A stretch of DNA of 64,000 nt from Bryoerythrophyllum caledonicum (lineage: Eukaryota; Streptophyta; Bryopsida; Pottiales; Pottiaceae): NCBI GenBank assembly GCA_963971425.1, contig OZ020525.1, forward strand, positions 13,770,187 to 13,834,186. The letters are read 5' to 3'. Under the pieces are notes generated by a model. The model searched no databases. It was not told the DNA's origin and saw only the letters and a program-made list of their open reading frames with translations. The position numbers and the translations under genes were made by a program. Below, one piece after another: positions 1 through 64,000 of the stretch. The stretch's first letter is position 1. The number at the start of each line of letters is the position of its first letter.

Positions 1-262
1 ATTACAACACTTAACTCTAAAGGCACAAGTGTACCTCTGGGGTACAGAAATGTTCACTTTGACTGCAATTATCTGCAATTATCGTACAATCAAAATTCAC
101 AAGATTTTGACCACAACTTCCCACTTAAGTTTAGGAGAAGATCCTACAGTTATATTCTCAAAAAATTCATCTTGACAATTTTTAATCAACAGAGTAGAGA
201 TTCATCTAAAGAGGTTAAAGAGGTAAAATATGAAGAGTTTAGACTGTAGATAGGTACAGTAG
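1..262. other. AT-rich flank, no gene seen
   Basis: No reading frame, RNA or repeat that I can support. It is simply the sequence into which the Harbinger element to the right inserted. Confidence 0.5.
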
Positions 263-272
263 TAACATAACA
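263..272. repeat. 10 bp direct repeat at left edge of Harbinger
   Basis: TAACATAACA lies directly outside the left inverted repeat and again at 5958-5967 outside the right one. PIF/Harbinger normally duplicates 3 bp (TAA/TTA), and a TAA is present in both copies; the 10 bp match is longer than expected. Confidence 0.7.
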
Positions 273-1051
273 GGCCAGGGCGAATTGACTCCCTCGCTGG
301 GACTTACCCGAGGGGGCTATGAGGTGGTAGGGCCAAACTGGCCCCTATTTTGTTTTTGGATGGGGCCCTATTTACAGCAAGGGAGGGTCCTACATGGAAA
401 ACACTGGCCATAGGTCCCAAATTTGTCAAAGAAAATCCAAAAGAAGCCTCTGGAACCCCCAAAATAAGAGGGCTAGAAAAATGACCCCATGAAAATAAGA
501 CGGGGCCACCTAGAGTAAGGGCATGTTTCCATGTGAGACCCGTCCCACCATTTTGAGCAGGGTCTAGGGACTTCCATGCAACCTGTCACGCTCCCAACCC
601 GTCATAAAATGGAGGGTACCCACAATCTTTGACAGGCTTGACACAAGGGGTTGGCAGGTCCAGAAAATTTAGTGGGTTCCCACTATATCCATTTTAAGTC
701 TGTAAATTTTTTGTCTCCTTCTAATTTAACAATTCTAGAGATCATGGTTGAATGATTCACAAAAGTGTCTTTGTGAACTTGTGGGAACACACTCTCACAT
801 CTTCTATGTAATAAAGTCCCTTCTTCACACGAGATTCAATGTGCTTGACTTGTGAGTTTGAACCTTTGATTGTAGAGCATTTGTCTCTGTGTAGAGTTAT
901 TGTGACTATGCTAAGTTTGATTAAGTGAGTATTCAGATTAGTATGCCAATGTGATTTGACTTGTGAGTTTGAGTCTCTAATTGTAGAGCTTTTGATTGGA
1001 AGATTCGAGGTTGGTATTAGAGTTGCTAGAGATTACTGGACATTGCACATA

Positions 1052-2657
1052 CTGTGTGCCGCAAAACCGCCTCATGAGTGAAAACTTTTGCATTCGGCAA
1101 ACAATGCTGTCACATGCAATGAACAAATGCAAAAGTGGTGAAGTGCTTTAGAAAGCAAAACCTTTATATCTCAAGCACATGTGGATTACATATGAAATAC
1201 ACAAAATGCAACCATGTAACAGAGCATCAACTGACTTCATCCTTTGTGAAGCGGTTTTGCACTAATGTGTCTGTAATCTACTTAAAATGATGTCCACTTG
1301 CCCCGGGTATAAATAACAGCCCTCATTTTCCGGGGCATGCTCTCATAGAGCCTATGACACTCATCAGAAGTGATACTATTGAATGTGTGAAGGACACGCT
1401 CCCACAATTCCACTAAACTTGTTGGCACCGTAGTGTATTGGTTCAACCGCCGTTTGAGTGTCGCCCAGAGGTGTTCGATCGGATTGCGATCGGGAGATTG
1501 TGCAGGCCACTTCATAACATTGAAAGGTTGATTCAACAACCACTCCTTCATCGTCTTTGCCGTATGCATAGGGTCATTGTCATGCTGAAAGATGACACTT
1601 CGTGGGTTCACTCCAAACTTCATGAAACGTCCGTAGAGATCTCTCTGTAAAATTTCACGATATACATGTTGATTCATTCGTCCTTCTACTTGACAAATCA
1701 AACCAGGACCTCTTGCACTCATACATCTCCAAACCATCAACGATCCACCGCCGTGTTTCACAGTTTTCTGCACCGTACAGTTTGTGAGACCTTCAGTGAC
1801 TGGAGCCCAACACCAAGAACGCCCATCTGAGCCAAAGCGATTAATCTTCGTCTCATCTGAGAAGATTACCCTCTTCCAGTCATCAACCGTCCAATGTTCA
1901 TGTCACATGAGCTCTAGCAAATTCTAAGCGAGGTGTGATATTTTTTCGTCTCAGCAATGGTTTCTTTTGCTTCGTTCGAGCTTGTAAACCTGCGGACTTG
2001 AGCACCCTTCGCACAATATCCACGCTAATCTCACATCCAAAGTCTCGCCCTACAACTCTAGCGGCATCCGCAGCGGTTTCATGGCCCCCTCTCGTAACTG
2101 CTTGGACACATGCTCTCTTTACAGACACTGAAATCTTACTAGATCTATCTCCAACCAATAATTTTAAGTTTGGTAAGCGACTCTTCCGAATCCTCTGGAC
2201 AGAAGCAGGACTAACTCCAATGTGTCTCGCTAGTGCCCGTGAGCTCCATCCCTTTTCCAGCAATGATACAATATCATTTTGTATGTCAAGAGACAATCGA
2301 TACCGGCAAGGGCGTCTCATGATGCAAAGCTAGCTGAAAGGTGGTGAAGATACACGAGAGTTGTTCCTTACTAGCGGCACTTACTACGACCTCAAATTCA
2401 CTGAAAACTCTTGAGTTGTGGTCCAAGATATAGAACACAGATAGGCGGCTGCAAAACTGCTTCATTAAACAAGCTACATTTCAACTTCCCTATCTTTGCC
2501 ACTTGTCAATATCTTCCCAACATGCTTTGAGGTTTTGTAGGACACTTGGATACCAATCACGTGGATGTGGTGGCGCCACATTCTGGTCATAAATGTGGTT
2601 GACATTTTCCTTCAAACATTGACATTTTTGCTCCTGAGGCAGTTTTGCGGCACACAC
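1052..2657 (-). mobile_element. Tc1/mariner (DD34E) element nested in Harbinger
   Basis: A 1606 bp element flanked by TA at 1050-1051 and 2658-2659. Its ends are an inverted repeat of about 25 bp with core GTGTGCCGCAAAAC.GCCTCA. A second copy of the motif sits inside each end, beside the coding region (about 1243-1264 and 2446-2466), in the opposite orientation to the outer copy. Size, TA duplication and the single transposase gene fit Tc1. It inserted upstream of the Harbinger transposase, so it is younger than that element. Confidence 0.92.
1282..2320 (-). pseudogene. Tc1-type DDE transposase, one frameshift
   Basis: Reads right to left from ATG at 2320. The first 140 residues are the paired-type helix-turn-helix DNA-binding region (RALARHIGVSPASVQRI and a second HTH ending RRVLKSAGL). 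The catalytic half follows in another frame: VIFSDETK gives the first Asp, QHDNDP the second, and NPIEHLW the Glu, with 34 residues between second Asp and Glu, so DD34E. The frame changes near 1898, where one extra base (or two missing) separates FARAHV from HWTVDDWKR; otherwise the protein is complete at about 340 residues, the usual Tc1 length. It would cut and paste at TA sites if intact. A single lesion means recent loss. Confidence 0.92.
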
Positions 2658-2659
2658 TA

Positions 2660-4069
2660 TATTGGATCTTGTTAAAGTATTTTTTGCAGGCCATGGCAGT
2701 AGACAATTGCACAAGGTTTCAAGTTATGGGTGGAGCTGCTATTTCTATTGGTTGGGTACTGAAGCTCAACTCCGAGGCACCCACTGAAGGCCAACATTTT
2801 ATTTCACAACCTCTTCTCATTAGTTTGGTAGACTCATCAATAACTTCACCACTTTTGCGTGAAAATATTCAAAAGAAATATGTTTTATACTTGATGGCTG
2901 AAGAAGAGGATTTGTATTGTGTTATGGCAAATGCAAGGTTAACTTCGAGGGAGCTAAATGGCATTAATTGGGGGCATTGGTATATCTAACCAAGAAGTGT
3001 TCATCGGTGAAATTTATTTTTCCGTGTGATTATGGCTGATGATCCACTAAGGTTCAAGAATTTTTTTTGTGTCTCTGCTGCAACTTTTCATTACATCACA
3101 GAGTTAGTGGCTCCAGATCTTAAGAGAAATCTTCCAATTGGATTGGAAAATTTACCCAATAGAAAACTAGAAGTTACTCGACAAGTAGCCATAGCTCTTC
3201 GCAGATTAGCAACAGGAGACTCTTTGACAACAATTGGAGAGATGTTTGGTGTAGCAAATTGCATAGTTGCTAAAGTCGTTTCAACTTTTGTGAGATCGTT
3301 GATTTCTTGTGGTGAACACCATTTGACATGGCCAAATGCAGAAGGATTAGAAAGAGTGAAGGCAAAATTTGAGGCAAAGCACGGCATTCCTCAAATATGT
3401 GGTGCTGTAGATTGTACAGACATTCAAGTTGATTTACCAAGCAATGAACGTGCTAGTGATTATTTTGACAAGGGTAATAATTATAGTTTCATCCTACAAG
3501 CTATTGTAGATTCTGATACTCGATTTCTAAACATTTTTGCAGGGTTCCTAGGAGTGGTTCATGATGCAAGGGTGTTTTCAAACTCTGGTTTCAAAGCCTC
3601 AGTGGACCATGGCAAACGCTTGAATGGAAACCCTAGAATTATTCAAGGAATTCCTATTCTTGAGCTTTTAATTGGAGATGCTGGCTACACTCAAAGTCCT
3701 TGGATGTTGATTCTATTGCCAGGTGTCAATTTGGCACCTATGTATGATCAATTCAACTTCAAACATTCTAGCACCAGAATGTGTGTTGAAAGATCATTTG
3801 GCATCCTCAAAGGAGTTTGACGCATATTGAGAAGAACCATGCATATGGTAGATGTTAGAATGGTATCACGTATTATTTATTGTGCATGCATATTACACAA
3901 TATCATGTTGGATAGGGCAAATGAAATTGATGAAGATGTACCAATGGTAGTTCCTCATGATGAAGGATATCCTAGATTTGGGAATCGAAGAGTGATATCA
4001 CATGTAGCATTGGGAATTCGGAATGCTATAGTTGAGCATCTATGGAGTTTGGAAGGGCATGTACAGTAA
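2660..4069 (+). pseudogene. PIF/Harbinger DDE transposase, one premature stop
   Basis: The conserved part runs from ATG 3032 (MADDPLRFKNFF) to 4069. HTH-like segment TTIGEMFGVANCIVAKVV, then the catalytic triad: Asp in GAVDCTDIQ, Asp in IGDAGYT and Glu in CVERSFGILKG. A TGA at 3818-3820 interrupts the frame just after that Glu; the continuing frame (RILRRTM ... ACILHNIMLD) is the normal C-terminus of the family, and a Trp codon is the likely ancestral state. The N-terminal part expected in a protein of 400 or more residues probably lies in the frame at 2690-2989, just beside the Tc1 insertion, but I could not join it cleanly. The nuclease cleaves the element ends with help from the Myb-like partner encoded at 4523-5540. 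Confidence 0.88.
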
Positions 4070-4520
4070 TTTTAAATGTTTTATTATTTCTAAATTTTAT
4101 GATATGCTTTACAAAATATTCATAATGCAAAACATTATTTATGCATACACTATGTTACATGATTTTTTCATTAGTTTGCCAAATATTTTCATGTCCATAG
4201 TTTATAACTAAAACTATAAAGGATTTGCTTCAACTAATTAAAAAAAAATTCTAATTCACACTAGTAACTCCGAATCATTTAGTAACACAACTAGCTTTTT
4301 AATATTTTACAATTCATAAATTATACCATTGTAATTCACCATTGTACCATTTGAATAGAAGGCACAATAATGTTTACTACAACATATGAAGTTGTGGACA
4401 TATAAGATAAATTATGATAAATTCTATTTCACAATATAATATGTGAACAATTTATATCAATTGAAAAATTATAACAATTTTTTTGTCATATCACAATTCT
4501 TACAAAACAACCATAATGAG
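4070..4520. other. AT-rich spacer between convergent Harbinger genes
   Basis: Very AT-rich, no reading frame of note. It would hold the 3' ends of the two convergent transposon genes. Confidence 0.6.
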
Positions 4521-4522
4521 AT

Positions 4523-5540
4523 CTACATGTCTCTACGGATTCCAGCTATTGCGTTACTGATTGACATAAGAGTGCCTACAAAGCCTTGAGCTATCTCTTT
4601 TGTAGCCAATAACTTCTCCTTCTCAATTTCAAGGAGTTTGGAGTTTGAAGAAATTTGCATCTCCATTGCCTGTCGATGAAGAACCAAATTGTCTTCATGT
4701 TTCTTGAATTCGAGCTCTAGCATTTCCTTGTATCGTTTGTCTGCTCGCTCTTTCCCATTCACCATAGCTTGAATTGTTTGCTTCCAACCTTCCTCCAATG
4801 TTGACGCCAATGTATCTGTAACTCTTGGAAAAGAACGGCGACCCTTGCCTTTACTTGAAGAATCAGATGCACCTCCTACATGCTGAGAAGTGTCCACAAC
4901 TTCAACAAGCTCTGTAGCCCTGGATGAGTTTGGCAACCAAGATGCAATGTTGTCATAGACTTCAAGTTGAACATAAGCCTTGGTCTTCAATGCTTTTTTC
5001 TCACCAGAATCCATATCAAAATAACTCTTCTGGCCACTAGGAATATTTTTTTGATAGTCCCAAACCTTCTGCCAATATGAACGCAAAGCCTCCCATTTGT
5101 CCAAACACTGCTGACGAGATCGATGGACACCTTGTTGCCAACATTTTTCTGCAATTTCCAACCATCACATATTATGGCTCTCATGAATGACTCTAGAACC
5201 AGCCCCTACTCCATGAATGTTCCAATTTGTCTTTTTAGCATCAAACAATACCAATATCTCAACCATAGACCACAGTCTTCTTGTAAATCCGTGCCTCTGT
5301 AATTATATCAGGTTCAAGACCATGATCTCCCCCACCTATCTCAGATTCAACATTATGATCTGCATCACCCTTCACCTCACACTCCTCATTTTCTAAATAT
5401 TCTTCTTCTGCTTGAGACTCAGAGTTCAAGTCAAATGTAAACTGACTGCTTCCAGACCCTCGCCATGTTCCAAAGTGAAATGAAGCCATGATTTGAATAC
5501 CAACTGATACAGATACCCCAACCTCAATAAATTCAAACAC
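4523..5540 (-). pseudogene. Harbinger-associated Myb/trihelix-like DNA-binding protein, damaged
   Basis: Second gene of PIF/Harbinger elements; such proteins bind the transposon ends and bring the transposase into the nucleus. Likely start MASFHFGTW near 5488, followed by an acidic, Ser/Glu-rich N-terminus. A Trp-spaced DNA-binding region follows: LWSMVEILVLF, NWNIHG, WLEIAEKCWQQG, CLDKWEALRSYW. A basic/coiled-coil tail (LEFKKHEDNLVLHRQAMEM) ends in RRDM at 4523. The first part and the Trp-rich part are in different frames near 5270 (frameshift or unrecognised intron), and a TGA lies near 5165 within the Trp-rich part. It converges on the transposase gene, the standard arrangement. Confidence 0.75.
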
Positions 5541-5957
5541 TCCACTCCTTAAACAAGCAAATACTTCTAAAACTCAAACTACACAGGCCCACTATTCAAA
5601 ACTCTACAAGCTCATAGATACTTGAATGTAGAGGAGGAAGGCCTTATAAAGGTTAATTCAAGATCTTTCTAAAAGAAATGGGAGTAGAAAGATGAAGGCT
5701 TGGGAACTTTTTCTCACTAATTTGGTCCTTGACATTGATATGACACAAGTCATATACAATTCCTAGTCATGGGTGATTAAGTGATTTATTTTTAGTTTCA
5801 ATGAGATAGTGGGTTGCACATGTAAACACCATGATGGACTTCTCCCACAATATTATGAGGTGGGTAACAGATGGGTGCTACAGTAGAAAATGAGGGGACG
5901 GGTTTCACATGGAAGCATACCCTAAGTCCCAGCGAGGGGGTCAATTCGCCCTGGCCC

Positions 5958-5967
5958 TAACATAACA
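5958..5967. repeat. 10 bp direct repeat at right edge of Harbinger
   Basis: Second copy of TAACATAACA, directly outside the right inverted repeat. The first three bases (TAA) would be the standard PIF/Harbinger target duplication. Confidence 0.7.
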
Positions 5968-7560
5968 CATGTGTGCCGCCCATACAACATGCACTTTTCC
6001 ATACTTTCTGACACTGTTTCTGGCTTACTAACAAAGGCAATGGTTGATTAACAGGCTCTAATTAATCACCACCAGACAGGAATTTCACAGTCAAGGAAGT
6101 CACAGTTGAATTTCAGCGTTGTCGTTTCTGTCCCACAAACTCCAAAACCTTGGCTCAAATAGAAAATGGGCGAAACTTCCGGGATGTCCAAAGAGCCAAT
6201 GATACGCTCTGTCAGCAAACAGTCAAACAGCAACTGTTCATTTCGAATACTTCCAAGACTCCAAGTCCCTTCCACAACTTGTAGCTCATGTATATTCAGA
6301 CCCTTCACGGAATTCTCACCACAGAGTCCTTGTCCATCGCTAGAGTCCCTGTCCTCCTAATATCACTCCTACAATTTGCATCCTTCAGCTTCTTCAATCC
6401 TTCTATTCACGACTCAAGTTCTGTGGCGTGATCACTAGTCGACGCAGAAAATATTACTGTAGTGAGTCCACTAAGATCACAAGTCTAGTTCCGCATGTTT
6501 CATATGTCAATTGCACTCAGATCACAGGTCTAGTATCACAGTATTCTCAGAAACAGTTCAGTTTCATAATCACAAGCCTAGCACCAGAGTGTTTTCCTGG
6601 TTCTAGACTGCACTAGATGAGTGTCTCCTGACCGACGGAACGCTTTCAACAAACGAGTCCCTGCTCCTACTCTCCCTCTGATTTCCACACTTCTCCGACC
6701 TTGAAGTGCTATGGCTACTTTTCCAGTGGCCCAGCAGGAGCAGCAGCAAGAGCCAAGCACTGCTGGCAAGCTTGGTGCGGAGATTCCAAACCTGCACTCG
6801 GCCTTGACTTCTCGAGGAGAGGGTGCCCGAAATTCAGGAGCTGGAGCTGCTCAGGTTCGAGCTCGTGGGAGTGACGGTCTTGCAGCGCGCTTCATCACCG
6901 CCAATGTTATCCCAGGTGCAGCTCTCGAATGAACCCGGTGATTACACTGATATTCACAGGAATTTCCTTGATTTCCAGCAGCTTGTTGTGCACCCCAATT
7001 GGTCGGTGGCATGTAGAGGAACTTTCGTGAGTTACAGTTGAAGAGTACTTTTGCAGAGGTGATCGGATGTCATATAATCCTCTTTGTAGTAATATGATTC
7101 TGGTAGTTGTAGTGATTTGATTCTACTAGTAGTAATATTATAATTTTCTCCCAGTACTAGACACAATAAGGCCATATGTGTTATATCAGCAGTTTCCATA
7201 GGGCCAACTAAAAATAGTATTGTCTTTACTTGAATAAGCTGTAATTCTTTCTCTACTCATGACACTCCAATGATCTAAGATGTATGACACTCCAATGATC
7301 AAAGTTATATGAAGCTGTCATTTCCAACAATTTTTTGTTCATTCATTTTCTTAAAACTATAAAACATTCTAAAGGTGATGGATTACTCTCTCAAATTATC
7401 ACTCCACCGTCGTGGTTATCGTCTCCGCCCAGTGCCCACTATATCCTCCTCATACGCTACAAGGGAAGATCACTTCCCATGATCAGAGGCGAGTGAGTCG
7501 ACCTTATTCGGAGTACTAAGTTGATGATTCGATCCGGTAGCGTCGTGCCATCTATGAGGG
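5968..7560. other. Unassigned region, possible gene remnant near 6.7-7.0 kb
   Basis: No gene I recognise. The stretch 6600-7040 is more GC-rich and contains overlapping frames: an ATG at 6711 opens a Gln-rich 73-residue frame, and a second frame ends about 7041. Neither has a recognisable domain or a clear splice continuation. Near 6460-6590 a short motif around ATCACAAGTCTAG recurs three times. It could be a decayed exon of an unknown gene. Confidence 0.3.
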
Positions 7561-7563
7561 CGT

Positions 7564-8700
7564 CTAGCGCAGCAGCAAGTTCACGAAGTGTGGGACAAAA
7601 CCAGACTCGTCATCAGCTCGACGTTGTTTGGCGCGTTGTCTGTGGTTCTCGATTTCGAAGACGCGGTCGAAGATGTCGCCTTGGAGCGCTCGGAAGTAGT
7701 TGAATCTCTTTGTTGGAGCTTTGCGATGAAGCCTACTGAAGGTACGAGACGTGGTTGCTGATGAGGAACACCCCGAGCCACTCATCATGAACTCGAAGTC
7801 CTCTCTGTCCTTGCTCTCCATCCTGTCTCTGAAGAACCTGCACTGGATGATTCTCGCATTCGTATCAGAGAAGAGCGATTTGAACTGATAATGTTCGTCA
7901 TGTTGATCGCCGTTACGTGCTGCAGCCACTTCTTGACGTCGATCGGCTTCCCCTGCTCGGCGGCCGCGACGATCTCCCTCACGCGGGTCTGATTCTCGTC
8001 CATTGTCACTCTCTGGTAGGACGCCTGGCGCTGCACACTGACGAGCTCGGTGACGAGCTCGGAGATGCAGATCTTCCGCAGTTGCCGCCAGTATGGCCTA
8101 TCCGCCATGTACTAGAGGTTGTTCCCGCTGTCCGTGATCACGTCAAAGCACATGGGCCGGGGGCGGTCCAAGAATTTGGCGTCATGGCTCCGGAACAGCT
8201 CCTCGGCGACTGCAGCGCTCGACAGCATGACCGTCGGCACCGAACCTGCAAACACGAAACCAACACAGGTCGAATCAACGTACAGAATACGAAACCAATA
8301 GACCTGCTAGATAAGAGTACAGAGTGTCTCGCCATTATCATGCAAGCAGTTAGACTGAAACTCACCTCGTAACTCACATCGGAACTCTCGATGGATAACC
8401 CCTATCTTTAGTACTGTTTTTCTCAGGCCTAGTTTGATGGATACGAAGTGCTAAGTCCCCTCGCATGCTAATATCATCAGAGATGGGACACTTACCCAAG
8501 CGGAGGAACATGAGGTTGCCATACTTGGCGGCGTGGTGAGGGAGATGGCAGTTAAGCTGCCCACCAAATCCCACGCCGGCCACGGACCCCGAGGCAGCTT
8601 ATTCCTCCGCTCCTACGTTAAGTAGAGCGCCGCAAGCGTCGTCGTCACCAGCGAGACGGCAAGCGATGTGGTCACAGTACATGGCTCACTGTTCATGACG
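7564..8700 (-). pseudogene. Cytochrome P450 pseudogene (CYP71 clan), 5' half only
   Basis: Reads right to left. ATG near 8698 opens a hydrophobic anchor (SLAVSLVTTTLAALYL), then a stop and the hinge RRNKLPRGPWP. Exon 1 ends LPHHAAKYGNLMFLRLG with a GTAAGT donor at 8495; exon 2 starts at 8245 after TTTGCAG, and the join restores LRLG-SVPTVMLSS in phase. Exon 2 gives EELFRSHDAKFLDRPRP, a stop, PYWRQLRKICISEL (helix C WxxxR), GKPIDVKKWLQHVT, then after a frame change KIENHRQ-like and FVNLLLR motifs before similarity ends near 7564. The I-helix, ExxR and heme-binding Cys parts are absent. Defects are at least two stops, one or more frameshifts and loss of the 3' half. The kept intron shows a DNA-level duplicate, not a retrocopy. 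Confidence 0.8.
8246..8495 (-). other. Intron of the P450 pseudogene
   Basis: GTAAGT donor at the right edge and TTTGCAG acceptor at the left edge on the minus strand. Removing it gives FLRLG-SVPTV in a continuous frame, which is how P450 N-termini normally read. Confidence 0.75.
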
Positions 8701-9300
8701 CTCCTCATGGCTGTTCACTTCGGCGCCCCAAGTTGCTGCAATCAATCCAGGCGTTGTAGCTCTAGTCCTTCCACAACAACGCAGCTGCTATGATCTAGTG
8801 TTCCTGATACTGATCCTGTGCATGAGAATGTGGTTTCACCAACTCAACAATTGATTTATCTAGCGTTTCCCTTCGACGATAATTCATCTGCAAATGATTC
8901 AAAGTTTCTAGTACAGTTACTTATGTGAATGAGCGTTTGGTCACAAGATCTCTCAGCAACTGAACGAGCATCCATAGTTTCCCTTTCGCAACCGAGGCGC
9001 TGCAGTGATCGATGTGAGAACATGGTTGATTGTTCACGTGCACAACTCTAAAATTGCAATGTGTATCCACACTAATTGATCTATAAATGCTACAAATTTC
9101 TCCTCTTCATATAAAAATCTTCATGTGAAGTAAAAAACTATAACACTTCCAAATCATATACTCCTACTATATGATTTTCAGTGTAATGAATCTCCGTACT
9201 TGCACCAATACATCACTACACTGTTCACCTTATATTCTGTCGTGTGGATGAAACTATTTTGAAATACATGCACTTATTCCTGCAATTCCAAATTACAGTG
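8701..9300. other. Intergenic DNA, nothing recognised
   Basis: No supported gene, RNA or repeat. Base composition falls from the GC-rich pseudogene into AT-rich DNA. Confidence 0.5.
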
Positions 9301-9309
9301 GTACTCCTC

Positions 9310-9600
9310 AATTTTCAATTCAGAGAAGAACTTTGGTCCCCAAGGAGGATTGTTGTGGATATAGTGTTTGTTCATTCTCCTCACTAAGCCTATGGCCACA
9401 AGACATAGTTTGTGTAATAGGACTACTACACCCTTTGGAGGGTAACTATTTTTCTACAGTAAGTGCTTTAGAAACAACCGACATGTCATCTTCCCTGAGG
9501 GCCATGTGGGTACCTATACAACAAGGTCTTGAGACCCCTCACCATAGTTGGGTGGACTATGGTCGCGGTAGAATTCTCAATCCACATCAAATGATGTAGT
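9310..9600. repeat. Dispersed repeat, copy 1
   Basis: Shares a long stretch with 10290-10645: blocks such as GTGTTTGTTCATTCTC, CATGTGGGTACC versus TTTGTGGGTCC, ACAACAAGG and GGGTGGACTATGG occur in the same order. The spacing differs, so these are diverged copies of one element. A shorter trace (TTTGTTCATTCTCTTCA) occurs near 24730. Confidence 0.7.
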
Positions 9601-9604
9601 GCAA

Positions 9605-9775
9605 AAATACTGTATGCGGTGGTCAATTTTGTACATAATTAATACTCAATGAAAAATGTCCAAATTTTTTTGGGAAATTTAAAAGATTTGCTTAGGTGAT
9701 ATCCATGTAATGCCAAGGTAATATCCACGTAAAGCCTAGGTGAAACCCGTTGTGTCTGAGCAATTGCAGAAGGGA
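9605..9775 (-). repeat. Repeat family with variable TATCACC units, copy 1
   Basis: Contains short internal units of the kind GGTGATATCCATGTAATGCCAA, repeated about three times and flanked by conserved sequence (TTAAAAGATTTGCTTAGGTG; GTGAAACCCGTTGTGTC). Related copies are at 12830-13000, 24775-24985 and 36295-36510. Confidence 0.6.
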
Positions 9776-9884
9776 GAAATATTTAGTTTGATAAGTAGGT
9801 GCTCGACATTGACCATTGCATATGGTAGACTGTCTAAGTGTGAGTTGTTTATGTATTTTTGACACAATATTAATGTGGATCGGG

Positions 9885-10212
9885 TATTTCTAAACAAAAT
9901 TTGCTTGGATGCTGAGTGGATGACGGGATAGTCAAAATTTGGCGCCGAGTGAAGACAAAGTCCACCAATTAACTCAACATAGGAAGAAAAATGAATTGCT
10001 TTTCAAATTTCAAACACTATAATCTTTCAATCCGTGCGGTGCGGTCATAGTTTATGAAATTTTGTGAGTAGATTACTTAATAAGTCTTAATTGAAATCCT
10101 ACTATAAAATTTGCAATGAAAGTTTTTTTGCTTCCTTATTCATTGCATTAGAATTAACAATTTTGAAGTGTTTTTGGTGTAGAACATTGTCAAGGATTTT
10201 GAGGGGTTAGAA
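9885..10212. repeat. Fragment of TTAA-ended repeat (3' third)
   Basis: Matches the end portion of the complete copies: TGAAGTCAAAGTC-like start, CTTTCAATCCGTGCGGT core, TTTTGAAGTGTTTTTGGTGTA and an end GAGGGGTTAG. The 5' part is missing. Confidence 0.65.
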
Positions 10213-10289
10213 AATTAAAAAATTGATAATCTATAAAGTAGAAGTAAAATAGGAAATGAAATAAAGAAGAAGAAGCCGAAATAAACCGC

Positions 10290-10645
10290 CGTGAATATTG
10301 TGTTTGTTCATTCTCTTCACTAAGCAAATGGCCACGGGTCATAGGCTAGTGTAATAGAACTACTCCACCCTCTCGAGGGTAAACACTTTTATGGCCATAT
10401 TCGTTAAATTGAGACATTTCACAAAGTTTGTGACTTCCATCGCTACTATTGTCAAGTTCAAAGTCACTCATTTGAGACTCTAAAATGTCTCAATTTAATG
10501 AATATGGCGTTTTTTTTACACTAAGTGCTTCCCTACACTAATTGCCTTAGAGACAACCGACATATCATCTCCCCCAAGGGCTTTGTGGGTCCTCATACAA
10601 CAAGGCCTTGGGACCCCCGACCATAATTGGGTGGACTATGGTGGT
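10290..10645. repeat. Dispersed repeat, copy 2
   Basis: Second copy of the 9310-9600 repeat. It carries an extra insert of about 130 bp whose two halves are inverted (GCCATATTCGTTAAATTGAGACATTT at 10393 and its complement near 10480-10509), i.e. a small foldback lying inside the repeat. Confidence 0.7.
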
Positions 10646-10943
10646 AGGTACCACACCAGCAATAGGACTATAACTAACAACCACCTCACCGGTGTGCCAT
10701 GACCCAAACCACTACATCAAGGCCGTGGTGCTTTAATGAAATAAAAGTGTACGACTGCACATGTCACACTAGTCTTCAATATTCAGTATGACAGAAGTTA
10801 GTAGTTACAAAACTCAAGTTAGAAATAATTTTAGCTGCCTTTGGAAATAAAGTAGAACGAGCCAAGCTGTAGCATGAATCTGAGCTGCAAGGTAATAACT
10901 TGAAAATTATCCACTTCTAAATATAAACATTTAGAACCCAATA

Positions 10944-12478
10944 CAGTCTACCCTTGATAATATCACACTTGTTAATAGAACACCTTGATATTGTCACCCA
11001 AAACCTTGAAACGGATTTTCGTAGTGTAAAACTCCCTTGTTAATATCACTATCACCCTTGATAATATCACATTTTTTTTTCAAAATCTGTAGTGTAAGTG
11101 TGACAATATCAAAAATGGATGGATGAATAAGCATAGATGATGTCCTATCTCGTCGGAATGTTGTACTCTATGTACAAGTGAGGGTGATTTGTGGATGAAA
11201 AATGTGGGCAAATCATAGATATTGGTGAGGACGAGAGTTCTGGGAAGTGCGAGGGTTTCGAGCTCGAACCAGCATGACTCTAGAGAATATGAGGGTTTCC
11301 TTGCGGCGGCCGTTTCCTGAGAGTTTCCTTGCGGTGGCATTGTCCCGAGGGTATCTGCAAGCTGTGCTGGATTGTAAAGGTGGGGTCGTGATAAGTCCGC
11401 AAGTTGGGTCGCAGGTCGTTGGAGTGTGGAGGATGCCATCAAGTCGTTGGGTCGAAGGTTGCAAGTCGTTGGGTTGAATCATCATTTCAATCATGGCTTC
11501 TGGCAACGGGTAGCAATCAGAGTAAATCTCAATGTCGTTTTGGGACCTGCAGATGTCTTTCTTCAGAGAATCCAGAACCTTCTTTCGTCTGGTTTCCGAG
11601 GTGCCTTTGTTGTAATGCCCCTGGATCACTGCGAACCGATTGTTGGTTTTCCGAAACAAAGCAACGACCTATTTGCTGCAGCGACCTGTTGCACACCCTC
11701 AACGACTTGAGTTACAATTTAGCTCATGAAGGAGTAGCAATTTTTTCCTGGTACTACAACGGCCCCTGAATTTGTAAATTGCCAACAAATTGTTACTAGG
11801 TGTAGGAATCATGTGTGATCTTTAGGGTGGTACAGTACTGCAGTGGTGGATTGATTAGCTCAGGTTGTGATTGTGGATTGCTATGAAGGCCTTTGAGGTA
11901 GAAATGGGCCTGAGCGGTGGGTCACCATGAAGAATTATATGCGTTGTTGGCTTAGGCTCTGATCCGGAATTTCCTACAAAGTTTTAACAAACAAAAATTC
12001 AGATGAAGAAGAAGCCGCTCCTTCCAGAGTGTACCATATTTTTATAAATGAGACTTGCTGGAGGAGCGAGTGCTAAACCTGAGACCTAACATAATTTATA
12101 TACGTTACACCTTGTCACCTGCTATGTCTCAATGATTATTTCACATGAGGTGAGATAAATAATTTATGTTAGGTCTCAATGAATTTACTAGCTTGTTATG
12201 TCCTAATATGGATGTCACTAACTAAAAGTGATTCATTTCTTTGGTTTTTGTGAGTTATGGCATCTATTGGTGATTTATTCAAGTTGGAAAACCAAGTGTA
12301 TGATAGGTTGTTGTTTTATTTAATTTTCTAACTTTTTTTTGGATTTTTTTGGGATTTTTTTTTATAATATCACATTTTGCCTAAAATTGCCAAATGTGAT
12401 ATTATCAAAATTGTCACACCTTGATAATATCACACTTTTGGGTGAAACGGAGGGTGTGATATTAACAAGGTTAGACTG
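10944..12478. mobile_element. TA-flanked element with CAGTCTA ends (pogo/Tc1-like, unconfirmed)
   Basis: Inverted ends CAGTCTACCCTTGATAAT and CAGTCTAACCTTGTTAAT with TA on both outer sides (10942-10943, 12479-12480). Each end carries several further copies of GATAATATCACA, about 150 bp on each side. The TA duplication with CAGT ends is typical of pogo/Tigger-like elements, but no transposase is recognisable inside; the best frame, minus strand 11213-11659, has no domain I know. Length 1535 bp. Either a non-autonomous derivative or a diverged element. Confidence 0.6.
12081..12178. repeat. 98 bp foldback
   Basis: TGAGACCTAACATAA at 12081-12095 pairs with TTATGTTAGGTCTCA at 12164-12178, a perfect 15 bp stem. 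It lies within the CAGTCTA element and could be a small MITE inserted into it. Confidence 0.6.
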
Positions 12479-12829
12479 TAGTAGTGTTTCTGAAAAAATT
12501 GGCAGCAATCTTGGCTTTATTTTAAATGTACCCCAAAAATCACATTATCAAATCTCATTAAGAAAATGGATGTATGGATGAAATTGGCCAAATAGTTGAA
12601 ATATGTGGCATATTTGAATAAAATGTAAGTCCCGTTCAATTTCTAGGTACAAAAATAAATCACACAATTAAAAATAGGCAATGAGCCCAGATAATGTTTA
12701 AAATCCAAATTTTCCAAATAATTTGGCAAAAATTGCAGAACATATTTTTTTACTTCGAAAAGAACTAAGTATCAGGAAGAACAATCATTTTCCCTCACTT
12801 CTATGAGATAAATAGAGAAATATTGGATA

Positions 12830-13005
12830 CTACCCTTTGCGTTGGTCGGGCATAGTTAATTCAAAATGGAGAGTTGTCCAAAAGTATGGAAAATATAAAA
12901 TATTTGTCTAAGGTGATACCCATGTCAAATGCCAAGGTCATACCCTTGTAATATCTAGACTATACTCATGAAATACCTAGGTGGTACCCATTGTGTCCAA
13001 ACCAC
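12830..13005 (-). repeat. Repeat family with variable TATCACC units, copy 2
   Basis: Same order as the copy at 9605-9775: TTAATTCAAAATGGAGA, a spacer, several GGTGATACCCATGT-like units, then CATTGTGTCCAAACCACTACG. Lies just left of a complete TTAA-ended repeat. Confidence 0.6.
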
Positions 13006-13081
13006 TACGTTAAAAAAAAATAGTTGATGTGTATAGGGGTGTCCAAACCAGACCGATGCATACGGTATAGAGTAGGGTATG

Positions 13082-14014
13082 TTAACCCCTAAAAGACCAG
13101 AGTCTCCTTCGGGGGGATTTCTGATTTTGGGTAGGTTCCTAAAATTCGAAAAAAATCCTTTTTCTTTGAAATTAAAATTCAAGATTGCCTCTGATAAGAG
13201 CTTCGTGGACACATTTTTATTTTGTTTTTTGGATTTGTGGTTTGAAAGTTAGTACCACTTAAAGCCAAAAGTAGGGACACCGGGCACCTCCAAATTTTTT
13301 GACAAAAGTTTCTATTGACATTGAGATTTTTCACACATATAAAGAATATTTCCTTTTCTAGAAATTTTCAAAAAAAAATCTTGTCTTTAGTGTAAAAAGG
13401 CATTTTATTCCAAGTCAAACATTTTCACACATTGTTGGGCAACGGGGGAAAAAAACTTCATCTTTTCTACATAAAACCTAGAGATCTTCATATTTTTCAC
13501 TTTTTATTTTTTCAACAACAATATGTGGTGAAAACCTTCTTATTTACCGTTTGGATTATCATTTAAATACATACGTAGTTCTCAAAAAAATAAAACGTGA
13601 AATGGAAATTTTTGAACTTCCACTCCTTGCACACTTGTTTTGAATATGCTACACCCCTTTTTTACCTCTAAAAATTGGTGTGTTGGGAAATAACATCATG
13701 CTTAAGACAATGGTAAAAGATTTAGACCTTGTACAATGCAAAAATTTGATACAAATTGAAGTCAAAGTCTGCTGATCTACTCAACGCAGGGAAGAAAATG
13801 AACCATTGTTTTGACTTTAAACACTAAAATCTATCAATCCGTGCGGTGGATTGCAACCAAAAATTTTCGGCATGTTTATATAGAAGTCTATTTTAAGATA
13901 TTACGGTTAGAAATCCGAAATTCACTTTAAAATGTGATTTTCATGTCTCTTTTTGGCAGTGACAGTTTTGGACTGGTTTTAGAGCGAAAGTGGTCGTGGT
14001 CCTTTAGGGGTTAA
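13082..14014. mobile_element. TTAA-ended non-autonomous element, complete copy (933 bp)
   Basis: Begins TTAACCCCTAAAAGACCA and ends TGGTCCTTTAGGGGTTAA. The same ends and shared internal blocks (TGGGTAGGTTCCT, ATCAATCCGTGCGGT) recur in the window at 23406-24617, 40685-41500 and 42368-42961 plus 61700-62068. TTAA at both edges with CCC starts resembles piggyBac elements, which duplicate TTAA; no transposase is present, so the assignment is inference. This copy gives the uninterrupted sequence of the site where the giant MULE inserted in another copy (TGCTACACCCC near 13660). Confidence 0.75.
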
Positions 14015-14036
14015 TATCACGATGTGGAGAACTTCC

Positions 14037-14317
14037 TGTTAGGAGAGGACAATATACAACACCACCATGTCCACATGAAAGAGAGCTCTGACCGGGTGAG
14101 GTCAGCTCTTATATACTTAAGAGGTGGTTAGGTGGCATTAATAGCCAATCAGCCACCTAATTCAGTAGTGGGCGATGTAATCAAGACTGCCATAATTAGG
14201 TAGGTAAGTTTACTTACCTACCCTAATTAGGTAGGTAAGTCTCATAAATACCGCCTAACTACAGTGGACCCGGGAGTTTAAGTAAGAGTAGCTAGGCTAT
14301 TTTAGGCTATCTCAACA
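14037..14317 (-). repeat. Copia LTR (3' LTR of the minus-strand element)
   Basis: 281 bp, TG..CA. Contains an internal palindrome-like block (GGTAGGTAAGTTTACTTACC) that could fold. Nearly identical to 18924-19204. Confidence 0.95.
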
Positions 14318-17300
14318 CTCCTCCTCGAATAAATGATTTTCTCGTTAAAAAACTGCGGTAAAAATGCAGAAAAAGAGTAAAATCTTTATTCGCTTGCTAA
14401 CTCCGTGAGGGTCCGCATGCCAGCTGCTTTGATCAGCTTGCGGTGTTGATGTGCGGGTAGAGCCTTCGTAAGTACGTCCGCAATATTTTCTGCTGAAGCA
14501 ATCTTCTTTGCTTGAATTTGCCGTGTTTCGATTAGATCTTGTGTGTAACTGAATAGATGAGGGCTGATATGCTTGACACGGTCGGCCTTAATAAATCCAG
14601 AAGAAACCTGTTCAATACAAGCTGCATTGTCTTCAAATAAAGTGATCGGCTCCTCCTGGTGTGAAATACCGCTCATCTTGAAGATGGTGTAGTGCATTGT
14701 GCGGATCCAAACCGCTTCGCGGGATGCTTCGTGAAATGCGACTAACTCCGCGTGGTTGGTTGATGTGGCCGTGATCGTCTGTTTGGTTGATCGCCAGGAT
14801 ATCGGCGCTCCGTTCTTGATGAATACGTAGCCTGTCTCAGATTTGCCCGTGGCTAGATCCGTCTTGAATCCGGCGTCGGCATAGCCGGTGATGGCGCTGG
14901 ACTTGGTTTTGTGGAAGTGGAGGCCGAGGTCTGTCGTCCCTCGCAGATACCGTAGGAGATGCTTAACTCCTCGCCAGTGTCTATCGGTTGGCTTTTGATT
15001 GTGGCGAGCAAGCACGCTGACGGCGAAGGAGATATCGGGTCTGGTGTTGGTCGCCAAATAGAGTAGCGCTCCAACAACTGCTAAATACTTGGGCCGATCC
15101 ACTTCCTCTTCCTCCCCTTCTGCTGGCCGATAAGGGTCCTCGTCGGTGCGACTTTTCCCGATCATTGGGGCGGACAGCGCGTTGGCGTCGGCCATGTTGA
15201 AGAGCAGCAAAAGCTTCTTCACGTAGGTCTGCTGATGTAGAAGGATGCTTCCATCTGGATAGTGTTGAATTTGCAGGCCAAGACAAAATGAAGTACGGCC
15301 TAGCACTTTCATCTCAAATTTGTCTGTGAGTAACTTTTCAACTCGTGCGCTAAGCGCTACGGTGCCTATTGAATTTAAATCATCCACATAAACTGCAAGA
15401 ATTACAAAACCCGTCGTGTCTCTGAGGACAAATATGCACGGAAGTGCGGGGTCATTTGTAAATCCCTGCGACAGTAGGTAGGTTTTGAGATGGTGATACC
15501 AAGCTCGGCCGGCTTGTTTCAAGCCATAAAGTGCCTTTCTGATCTTGAGACCAGAATATTTTCCAGGGATAGGCTTGGTCTGATCGGGGAGAAATCCGGG
15601 AGGGGGCTGGATATGGATTTCGGCGTCTAGGTCGCCGTATAAGTATGCTGTCACCACGTCGAGCAAGCGGGTTTCTAAGGAAAGCTGGACGGCTAAGCTT
15701 AGAAGGTAGCGGAAGGATGTACTATCCATAATGGGGGAGTAAATTTGTTCGAAGTCTATGCCGGGTTTTTGGGTGAAACCCTGGGCGACTAATCTTACTT
15801 TAAATCTGATGACTTCCCCTAGGTCGTTTCGTTTGCGTGTAAATATTAGCTTGTGTCCAATTGGTTTATCTAGCAGATTGGTCACTAGTGGTCCGAAAAC
15901 TCCTCGTTTTCTAAGGGAACTATATTCTGCTTCTATGGCTTTTTCCCACTGGGGCCATTCGTCACTCTTTTGGGCCTGTTTTAATGTAAGGGGATCTGAG
16001 TCCAGGGTCGCAAGACTTGACAAAAACATTTCTACGTCGTCCCAGGGCTGTTCTAGTTCGGTGTTTAATACTGTGGGTGCCCGGGAACGGGGTGTATGGT
16101 TTAGTTTCCGTTTCTTAACGGGTTCTGATGCGGGATTTCCTGATCCGGGGACCGGGCTACGAACTATCCGGGGACCGGAGTAGAAGCCATCTGGGATCTT
16201 CTCGGCGAGGTTCTGGAGATTTAAAATCTTTCTAACTTCTGAGTCGGTTAACGCCGTACGAGGATCTGGATTCAGGGTCAAGGTTTCTGGTGATCTAAAG
16301 TTTAGATTGCTATGTTTGGTTTTGGTTTGGGCACTCGGGAATCTAGTTTCTATGAACTTACAATTCTGGAACCGAGCTTTGTGAATATCATCTCTATTGA
16401 TCAGTTTATATCTAATAACACTGGGGGAATCATAACCAAGGTAAATCCCTCGATTTCTATGAGGGGTGATGGTTTTCTGTTGGGGTTCGGGGGCTGGGAT
16501 CCACACTTCGTAGCCAAAGGTGCGGAGGTGGGCTACGTTCGGTGTCCGACCGGATGCCATCTCGAGGGGTGACTGTGTGAGTAATAGTGTGGGTCTTAGG
16601 CGCAGCAGGACGACCGCGTGTAAGACGGCGTGACCCCAGAACTCAGGTGCTAAGCTAGCGTGTATTAGGAGGGGCCTAACGATCAGTTGGATCTTTTTGA
16701 TATAGGCTTCTGCTAGTCCGTTTTGTGAGTGCTCGTAAGGGGCTGAATATGTGAGTGATATACCAGTTGCGGTGCAAAAATCCTCAAAAGCTTGTGATTT
16801 GAACTCTAAGGCGTTGTCCATCCTAAGAAAACAAATCTGATTATCGGGAAAATGGGTTCTAAACCGGATAATCATAGCTAGGGTTTTAGGAAAAACCATG
16901 TTACGGGTTGTGAGCAGGGAAACCTCAGCATGTCTACCCGATGCGTCGACCAAGACAAAGAAGAACTGGAACTGACCTGATTTTGGGTTGATCGGCCCAC
17001 ATATGTCACCGTGGAGCCGATGCAGCGGGGCGGGCATTTCTGTCGGGAGCGTCCATCGCGACGGCTGGCGGATGAGCTTGCCTTGTATACACGCCGCGCA
17101 CTCCTCTACGCGCTCCGCGTCCCGTGTGCAGAGGTCGTGACCGACTAAGGTCGAGACCATTTTTCTCATCATGGTCGTCCCAGGGTGCCCCAGCCAGCGA
17201 TGCCAAACATCAGCCTTCGTGCTGGTTGTCAAAAAGGACATCGGCACCCCTTTCAGGGGTAGGCATGGGGATCTACGTCCGCCATCCTCTTCCTCACTCT

Positions 17301-18923
17301 TACGAGCGGGGCTAGGTACAGCGCCAACAAGGGGCAGCTCGTACAGGCCGGTGGCTCCCGCGTGTGCGGTGGCAAGGAGTCTCTCGCCTTGCCGTAGCTC
17401 GAGGACCTCATCATCAATTCCTACCGCGGTAGAAACGTGGATTTGATTGGCCCGTAAATCCCGGTAGCTGATCAGACTCCGGGGGGCATCCGGGACATAC
17501 ATTGCCCTCTTGCAGGTGAGGGGGGCTCCCCCGGGCAAGACTATGTTTGCCCGGCCCTCGCGGAATTTAAAGGTCCGCTTGCCTGCGATGGTGATTATAT
17601 CACAAGTTTGCCACGGCTCGTTCCTAGTTCTGAACTCAAAGAACGCCGGGTCTTGGAGAATGGTGTGAGTGGACGCACTGTCTAACAAAGCAACTCTCGC
17701 TTTGCTAGGTTGTGACCCAAACTGTACCATATAGTTTTCTGGGTCGACATCGTTTAGCGTAAGGGAGGGGGCATCGAGAGTATGGGTTTCTCTCTTTCCT
17801 TCCCTTAAGGACTTTAACTCTCTATACATGTCGACGATATATTGTGACGCTCGACAATCCTTAAGAAAGTGCCCTGGACGACCACACTTGTGACATGACC
17901 CTCGCGATCCACTCCCTGATGTACTTGTCGACTTATCGGGTCGATGTGTGTACCTCGGGTTCTTGTCTGATTGCTGTTGATCACGACGTGGGGGGCGCCA
18001 ATCGCCTCGGGATCGTCGCCTGGGAGCCTCCGCGCTGTGGGTTTCTCGCCTGGGGTTTGTGGACTTCGACGGCGTCGTCGAGTTGGGCTGCTTGCGGCTC
18101 TCCTTTACTTCGCTTGTGTGAACCTCCTTCGCAGGTCGCACCTCGGCATTTTTAAGGAGCATCTGCTGCTGCTTTTCAGCTAAAAGCAAATATGACATAA
18201 GCTCCGAATGTTGTGTAAATCACATGTTACGGTACTGTTGAGCTAGAATAGCACATGCGGGGGGAAAAGTTGAGAGGGTCTTATCGATTAAGTCGACGTC
18301 GGTAACCGTGTCACCGTAGAGGCGAAGCTGCGCGACGATGCGGTGTAGTTCGGAGTTGAACGCGATGAAATTCGGAAAATCCAGTACGCGTAGACTGAGC
18401 CAGTCGCTGCGGGCTTGGGGGAGGAAAATCGTTTCCTCATGCTTGAAGCGCGCTTCCAATGCTGACCAGAGTACCGCCGGATCTTCAACCTGTATGTATT
18501 GTTGACGCAGGGACGCATCGATGTGTCGCCGGATGATGAGAAGCGTCTGCCACTTGTAGGTGGCTGGTATCTCCGCCTCGGGCTCTCCCTCCAGCGTGAC
18601 GATCAGCTCCTCCGCGCTCAAGTAGGTCTTCATATCGACGTACCAATTAAGGTAATTCGAGCCGTCTGCCTCAAGTGGGTCGAAGAAAAGTGGGGTGGTT
18701 CGTGTCTCTCTTGGTTTTATCACCGTCGCCATCGCGAGGTGGTGTGTGCCTATGGCTCTAGTCGGGGATTCCTAAAAAGCTGACGTCACTCCGGCCGCTC
18801 AATCTCTTGGTAATAAAGTCTTCTGTCTAAACAACTGTAGTGCAGATTCGGAGTGTGTCAGAAAAATGAACAGTGAAACGAATTGTGCTTTCTAGGAATA
18901 TGAGCTATACAGTGCTGATAACG

Positions 18924-19204
18924 TGTTAGGAGAGGACAATATACAACACCACCATGTCCACATGAAAGAGAGCTCTGACCGGGTGAGGTCAGCTCTTATA
19001 TACTTAAGAGGTGGTTAGGTGGTATTAATAGCCAATCAGCCACCTAATTCAGTAGTGGGCGATGTAATCAAGACTGCCATAATTAGGTAGGTAAGTTTAC
19101 TTACCTACCCTAATTAGGTAGGTAAGTCTCATAAATACCGCCTAACTACAGTGGACCCGGGAGTTTAAGTAAGAGTAGCTAGGCTATTTTAGGCTATCTC
19201 AACA
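18924..19204 (-). repeat. Copia LTR (5' LTR of the minus-strand element)
   Basis: Partner of 14037-14317. Target duplication CTTCC lies directly outside both LTRs (14032-14036 and 19205-19209). Confidence 0.95.
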
Positions 19205-19209
19205 CTTCC

Positions 19210-20028
19210 GTTGAATTTAGGGTTATGTGAGACATAAAAGAGGTCAGGGTGGGAGGCTGACGTGGCTAGTCGAACTTTACAGAATCTCTCCGCGAATAGC
19301 AACCCATCCCTTCTCCGGGCGCACCCCCCGAAGCGCCGGGCCACACGCTTGTGTGCACTCCACCATTTGCTTGCGTCCTCGCTCGCAATCGCTTGCGTCC
19401 TCGCTCACAATCGCTTGGGCCGGAACTCCCAAGCTTGAGCACCTTCACTTCGGTGCCTTCCTAAAGACCCCACTTTTGTCCAATTTGGTTGCGTTTACAA
19501 CGATCTCGAAGGTGAGGTTTGTCTAGAAAATTTGGGTAAACCTAGTCTCCAGTTTTGGTGAATCTTTTGGGTTGTGGTGTTGGAGGATCAGCGTGTGTTT
19601 GTGAGGTGATTGGAGTTGTGGTTTACTCTTTTTTGTCAGTGTTGTTGCCAATTCGGAAAAAAAAAAAAACTCAGCTCCTGGTGATGGTGAATTTTGGGGG
19701 GAGGATCTGCTGAAACTAGCCTGGCATGGTCTGTTGTTTGGGAAGTGAGTGGAGTTCCTGTTGTGTTTTCTTTCTTCGTTGTGCCTAATTTTGGAAGAAT
19801 TCGTGTTTGTGAGTCTGTGAGAGTATGAGATGATTTTCCTTAATTTGAAGCTCACTGGAGGATTATCTTTTTTAGTATTTTTAGGGCGTGGAACAGGAGT
19901 GAGCTAAAGCCTCTGAGGGTTTTATGTAAAGCCTTTGGTTATTACATGCAGAGAGAGTTTTGACTCAGATTTTCACAAGCTGGGAGTGGATTTTTCCTGT
20001 TTCTGTTTTTGGTTAGGGCAGATTGATC
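19210..20028 (+). promoter_or_regulatory. Upstream region of the CGLD27 gene
   Basis: No coding sequence recognised. Holds a 23 bp tandem duplication (CTTGCGTCCTCGCT..CAATCG, about 19370-19415). Must contain the promoter and 5' leader of the gene starting at 20029; the Copia element lies about 0.8 kb upstream of that start. Confidence 0.45.
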
Positions 20029-22733
20029 ATGGCGACGTTGCATCATCTCTTGAAGCTGGCATCAACGCCACGGATTGCGGCCTTCAGAGGAATTAGGGCA
20101 CCAGAAAAAAATGTTTCCAAATTCAGAACAAGCAGCCGCCTTGTTGTGAGAGCGGGCCCAAAGAAAGGTGGAAACTCTGGAGACAAGGCACGAAGGTAAA
20201 TCATTTTGTTTATACTAAAGAGTGTTTGTGTTTCATGTTGCGTCAATAATCTCCATTGCTTGAACTCATTACAGTTATTAGTACTTTTGTTTGTTCATTC
20301 TAGTGTGTTATCAGATCTTGGTATTCCTTCAATGGAACAGCCGCACGTCAAAGTAGTTTTAGCCGTCTTTCAGAGAAAAAAGAAAGAGTTTCATGAGATC
20401 AACCCTCATAAAAGTTAGTTGCCTTGCTCTCCTTTGCGCTGATTTTAGATGAATTGAGAAATCTTTAAACCTGATTTGAACTTAGGTTTACTTGTCGGTA
20501 CCGACAGTAATTGATCGTAAGCGGAGGCTGTCGGTATTGTCGGTAATCTTCAATACTGGGCGACTTACCGGCCAACTCTAGAGTTTGCAAGAGATCAACT
20601 TTGATGAATATTGGCCGGCTTTCTCAGATTAAGTGAAAACTATGGACTCCGGTGCAAACAAGTGAGGTTGATGTGAGTGGTTGGGTGCAGATTTGACCCG
20701 ATGTTTGCGAGGGACGGCGGGAGCGCGGTGGAGTGCCCGGTGCCGTGGGAGCAGCAGCCGGTGAACGAGTACCAGATGCTGCACGAGACGGGGCTGTTCG
20801 CGTGGGCCACGGACCCGCTGCTGGCGTTCGGGGTGCGGCTGTCGGCGGTGACGCTGGGCGTGGCGGCGCTGGTGGGGTACCCGATCGTGTCGCTCAGCGT
20901 CAGCGCGCACGACGAGTTCCTCAAGTGCGTCCTGGGCGCGCTGTGCGGGGGAATCCTCGCCGGGACCGTCGTCACGCTCCGCCTGTACCTCGGCTGGGCT
21001 TACATTGGCAACCGCCTCTTTAGCGCCACCGTCGAATGTAAGTTGCTTTCTCTTAGCTGCTCTTCTAGTTTGGTTAGCCTGGTCTTGTTCTAGTTTTTTC
21101 AGCGACTCGTCTTCTAGTTTGATCAGATGCTCTTTCTATAGTTTGATTAGCTGCTCTTCTAGTCTGGTTTGCCTACTCTTCTCGATTGATGAGCTGCTCG
21201 TCTAGTTTGGTTAGCGGCTCTGCTATCAATTTGATTAGCTGCTCTTCTACTAGTTTGATTCGCTGCTCTTGTCCTAGTTTGGTTAGCCTGCTCTTCTAGT
21301 TTTGGTTAGCGGCTCTTCTACTAGTTTGATTAGCTGCTCTTGTTCTAGTTTGGTTAGCTGATTAGCTGCTCTTCTAGTTTGGTTGTAAGCTCATTTAGGA
21401 ACCATCCTCCTTAAAGATTCCTAAATGGAAGGTTGCCCCAGCACCAGTTCTAGAATGTTATGATCATTACGCAATACTTTCAACTAACATGGTTTTGTTT
21501 GTTTGTGTTTTGCAGATGAGGAGACTGGATGGTATGACGGTCAGGTGGGTTATTTCTCTAGCTTAGATTTGTTTTTATTGCATGTATATTTGATGATTTT
21601 ATGGTGTAATGAGATCCTATGCACTAGAAGTGATGAGTTTTCGGATGTTTTTGGAAGGAGGGGAATGGAATTAAAAGCAGCTCTAAAATTAGTCTCAATA
21701 TCTGTAATCAGCTCGAAGGAGAAGGATTCAACACAATCACATATAAAGGAAAAACGCATTTATTCAAATGGGTATCTCGTGCAAACTCTTTCTTCACTTT
21801 CAAAGACGATTGAAACTACTTTGACTCAAGTTTAGAGGCCACCAAGCTCTTCCGGGATACTAACTAAGCTATTTTTAATGTAATAACGATTCAAAGTGAA
21901 CAAGACATAGCGTAATAAATGAAAAGGGGGGATATTTTATTGAAACAATAGAGTTCTGTGAGTAAATGGTTTAATGAAAAAAAAATCAATTACTTCTCAA
22001 AAATAAATAAAAATGTGTGCAGATTTAAGGATTTTGAAGAGATTCATTTCTTCATCGTCTAGGAAATTGAGAGTGCTACTCTTTTTCCACATGCAGTACT
22101 CATCTTATATTTCCTTATATTTACAGGTTTGGGTGAAACCTCCAGAAGTGTTGGCACGGGATCGACTACTTGGTTCTTACAAGGTAAGTTTTGGTCAGGT
22201 TTTATAGGTGAAACTAAATCTGGACTTCTTTCATAAGTCATGGTCTGGAAACATATATGTCTGGAAACTGAAGATTAGATACATCTGCAAACTGGCTGTG
22301 AGTGTCTGTTTCTTTTGCTTAAGCTTTCATTGTGGTAAGGTTTGTTGGCCCTGTGAGTTTGAAGGCAGTTACGATGAAACTGCCAATATTTGCCGCCTAA
22401 CCCGTAACCTTTAAGGATATCTCTATTATCTGCAGTAACATTTAAGGATATCTCTATTATGTGCAGGTCAAGCCGGCACTACTCCGAATGAAGGTGACAC
22501 TAGTGGGCCTGGCCCTCTCCCTTCTGGGTCTCTCAGGCGCAATCTACGTGCTTCCAGGACCCCCATCTCACCTGGAGCCACCAGAAGACACAACTGCAAC
22601 CTCCACACTGCCCTACAACGATTCCGCCGCTCGCCGATACGAACCCGAAGCCTTTGTTGGAGAAGAAGATGGTGATCTCTCCAGCTCCTCCACCGCTGCC
22701 GCACCCGCCCTCTTCGACAAGTTCTGCCAATGA
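20029..22733 (+). CDS. CGLD27: CGLD27-like chloroplast membrane protein (DUF1230)
   Basis: Five exons: 20029-20195, 20691-21037, 21516-21544, 22127-22183, 22467-22733. All have GT-AG borders and consistent phases, giving 288 residues. Residues 1-45 are a basic, Ser/Arg-rich transit peptide ending near LVVRAG. The family signature PVPWEQQPVNEYQ follows (about residues 70-82). Three hydrophobic segments come next: LAFGVRLSAVTLGVAALVGY, LGALCGGILAGTVVTLRLYL and VTLVGLALSLLGLSGAIYVL; EETGWYDGQ and VKPPEVLARDRLLG lie between the second and third. DUF1230 proteins occur in cyanobacteria, algae and plants; the Arabidopsis member is, as I recall, a plastid protein tied to iron status. Exact biochemical role unknown. 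Exon 2 is much more GC-rich than the introns. No defects seen. Confidence 0.93.
21045..21390 (+). repeat. Minisatellite in CGLD27 intron 2
   Basis: About a dozen imperfect units of 25-30 bp with consensus TTAGCTGCTCTTCTAGTTTGG, filling most of the intron between exons 2 and 3. Confidence 0.85.
21690..21880 (+). repeat. Dispersed repeat in CGLD27 intron 3, also at 42.2 kb
   Basis: The run from CTCGTGCAAACTCTTTCTTCACT to GGCCACCAAGCTCTTCC resembles 42230-42340 (GATCTCATGGAAACTC...GACCTCCAAGCTCTTTC). An old dispersed element; type not recognised. Confidence 0.55.
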
Positions 22734-22763
22734 ACTTGCATCCAAAACCACATCCACGTCAAG

Positions 22764-22987
22764 GTAAACTACTGCTTATTCCAAATCACTGTCAACTCTC
22801 AACTCATACCACTATTGCCGACGTTAAAATGGCTGAATACTAAACAAAATGGAATATTTCATATAGAACTTTGCTCTTGGTATGAAAATTGAAGAGCTAG
22901 CAGCAAATATATTGTGTTCTTTGTAAGTCAGATTTTGGACTTTAGTTTTGTACATTTTTGTCTACTAATTACTTCCTTTTTCTGCAG
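22764..22987 (+). other. Likely 3' UTR intron of CGLD27
   Basis: A GTAAAC donor follows the stop codon by 30 bases, and TTTCTGCAG precedes 22988. No coding sequence continues across it. Splicing here is inference. Confidence 0.4.
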
Positions 22988-23405
22988 ATGCTTTGGCGGA
23001 TGTGAACTTGGCACTTCTTCCTATTTGACGATAATTCATGGAGGCGCAAAACTAGAGGTTTTTTGTCGTCCATTATTAGAAACCACTATCTCAGCTCTAT
23101 TGATATCTGTTTAATGCAATTTGTACAGTAGTTGATTGGTTTTTCTCTGGTCTTTCTCTATTGGTTGACTTGTAGAACATCCTCTACAAGCTATCGGAGG
23201 CGTTTGATAGTGGAGTTTATTAGTGATGCAGATTTTACAGTGGGCTGAGATTCAACCACATTTTGTATAATTATGTTTTGTATATCTAATTGGACTGTAC
23301 ATATATCGGATTAGTTGGTTGCTTTTGGTTTCAGGATCCAACGCCATTTCGTATAATCATGTTTTACTACATAAAATGGAATATTTCATACAAGAAGTGT
23401 GTGTT

Positions 23406-24617
23406 TTAACCCCTAAGAGCCCATTCAACCCACGGGGGACGTTTTGGATTTTGGGCAGGTACCTATGATTGGAAAAAGTCTTCAATTCTTCGAATTTTTT
23501 TACATTAGATAGTCCTTGATGAGATCTTTGTAGAGAAGTTTACAAAAATGTATTCGGACTTACGGTTAAAAAGTTATAAGCCTTCAAAGTTTAAATGGGG
23601 TCTATGGGCAGCAGGGGCAGCCAAGTAAACCAATACAGTACAAACACATAGAACGGGCAGAAAATCCGGTTAGAAAGGGTGAAGAAGAGTGGGCAGCCAA
23701 AATCATGGGTGGGAAGGTAGAGAACATGAAGACTAGACTTCGAGGCTCAAAGTTCTATATAGAAAATAAAAAACAATTTAAAAATTTTAAATTTTAAACT
23801 TTTAATAATTAATATAATACTAATATAATTAATATAATTGATAATATTTTAATAATTAATATAATATAATAATTAATATAATAATTAATTTATAATATTT
23901 GTTTATTGTATATTTTGAAGACACTTCCATATTCCAAGTCTATTCCACGAAGACTGTGACTTCAAAAGGAGTGGGTGAATGACGTGGCCCTTCATATTGT
24001 GAAGGGTCCCCAATTTCAAGCACTGCCCTCCCATATAATGCTTCATATAATCAATAAATTCATGAAAATTAGAGGTTTTACTATTTTTACTCCATTTTTT
24101 TTCTAAAATTAGTGAAGACATAAATTGAAAGTTTTCACCGTTGGGATTCTCAAATGCATGAGGTTGAATGAAGCAAAAAATTACATATCAGTTATGTAGT
24201 ATTTTGTCATCATTTTGAACCCCCTTACACTAAAGTATATATTTCTACATCTAATATCCCTCAAATTGATCTCAAATTTTACACGCAAATAGCTAACAAC
24301 ATTTGGGTCATAGTGGTATAAAACTTTTATCAGACTTTAGTGTAAAAGTTAAAAGATATGCTAAGTCAAAGTGGGCTGACCTAGCCGGGCAAGGGGGGAA
24401 AAAAACTTTTCATTGCACTTCAAACCTTATGATCTTCATATCTGTGCGGTGGATTCCGACCAATTTTTTTCTAGAAGTTTATGTGAATGTCTATTTTAAG
24501 ATCTAACGGATGAATGTCCAAAATTAGAGTTTAAAATTAGATTTTATTGCCACTTATCGATTGTGGCAGTTTTGGAGTGTTTCATGAGGAAAAATGCCTT
24601 GGGCTCTTAGGGGTTAA
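23406..24617. mobile_element. TTAA-ended element, second copy (1212 bp)
   Basis: Starts TTAACCCCTAAGAGCCCA and ends TGGGCTCTTAGGGGTTAA. Longer than the 13 kb copy because of an AT-rich insert around 23760-23910. The 3' third keeps the shared core GATCTTCATATCTGTGCGGT. Confidence 0.75.
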
Positions 24618-24774
24618 CCATGGTTCTTACACTGATTTGTTTTGGATTTTAGTGTTTGCCAACACTAATTCCGAACTATAAGAACAACAACAATTCTGCG
24701 GTCCTCTGGGGACCAGTGTAATATAGTCTTTGTTCATTCTCTTCAATAAATTACAAACTCTAACACTTCCGTAC

Positions 24775-24985
24775 AAAGTGGTTATTTTTGGATTATACTA
24801 CTTGTCAAACAGATTATTTTTCTAGATCGGGCACAATGGGTTTCATCTAGGGGTTACACCGGTATCACCTTGGCATCACATGGATATCACCTCGACAAAT
24901 CTCTTGAAATTTCCAACATTTTTGGATATTCTCCATTTTGAATTAATTATGTATGAAACTGACCACTATGTAGGATGTATGACAA
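24775..24985 (+). repeat. Repeat family with variable TATCACC units, copy 3
   Basis: GGCACAATGGGTTTCATCTAGG, then units like GGTATCACCTTGGCATCACATG, then GACAAATCTCTTGAAATTTCC and CTCCATTTTGAATTAATTATG. Opposite orientation to the copies at 9.6 and 12.9 kb. Confidence 0.6.
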
Positions 24986-26060
24986 CAACATTGCTAATGT
25001 TACAACACTAAATGTGAATATGAACACTAAATGCAGAGAATTTTTACTAGCTTTGCATTTTTTGTTAATGAAGAAACAATGAGAAGAAAATTGAGAATTC
25101 CTGTGCTTTAGTTGGTCAGATAACAAAACAAAGATCCAATTTCAAATTTCAAGGCAAGTCCAAGCTTGCAATTCCACAAACTAAAACAACAACCCTGCTT
25201 TGAGAATGGACAACAAGAGGTGTGACACCCCTATATTAAGATATTCTTTTATCCTTTTATTCATATATATGTCTAAATATTTTGTACCTAAATTGTTATT
25301 TGTCATTGTAGAATTTTCTCAAGAGTCCTTCCAAAAGATGAGAAGAAAGAGAAAGAGAGGGTCAGATTTGACCCTTCGATGTAGCTCTAGGAGGGTCAAC
25401 TTTGGTGCTCTTGGTGTTTTAACTTTTTCGACAATTGGTAGTTTTTGTAGCAATCTTTTGTACACACTTTGGGCAAGTTCTTAGGTTTTTAACAGATATA
25501 TCAGATCTCCAATTGATGCAAGCATTGACAAACTACAATGATCTCCGTGAAGTGGGGTTGCAGTGACATGTATAATCTGATGTATGGATGATGTTTTGCA
25601 TTATCAGTGTCGTGCACAACCGCGTCGTGCCAAGATAACATCGTGCTAATCAGGTGAGAGCGCCGAGTCAGAGACAACTCGAGAGTAACGGTGGCATAAC
25701 CACCACCGTTACTTCTATAAAACAACAAAACAATACACACTTATACACTATCAGCAATTCAGACCTAGGGAAAAGAATAAATGACCCATAACCTCGTACA
25801 CCAAGAAGTAGTAAGCGGTCTACAAGTACCCCTTTACTTGCCTCCTTCGCCCGTGCTGAAGCCCCTTTCACACCGGCGAACCACACAGTTTATAAGTAAA
25901 CGAAATGATAACCGTGAATGAAAACCTCTCAAAACCATAGAACCAATGTAATCCACATGAAAAGATGCTAAAAGACTTAACAAAGAAAGGGTAGGCCGAG
26001 TGCAAGTAGAGCCCCATCGTTAATCGCCTACAACATATTTTTAATGCTAGACTTTGTCTA
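24986..26060. other. Intergenic, possible left end of the Ty3-type element
   Basis: No gene recognised. 25.6-26.0 kb may include the terminal region of the minus-strand retroelement that follows, but I found no matching copy on its other side, so I do not call an LTR. Confidence 0.35.
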
Positions 26061-26069
26061 CTCAGACCC

Positions 26070-27240
26070 TCAACGTGCTAAACACTCAGAACAAGACCAT
26101 TGACCCACTGGTACCTCCAAAAGAGGTGGAGTTAAACATTCTAAATGCCACCCCGTAGAACATAAGTCACAAATAACCATAGTGGCTGCCCGTTTGGCAC
26201 TACCACACAACCGACAACGTAATCCAGCAGAGATGTGAGAGAGACCAGGGTGTACTGTCCCATCAATGTGTGGCAAGTGGCAAGGCGTACAATTACGTGT
26301 ATGATCCCTCCACATCTTGCCATCACAACCCTCCAACACTAACACCCCTGAGTCCTTCACCTCACGAATTCTCAAGATTACCCTTCCTGCTGTCACATCC
26401 AAGGTGGTGGACACTGTTTGCTGCAAATACACATAGTTTCCAGGCATGAAACGCCACACATGTAGTCGATAACCACTTCCCCGTATTGTAGCATAGCGCA
26501 ACGTATCCCGATGTTGAGCAATGGAGAGGTTCTCCTATGTCATAGGTATCACCCTTTTGAACAACTCTGCACGTTGCTCACACACTTCAGCCCACGTGTC
26601 TGGATTGTCCATGTTAGCCAACACGGTGTCAACATCTGCTTGAATGGCCTTCGGTAAAACCGGGTGCCTTCCAAACAATAGATAGTAAGGTAAAAAAGAC
26701 GCCAAGGATGCCTGTTTGCTGAACCGATAGCCCATTGCTATCCATGGTAGCTGTAAATCCCAATCATGGTGATGTCCTTTCTTCAAGCTGTACTTCCGGA
26801 GCCCCCTCTTGAAGGTTTGCACCATGCGCTCTGCCGATCCATCTGTTTCGGGGTGATCCCTCGAAGTAGTGCGATGATCAATCATCGTTTGCTCACACAA
26901 CGTCTGAAACTCACCCAAGAACTCTCTACCTTGGTCTGTGAATACCTCTACTGGAGCTCCAAAGCGACTCAGAACACGGTCAAGAAACGAATAAGCGGCC
27001 TCCTCACTAAATTTATCAGGCAATGCCACTAACTCTATCCATTTCGAGAAATGCTCAATGATTACCAACACATATTTGTTGTGTCGAGGTGTCATTGGCC
27101 ATGGACCTACAAAATCCAAGCTCCATCTATATTCTAAGCCCATAATTGGTAAAGGTTGTAATTGTGGCATTGGAGCGTTAAAAGACGCTCGTACCCGGTC
27201 ACACACCATACACTGAGCCACCAAAGCTTGCACTTGGGAT
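26070..27240 (-). other. Integrase and PHD finger part of the Ty3-type element
   Basis: The integrase core reads SLDFVGPWP, FTDQGREFLG and DHPETDGSAERMVQTFKRG, the retroviral DDE pattern. Past it are a basic segment and a compact Cys/His domain, CRLCGSA..MVICDLCSTGWHLECL...GQWSCSEC, a standard PHD finger (C4HC3). PHD fingers read histone H3 tails. In this position it could steer integration, as chromodomains do in related elements; that role is inference. Confidence 0.85.
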
Positions 27241-27589
27241 TACATTCCACGCCACCAATAGTGAATCTGAAGTAGACTATAAGTCCTCCGCATTCCAAAG
27301 TGTCCAAGGTCCTCATGTGTGTCCTTAATCAGTTCCACTCTTTCTATTGGAACTGGTACTACTTTCTTAGTACCATCTGGCCACAATCTTACAAGGTGAG
27401 TCCTCTCCCAAACAAACATCTTAGCTCATTGTAGAACCCTATCTCTCTCCTTATGAAACCATGAAGCCACTACTTCTCCATTCTTCAAGAATTGCATCAC
27501 ATTCGTGTCTTTGTGGATATCTCTGGCATCCCCAGTCTCTTCACCTCTATCCTCATCTACTGTGGCCACAATAGCTTCCCCGGTGGTGT

Positions 27590-29190
27590 CTCCATTCATT
27601 GCCAATATCCCCAGAAAGACCGAACAATACCAACCTGCAAAGGGTCAGTTTCACCCTCAGTATGCCACCTAGCACCTATATCATCCTCTTGGTTTGGAAT
27701 TGGATTGCGGCTAAGGCCATCAACATCCATGTTTACCAAACTTGCCATATAAACCACCTTGAAGTCATACTCCATCAACATCAAAGCCCATCGTGCTAGT
27801 TTTCCTATTAATTTATCAGACTCCATCAACCATTTCAAAGGCTGATGATCTATGACTAACAGAAATTCATTACCATAAAGGTAATATCGGAGATGAGCAA
27901 TTGCCCATACGGCAGTCAAATATTCCCCTTCATACGAACTATACTGAACCTGAGCGTTGTTGTTGGACCGACTGGCATATGCAATCACAAATTCTTTGCC
28001 ATCATCATCCATTTGCGTCAATATTGCACCAATCTCCAACGAGCTCCAATCTATGTGTAGCTGGTACGTCCTTCCTGCTATAGGCCTCCAAAGTATTGGT
28101 ACTGATGCCAAACGGTCTTTCAATTGTTGAAAGGGCCCCTCTTGCTTATCTCTCTAGATACAAGGTTGATCATTCCTTGTCAACATGGTTAATGGCTTGG
28201 CAATAGCACTGAAAGTTTTGACAAACTTTCTATAATAGTTACACAACCCCAGAAATGCTCTCAACCTACTAACATCTGATGGTCTAGGAATAGACATCAC
28301 TACTTCCACTTTGCTAGCTACCACACCTAATCCACTTGGATAAATCATGTGGCCTAAATACTCAATGCGATCAAAGTAGAATTTGCATTTACCAAGGTGC
28401 AGCTTTAATCCACGAAGCCTCAATCTAGCAAAAACCTCTATCAAGTGTAGTCTATATTGCATTCGATTCCTGCTAAAGACAATGATGTCATCGATATAGC
28501 ATCTCACGAAATCTAACCCCGAGAATACTCTCTCCATAATCCTTTGAAATTCTACTGGAGCATTCTTCAATCCTAACGGTAAAAACTTCCATTGAAACAA
28601 CCGGTCCTTCCCATCTCTATCAATGCCCCAGAATGCGGTTTTCTCGTTGTCTTCATCTCTCAATCCAATCTGGTGGTATCTAGAGCGTAGATCCAACGTA
28701 CTAAATACTTTGGCATGGCCAATGGCCTCAAAGTTCTCCTCCGGAATTGACATGGCATAATAGTTTGATTTAGTGAATTTATTAATTCTTCTATAATCAC
28801 CACACATCCTTTTCTCAGTCCAATTACTATAAATGTCATTCTTGGATGGCATAACTGTTGCTGATGCATACTCACAATCTGGTGGAGCCAACTCCACCAA
28901 CCCTGCAGCCATCAATTCTTCTATGCGAGCACAAATCATCTTTCGCTCCATGTCGCTATACTTGTATGGCTTTCAATAAACTGGTGCTTCGTCAGTTAAG
29001 TTATTACGCACTTCTTGCCCCTTCAACACTCCCAAATCATGTAAACTGAAAGCAAAACAATCTAAATACTCCTTCAGGAACTCATATTCCTCCACTTCCA
29101 CTGCTCCATCCGCCAAGCCTTCTGTTGGTTTCCAAGTGTCCTTAGTCAACACCTCCTTCGGTTCCTTTGGAGTAGGGTTTTCCACCCTTA
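27590..29190 (-). other. Reverse transcriptase and RNase H part of the Ty3-type element
   Basis: RT motifs MCGDYRRIN, STLDLRSRYHQI, FLPLGLKNAP and YIDDIIVFS are followed by the tether FLGLCNYYRKFV and an RNase H region (YASRSNNNAQ, EGEYLTAVWAI, DHQPLKWL). Upstream, DCFAFSLHDLG is the usual entry to a Gypsy RT. Confidence 0.92.
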
Positions 29191-29599
29191 GTTGCTATTA
29201 AATCCCATGTGAAAGAGACTCCTCTCCTTCCTCTCCAATCACGCTCACAAGTCCTTCCAAGTGACCAAGTTTGTCAATTTCTTCCATGTGAAGAGCTGTG
29301 TCTCCTTCCAAGAAGGTCTTCTCTACAACATCCTCCAAATCTATCCTCTGGTGAGCCAATCTGCTCCGTTCATTCCAGTTCTCCCCTCCATAGTGAAGAT
29401 CTGTTGTTGTGGTCGTCGCATAAATAGTTGCGGTATCCCACATGTTCCATGGATGAGGTGCAAAGGCCCTCTCGCCCCCAACCACTTTGCTTGTCACCCT
29501 GACAGAGGCAACTGGTTCTCCTACCGCTCGCAACTCATAATAATCCATCTAACTAGTCAAACTAGAAGCTAACCGCTTCTGTTATGCAACTACTAATGA

Positions 29600-30770
29600 A
29601 ACAATTCAAGTCAGGCAATTTAAATCCATTGCCTGATCAAGTAAAAATCGTCTCTGTGGTTCAGAAATTCCAGGTATATTGGTGGTGCCAGTGGGAAAGC
29701 CTATGGCTCTCTCCTTTTCATATGCATTAGGCTCCACCATCTCCTGGGACAATGAATCCCATACAAGCCCAGTTCCATTATCCTTGAAAGCATAAGACCG
29801 TACAAAGCTAACCAACGTGGGCAAGGCCTTACGTGGTTCCCCCTTGCGGTTAACCACCGCTAATGGTGCCTAGTCATCATAATACACTCGTTGTGGTGTC
29901 CTGTGAGGATCCAAAATATCACTCACATACACATCTGGGCGTTTAATGCGACCCACCGCGGATTGTAGCAACTCTGCTGGTGCCAGGTTTCTCCACCACA
30001 AGCGTGGTCTATGTGCTCTGGACCCTACTGCAGCCGCATCAATTAACACTGACAAACCCAGAGTCTGATGGATTCTGTGTATATTCTCGAGTGTTCTGGA
30101 CCTCGAATTGCTCACCACGGGCACGTTCTCTACAATATAACCAGGCGGTTGCCTCTGAGAAGTCTGAAGCAACTGAAGCACTTAAATTATGTCAAAGAAC
30201 TTGGAAGAACGGAAGTCGTTTAACCCATTCTGATTGTCTGCCATAGACATGCCTTGACAAGGCCATCCTGCAATGACAAGGTCCACATGACTCACACGGT
30301 CAATGTCATCGTCTGACAACAAGGAAATATCACCCACAAGTGTAGAGAATGAGGTTTTGATGGCACTAGTGGCCAACAATCCTCAAAATTGTGTCTTCAG
30401 CCTCCGTGAGTGATGTTTGGCCACATACCTCGCTGCTTCATCTACATCCACGTAAATGTAGCGCTTAACTTTGATCCCAGCTCGTAAAATAGCTGCCATC
30501 CCTGTGTCAATTCCTCCAAAGAGCTCCAACAATACGATGCCATCCATTGGTGCCTTCCAATGGATGGTAGCAATGTCTAATGGAGGCCCTAGGTCTTGGT
30601 CAACTTCAGGCTCTTGTTGCATCTGTCGTAGCATAGAATGTTGCCATGCTTCTTCTACTGCTAACTCCGCGGCCTCCCTCAACTGGGTGGTGTTACTCCA
30701 CGCCGCCTCAATCCCATGTTGGTAACCTTCTTCCTCTCCACCATTCGTGTTGCCCATATAGACATCCACT
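29600..30770 (-). other. Dnmt3-like cytosine-5 DNA methyltransferase part of the Ty3-type element
   Basis: Motifs in canonical order: motif I LELFGGIDTGMAAILRAG (SAM binding), motif II-like RYIYVDVDE, motif IV DLVIAGWPCQGMS with the catalytic Cys, motif VI YIVENVPV, motif VIII-like RAHRPRLWWRN, and a C-terminal part with NAYEKERAIGFPTGTT and LDQAMDLN. It lies between protease and RT, so it belongs to the polyprotein region. The wording GIDTGMAAI and the HRPR-WRNL motif are closest, by my reading, to the Dnmt3 class rather than Dnmt1/CMT. Part of a broken element. Confidence 0.85.
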
Positions 30771-30809
30771 TTCTCTGAAGTGTGGTCAACAATGGAAGGA
30801 TCTTCAAAA

Positions 30810-32320
30810 CATGCTTAAATCCATGAAGGTTTCATATTCATACATCTAAAGAAGGCAAACACATCAGCGAAGTTACCAGTAAGAACTCGAACAAATGGAG
30901 CTAGCAGCTGAGCCATCCATCCATCTCCTACTTGCCATCCTGGTCTATAGCTTGCTGACTCCTCCCAGAAATCTAAGCTGAATCCCATTGGGTATAGCAC
31001 CGCCGAGTCTACCAAGACATTATATGACTTGGCCTCCGTCACTATTACCTTCACATTTATAGAACTAGCATCTGTCATATCACTTTGGTTGAGTTGTAAC
31101 ACCAACTCAGCCTTTATGATCCCTGTAGCGTGCTCTGTACCCCCCATGGATGTGCTAATGGTCGAGGGACACTTCTCCGAAGTATCCCCAGTTAAACCCA
31201 ACTCTTCAATAGCGGACGCTCCCAGCATCAACGGTTGAGCTTCTGAATCCAGATGCACACGTCGAGGTACAAAAACCTTCCCCTTAGGCTCAACGAGTTG
31301 GAAAATGCCTAGGAAATTATCAACCACTACCACACCAGGAGTAATGGATGATCTCTCAATCGCAGGTCTGGCGGCCATTGTATTCACACGCATGGCTGCT
31401 GAAAGCAGACCCTCCACGTTGTCACTTTGGCTCTCCTCTACATTGATTATCTCCGTCTTCAACACATTAACATCCGTGGAGTTGTCCAACTCACACATAG
31501 AGGCTACATTCTTGAAAACTTCTACCACACTGAAGCCATCTTGTGACAACATCTTTGCAGAAAATGAAGAGGCTTCCCATACGGAAGTTGTTGCCTCTAT
31601 AAGTGCTCAAGAACCTCCTATAAGTCCTCCAACTCGTGGTGAGGCTTGTGTAGATGTTGTCACTAGTCGTGGTGGAGGCAGTATGGACGACGTGGGCACC
31701 ATCTCTTCTAACGTGAAGGATTGAGGCAACCTTGCTTGTCGATTATCCTTTCCATAGTGAGGATCTAGAGTTGGACTAGTTCCACGTGGAACATCCTTGG
31801 AAATTGAAGTATGGCTCCGTGTGAGAGCATAGGCCTCCTGTGTGCCATCTCTGATGACAAGTGCCATGCCACTCAACATGAAGTCTCTAAACTCATCATC
31901 CACGGAACTAAACCCGCCCCCAGCATGGAAAGTAGGAATAACCTGAGGGTTGCCACCTACCACGGTAGTATTGGCACTCATTGCTTCCATTTTGGCCTCC
32001 AACTCTGCGAATTTGGCTTTCCAGCTCTTCTTCTCCCCTCCACTGGTCTTGGACTCTTTCTCGTTGCCTCCTATAGCTCTCTTGCTCTCCGTAGGCTTCA
32101 ACTCTAGATGAAGCTTCCAGCAGCTGGCCTCTGGATGCCCCTTGGCACCACAACCTGAGCAGAAACCTCCAAATCTGAGGTGTGGAAGTCTTAATTTCCT
32201 TGCAAACCTTCCTCTGATGCCTTGGCTTCCTACATTTGAAGCATAAGGGACCAGAGTTTGCAATATACGAAGGGATAGCTACCTTGGCCACCTTAACCTT
32301 CTCCATTCAATCCCATTGTG
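30810..32320 (-). other. Gag and protease-like part of the Ty3-type element
   Basis: Two zinc knuckles (CFKCRKPRHQRKVC and CSGCGAKGHPEASC) with a coiled segment (KAKFAELEAKMEAM), then a protease-like stretch with LDSEAQPLMLGASAIEELG, the usual flap neighbourhood of Gypsy proteases. Frames upstream to about 33.4 kb are probably the remainder of gag or leader but have no recognisable motif. Confidence 0.7.
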
Positions 32321-33779
32321 GGGAAAATTTACCAGTCCCTTTGGCTGCACTGTATCCTCCATCGTGCTCGTGCCTTCCTCCATCTTCCCCTTGGACAAGA
32401 GTGGTGATGTCACTCTCGGTGCTCCACCAAACTCGTCCACGGAGTTCGGTACATAGAAATCTCTCTAGGCCATAATTTCGGTGAAATGAGCCGCCTCGAA
32501 CGCTCCGTAGTCCGCCAATGGAACTGCCTCCAGACACCCAAACAATGCCCTCTACACCATATACGGATTAAAATTGGGGTTACAAGACTTTTGAAGTTCA
32601 CACTACATGGTGAACTCCCTCTTGAAGTCATCGACTTCGATGGTACCCGTAGCACCCGAAAATCTCCGTACCCCTCTTTCTCCACCTCCATATGGTGAAG
32701 CCATCTCCTCCCAATGAAAGTATGATTGATAAGGCTTTGTGGGTAAAACTGGGACCTGAACACTCACATGTGGGCTTTCAAGAAATTTCTCTTCTTCCAC
32801 CAGTGGCAAAGAATTGTCTTCTACCTCTTCTGGTTGACCACGAATTTCTGCCAACACCCTCTTACTAGCATCTACTGAGAAGGGGGTATTTCTACGTGTA
32901 AAACCGGGACCTTTTCAGTTATCTAGATTGCTACTTTGATGCTCTACTCGAACAATCCCCAGGCCTCATGGGTTTCTCTCATCTCTGGAGAATAAATCGT
33001 AGGTGTCACTTCCGAGTCCAACAACTCTAAGGTAAGAATATCCCACACACTAGTGGCACGCTCTTGCCATGTGTTAACCTCCCACTGCTTAGTAGTGTGG
33101 AATAAGAACCCTTCGCTCTCGAACTCGGTGAAAATAAGGGTGAAGGTGGGTAGTTGGATGTCTGAAGAGAAATCCTCTACCTCTACACTATACCTTGATC
33201 TCGAATTTCGCAGAAGCACGGCCTTATCTTCAATCACCAAGTCCTCGATCCTAACTTGCTCACGAGCGTGGCACAGAGGTGCTCGAATTCCCTCCTTCAT
33301 CCGAAGTGAGCGGATCTTCTGCACCCCATCAAGTGAAGTCCAATACTTCACCGATTCTGTGCTCAACACTTTTGTGCCTGCTTTATGCAAGTTCTAAGGC
33401 CCCGTGCGAGATTTGGCTATGGGAGAGAGCTCAAAGTTCCCGTGGCTACCACTTGCAGTGGAGGGAGAGCCTTTCACTTGTAGGCTTTGCAAACAATTGA
33501 TCAAGGTGTCCAACACCTCCCCATCAATTTCCACCTTTGGCCCACTAGCCTTCTCCAGTGACTTACTTTCCTCTTCCCTCCATGGTCCATAATTAAAGTC
33601 CCAATTATCCTTGAAACACCTTTAAACCATGATAATAATGTCCCCGCAATCCTTAAGCTTCCACCCTAACCTCCATAATATTCTTTAGTACTCATAGTGT
33701 GGCGTACAACTGTGATACGGTACAATACAAGAACAATGCGGTAGCAACTACGTACCATATACGTACAATACGAACCTTG

Positions 33780-34215
33780 TACAATACGAGTACTGCCGGG
33801 TATCAATCCACTGCCCGGTTATCAACCTCTCTCACAGGGTATCAACATCTCTCACAGGGTATCAATTTATTTCATAGGGTTTCAACTCACGTATAGGGAA
33901 TCAAGCACAAGTATCGGCTTTCATGGACAAAACCGGGTAACAACACCACTGCCAGATATCAATCTCACTGCAGGTTATCAACCCCGGCTACCGGTCATCA
34001 ACCCGACTGCCGGTCATCAACCCCAGTCCGAGTATATCTCTCTGCCCCGGGTATAAACCAATCAACCGGGTATAAGTACGAGCACATGGTATCAGGAGGA
34101 TCGGGTATCAACACTATACTAGGTATCGGGAACATGATGGGTATCGTGAACAGGCCGGTTATTAGTAGTAGGCATGATAGTAGTAGTAGGTAGGGTATTA
34201 GTAACAGGCTGGATA
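33780..34215. repeat. Degenerate tandem repeat, GGGTATCAAC units
   Basis: More than twenty imperfect units of about 15-25 bp around GGGTATCAAC/CCGGTCATCAACCC. Starts right after the outer edge of the Ty3-type element and may be part of its terminal region. Confidence 0.75.
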
Positions 34216-34259
34216 GAATTCTTAGGCCGGGTAGAAGTGATAGTCCGAGTACCTGCGTC

Positions 34260-35990
34260 CTATCAACGCACATGTCTGTGCCGTGTCCCTAACTCTCACA
34301 CACCAGCCCGCTCTCGCCGACCCCATAGCGTCTCCAACCTTTCGCGCGTCTCTGCCTGCAGCCGAGAATCGGCGCAGCTCATGAAACACCGCAGTCGCCT
34401 TCGCGTCTATGCCATGTCTGCGCCGCGTCCTAGGGAACTCGTGATTCCCAGTAGAAAAATGCAACTCTTCTCACTCGCCGTGTGAGTCCCTACTAACTCC
34501 AAACCACTACGCAGCGTGTACAACCATGTTCTGGTCAACCTACACAAGCAACAAATCCAAGACAAAAAAAAATAGAAACCCTTCGCCCACCAGTTGCTTC
34601 ACGTCAACCCACTTCACCTTCCCGAGCTTCTTCTCGCGCTCTGACCAGCTCCGCAATCACAGGTTCCTACCCACGAGTTCATCATTGACCGCGAAGACAA
34701 CACCCTCTAGAGCGCCCCGCATCTGGCATCCGTGGCGATGGCTGATGGGTGAAAGAAGTCGTACTTAAAGGAGGTGGCCGCATCGCCCACGCCCTCTTCG
34801 TTCGTCGTCAACTCCGGGTCCAGAAGTGTCCCGTCCTTCGCGTAGGCGATCTCCGCCTTCACACCCTCGTGGATCAGCAGTGTCGCGTCGCCACCGTCGT
34901 CCACACTTCACACGCTCATCACCGGAGTTGGCTCACATTCTTGCCCTTGTACATTCGCATCTCTCGACCTCTCTCCTCAAAATAGAGCTCGCTCAAGATA
35001 CATTGCAAGAGACGCGATGCTACCACCGTGTGCCTCTCGACCCGGCGATCACGCTCGTTTTGGCACCTGCCGAGTTGTGCTCACTGTTGTCATACAGATG
35101 TATGTCTTTGGTTTCAAACACCGCCGCGCCACGCCCAACGTCTCCGCTCGAACAGACCTGCGTTGTCGTCTCTCTCCTGTGAAAGCGGATCTGAGGCAGA
35201 CGACTTTGTGGCCAAACAGTGGATGAAGTATGTAGAATCAACGTACTTTCATCCGTGATTATTAGCAAAGATAATCGTCCACCTCACCCTTCTTATCTTA
35301 TCTAATGAACCTCATCCATCTTTTCTAAGTATGCTTGAGCTTTTGCAACAAAAATTTCAGCACTAAAACATTGCTCAAAAACACCCTAAACACAACATTT
35401 TGAGGGTTTTAAGTGTCACTAAATCACAAGGAATACACTCGTATCTTAGTGATGATCTTTCTCAAGTAATAAACAAGTAGAAAATACTCATAAACTACAC
35501 ATAGTCAAGCCAATGCCATTCTTAAAGAATGGTCGCATAATAACAATGAAGTTAAAGAAGTGCACGCACGCACTCTCTCATTCCATCACGTGGAAGACTT
35601 AACTTGAGAAAGATGAGTCTCCTCACACTACACGTGGAGGTCATTTGGACTCCAAGTCCCAAATGGGCTGTCAAAAGACACCACCAATGCCCTAAAAGTC
35701 AAAAGACTCTAATACTAACTCTAATTAATAACTAGAGCTAGCATCTAGAGCTTCATTGGATCGTTTAACCTCCTACTTGGTTTATAACGCGTAAACCAAC
35801 CTCCACAAACCCTCCAACGCGTCGAACCTGACATCTGTTATACTCATAGATTCTCCCAGGCCCTTGTCGTCTACTTAGGCATTAAAGGGTTAAAGACGAT
35901 AAGAAGAAAAGCATGAAAAATTATATGCTTCCTTTTTTTTGCACCAATGAAATGTATGAGTAGTAATGGAAATAAATGTTCTTTGACCCT
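34260..35990. other. Intergenic DNA with gene scraps
   Basis: GC-rich 34.3-35.25 kb, with many short overlapping frames on both strands, none coherent except the adenosylhomocysteinase fragment at 34.8-34.9 kb. AT-rich beyond. Confidence 0.4.
34794..34904 (-). pseudogene. Adenosylhomocysteinase fragment
   Basis: About 37 residues match S-adenosylhomocysteine hydrolase in the NAD-binding half: DDGGDATLLIHEGVKAE, then AYAKDGTLLDPELTTNEE. Similarity stops on both sides, where the intact enzyme would continue. The enzyme removes the by-product of SAM-dependent methylation. This piece cannot encode it. It may have been carried here by a mobile element or be a remnant of a deleted copy. Confidence 0.75.
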
Positions 35991-35999
35991 AACTAGTGC

Positions 36000-37220
36000 A
36001 GCTAAATTCCCCCATAGTACCCGAAGTTCCCAAAGAGTTGACCGATAGTTCCTCCACACCTCTCCCATGCCAACTCACCCTCTTGTCTTCATCATACAAA
36101 CATAAGATGACATACCATACCCGAGGGTTGGATCCCGCAAAAAAAAATCTAAAAAAAGCTACCAAAGATTTCATAAATTATTTTAAAAAAAACTCTATTT
36201 CTTATCTAGTAAAAAAAGCGCATTTATGGGAATATGGGTTTGCCAAACATCTACCATACGAAGTGGTCACTTTTAGACACTACCTTCAGATCAAGTTATT
36301 TTTCTAGATCGTAGTGGTTTGGACACATTGGATATCAATGGATATCACCTGGGCATTATATGGGCATCACTTGGGCATTATATGGGTATCACCTAGGTAT
36401 TACATGGGTATCACCCAGACAAATCTCTTGAAATTTCTAAAAGATTTGGTGGTTTCTCCATTTTGAAATTATTATATATGAAACCAAGCACTTCGTAGGG
36501 TATTTAAAAATGTAAACAAATACCATATTCGGCACTAGAGTGCGAAATCCAACCCTTGGGTATAAGGTAAGCCCCCCCATAACCAACAAAAACCCATAGC
36601 CAACGCCTATAAAATTGGGGTATATCCAACCGTCTTACATCCCATTACCACCAACTGAGCTCCAAATGGAGGTTTGCTATTAGTCAAGACCCTTACTTTT
36701 GGTCGTTGGTTATGGGGGGTACCTACCGTTGGCCACCCACTAAACATGGCTGCACAGTTTGAAAATTCATAACTAATTCCCCTTTCATCGAAAAAATATG
36801 AAATCACTTGGGTTGGAATTGTAATTCTATCGGCTATCACTAAAAAATAACAGTATAATTATCTCCTCCCTCCATATATGCACATTCCTTAACTTGTCGG
36901 GGCTTACCTTCGTGGAAGCAGGTGGAATGCGGTGTCACCCCCTTTCACGCTGAGGAAAACTCTGATGAAGCAGTCAGGATTTGGATGTTCTACACCGTGT
37001 GTACGTTTAGAATAGGATTAGGCTTTGGAAGTGGAGTAGGAGAAGTTGGTGACGAGTTCCTGGGAAGCGATTTGCTCGTTTTGCTGCGGATGGCTCAGCT
37101 TGCCAAGGGTTTTGGCGATGGTGATGTGATTCGGCTTCGACTGGTGCGACATGGGATTCTGTTGAATTTGTTGGATTGTGGTTGTTTGTCCTCAGGTTTT
37201 AGCTGAAAGAAGACCGACCT
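36000..37220. other. Intergenic and SufE upstream region
   Basis: Contains the fourth TATCACC-type repeat at 36295-36510. No gene recognised. The last few hundred bases are the presumptive promoter and 5' leader of the SufE-BolA gene. Confidence 0.45.
36295..36510 (+). repeat. Repeat family with variable TATCACC units, copy 4
   Basis: About five tandem units such as GGGTATCACCTAGGTATTACAT, then the conserved GACAAATCTCTTGAAATTTC and TCTCCATTTTGAAATTATTAT. Same orientation as the 24.8 kb copy but with more units. Confidence 0.65.
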
Positions 37221-37271
37221 CAATTGGAGTGCGTGGGAGGCAGCTTGGATGAGCGGTTGTTGTATATAGCC

Positions 37272-38318
37272 ATGGCTATGGTGTCGTGTCCTTGGTCCTC
37301 GGCTTCTCTCGCTTGCCACTCGTTCTCCCCGTCTGCGGCGCCTGAAGCTCACCACCAGCTCACCCGGATAGCCTTGGGGAAACTTTCACGCGGCGGATGT
37401 ATTCACGCTTCCGCTTCGCAAGGGAGAGTTGCTCTAGGCATTCACGCGAGGAGGGATTGGGGTTTGGCTTCGACTGCGCAAGTGCAGGGGAGCGAGACGG
37501 AGGAGGAGGAGGTGCCGGCCAAGCTTGGGGAGATTGTGCGTTTGTTCCAAGGCGTAGGCGAGCAGCGCGCGCGGTACCAGCAGCTGCTCTACTATGGCCA
37601 GAAGATGACTCCCTTGCCGAAGGAGTATTGCATACCCGAGAACAAAGTGAACGGTTGCGTTTCCCAGGTGTGGGTGGTGTGCCAACTCAGCGACGACGAC
37701 GGCCGCGTCTACTTCCAGGCGGAATCGGATTCCGCTCTCACCAAGGGCCTGGCCGCTCTGCTGGTCGAGGGCCTGTCGGGCGCGACCCCCGCCGAGATTC
37801 TCAAGGTGGCCCCAGATTTCGTCCAGAAGCTGGGGTTGCAGCAAAGCCTGACGCCGTCACGCAGCAACGGGTTCGTCAACATGCTGCGCCTCATGCAGAA
37901 GAAGACGATGCAGGCGTACATGAACTCCGGCACACCTGGTGATGCTGCATCATCATCATCATCATCATCTTCGGAGGAAGAGGTTGTAGAAAGTGTGAGC
38001 GGAGAATCCAAGGCAGAGAATTCACGGAAGGTGACGACAGTGCAGGATTCCATCGTGAGGAAGCTTTCGGAGAAGCTGAAGCCTGTTGTGTTGGAGGTGG
38101 AGGATGTGTCGCATCAACATGCGGGGCATGCTGGCGCGCCGCGCGGGTCGTCGGAGACGCACTTCAATGTGAAGGTGGTTTCGGACGGATTTGAGGGGTT
38201 GAGCCTTGTGAAGCGGCATCGCCTCATCTACGGGCTGCTGCAGGATGAGCTTCAGAATGGTTTGCACGCTCTCTCTCTCATCACCAAAACCCCGGTTGAG
38301 GTTTCTTCCAAACCCTAA
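37272..38318 (+). CDS. SUFE1: Plastid SufE-BolA fusion (cysteine desulfurase activator)
   Basis: Single exon. The frame is open from 37224; I take ATG 37272 (MAMVSCPW) because the upstream residues do not look like a transit peptide and the following Ser-rich stretch does. Length 348 residues from that start. The SufE domain is about residues 80-215, with the sulfur-accepting Cys at about 129 in NKVNGCVSQVW. A Ser/Glu linker follows (part encoded by a TCA repeat). The BolA domain is about 260-345, with HQHAGH and VKRHRLIYGLL. Known role of the plant orthologue: stimulates the desulfurase NFS2 and accepts its persulfide for iron-sulfur cluster assembly in plastids; BolA partners bind monothiol glutaredoxins. 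The C-terminal fusion is normal in plants. No defect seen. Confidence 0.94.
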   Translation: MAMVSCPWSSASLACHSFSPSAAPEAHHQLTRIALGKLSRGGCIHASASQGRVALGIHARRDWGLASTAQVQGSETEEEEVPAKLGEIVRLFQGVGEQRARYQQLLYYGQKMTPLPKEYCIPENKVNGCVSQVWVVCQLSDDDGRVYFQAESDSALTKGLAALLVEGLSGATPAEILKVAPDFVQKLGLQQSLTPSRSNGFVNMLRLMQKKTMQAYMNSGTPGDAASSSSSSSSEEEVVESVSGESKAENSRKVTTVQDSIVRKLSEKLKPVVLEVEDVSHQHAGHAGAPRGSSETHFNVKVVSDGFEGLSLVKRHRLIYGLLQDELQNGLHALSLITKTPVEVSSKP

Positions 38319-38539
38319 ACCCTTAACTAAAAAACCCTAGAGTCTGAATTTTCTCTTCTAGTTTCATTTCAGAATCTATTGTGGGTTGTGAAATTGGTTT
38401 TGTAACGATACTATCCAATTTGTTTATCTCACTTTTATTATGAGCACGTTTTATGAATTATCTTTGGTTTGTTTTGACGAATGCGCTCATTTGGGTGCAC
38501 TTGAATTTTGGAAAATGGATTTTATATTGTAGTACAGTA

Positions 38540-39824
38540 CCCGGCGGTTAAGATATGGACAGCACGTTTCCACACTACACTGCTGCCAACTTTGACACCT
38601 GAGGGTTGGAAAATTGTCTATTTATCATGAAATTTTGGGCACAAGAAATTTTTCTATGTTGACAACATGTGTGCCAAATTTCAAGTCCAGAAGATGAATA
38701 CATAAAAAGATATTCAAAATTTGCCAACATGTGTAGCTATGAGAAAAGTTGCACAGCTCCCAACTTTGACACCCTTCCAAGGATTGAAAGAATTTTTTTT
38801 ACTCATGGAATTTTGAGCATGAGACCATTTCTTTGTTAATTATATGTGTGAAAATTTTCAAGTCCAAAAGATCCACATAAAAATCAATAATTCCAAATCT
38901 AGCAACATGTGTAGTTGTGAGAAACAATAACTCCTGGCCAACTTTGACACCTTCCTAAGGATTGAATTTTTTGTATTTGCTCATGAAATTTTTGTCATGA
39001 GTCTATCTCTACGTTGATCACATGTGTGCCAAATTTGAAGCCAAAATATTTACATATCAAAAGATGTTTGAAATCTACCAACATGTGTAGATTTCACTGC
39101 TGCCAACTTTGACCCCCTCCCAAGGATTGAATTTTTTATTTTTTCCCATGAGATTTTGGACATGAGACCATCTCGATGTTGATTATACATGTGCTTTATT
39201 TCAAGTCCAAAAGATCCACAAAAGAAAAGAAATAAATCTAAATCTACCAACACGTGTAGTGATGAGAAAACAATCAGGGAACCATTTCACTACTGCCAAC
39301 TTTGGCATCCTCCCTAGGTCTGAAAAAATGTTAGTCAACCATGGAGTTTTTGGCACAAGATCATCTAAATGTTGATAACATATGTGCCAAAATTCAAATG
39401 CCAGAAGATGAATACAAATAACCATCTTCAAAATCTACAAACATATGTAGCTATTAGAAACAATTCTGAATATCCTTATTTGTATTCATCATATGGCCTT
39501 GGAATTTGGCACACTTGTTATAAACATAGAGGTGATCTTGTGCCAAAAAATTTGCCATAATTTTAAAACAAATCAGCTGTAGAGAAGGTATCAAAGTTGG
39601 GAGCTGTGAAACTTTTCTCATAGCTACATATATTGGCAGATTTTGAATATCTTTTTTTTGTATTCATCTTCTAGACTCGAAATTTGGCACACATGTTGTC
39701 AACATAGAAGTAATCTTGTGCCAAAAATTTCATGGTAAATTGACAAATTTTCAGCCCTTGGGAGGTTGTCAAAGTTGGCACCTATATAGTGTAGAAATGT
39801 ATTGTCCATATGTTAGCTGTCGGG
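38540..39824. mobile_element. Foldback element with tandem-repeat arms (TA-flanked)
   Basis: Ends CCCGGCGGTTAAGATATGGACA and its diverged complement ending GCTGTCGGG, with TA just outside (38538-38539, 39825-39826). The left arm holds five direct units of 165-193 bp, each opening CCAACTTTGACACC (38586, 38760, 38938, 39103, 39296). The right arm holds two units in inverse orientation (CAAAGTTGG near 39592 and 39770), and the centre of symmetry is near 39460. No coding capacity seen. Confidence 0.8.
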
Positions 39825-39849
39825 TACAATACAATTGCTCAGTCTACAA

Positions 39850-40684
39850 CACCCTTGTTTGTTCATCCCTAATGAACAATTTGTCCCTGCGGGGAACAAA
39901 TCAATTTTGGGTAGGTTCCTTAAAAACCATTTTTGAAGATAACTTCTTGAAATTTTCAGTGAGAATTGAAATACAAGTTATCTTTGCGGGGAATTTTTTC
40001 TTTATTTTTTTGGACTAATAGGGAAAAAGTTATGGTGCTTCAAACATAAAAGGTTGGACTCTTTTGGCAGCTTGGCAAGGTACTATAGAGATGCATAGTG
40101 CTACTGTAGAGTTGACAATTGCATTTTTTTTAGCCGGGTAGTAGTGAAGGAAAGTACTCGGCAACTTTCATTGTTTTCACTTAAAAATGCATAGAAATTA
40201 AGGATTTTACTTCTTTTTGAAAAATATATTTTTCCATAGTTAGAAGAAGTCATAATAATTCTATTTACCATTGGGATTTTAGATCCAACAATTATTTCTC
40301 TATTTAAGAAATACAATTGCTTTCCCAAGTAAAGGGCCACTTTCTATACCCCTAGAAATTGCAGGTCCATTTTCCTTATTGTTAACACCTCCATTACATG
40401 TATTTTTGGTGTGCAATGACCTAACACAAGGTAGAACATAGATTTATTGAGTTTATGCTATGTGAAGTGCAAAAATTTGCCATTATCTTGAGTCAAAGTT
40501 TGTTGAACATGTCCGGGCACAATAGAAAAAAAACAAGCTTGCACTCTTCAAATACATATATCTTTCAATCTGTACGGTCAAAGGTTACAAATTTTTTAGG
40601 GTGTTGTCTCGTAGTAATCAACTTAAAGATCCTATGGTTGAAAACAGTAAATGGTTGTTTAAATAAGTTTAATAATATTTCATT
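39850..40684. repeat. Degraded TTAA-ended repeat
   Basis: Keeps GTCCCTGCGGGGA.AAAT, TTTTGGGTAGGTTCCT and TCTTTCAATCTGTACGGTC in the order of the intact copies, but lacks recognisable ends. Lies head to tail against the next copy. Confidence 0.65.
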
Positions 40685-41500
40685 TTAACCTCTAAAGGAC
40701 CAATGTCCCTTCGAGGGACATTTTGAGTTTGGGTAAGGTACCACGTTCTCAATTCTAGGCATTATTTTCTGAGATTTTTTATTGAATGGACAACTTTTGA
40801 TTAGCTCTGCGTAGACACAAATTTTGTAGAATTCCGACTTATGGTTCAAAAGTTACAATTTATTTTCACTTACATATACAAATAGTGCAGCAGTTTAGTG
40901 TGACATATCACAAATATTGTCACCAAACTTTAATAACTTCTAAATTCAATAGAAATTCGAGTTTTTGTCCATTTAAAAGAAAGAAAATGTCCTCTTGGAA
41001 AGGAAATTGAGATCTTTGCATCTGCCGTATGGATTTGTGAATTTCAAATATTTGAGAAGAATATGATATATGCAAAATATAAAGTGTATTGTTGATTCTC
41101 GGCACATAGTTGCATTGCAGGATTTTTTAGGACATCTGCTACACCTCTTCTACTTCTAAAATTTGGTGCACATGTGCCTAACATGATCCTTTTCAAGTTA
41201 ACACAATAAATTCACGGCTTGTAGTGCAAAAAGTTGCCATAGAAGGTGGTCGAAGTTTGTTGAAGGTGTATAGTATGACCTGAAAAAGTGATTATGTTGC
41301 ACTTCAAAGGCTAATATCTTTCAATCCGTGCGGTCAAACTTACCAAAATGTTTACCACACACTTTCATAGAAGTCTAGTACAAGATCCTACGGTTAAATT
41401 TTTTTTTGAATGATTTTGTATCATTTTGTGTTGAATGTGCTGAAAATGGCAGTTTTGGAGTGTTTTTGAGGAAAAACTGCCTTGGTCTTTTAGGGGTTAA
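40685..41500. mobile_element. TTAA-ended element, third copy (816 bp)
   Basis: TTAACCTCTAAAGGACCA ... TGGTCTTTTAGGGGTTAA. Core CTTTCAATCCGTGCGGTC near 41320. Has TCTGCTACACCTCTTCTA near 41135, the site that in the copy at 42.4 kb was the target of the giant MULE. Confidence 0.75.
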
Positions 41501-42367
41501 GTCAAGGCAAAATCAACTACATTGTTCATGCCAAATATACATCAATGTTAAGCCAAAAAGAAGCATTATAAAACTCTAGATAGAGGGTGACTTAATTAAT
41601 AACACGCAAAACTTGTAGAGGGATTTTTGAGAACTATTTAGAACTCTTGAAATTTTTGTCTGATGTTGAGAACTGTTTAAAGCTGAATTTAACAAGCTGG
41701 AAACGGAGGGGAGAGGTATCTAAATTCAATGTTTGGATGACTCACTTCTACAAACATAAGGGCTTTACCTCTGCAGGGTCCAAGTGAAGATCGTCCTTGA
41801 AAAAGAAGCTGACAGCCAACCAGAAGAGCCCTAGAATCCCTTAGCAAGGTTTGAAGTACACCATAACAATGGCGAAATCTCCACTCCAAACAACACCTTC
41901 CCTTCCTTCTCCTTGCTCATCTTTCCCATTTGGCCTTTCCATAACAATTCTACCTTACCATCTTCATTCTTCTCACTTAACCCATCCCTCAAACCAAACA
42001 TAGTAGCCCCTGTACATTAAAAAAAACAAAAAACAAAAAAAATATAAGCTCATACAAGCATAAAACTCCCAAGCACAAAAGACACCATGAGCTCATACAA
42101 ACATAAACCTCCCAATCACATGTACAGTACAGTAACAAAAACTCTCAATAAGAGATCCTCTCTCTTAAATGATAAGAACCAACTGTAAATTGAGTTCTGA
42201 GTAAATCTAAATAAGAGAGAGATGAGTACTATTCATCAGGGTTGATCTCATGGAAACTCTTTCTTTCTTCACTCTCTAAGACAACTAAAACTACTTGTAA
42301 CTTGAGTGTAAAGACCTCCAAGCTCTTTCATAATTAAGTGAAGGAGAACCACAATCAAGCTCATCTA
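41501..42367. other. Intergenic, one dispersed repeat
   Basis: Contains the relative of the CGLD27 intron repeat at about 42225-42345. A 66-residue minus frame at 41689-41889 has no recognisable feature. Confidence 0.4.
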
Positions 42368-42961
42368 TTAACCCCTAAAGGACCAAGTGTCCAAAAAGGG
42401 CTTTTTGAAAGTTTGGTCAAGTTCCTATGGAGTCAATTTCCAACATTCTTCTTTGAAATTTTTACTATAGAAAGACATTACCAAGATCTTAGTGGGAAAA
42501 CAATTTTTTCCTAAATTGGACATTTGATGAAAAAGTCATAGGGTTTTGAATTTTAAATGGGGAGGGCGGGCACCTCGGGCACCTCCAAAAACTTTTGATA
42601 GGACACTCTATTGAAAGTGAGATTTTCAGTACTCGCAAGTAATATTATTTCCCTTCATATTGTCAAAAAAAAGTTTTTGTCTTTAGTGAAAAATAGCATA
42701 CCAACCCAAGTCAAACATTTTCACACATTGTCACTCATTGTCAAGCAAGGTACCAAAAAAACTTCTTCTTTTCCACATAAAACCTAGGTATCTTTATATT
42801 TTTCACTTTTTATATTTTTCCACAACAATATGTAATGTAAACCTTCTTATTAACCATTCGGATTATCAATCAAAAACATATTAAGTTCAAAAAAAATTAA
42901 TGTGTGAATTAACAAATTTCGAGCCTCCACTCCTTGCACTTGTTTTGAATATGCTACACCC
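42368..42961. mobile_element. TTAA-ended element, left part, split by the giant MULE
   Basis: Starts TTAACCCCTAAAGGACCA and follows the 13 kb copy to TGTTTTGAATATGCTACACCC, where the MULE begins. The rest resumes at 61700. Joined length would be close to the 933 bp of the intact copy. Confidence 0.85.
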
Positions 42962-43015
42962 GGGAAAAGCTATTTAGTGAGCGGTGAGCGGTGAGTGGTG
43001 AGCGGTGAGCGGTAA
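42962..43015. repeat. Left terminal inverted repeat of the giant MULE
   Basis: GGGAAAAGCTATTTAGTGAG followed by five imperfect GTGAGCG heptamers (42977-43012). The heptamer array recurs, shorter, inside the right end. Confidence 0.85.
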
Positions 43016-43896
43016 CTTTTCTGTAATTTTGGAAATTGCTGTCTCGTGAAGCATACCCTATGACCGCGGTTTTGGTAGTTATTTTGATAATAATTCAATA
43101 TTTTAGGGAAAAAATCATACCTATATCCGTGGTTCAGGCACTTGGGGGAAATTTCAGAATGCGAGGGTGTAATTATTATAATACAAAATAGACAGTGCAA
43201 TTTTTTTATTCTTCCATTCTTCTTCCATTCTATCTTCTTATTTTTTCATTCTTCCATTCTTCTTCCACTCTATCTTCTTATTTTTTGTAATTCTTAAAAA
43301 TATATTGGTATTTTATATTTTTCATCTTTAAATTTTTGGATTTGTTTTCCCGTTATTCCCAATTCCCTAGTCTTTGTTTCATGTTTTGATCAAGTTTTTC
43401 AATCTTTTTTTTTTTTTTTTTTTTCTTGGATTTGATTTAAATTTTGTTACATGGATGATGCTATGGTGGATAATGAGGTAGAGTACCTCTATGTCTTATT
43501 GAATGATAGAGTGTAAGAATATTGTATGTGCCACTTGAATGGAACATAGTAAATATATTTAAAAATAACATCAAATATTATATATCAATGACGGAGGTAT
43601 AACTGCAAAATGTAGAGATATACGTTACGTAACCATTGTGTGTACATTTTAAAATATAGATGCCTTGAACTAAGGAATAGAAAATGATGACTATTTTTAT
43701 GAAGACAATACAAAATATAATTCACTGACTAAGGAAAATCATGAAGATTACCGCACTAAAAGAACATTGAACAATCAAATGCAAGAATATATTATTGGAA
43801 AAGCAATAAGATACAAAATTCTAGCTAAGTCATATAATCGAAATAACAATTATCAGATAATGCTACAGAGACTTTAGAATCTGTACTATCTGCATC
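43016..43896. other. MULE left subterminal region, AT-rich
   Basis: Non-coding. Holds imperfect repeats around CCATTCTTCTTCCA (43210-43275), a long T run (43408-43424) and short blocks (CATACCCTATGACCGCGG, CATACCTATATCCGTGG) that resemble CCTACGACCGTGG in the complement of 61.5 kb, suggesting a longer, diverged inverted repeat. Confidence 0.5.
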
Positions 43897-44290
43897 TCAG
43901 GAGCCTTCATCCTCAGACTCAACAGCTTCTAAATCAACATACTCTATACCTCTTAGCATCAACTTCTTAGGTCTAAATGTACGATATGAACCTTCCGCTA
44001 ATTCATTGGCAACGTCATTTGCGTATGAAGGGAGTTGCCTGGACTTTGGAGGGCTTGTATAGAAGTTAGGGTCACAAAAAAAAGGGCGGTGAATAGGGTA
44101 TCTCAAATTACCGCTTCTACAAATGCAAATGACAGCATGATTATAAAACCGCTACATATAAAAGAAAATCAGAAAAGATAACACTAGTAGTAGAAATTGT
44201 AGCTATACTCACTTATTAAACCTTGACTTCTTCACGATCTTTTGAACAACAATGACTTTGCTATCTGGATCGTCGGAGATGACACCGTTG
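43897..44290 (-). CDS. Hypothetical two-exon coding region of the MULE
   Basis: Exon 44213 leftward-bounded with donor GTGAGT (residues ISDDPDSKVIVVQKIVKKSRFNK) joins in phase to exon 44116-43897 after CATTTGTAG (SGNLRYPIHRPFF ... VESEDEGS, stop). I could not find the start codon or an upstream exon that joins cleanly, so only about 100 C-terminal residues are supported. No known domain; the tail is acidic. It lies between the left end and the 140-residue gene, on the same strand as the methyltransferase-like gene, and may be a third gene of the element. Confidence 0.35.
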
Positions 44291-44679
44291 TCGTGTAGAG
44301 AGAGTTTTGTTTTGGGAAATCACGGGGATTCTGGCTGCTGCTAGTATGATTTGAAAACAAAGGTTGTCGTTCAGTAAAACGTAGATTCTTGAACGTCGAA
44401 TCTTCTTCAACCTTCTTCAAATTGGACCCCGTTGGCCTATCCTGTATTGGCTCTAAACGGGTGTAAGGGTAAGGGTGAGGTGATAAGAAACCACGGGCTT
44501 CGGACAGGTAAAACGGGACGGCCAGGCCACGAGCTGAAACCGTCCGAAAGATGGCTCCTAAATTTCAAACCCACGGTGACCAGCAATCGCGTCTCACCGG
44601 TGGGAACAACATAAACACGACCGCGTGGGCCATTAATCCCACTTCGCCGCAACAAAGTTTACGAAGCAGAATTGAAAAA

Positions 44680-44860
44680 CAACTAGCCTCCAAAGCCGGC
44701 TTGGAATAACAAATAAAGACAACGAGCCTCCAAAGCCGGCTAAGAATAACGAAGCCACAAGCCACAATATGCGAGTCTTCTTGTCTTCTTAACTTCAAGT
44801 CTTCATGTCTTCGCTCTTCAAGTCTTCAAATCTTCTTATCTTCAAGTCTTGAAGTGTTCA
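44680..44860. repeat. Short tandem repeats (AGCCTCCAAAGCCGGCT x2; CTTCAAGTCTT array)
   Basis: Two copies, 41 bp apart, of GAGCCTCCAAAGCCGGCT followed by an array of TCTTCAAGTCTTC-like units. No function suggested. Confidence 0.7.
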
Positions 44861-44889
44861 AAAACACAAAAGACCTCCCAAAGTTCTTT

Positions 44890-45420
44890 ACCACAGTAGC
44901 TGCGAGCTTCAGATTGATGCTACAAATGGTTCAAGCCGCCAAATGCCAAGTGCTGTAACTTTTTGGAAAGCTGGTGCAACAAGCTAACACCCTCCAAAAT
45001 CTCAGGTTATTCTAAACTACCTTCTAAAAGTTATGGAGGTTCAAAGTTTGTGCCTTCTTATGTCGATGGCAGCAAACCCTCTCCAACTTCGGCGGCTATA
45101 ACTTCTATACTACGATTCTAAATAAGTTGTATAATAGCTTTATAGAAAGCTAATTTAACAAGCTACAATTCCTCTAAATTTCACTTTAAACTAATCTACT
45201 CATTAAAAGTTGTGTAAGCTCAAAATTCACGCCTCCCCGCTTCCAAGACGGCAGAACTCTCTTCTACTTAGATGGCTATAGCTTTTTCATAGCGCATCTA
45301 AATGAAGCAAGTGATAGCTTCTTAGAAAGCTAGTACAATGAGGTATCATTCTTTCAAATTTCAAGTCCGAACATAAAGTATCGAAGCCGTGGTGAAGGCC
45401 CGAAGTTGCTGCTCCTCTAA
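44890..45420. repeat. Three degenerate units of about 165 bp
   Basis: Each unit runs like GGCTATAACTTTT..., AGAAAGCTAGT.CAA.AAGCTA.CA, TTCAAATTTCA (about 44930, 45090, 45265). Non-coding interval between two MULE genes. Confidence 0.55.
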
Positions 45421-45932
45421 TTGGGTAGCGGCCAACTACTCCTCACTCAATCTCTCATAACTTTTGCGTATGAACTCCAAATTGAACAAAAACACCGCTC
45501 AAAGAAGCGCAACTTCACAAGAAACAAGTTTACAAACTTTCATAATATTCTCCTGAAAAACGAGTACACACCGCCCGATCTCCCTCTCGGGAATTTTTAC
45601 TCACAGCACTTCGACACACCAAAAATCACACACACACACCAAGAGGAAAGGAGAGTCGCCCCCCCCTTATCCTTCCACATCAGCCAATGCCTAAGCCACA
45701 TGGGCATCTAAAGCCTATTAGTTAACCTCCAAAAACACTCTAATGTCTATCATGATAAGATAGGAAAGAAACCCCAACCATTGGGCTTCAAAAGGTGTGG
45801 TTCCAAAATAATTCTAAGACGGTCAAACTTTTTCTTAGTTTCTTTTCTTTTTCTTTCTTGGATCTTGATCTAATATAAACATAAACACATAACAAACTCC
45901 TATATTAACAACTAAATGGATTCTACTTTCAT

Positions 45933-46355
45933 CTAACCGTATAAAAACTCTAGAATTTGACGGAGTACCGCAAAAATATAACTTGCTCTCCGTTCATCGC
46001 TTAAATAGGTCAGCGGCCCTCGAAGCCAAAGACGGTGGCCCATTTCATTAGAAAAGCGACTCACCATTTGGCCTTCATTGGTATTTTCAAAACACCCTTC
46101 AAACACCATCTGACGGCCACCCGTCAATGAAGCTTCAGCCTCCAATACAATCACTAGAGCTCTCGCGTCCGGTTGTAGATTCACAAATGTAAGTTGCCGC
46201 AGACTTGGATCTGGACGTGGTTGAACACGACACTCGGAAGGCCCCGCTTTATCTCGCACTCGCCGTTTGGAAGTTGATGGCTGAGAAGATTGAAACGGAT
46301 CCTTCGGTAATTGCGATAACGACAACTCCCACTCATCTGGGTCTTGAGAATCCAT
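45933..46355 (-). CDS. Hypothetical 140-residue protein of the giant MULE
   Basis: Single open frame from ATG 46355 (MDSQDPDEWELSLSQLP) to 45933. The N-terminal 55 residues are Ser/Pro/Arg-rich and look disordered; residues 60-140 look folded (LRQLTFVNLQPDARALVIVLEAE, MVFEGCFENTNEG, MGHRLWLRGPLTYLSDERRASYIFAVLRQILEFL). No domain recognised. It lies downstream of the methyltransferase-like gene on the same strand, separated by about 0.58 kb. Codon use is balanced and the frame is uninterrupted, which favours a real gene. Possibly an accessory protein for transposition or silencing escape, but nothing in the sequence shows this. Confidence 0.6.
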   Translation of the reverse strand: MDSQDPDEWELSLSQLPKDPFQSSQPSTSKRRVRDKAGPSECRVQPRPDPSLRQLTFVNLQPDARALVIVLEAEASLTGGRQMVFEGCFENTNEGQMVSRFSNEMGHRLWLRGPLTYLSDERRASYIFAVLRQILEFLYG

Positions 46356-46935
46356 ATTGCCAACTCTAAGCTAACTAAGATTTTAGCTTGGAGTAAACTA
46401 TGTGAGGCAAGGGAATTACCTTCCCTTTATATCTTACAGTAACTTCTTTAAGAAGCTTGCCTTCACTAAATGTACTCTAATAGCCATAAAAAATACCATT
46501 TCAACTAAAAATAGCCTGCATCAAAAGATCTTACTGAAGGACAAAGTTGCAACTTGACACAGTTCCTCTGTAATAATATAAAACCGCCTCGAGCCCACTT
46601 ACAGTCGCCAAGTTGTGGACTTGGTTGGCTGTCATAGTCCATTATATGTTGCTTGCCGGTTCCGGGTTCGATTCTTATCAACTCGTTGAACGGCCTGGAT
46701 AGTTGCAACTTGGCACTTGCTAGTGAAACAAGAAATAAGCAGCCAACCGGCCACCTACGCGCCCTGAGCTAAAGTGACAAGATGCAGGCTTCCAAGATAC
46801 GCAACTAAGCTCCGGCTACTCTATATTCAACCAAACCGTGGATTTCTCCACGACTTCAATATTTTGTCTCTTTATCCTCATTATCAGTCTGATGTTAAAG
46901 ACAACACTTTTATTATTTTCACACAATGTAGTAAT
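46356..46935. other. Spacer between two MULE minus-strand genes
   Basis: Would hold the promoter of the 140-residue gene and the 3' end of the methyltransferase-like gene. Contains a weak RNA polymerase III B-box-like string near 46665 that I do not call a tRNA. Confidence 0.4.
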
Positions 46936-57333: not shown

Positions 57334-60300
57334 ATGGCCCTTGTTCGTGCTGATAATCATTATGTTCCGGTCCTTTTTCCATTAGGTGAAGACGGTCATG
57401 CTATAGTCACTTGTACATTATTAAGTTTGAGGTTTCAGTTTCGTGCGGACACTATCTTTGTCGAAGAAGAAGTTTTTGACGATCAAACCGGTCTACTTTC
57501 ACATGCAGTTGGTCAGATTAGAGGAGAGAATGATGTCGGTTCGTTCTGGTTGCTCAAGCCCGGAAAATATCGTGTATATGGAGTCTCAGAGTCTGTGTTA
57601 GATGGTTCGACTGAACTTCTAACACCTAGGGAGTCGTCAACAGTTAGCATTGAGAGACCAGTGTCGTATAGGGTCAAAATTGAGCCCGGTCTAGAAACAA
57701 CTTATGAGCTCAGTGATGATTCCGAGAGTGAGGTTGATATTCTAAGATCAGAGAGTAAAGTCCAAGCTGCGCTGTCTCCACAAGTAGTTCGGAAGGAAAC
57801 AACTCCTCCAGTCAGTCCGTCTCGTCATGCAGTTGGTCAGTCCAAGGTTGTGGCAAGTCCTGTTGTCAGTATCATTCATTCTTTGATGCGCCTTGGAGCT
57901 CGTAAACGTTCCAAAAGTGTGTTATCTCGAATTAACTTTGATGCAATCAAACTCCAGCAGGTTGATTACCTCCCCCCTCGTTACGATGGGGACGTTATCT
58001 TCGAATTTCCACCTTTAGGTGACCACAGCCAGAACACAAAGGCCAAGCAGCTTCGTGGAATGGATAGACGGTACGATGGCCATGCTTGGTCTCGCACAAT
58101 TACATCCAATATTCAGAATGATCTGAATCTTTTGTTTCGTACATCCTCTTGTTTGGGCCACCTCCGTTGCGACAACCGTGACTCTGAGTATCTTCAGAGA
58201 GACCACAGAACTTCCAAAGTGAATAAAACAGAGTGGGAAGGATTGTCTGAGAAGGTGTTTGAGGAGGGATCCAAGCCTCCCACTGGTTCGACAGTTGTTT
58301 GCAAATCCTGTAACGTCCCTCCCACTTGTGTTGCTGCCTGTCCTGCTAAGATCTACTATGTTATTGCCTCACCTCACATTACGAGGGCTTGTGTGCACTT
58401 GGGATCTCATGACCATCCCGTCAAGTCAGGTGATCATCGGGACTTCATCGAACTGACAGATAGCTTGATTGGGGAGCAAGTCGAACGCACCCCATCAGCC
58501 ACTCGCTTGGCTATTGTGCTTGAAACTGCTAATGATGTATTGGGCCCACTCCTCCTTGCTAAAGAAGGAGAACCACAGAAGATCTTGGAGCTGGACGAGC
58601 TGCAAGGTATTTTCGATCGATGTAAGCACCTCACCTCGCCCAACATTTGTAACGCAGTCACCACGTTTAGAACTATCCGTCGCTTAGGAGTCATGGACAG
58701 TATTACCAAGTTACGCGGTGCTAGCAATTGGAAGTTCGTGCAGCAGAATAAGTTTCCAGGGCTAGGGGCGGACATGGACAAGGTCTTTGTCTTCAAGATG
58801 TCTGAAGTTGGACCGGGCAGCGGAGTCGACCTGGTGAAACGAATGCAAACTGGTGGTGACCTGGAGAACTCTTGGATAATGTTTGACCATGTCAAACGGG
58901 TCAGGTCGTGGACGACAATGGCTTGCCATGTGTACGATTCCACATATTGCCGTGTCATGACAATTGCAGTATGCGACATGCAGTCTGAAGATGTTGCAGC
59001 CCAGTCAATCTTATGGAAGAACCTCAACGCCCTCATGGCTACGCATGGAGTGGTCAATGTCAATTTTAAAGGTTTCATGGCCGACAGTGCACAAGCCAAC
59101 TGGAATGCGGTTCGAATTATATACGGAAGTGGAGATGCGTCTGAAAAGATGGTGGACAAAGAAAGGACTTGTCTTTCCCATTGGACGCAGTCCTTGGAGA
59201 AACATACCAAGGCCGATATCCGTCAAGACCTGCAATCTCAGCATCAAAGACTATGCCAGCAGTACAAGAATGCAAAATCGATGGCGGAGGCCGAGACGAA
59301 GTATCTGGCAATTCGGGCATGGTGGATGTCATCCGGTGCAGCAGCTGAACAAGCCCTTCCTCGTCTTGAGCTGAGGCTGGCCTTCTGGCATTTCCATTAC
59401 CGCCAATGGGGTGGATTTATGGAGTTGGTAAGTCTAGACTTCCCTCTATATTTCATCTATACTTCATTCTATATAGTACTACTACATGAATTCCACCATT
59501 ATGCTAATTCGGGAGTGTATTCACATTGCAGGATCTTAGTGAAGACGAACTAGCGGAAATGCCATCCTGTAACCTTGCTGAATCTATTCATAACAAGTGG
59601 AAGCAGCAATCTGGCGATCGAGGCAGCGACCTATATGTGGCAACTGTCGATGACTTCGTGCGTGCTATCATGCAGTGCTCAGCATATTGCCAATTCCTGA
59701 AGGGAGAGAACCCTGGTACTCGACCGTCGAGGGAGGAATTGAAGCTGAGGAGTGCTCAGAGGTCAGCCGCAAAAACAGGAAACTCCAAACCGCTTCATGA
59801 GGCCATTTTGAAGATGTCTGGCGGTGACGAGTGGTGCACCAGGACTCCCCACCTCGAAGGGAAAGAGGTTTTTGTTTCTCTGAAGCGTAAACCAGATACT
59901 ACTTTTGGTGACGAATGTGAATCTCACAGGCCAGACAAGATCAATATATCCTGTCCACGCGTCCAAACCAGATCTGCCCGACTGAACTCCTCTCCACCTC
60001 GTGTGATAACTCCTGATTCTCCCACAACTACAGATGACGAGCAGCCGCAACTTCCATCAGACAACGCTCCGCAGCAGCTCGATCGGTACCACGTCACCGC
60101 AGCTGAGGAGACAACATGCAACCCTGCCCAGTGGCACATCGCACGTCTGCCTAAGACATCTGCGAAGGCTTGCTTTGCTCTACAAGCAATCACCAAGAAG
60201 AAGTGCGTTGTGAGGATTGTACAAGACGGGAAGAGCACCGCTGCACCTACCTACTCGGGCCTCATGAAGAATTATCGGAAGAATAGGACCGACCCCATGG

Positions 60301-60980
60301 ACTTCTTCTTTTGCAACGACGATATTGAGAGGTGCGTCAAGGGCACAAGGAGGAAGTGGGTTCTCTCAGTGCCGAGCGTTCTAGAGGTATGGCCGGTTAA
60401 GTTGGGGACCAATTTAACCTGCAAAGAGATCCTCTCTTTAGAAAACGCAGGCTTTAGACTGCCCCAGCAGAAGGAGATGACACCTACAAGAATTTTTCAG
60501 GACCACCCGTTGCATGTGGACTTAGCAAGCTACACGACTCCAGCATATCCGAATGAGTTTCCCACCCGGCGTTCAGGGAAGTTGATTCGGCGCAACAAGA
60601 AGGCCCCGTCAACAAAGCACGCCAATAATTGTGCCTCAGCCCTGTCACTAAAAGGCAGAGTGCGCAAATTGTGCATGCTTCCAGCACCTGCCTTAGGATG
60701 CATTGTTTCATTGGATTTCGGCACGCCCCCAAAGGTACAGCAATACTACTTGACAATTTCGCAGCTGCCAGCATGCAGTTGTCCTAACTTCAAGGAGATG
60801 GCGACTAAAGCAATTGGAAAACGGGGTCAATGGGCCAACTGTAAGCATTTGTACTATTTGTTTACTGTAGTGTGTGGTTTGAACTCAGAATCAGATACGT
60901 TCATTCATGCAGCTAGTTTTAGCTTCAACGAAGTGAATAGAGTTTTGAACGGTGGTTTACCGAAGTACCTTGACTCTTAG
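57334..60980 (+). CDS. MULE-superfamily transposase with N-terminal zinc region and SWIM finger
   Basis: Two exons, 57334-59427 and 59532-60980 (GTAAGT donor, TTGCAG acceptor, phase 0), 1180 residues from the first ATG. Residues 1-250: unknown, Ser/acidic. About 255-365: a Cys/His-rich domain (FRTSSCLGHLRC, VCKSCNVPPTC, RACVHLGSHDHP), compatible with a WRKY/FLYWCH/GCM-type zinc finger for DNA binding. Catalytic core: Asp518 in WIMFDHVKRV, Asp584 in FMADSAQANWNAV, C613-x2-H616 in TCLSHWTQS, Glu715 in CNLAESIHNKW, the DDE pattern of MULEs with a helical insert between the second Asp and Glu. C-terminus: a SWIM finger, CSC near 1112 and CKH near 1135. Open across its whole length with all catalytic residues kept, so it may be functional. 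Function: cuts the element at its ends and makes the staggered break behind the 10 bp duplication. Confidence 0.88.
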
Positions 60981-61654
60981 AGTTTTCTGTTTCTTCAGAG
61001 AAACATATGTATGGAGGATTTGTTATAATCATGATGTAGTGAGACTAAAAGGGCCACTACAAGATATTTGACTCACCACATGTATTTCACTGTTCCAAAG
61101 TTGCTTGACCCTTTTAGAATACCTTCCATTCTCATTATACTGAAACAGTTCGTCTTTGACTTGAGAGAGTAAGTTATTTATTACTGATACAATAAGTCTC
61201 AATTTACTAAAATAGTAAGACCCATTCACTGAAACAGTAAGTGATATCATATAACTAACACAATATGCCTCATCTTAGTGATACAGTAAATTCCATTTTA
61301 AAGTATACTAAATGCTCATTTGACAAAAATTATATGTTATCCCAACTCTAATACAGTGAAAATCCATTTACTGATCTATAATGTTTCTAAATCACTAGAC
61401 CCTAGGTAGTATTCAAATTTTTCATGGCCGTAGGCCCTCATTGTACACGATCATAATTCCAAATATTCAATTTACCAAATTTACTAGATTTTTCACTGAT
61501 ATATTTACATTTTTTTCTGTACCAGAACCCTTAATTGTCCACGGTCGTAGGTCCCAATATTTACTAAGTTTAGAAAAAAAATTACAAAAAATACGGTTAG
61601 TCCAAAAATACCCTAAGCTTACTGCTTAAAGTTACATTTTAATCAAAATATCTC
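60981..61654. other. MULE right subterminal region
   Basis: AT-rich, non-coding, with many imperfect units of ACTGAAACAGTAAGT/GATACAGTAA (61080-61360) and two CC.TAGG blocks. Probably the 3' leader of the transposase gene and inner part of the right end. Confidence 0.5.
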
Positions 61655-61699
61655 AGAACTTACCGCTCACCGCTCTACACTCGCAAAATAGCTTCGTCC
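61655..61699. repeat. Right terminal inverted repeat of the giant MULE
   Basis: CTTACCGCTCACCGCTCTACACTCGCAAAATAGCTTCGTCC; its complement aligns to the left end with a 7-base gap and several mismatches. Confidence 0.85.
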
Positions 61700-62068
61700 T
61701 GCTACACCCCGTCTCTACCTCTAAAAATTGGTGTGTTAGGAGCTAACATCATGCTTAACAAGATGGTAATAGATTTAGACCTTGTGTAGTGAAAATTTTT
61801 GACACCAAGTGAAGTCAAAGTCTGCTGATCCACTAAACGCAGGGAAGAAAATGAACCATTTGCTTGACTTCGAACACTATAATCTTTCAATCCGTGCGGT
61901 CAAAGGTTATGAAATTTTGTACATGTATTACTTAATAAGCCTTTATCTAGACCCTACGGTCAGAACTAAAAATCAAAGTTTTTGTTTCCTTCTTTATTCA
62001 TTGCACTAGAATCCAACAATTTTGAAGTGTTTTTGGTGTAAAACTGTCTTGCCAACCTCAGGGGTTAA
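61700..62068. mobile_element. TTAA-ended element, right part, split by the giant MULE
   Basis: Resumes TGCTACACCCC and follows the 13 kb copy (ACCTCTAAAAATTGGTGTGTT, CTTTCAATCCGTGCGGT) to the end CCTCAGGGGTTAA. TTAA at 62065-62068. Confidence 0.85.
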
Positions 62069-62203
62069 TCTCGTAGCTATTTAGATTGAGGAAAGAGTAG
62101 TAAAAAGAGGGTGTTGATCTCGATATCAAGCGAGAAGAATTTATTAAAAGTTCCAAATGGAAGTAGTTGTAAGTAATGCCCGGTCACTACAGTAAATCCG
62201 GGT

Positions 62204-62244
62204 TCGCGGTGTCAGGGCCCGATTTTAGCCCTGACACCGCGAAG
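62204..62244. repeat. Strong hairpin, 16 bp perfect stem
   Basis: TTCGCGGTGTCAGGGC (62204-62219) pairs with GCCCTGACACCGCGAA (62229-62244) over a 9-base loop, and outer CCGG bases extend it imperfectly. No T run follows, and a bacterial-type terminator is not expected here. Confidence 0.85.
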
Positions 62245-62335
62245 ACCGGCCCTTCTCCCCAAGCGCCTTTTCGCCTCCTTCCCACGATAACTGCCACTCT
62301 CGCCCTCAATTATTTCGCGCTGCCCGTCTCTCTTT

Positions 62336-62725
62336 TCAGCACTTCTCGCCAAAAAGCCCCTTCGCCCCCGCCTTCTCCGGATCACCGAAGTCACCTTTTC
62401 GCCCCCGCCTTCTTCGGATCACCGAAGTCTCCTTATCGGCCCGACACGTGTACTCCAGAATGACCCGCCCTTCTCGGCAGCCCCAAACTGCCATCCACAC
62501 CGTTTCGTACGGCGCCGTCTTTGGCACGATCATTGTGCCGTGTAGAATCCTTTCGGAAGGGGAGTGATTGTCTGCGCCTGAATTGAGTTCCTCGATCACA
62601 ATCTTCCCATACATGACAGGTCGAATGGAGATTCTAGCGAGACGGCGCCACCAACCGTTGCTGATAACGGGGCAACAGGGAGGAATTGGAGGCGTCAAGG
62701 GAGAAAGAAAGAAGCTGGCGTGCAA
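62336..62725 (-). CDS. Hypothetical open frame, weak
   Basis: 129 codons on the minus strand (MHASFFLSPLTPP ... KGLFGEKC). The middle (VMYGKIVIEELNSGADN, GTMIVPKTAPYETVWMAVW) looks protein-like, but the end is coded by a 37 bp tandem duplication (about 62350-62424). No domain recognised. It is divergent from the gene to the right and may be a chance frame in GC-rich promoter DNA. Confidence 0.25.
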   Translation of the reverse strand: MHASFFLSPLTPPIPPCCPVISNGWWRRLARISIRPVMYGKIVIEELNSGADNHSPSERILHGTMIVPKTAPYETVWMAVWGCREGRVILEYTCRADKETSVIRRRRGRKGDFGDPEKAGAKGLFGEKC

Positions 62726-62957
62726 GAGAAGGGGCTAGAGGACCTTGATGCCGCGATTAGGGTTTGGCCCGCATGCAGACTACCTGAAGACACACGGTCA
62801 CAAGGTTCTTCGGATGCGCGATTCGAAGAGTAACGCAATCCAAGCTTATCGCTGATATTCCCTCAGATTGTAGGTCCAGGCTAATCGGTTTAGGCGGCGT
62901 AGGCAATAATCATCATCGCCATCACCATCACCATCAACGTGAAACCCTAATCCAGGC

Positions 62958-63113
62958 ATGGCAAAGTTTTGTGTGGCGGCACCATTTCCAGCACTTTCGA
63001 ACAGTGTTTTTTGCCCTCTTGCGACATATCCAGGATCTTCAAGCTCTGCGTCAACGATCGCTGCTTCAAAACTCCAGGATTTTCAAGCCTCTGCGTCAAC
63101 GATCGCCGACTGA
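62958..63113 (+). CDS. Short upstream frame, 51 residues, transit-peptide-like
   Basis: MAKFCVAAPFPALSNSVFC..., Ser/Ala-rich and free of acidic residues until its end, stop at 63111. A 34 bp imperfect tandem repeat lies in it (CTCTGCGTCAACGATCGC at about 63048 and 63090). A GTAAGT donor at 63122 and a CATACAG acceptor before 63216 suggest it sits in a first exon whose intron is removed before the main frame. It could be an upstream open reading frame that limits translation of the next gene. Confidence 0.35.
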   Translation: MAKFCVAAPFPALSNSVFCPLATYPGSSSSASTIAASKLQDFQASASTIAD

Positions 63114-63356
63114 ACTTTTCGGTAAGTTCCTTGCCTTTCTTGCTTTTTATTTAATTCCATTTCGATAAGTTCTCTGTCATTCTTACTTTCCATTTCTTTT
63201 TGGTGATGCATACAGGCGGTCCTTCTTCCATTCCGTTTCAAATGTGGGGCGTTGGAAAGTAAGCTGTGTGAAGGTGTAGAAAATTTTGCAAAGCGTCCAG
63301 GTTTAGGGTTTAAGAGTTTTAGGGTTCCCGATAATCGTTTCTTGCGATAAGGTTTC

Positions 63357-64000
63357 ATGTTCGGCAATGTCCTTCCTCGCAGGACCGTAAAAATGCCGAA
63401 GCGGCCGGTGTGTTTCTGCAAGCCACTGTTTGATGAGATCCCGGTGGAGAACATGAAAGGGATTCCGCCCACCTACAACAAGGAAACGGGGAGGATCGAG
63501 CAGCTATTCGTCATTGAGAACGACCACATTTGGCGCGATAGCTGGGAGGTGATGGAGGCGAGGGACCTTATCCTGGAGCTGCATGGACCGGACTCGCCCA
63601 TCGTACCGCCTGGACAAACCGGCCCCAAGCAGATACTGTGCATTCATTGCAACACGACGCACAAGAAGCACAGGTTCAACTTCCACCGGAACCATGCATT
63701 GTGCGAAGGGAAGGGGAAGGAGGGCGTGAAGATGCCGTCGTATCCCAATTTGGGCGTCAGGGATGTGGCGAACTTTGTGGCACGACTTCGGGATTGCCAG
63801 TCGGCTGAAGATGCAATTCAGGTATTCGGCACCATAGAGCCGATAGCCACGAAGAGGAGGCCTCGGAAGGGTGCCGATAATGAGGAGGAACCGAACAGTC
63901 GACGTCGAATTAAGCGCGGGAAGAAGCTGTCAGAGGAGGGCCCTCCGCAGAAGCGTACCGCGGCGGCTTCTCGGAAAAGACCTCCGCCCCCGAAAGCTAT
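63357..64000 (+). CDS. Unrecognised gene, 5' part, runs off the window
   Basis: Open from ATG 63357 to the window edge (about 214 codons). ATG 63393 (MPKRPVCFCKPLFDEIP) is the more likely start, because CTCGCAG at 63376-63382 could be a splice acceptor. A compact Cys/His region (ILCIHCNTTHKKHRFNFHRN, then HALC) looks like a zinc-binding domain; before it lies RDSWEVMEARDLILELHGPDSP and after it a basic, Arg/Lys/Pro-rich tail (RRRIKRGKKLS, RKRPPPP), suggesting a nuclear protein. I do not know the family. GC-rich and uninterrupted, unlike the neighbouring transposons. Confidence 0.6.
   Translation, partial: MFGNVLPRRTVKMPKRPVCFCKPLFDEIPVENMKGIPPTYNKETGRIEQLFVIENDHIWRDSWEVMEARDLILELHGPDSPIVPPGQTGPKQILCIHCNTTHKKHRFNFHRNHALCEGKGKEGVKMPSYPNLGVRDVANFVARLRDCQSAEDAIQVFGTIEPIATKRRPRKGADNEEEPNSRRRIKRGKKLSEEGPPQKRTAAASRKRPPPPKA

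Follow-up and report, generated by a model that had tools for sequence, protein, structure and literature searches.

The DNA analysed here, referred to as the window, is a stretch of 64,000 nucleotides from contig OZ020525.1 of Bryoerythrophyllum caledonicum, and contains a DNA transposon with a transposase gene on the plus strand and a large second gene on the minus strand, divergent from the first, which, where unbroken, encodes a ParB-like block in its N-terminal part and an N4/N6-DNA-methylase-like domain in its C-terminal part (Table 1). The borders of the element read ...TGCTACACCC/GGGAAAAGCTATTT... on the left and ...AAATAGCTTCGTCC/TGCTACACCC... on the right, and the two inverted ends have in common, imperfectly, AAGCTATTT and AGCGGTGAG repeats. 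The exact borders and the 10-bp duplication that a sequence-only reading of the window had derived from an empty site near 13660 were confirmed: the target duplication is perfect, and the related repeat (77.9% identical over 594 aligned columns) contains a single TGCTACACCC.

A genome search with the element ends, as proposed in the sequence-only reading, was performed in B. caledonicum using the first and the last 139 bases of the element as queries. Each query gave at least 42 matches, and pairing of ends located on the same strand 5-50 kb apart resulted in at least 34 pairs, of which 28 span 15-21 kb; the median is 16.65 kb. All 11 copies examined in full (10 fetched whole and the window copy) are bordered by direct repeats of 10-12 bp, which differ from copy to copy. 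In nine further end pairs, the flanks match over at least 10 bp in every case, one match being ambiguous within a CAA microsatellite and one lying 15 bases further out than expected. Since 20 of the 20 copies whose ends were read have flanking direct repeats no shorter than 10 bp (one ambiguous), and since an empty site exists, a chance origin of these borders through segmental duplication, without any transposon, was rejected as having a negligible probability. The element thus belongs to a family of giant (approximately 16.5 kb) cut-and-paste DNA transposons present at many sites with the same ends. The length of 18.7 kb given in the sequence-only reading applies to the window copy and not to the family, because 2.66 kb of it is a private insert; the usual family length is therefore about 15.5-17 kb.

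Table 1. Features of the transposon and its target site (positions are those of the window; position 1 is its first letter)
Feature	Position	Strand	Remarks
Paralogous repeat with empty insertion site	13281..13847		TGCTACACCC at 13647-13656
Left target-site duplication	42952..42961		TGCTACACCC
Whole element, window copy	42962..61699		18,738 bp including private insert; empty-site comparison, end pairs in genome
Left imperfect terminal inverted repeat	42962..43010		GGGAAAAGCTATTT and AGCGGTG repeats
ParB-methylase gene, last exon	43897..44116	-	ends approximate; frame 43900-44151, 71% identical to C4b
Exon 10, remainder past insert	44213..44284	-	end approximate; continuous in other main-family copies
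Private insert splitting ParB-methylase gene	44285..46944		2,660 bp; absent from 10/10 other copies
Exon 10 up to private insert	46945..47081	-	methylase motif I region
Exon 9	47190..47463	-	Pfam N6_N4_Mtase
Exon 8	47641..47988	-	methylase motif IV position, ADLPEG
Exon 7	48750..49478	-	charged coiled-coil-like region; acceptor uncertain
Exon 6	49574..49798	-
Exon 5	50110..50328	-
Exon 4	50417..50608	-
Palindrome GTCTCGGTCCCGAGAC	51078..51093		exact
Exon 3	51664..51859	-
Exon 2, ParB-like block	51961..52610	-	286 relatives in protein search; at least 150 in own genome, among 1765 candidates
Intron 1, palindrome array	52611..55651		65/80 palindromes of 10 copies map here
Palindrome	52742..52757		3 mismatches
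Palindrome GTCTCGGTCCCGAGAC	52900..52915		exact
Palindrome	53008..53023		2 mismatches
Palindrome	53166..53181		2 mismatches
Palindrome	53346..53361		2 mismatches
Palindrome	53505..53520		2 mismatches
Palindrome	53622..53637		3 mismatches
Palindrome	53781..53796		1 mismatch
Class I fructose-bisphosphate aldolase gene fragment	54457..54738	+	Pfam Glycolytic, 4.9e-29
Palindrome	54785..54800		3 mismatches
Palindrome	54923..54938		2 mismatches
Exon 1 (MITRSK...)	55652..55921	-	270 nt, in phase with exon 2; divergent copies 48% (C4b) and 78% (L037) identical
Small ORF upstream of transposase	56308..56811	+	partly conserved KPGTYSRS block; 39-50% identity with C4b/L038 across 38-57 aa
Transposase gene exon 1	57334..59427	+	open frame, GT donor
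Transposase gene exon 2	59532..60980	+	SWIM-like CxC...CxH
Right imperfect terminal inverted repeat	61651..61699
Right target-site duplication	61700..61709		TGCTACACCC

The transposase frame is open in the window copy (1180 aa) and has at least 118 relatives at 34-85% identity among 8000 scored candidates. Selection was estimated by dN/dS, which was 0.17-0.20 when the divergent copy C4b was compared with the ten others, and 0.31-0.59 in the remaining pairs. The protein contains HLGSHDH at residues 355-361, D518, D584, C613/H616, and CxC...CxH at 1113-1137, blocks that we take to be N-terminal HxH zinc-finger-like, D...D...CxxH, and C-terminal SWIM-like CxC...CxH motifs, respectively; no final E was identified. 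Since these motifs occur together with a target duplication within the 8-11 bp of Mutator elements (10 bp in the window copy, and 10-12 bp matches in the ten whole copies), the element probably belongs to the Mutator superfamily. Profile searches did not confirm this: the Pfam MULE profile matched neither the window transposase nor 39 aligned relatives, and the element was absent among the at least 138 matches to PF10551 in the host genome (best 150 of 384 candidates). Of the full-length MULE-type transposase proposed earlier, the open frame is substantiated, and the Mutator label is probable, with no match to the Pfam MULE profile (PF10551). The Pfam KDZ profile gave no match among 40 aligned transposases, and a search of the host genome with PF18758 (KDZ) gave none either, but its controls were equally silent. 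No significant relative of the transposase profile was found among solved structures, and none in IMG/VR at the sensitivity used.

The sequence-only reading had also predicted at least one large multi-exon gene and perhaps two more. The former was borne out by the gene model of the ParB-methylase-like fusion on the minus strand, which is cut in the window copy by the private insert. Neither additional gene held up. The 145-aa minus-strand ORF at 45933-46370 was rejected as a family gene, as it belongs to that insert, and the other stretch is the aldolase fragment, which matched over only about 95 aa and is poorly aligned in three of the ten other copies (C4a, C8a, and C4b; only 43-46% identity), so that it was rejected as a cargo gene. 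The best solved relatives of this fragment are cytosolic aldolases, presumably plant enzymes, and judged by its sequence it is captured host DNA. No RNA families or tRNAs were detected within the window.

With the gene model used, a stop, frameshift, or deletion was found in the ParB-methylase gene of all nine assessable other copies (C4b is not judgeable by alignment), and the gene is intact in none of the fully read copies. Its dN/dS was 0.30-0.31 in three pairs (C6a-C2a, C6a-C4a, and C3a-C4a), and 0.35-0.51 in pairs involving the window copy. Pfam N6_N4_Mtase was matched above the cut-off in two copies (E = 2.9e-7 and 5e-8), and below it in the window copy (4.2e-5). The canonical forms of methylase motif IV are DPPY, NPPY, and SPPY; in 33 of 36 sequences the motif is D[LIMQ]PEG and not DPPY, and motif I is degenerate, so that DNA methylation by this protein is uncertain. 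A GNHR motif is present in the protein. Among 34 relatives, the commonest weak match was a PHROG ParB-like partition family (11 of 34; best E, 0.04), the lowest Pfam E-value, 0.0035, fell to the unrelated Phage_tube_C (3 members), and Pfam ParB gave no match. The ParB exon has no significant relative among solved structures (PDB), and its alignment found none in IMG/VR and GTDB genomes at the sensitivity used. The name ParB for the N-terminal block is a weak label.

The introns of the ParB-methylase gene hold palindromes of the form GTCTCGGNNCCGAGAC, an array that had not been described in the sequence-only reading and was found unexpectedly. In ten main-family copies, all 80 near-matches lie in introns and none in 7.1 kb of exons; likewise, none lies near the element ends or inside the transposase gene. 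The core TCGGNNCCGA occurs 6-10 times per copy in 11 copies, vs 0.05-0.10 expected (four copies simulated), and twice in the remaining 45.1 kb of the window. Between the window copy and C8a, the core positions are 88% identical, vs 78.5% in the remainder of intron 1; none of 2000 random placements reached the observed share of invariant columns; in C4b, the positions aligned to the window palindromes are not better kept (49.5 vs 50.8%). Genome-wide, 239 sites of GTCTCGGNNCCGAGAC were counted, vs 1 for the reversed pattern.

Seven further loci (L061-L067) were selected solely by ParB homology, and all seven carry TCGGNNCCGA arrays (3-9 sites, vs 0.02-0.06 expected), with CG, CT, TC, AG, CG, CG, and CC, in this order, as main flank pairs. 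Related ParB-methylase loci in this genome have the same core TCGGNNCCGA, with flanks and centres specific to the clade. The ParB exon does not strictly predict the site type, because L061 and L065 (72% alike in this exon) have nearly one site variant, L063 and L064 are 74% alike yet differ in flank and centre, and the TC flank of the window family recurs in the distant L058 (33%). In the opposite direction, a palindrome cluster picked blind (C1:3605387) led to a locus with a ParB-methylase gene (34%) and a transposase (38.5%). Among the other clusters formed by 50 listed sites, 11 of 21 have a listed ParB exon no more than 8 kb away (expected, 0.24; P = 1.5e-16, a value that is overstated because some of the 11 are related by descent), and for the other 10 there is none in the two incomplete exon lists. 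Core sites number 3-13 per locus. Palindrome-bearing tandem arrays occur in L037 and L058, and tandem units of 120, 67, and 106 bp have one palindrome in each. The tandem repeats of L063 show no palindrome within the consensus given, and L067 has a 392-bp duplication, the consensus of which is given only in part. A related transposase start adjoins the array in four of eight loci outside the family (L058, L061, L064, and L065), and in L062, L063, L066, and L067 the array is present with no related transposase within the 5-5.5 kb read. Between the window copy and C4b, most of the transposase DNA is 82-93% identical, the ParB-methylase exons mostly 53-72%, and the palindrome flank is altered along with these exons.

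Proteins of this type have been predicted in giant transposons before. According to the available part of its description, Sola1-1_Ec32 of Ectocarpus is a 21.5 kb transposon encoding a 1104-aa protein with a ParB-like and an N4C/N6A methylase part; its authors suggest that this protein could bind to the transposon encoding it and modify it. Transposons of green and red algae with such proteins are cited alongside (PMC12477816). The present element resembles it as a giant DNA transposon with a ParB-methylase-like gene on the strand opposite the transposase, and differs in having probably a Mutator-type transposase and a plant host instead of a Sola-1 transposase and a brown alga, and in its palindromic site array, which is not mentioned in that part of the description. 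Accessory genes are likewise carried by giant red-algal En/Spm and KDZ elements, whose transposases differ by name in the text available (PMC12477816, PMC6431247). With Mutator-like elements, as far as the portion consulted describes them (8-11-bp duplications, SWIM, and accessory ORFs in some groups; PMC6446971), the element shares the duplication, a SWIM-like motif, and an accessory gene, but it has no PF10551 match and measures about 16.5 kb. Neither 'methyltransferase' nor 'ParB' appears as a word in the text of that paper. Like Pack-MULEs, it contains a captured host gene fragment, but it has kept its own open transposase frame and is far beyond the 7 kb maximum reported in the part available (PMC6431247). 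VANC proteins of VANDAL elements, according to the accessible text of two reports, bind short motifs in tandem repeats of their own non-coding DNA, introns included, and motif and protein vary between families (PMC5735166, PMC10398659). The present array is similarly located in the element's own non-coding DNA and differs by family or clade. The VANC motif, as described there, is the 9-base YAGTATTAY, with proven binding and demethylation, whereas a 14-16-base palindrome and a ParB-methylase-like protein are predicted here from sequence; the two systems are likened by description. Searches of the open PMC literature listed no publication describing palindrome arrays in ParB-methylase transposons. 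The predicted proteins of algal giant transposons and a proposed role were already known, and what is new is their likely DNA targets, which differ between clades.

We propose, with a probability of roughly 0.55, that the ParB-methylase of this family binds the palindromes of its own element and most likely prevents silencing. Bound protein would recognise its own family, would act in trans on copies without a functional gene, and would sit between the promoter regions of the ParB-methylase and transposase genes, where it would most likely avert silencing, either because host methylation is blocked or displaced or because the protein adds its own mark; it may also set its own dose. This would be comparable in mode of action to VANC anti-silencing in the VANDAL elements of Arabidopsis, although the protein involved differs.

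An alternative in which the protein is an active N4C/N6A methylase marking the element that encodes it, the mark and not the occupancy being protective or regulatory, would fit the Pfam matches above the cut-off in two copies, the dN/dS below 1, and the self-modification proposed in the available Ectocarpus text (PMC12477816); we consider it doubtful in view of the altered motif IV and degenerate motif I. Bacterial ParB-type proteins bind palindromic sites, and most sites here lie in intron 1, the 5' region of the gene itself, as might be expected if the palindromes were an operator or a parS-like site for dose autoregulation or copy clustering unrelated to silencing. That role appears rather unlikely, since the number of core sites per locus, tandemly multiplied in two loci, exceeds the need of a simple operator, and since VANC targets are known, in the sections available, as tandem, intron-borne arrays (PMC5735166, PMC10398659). 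A role of the palindromes as internal regulatory or synapsis sites, bound by transposase or host factors and merely housed by the ParB-methylase introns, is less probable still. The location between two divergent genes and the transposase starts beside the array in half of the outside loci, which suggest that both travel together, are compatible with it; it is opposed by the lack of palindromes at the ends and in the transposase gene, by the four loci that keep the array without a related transposase in the sequence read, by the change of exons and flank in C4b while its transposase was conserved, and by the Sola-1 transposase that accompanies the Ectocarpus counterpart in the portion of the report available (PMC12477816).

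More broadly, and at somewhat less than even odds, the ParB-methylase transposons of the host genome (at least 150 ParB exons among 1765 candidates) may have radiated widely, with the protein of each clade reading its own palindromic address, a core TCGGNNCCGA with clade-specific flanks and centre that tandem duplication has multiplied in the introns of its gene, and shielding no elements other than its own from silencing. Such a plant system of self-recognition and anti-silencing would derive from a prokaryote-type ParB-methylase, with an origin separate from that of VANC and possibly with a methylase domain that is no longer active. If true, this would be a second, independent case of VANC-like anti-silencing. 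As many natural combinations of protein and site occur within one genome, self-recognition of transposons becomes directly testable, and related DNA-binding specificities are available as a natural set.

The giant transposon of the window is bounded at both ends by TGCTACACCC, and because this sequence is single in a paralogous repeat and double around the element, the empty site is real; the borders and the 10 bp duplication proposed by the sequence-only reading were thus confirmed. The host genome (437 Mb, 894 contigs) was searched with the element ends, at least 42 matches were listed per end, and these gave 34 same-strand pairs, 28 of which spanned 15-21 kb (median 16.65 kb). Direct repeats of 10-12 bp, differing by copy, were found at the ends of 11/11 copies (the window copy and ten fetched whole), and direct repeats of at least 10 bp in 9/9 further end pairs (one ambiguous within a CAA repeat, and one with a match 15 bases further out), so the genome holds multiple copies with the same ends and different flanking repeats. 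Identity of the copies was 87-99.6%, except for a divergent copy, C4b (67-68%). One copy, C14b (C14:5110612), sits inside a TTTAGGG-type repeat. Two protein-search matches, P0001 (transposase relative, 85% identical) and P0249 (methylase-exon relative, 68%), both lie on ENA contigs that are 18,151 bases long and may be a single contig bearing a relative of the element from another sample.

The length of 18.7 kb first ascribed to the element holds for its borders but includes an insert of 2,660 bp which, in an alignment of 11 copies, was found in the window copy alone. The insert carries a 145-aa ORF without a Pfam match, has a 4-bp GACA repeat on both flanks, and shows no clear terminal inverted repeats. 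Elsewhere in the window, the LTR retrotransposon is a recent insertion, since its two repeats are identical; it is almost filled by two minus-strand frames (1277 and 183 aa), and from the gene order we take it to be Copia-type. The SufE-BolA gene resembles a plant chloroplast Fe-S assembly protein, and the DDE_3 and DDE_Tnp_4 domains are of Tc1/mariner type and PIF/Harbinger type, respectively. Taken with the aldolase fragment in the element and the TTTAGGG-type repeat around copy C14b, this gene suggests that the host is a plant.

Features of the window and their positions
Feature	Position	Remarks
Frame with DDE_3 transposase domain	1282-1902	
Frame with DDE_Tnp_4 transposase domain	3011-3820	
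Paralogous repeat with empty site	13281-13847	TGCTACACCC once only
LTR retrotransposon	14037-19206	two 283-bp repeats, 100% identical
Host gene, SufE and BolA in one open frame	37203-38315	Pfam 1.4e-40 and 2.9e-30
Transposon, window copy	42962-61699	TGCTACACCC at both ends
ParB-methylase gene	55921 to about 43897	minus strand, modelled
Private insert	44285-46944	
Tandem 57-bp repeat	49809-50019	within ParB-methylase gene intron

The plus-strand transposase gene consists of two exons encoding 1180 aa; the window copy and 4/10 others (C3a, C14b, C7a, and C4b) keep its frame open. The full-length MULE-type transposase of the sequence-only reading therefore stood as an open frame, but the MULE profile gave no match; judged by duplication length and residue motifs, the transposase is probably Mutator-type. 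The large multi-exon gene also anticipated there was borne out as a single minus-strand gene, whose exons were modelled from splice sites, open frames, and stretches that stay protein-like in C4b and in L037, a locus elsewhere in the genome. Its product combines a ParB-like block and a charged region with an N4/N6-methylase domain, which matched Pfam at E=2.9e-7 and 5e-8 in two copies and, below the cut-off, at 4.2e-5 in the window copy. The ParB identity of the block is weakly suggested by one short motif together with weak profile matches. In 33/36 sequences methylase motif IV has the form D[LIMQ]PEG, and motif I is degenerate, so the putative methylase is as likely to act by binding alone as by writing a mark.

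The private insert severs the last part of this gene in the window copy. The gene is uncut at that position in the nine other main-family copies, but all of them (9/9) show one or more stops, frameshifts or deletions when scored against the exons of the window copy; C4b could not be judged by alignment. Among pairs with the window copy or C4b, plus C6a-C2a, C6a-C4a, and C3a-C4a, transposase dN/dS was 0.17-0.20 for C4b versus the other ten copies and 0.31-0.59 for the remaining pairs; for the ParB-methylase gene it was 0.30-0.31 in the three named pairs and 0.35-0.51 in pairs involving the window copy, dS being saturated versus C4b. Both genes have therefore been under purifying selection over longer times, and in single copies their function is probably relaxed or supplied in trans. 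Intron 1 houses a fragment of an aldolase gene, a stretch that fails to align in C4a, C8a, and C4b. At the tandem 57-bp repeat, which lies in an intron of this gene, the stretch 49712-49961 is covered to just 54-77% in 10/10 other copies. Against the window copy, C4b (C4:26592896-26609402) reaches 82-93% DNA identity at the right end and across most of the transposase, and mostly 53-72% in the ParB-methylase exons, a contrast that suggests swapping of whole modules between families.

Palindromic GTCTCGGNNCCGAGAC sites are scattered through the element, and no site was found elsewhere in the window at ≤3 mismatches with four centres tried; two instances of the shorter core TCGGNNCCGA do lie in the remaining 45.1 kb, at about 8234 and 20495 (CGTCGGCACCGAAC and TGTCGGTACCGACA). 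All of the 11 copies hold 6-10 core sites each, against 0.05-0.10 expected (four copies simulated). At ≤2 mismatches, with C4b left out and gene structure as modelled, 80/80 palindromes of the ten main-family copies lay in ParB-methylase introns, with intron 1 holding 65, and the 7.1 kb of exons had none. Between the window copy and C8a, palindrome core positions were 88.0% identical versus 78.5% for the rest of intron 1, and the observed share of invariant columns was reached by 0/2000 random placements of nine blocks. Versus C4b, which has nine palindromes of its own with an altered flank, aligned positions were not better kept (49.5 vs 50.8%). Genome-wide, 239 palindrome sites were counted versus 1 for a reversed control pattern.

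Relatives of the ParB exon number at least 150 genome-wide (150 scored of 1765 candidates). Seven loci selected solely for their ParB match (L061-L067; 5-5.5 kb each, mostly 5' side) all contained same-core palindromes, with 3-9 core sites each versus 0.02-0.06 expected, in the variants GCGTCGG-CA, CCTTCGG-TG, TCTCGG-AT, CAGTCGG-AG, GGCGTCGG-TG, GCGTCGG-TA/TG, and TCCTCGG-TA. Two of three control palindromes were absent from all 13 loci examined, and the third, TGCCNNGGCA, had one occurrence each in the window copy and C6a. With ParB parts 72-84% alike, L061, L065, and L066 have a CG flank in common, so the variants follow clade, not single locus. L063 and L064 differ in site type with ParB exons 74% alike, and the ParB exon of another locus, L058, is 33% identical to the window family, yet the TC flank is the same; site type is thus not strictly tied to this exon, and specificity may reside elsewhere in the protein. 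Tandem multiplication of the palindrome, one per unit, was seen in two of the four loci that were scanned (L037, 120 bp x 5.8 and 67 bp x 3.1; L058, 106 bp x 7.2), the units being unlike in length and sequence. A palindrome cluster picked before the ParB list was seen, and absent from that list (C1:3605387; 13 core sites, mostly TCTCGGCACCGAGA), holds a ParB-methylase gene (34% identity) and a transposase (38.5%). The 50 genome sites listed all come from contig C1 and fall into 22 clusters. Judged by two incomplete lists of ParB exons, 11 of the 21 remaining clusters have such an exon no more than 8 kb away (expected 0.24) and 10 have none listed; several clusters are copies of one family and hence not independent.

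Such a protein kind is already known, since PMC12477816 describes, in the 21.5-kb Sola1-1_Ec32, a protein of 1104 aa that joins a ParB-like part to an N4C/N6A methylase and is encoded on the opposite strand from the transposase; the paper also cites comparable proteins from green and red algae and proposes self-binding and self-modification. As far as the open-access literature was searched, the novel features are the palindrome arrays, the expansion of such loci within a single genome, and the pairing of the protein, in a plant, with a transposase that is probably Mutator-type. VANC of Arabidopsis VANDAL elements offers the closest working model: according to PMC5735166 and PMC10398659, tandem repeats inside introns and upstream regions of its own genes carry a short motif to which it binds, and it lifts silencing. 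The ParB-methylase protein would read the palindromes, would serve copies with a broken gene in trans, and may protect the elements from silencing.
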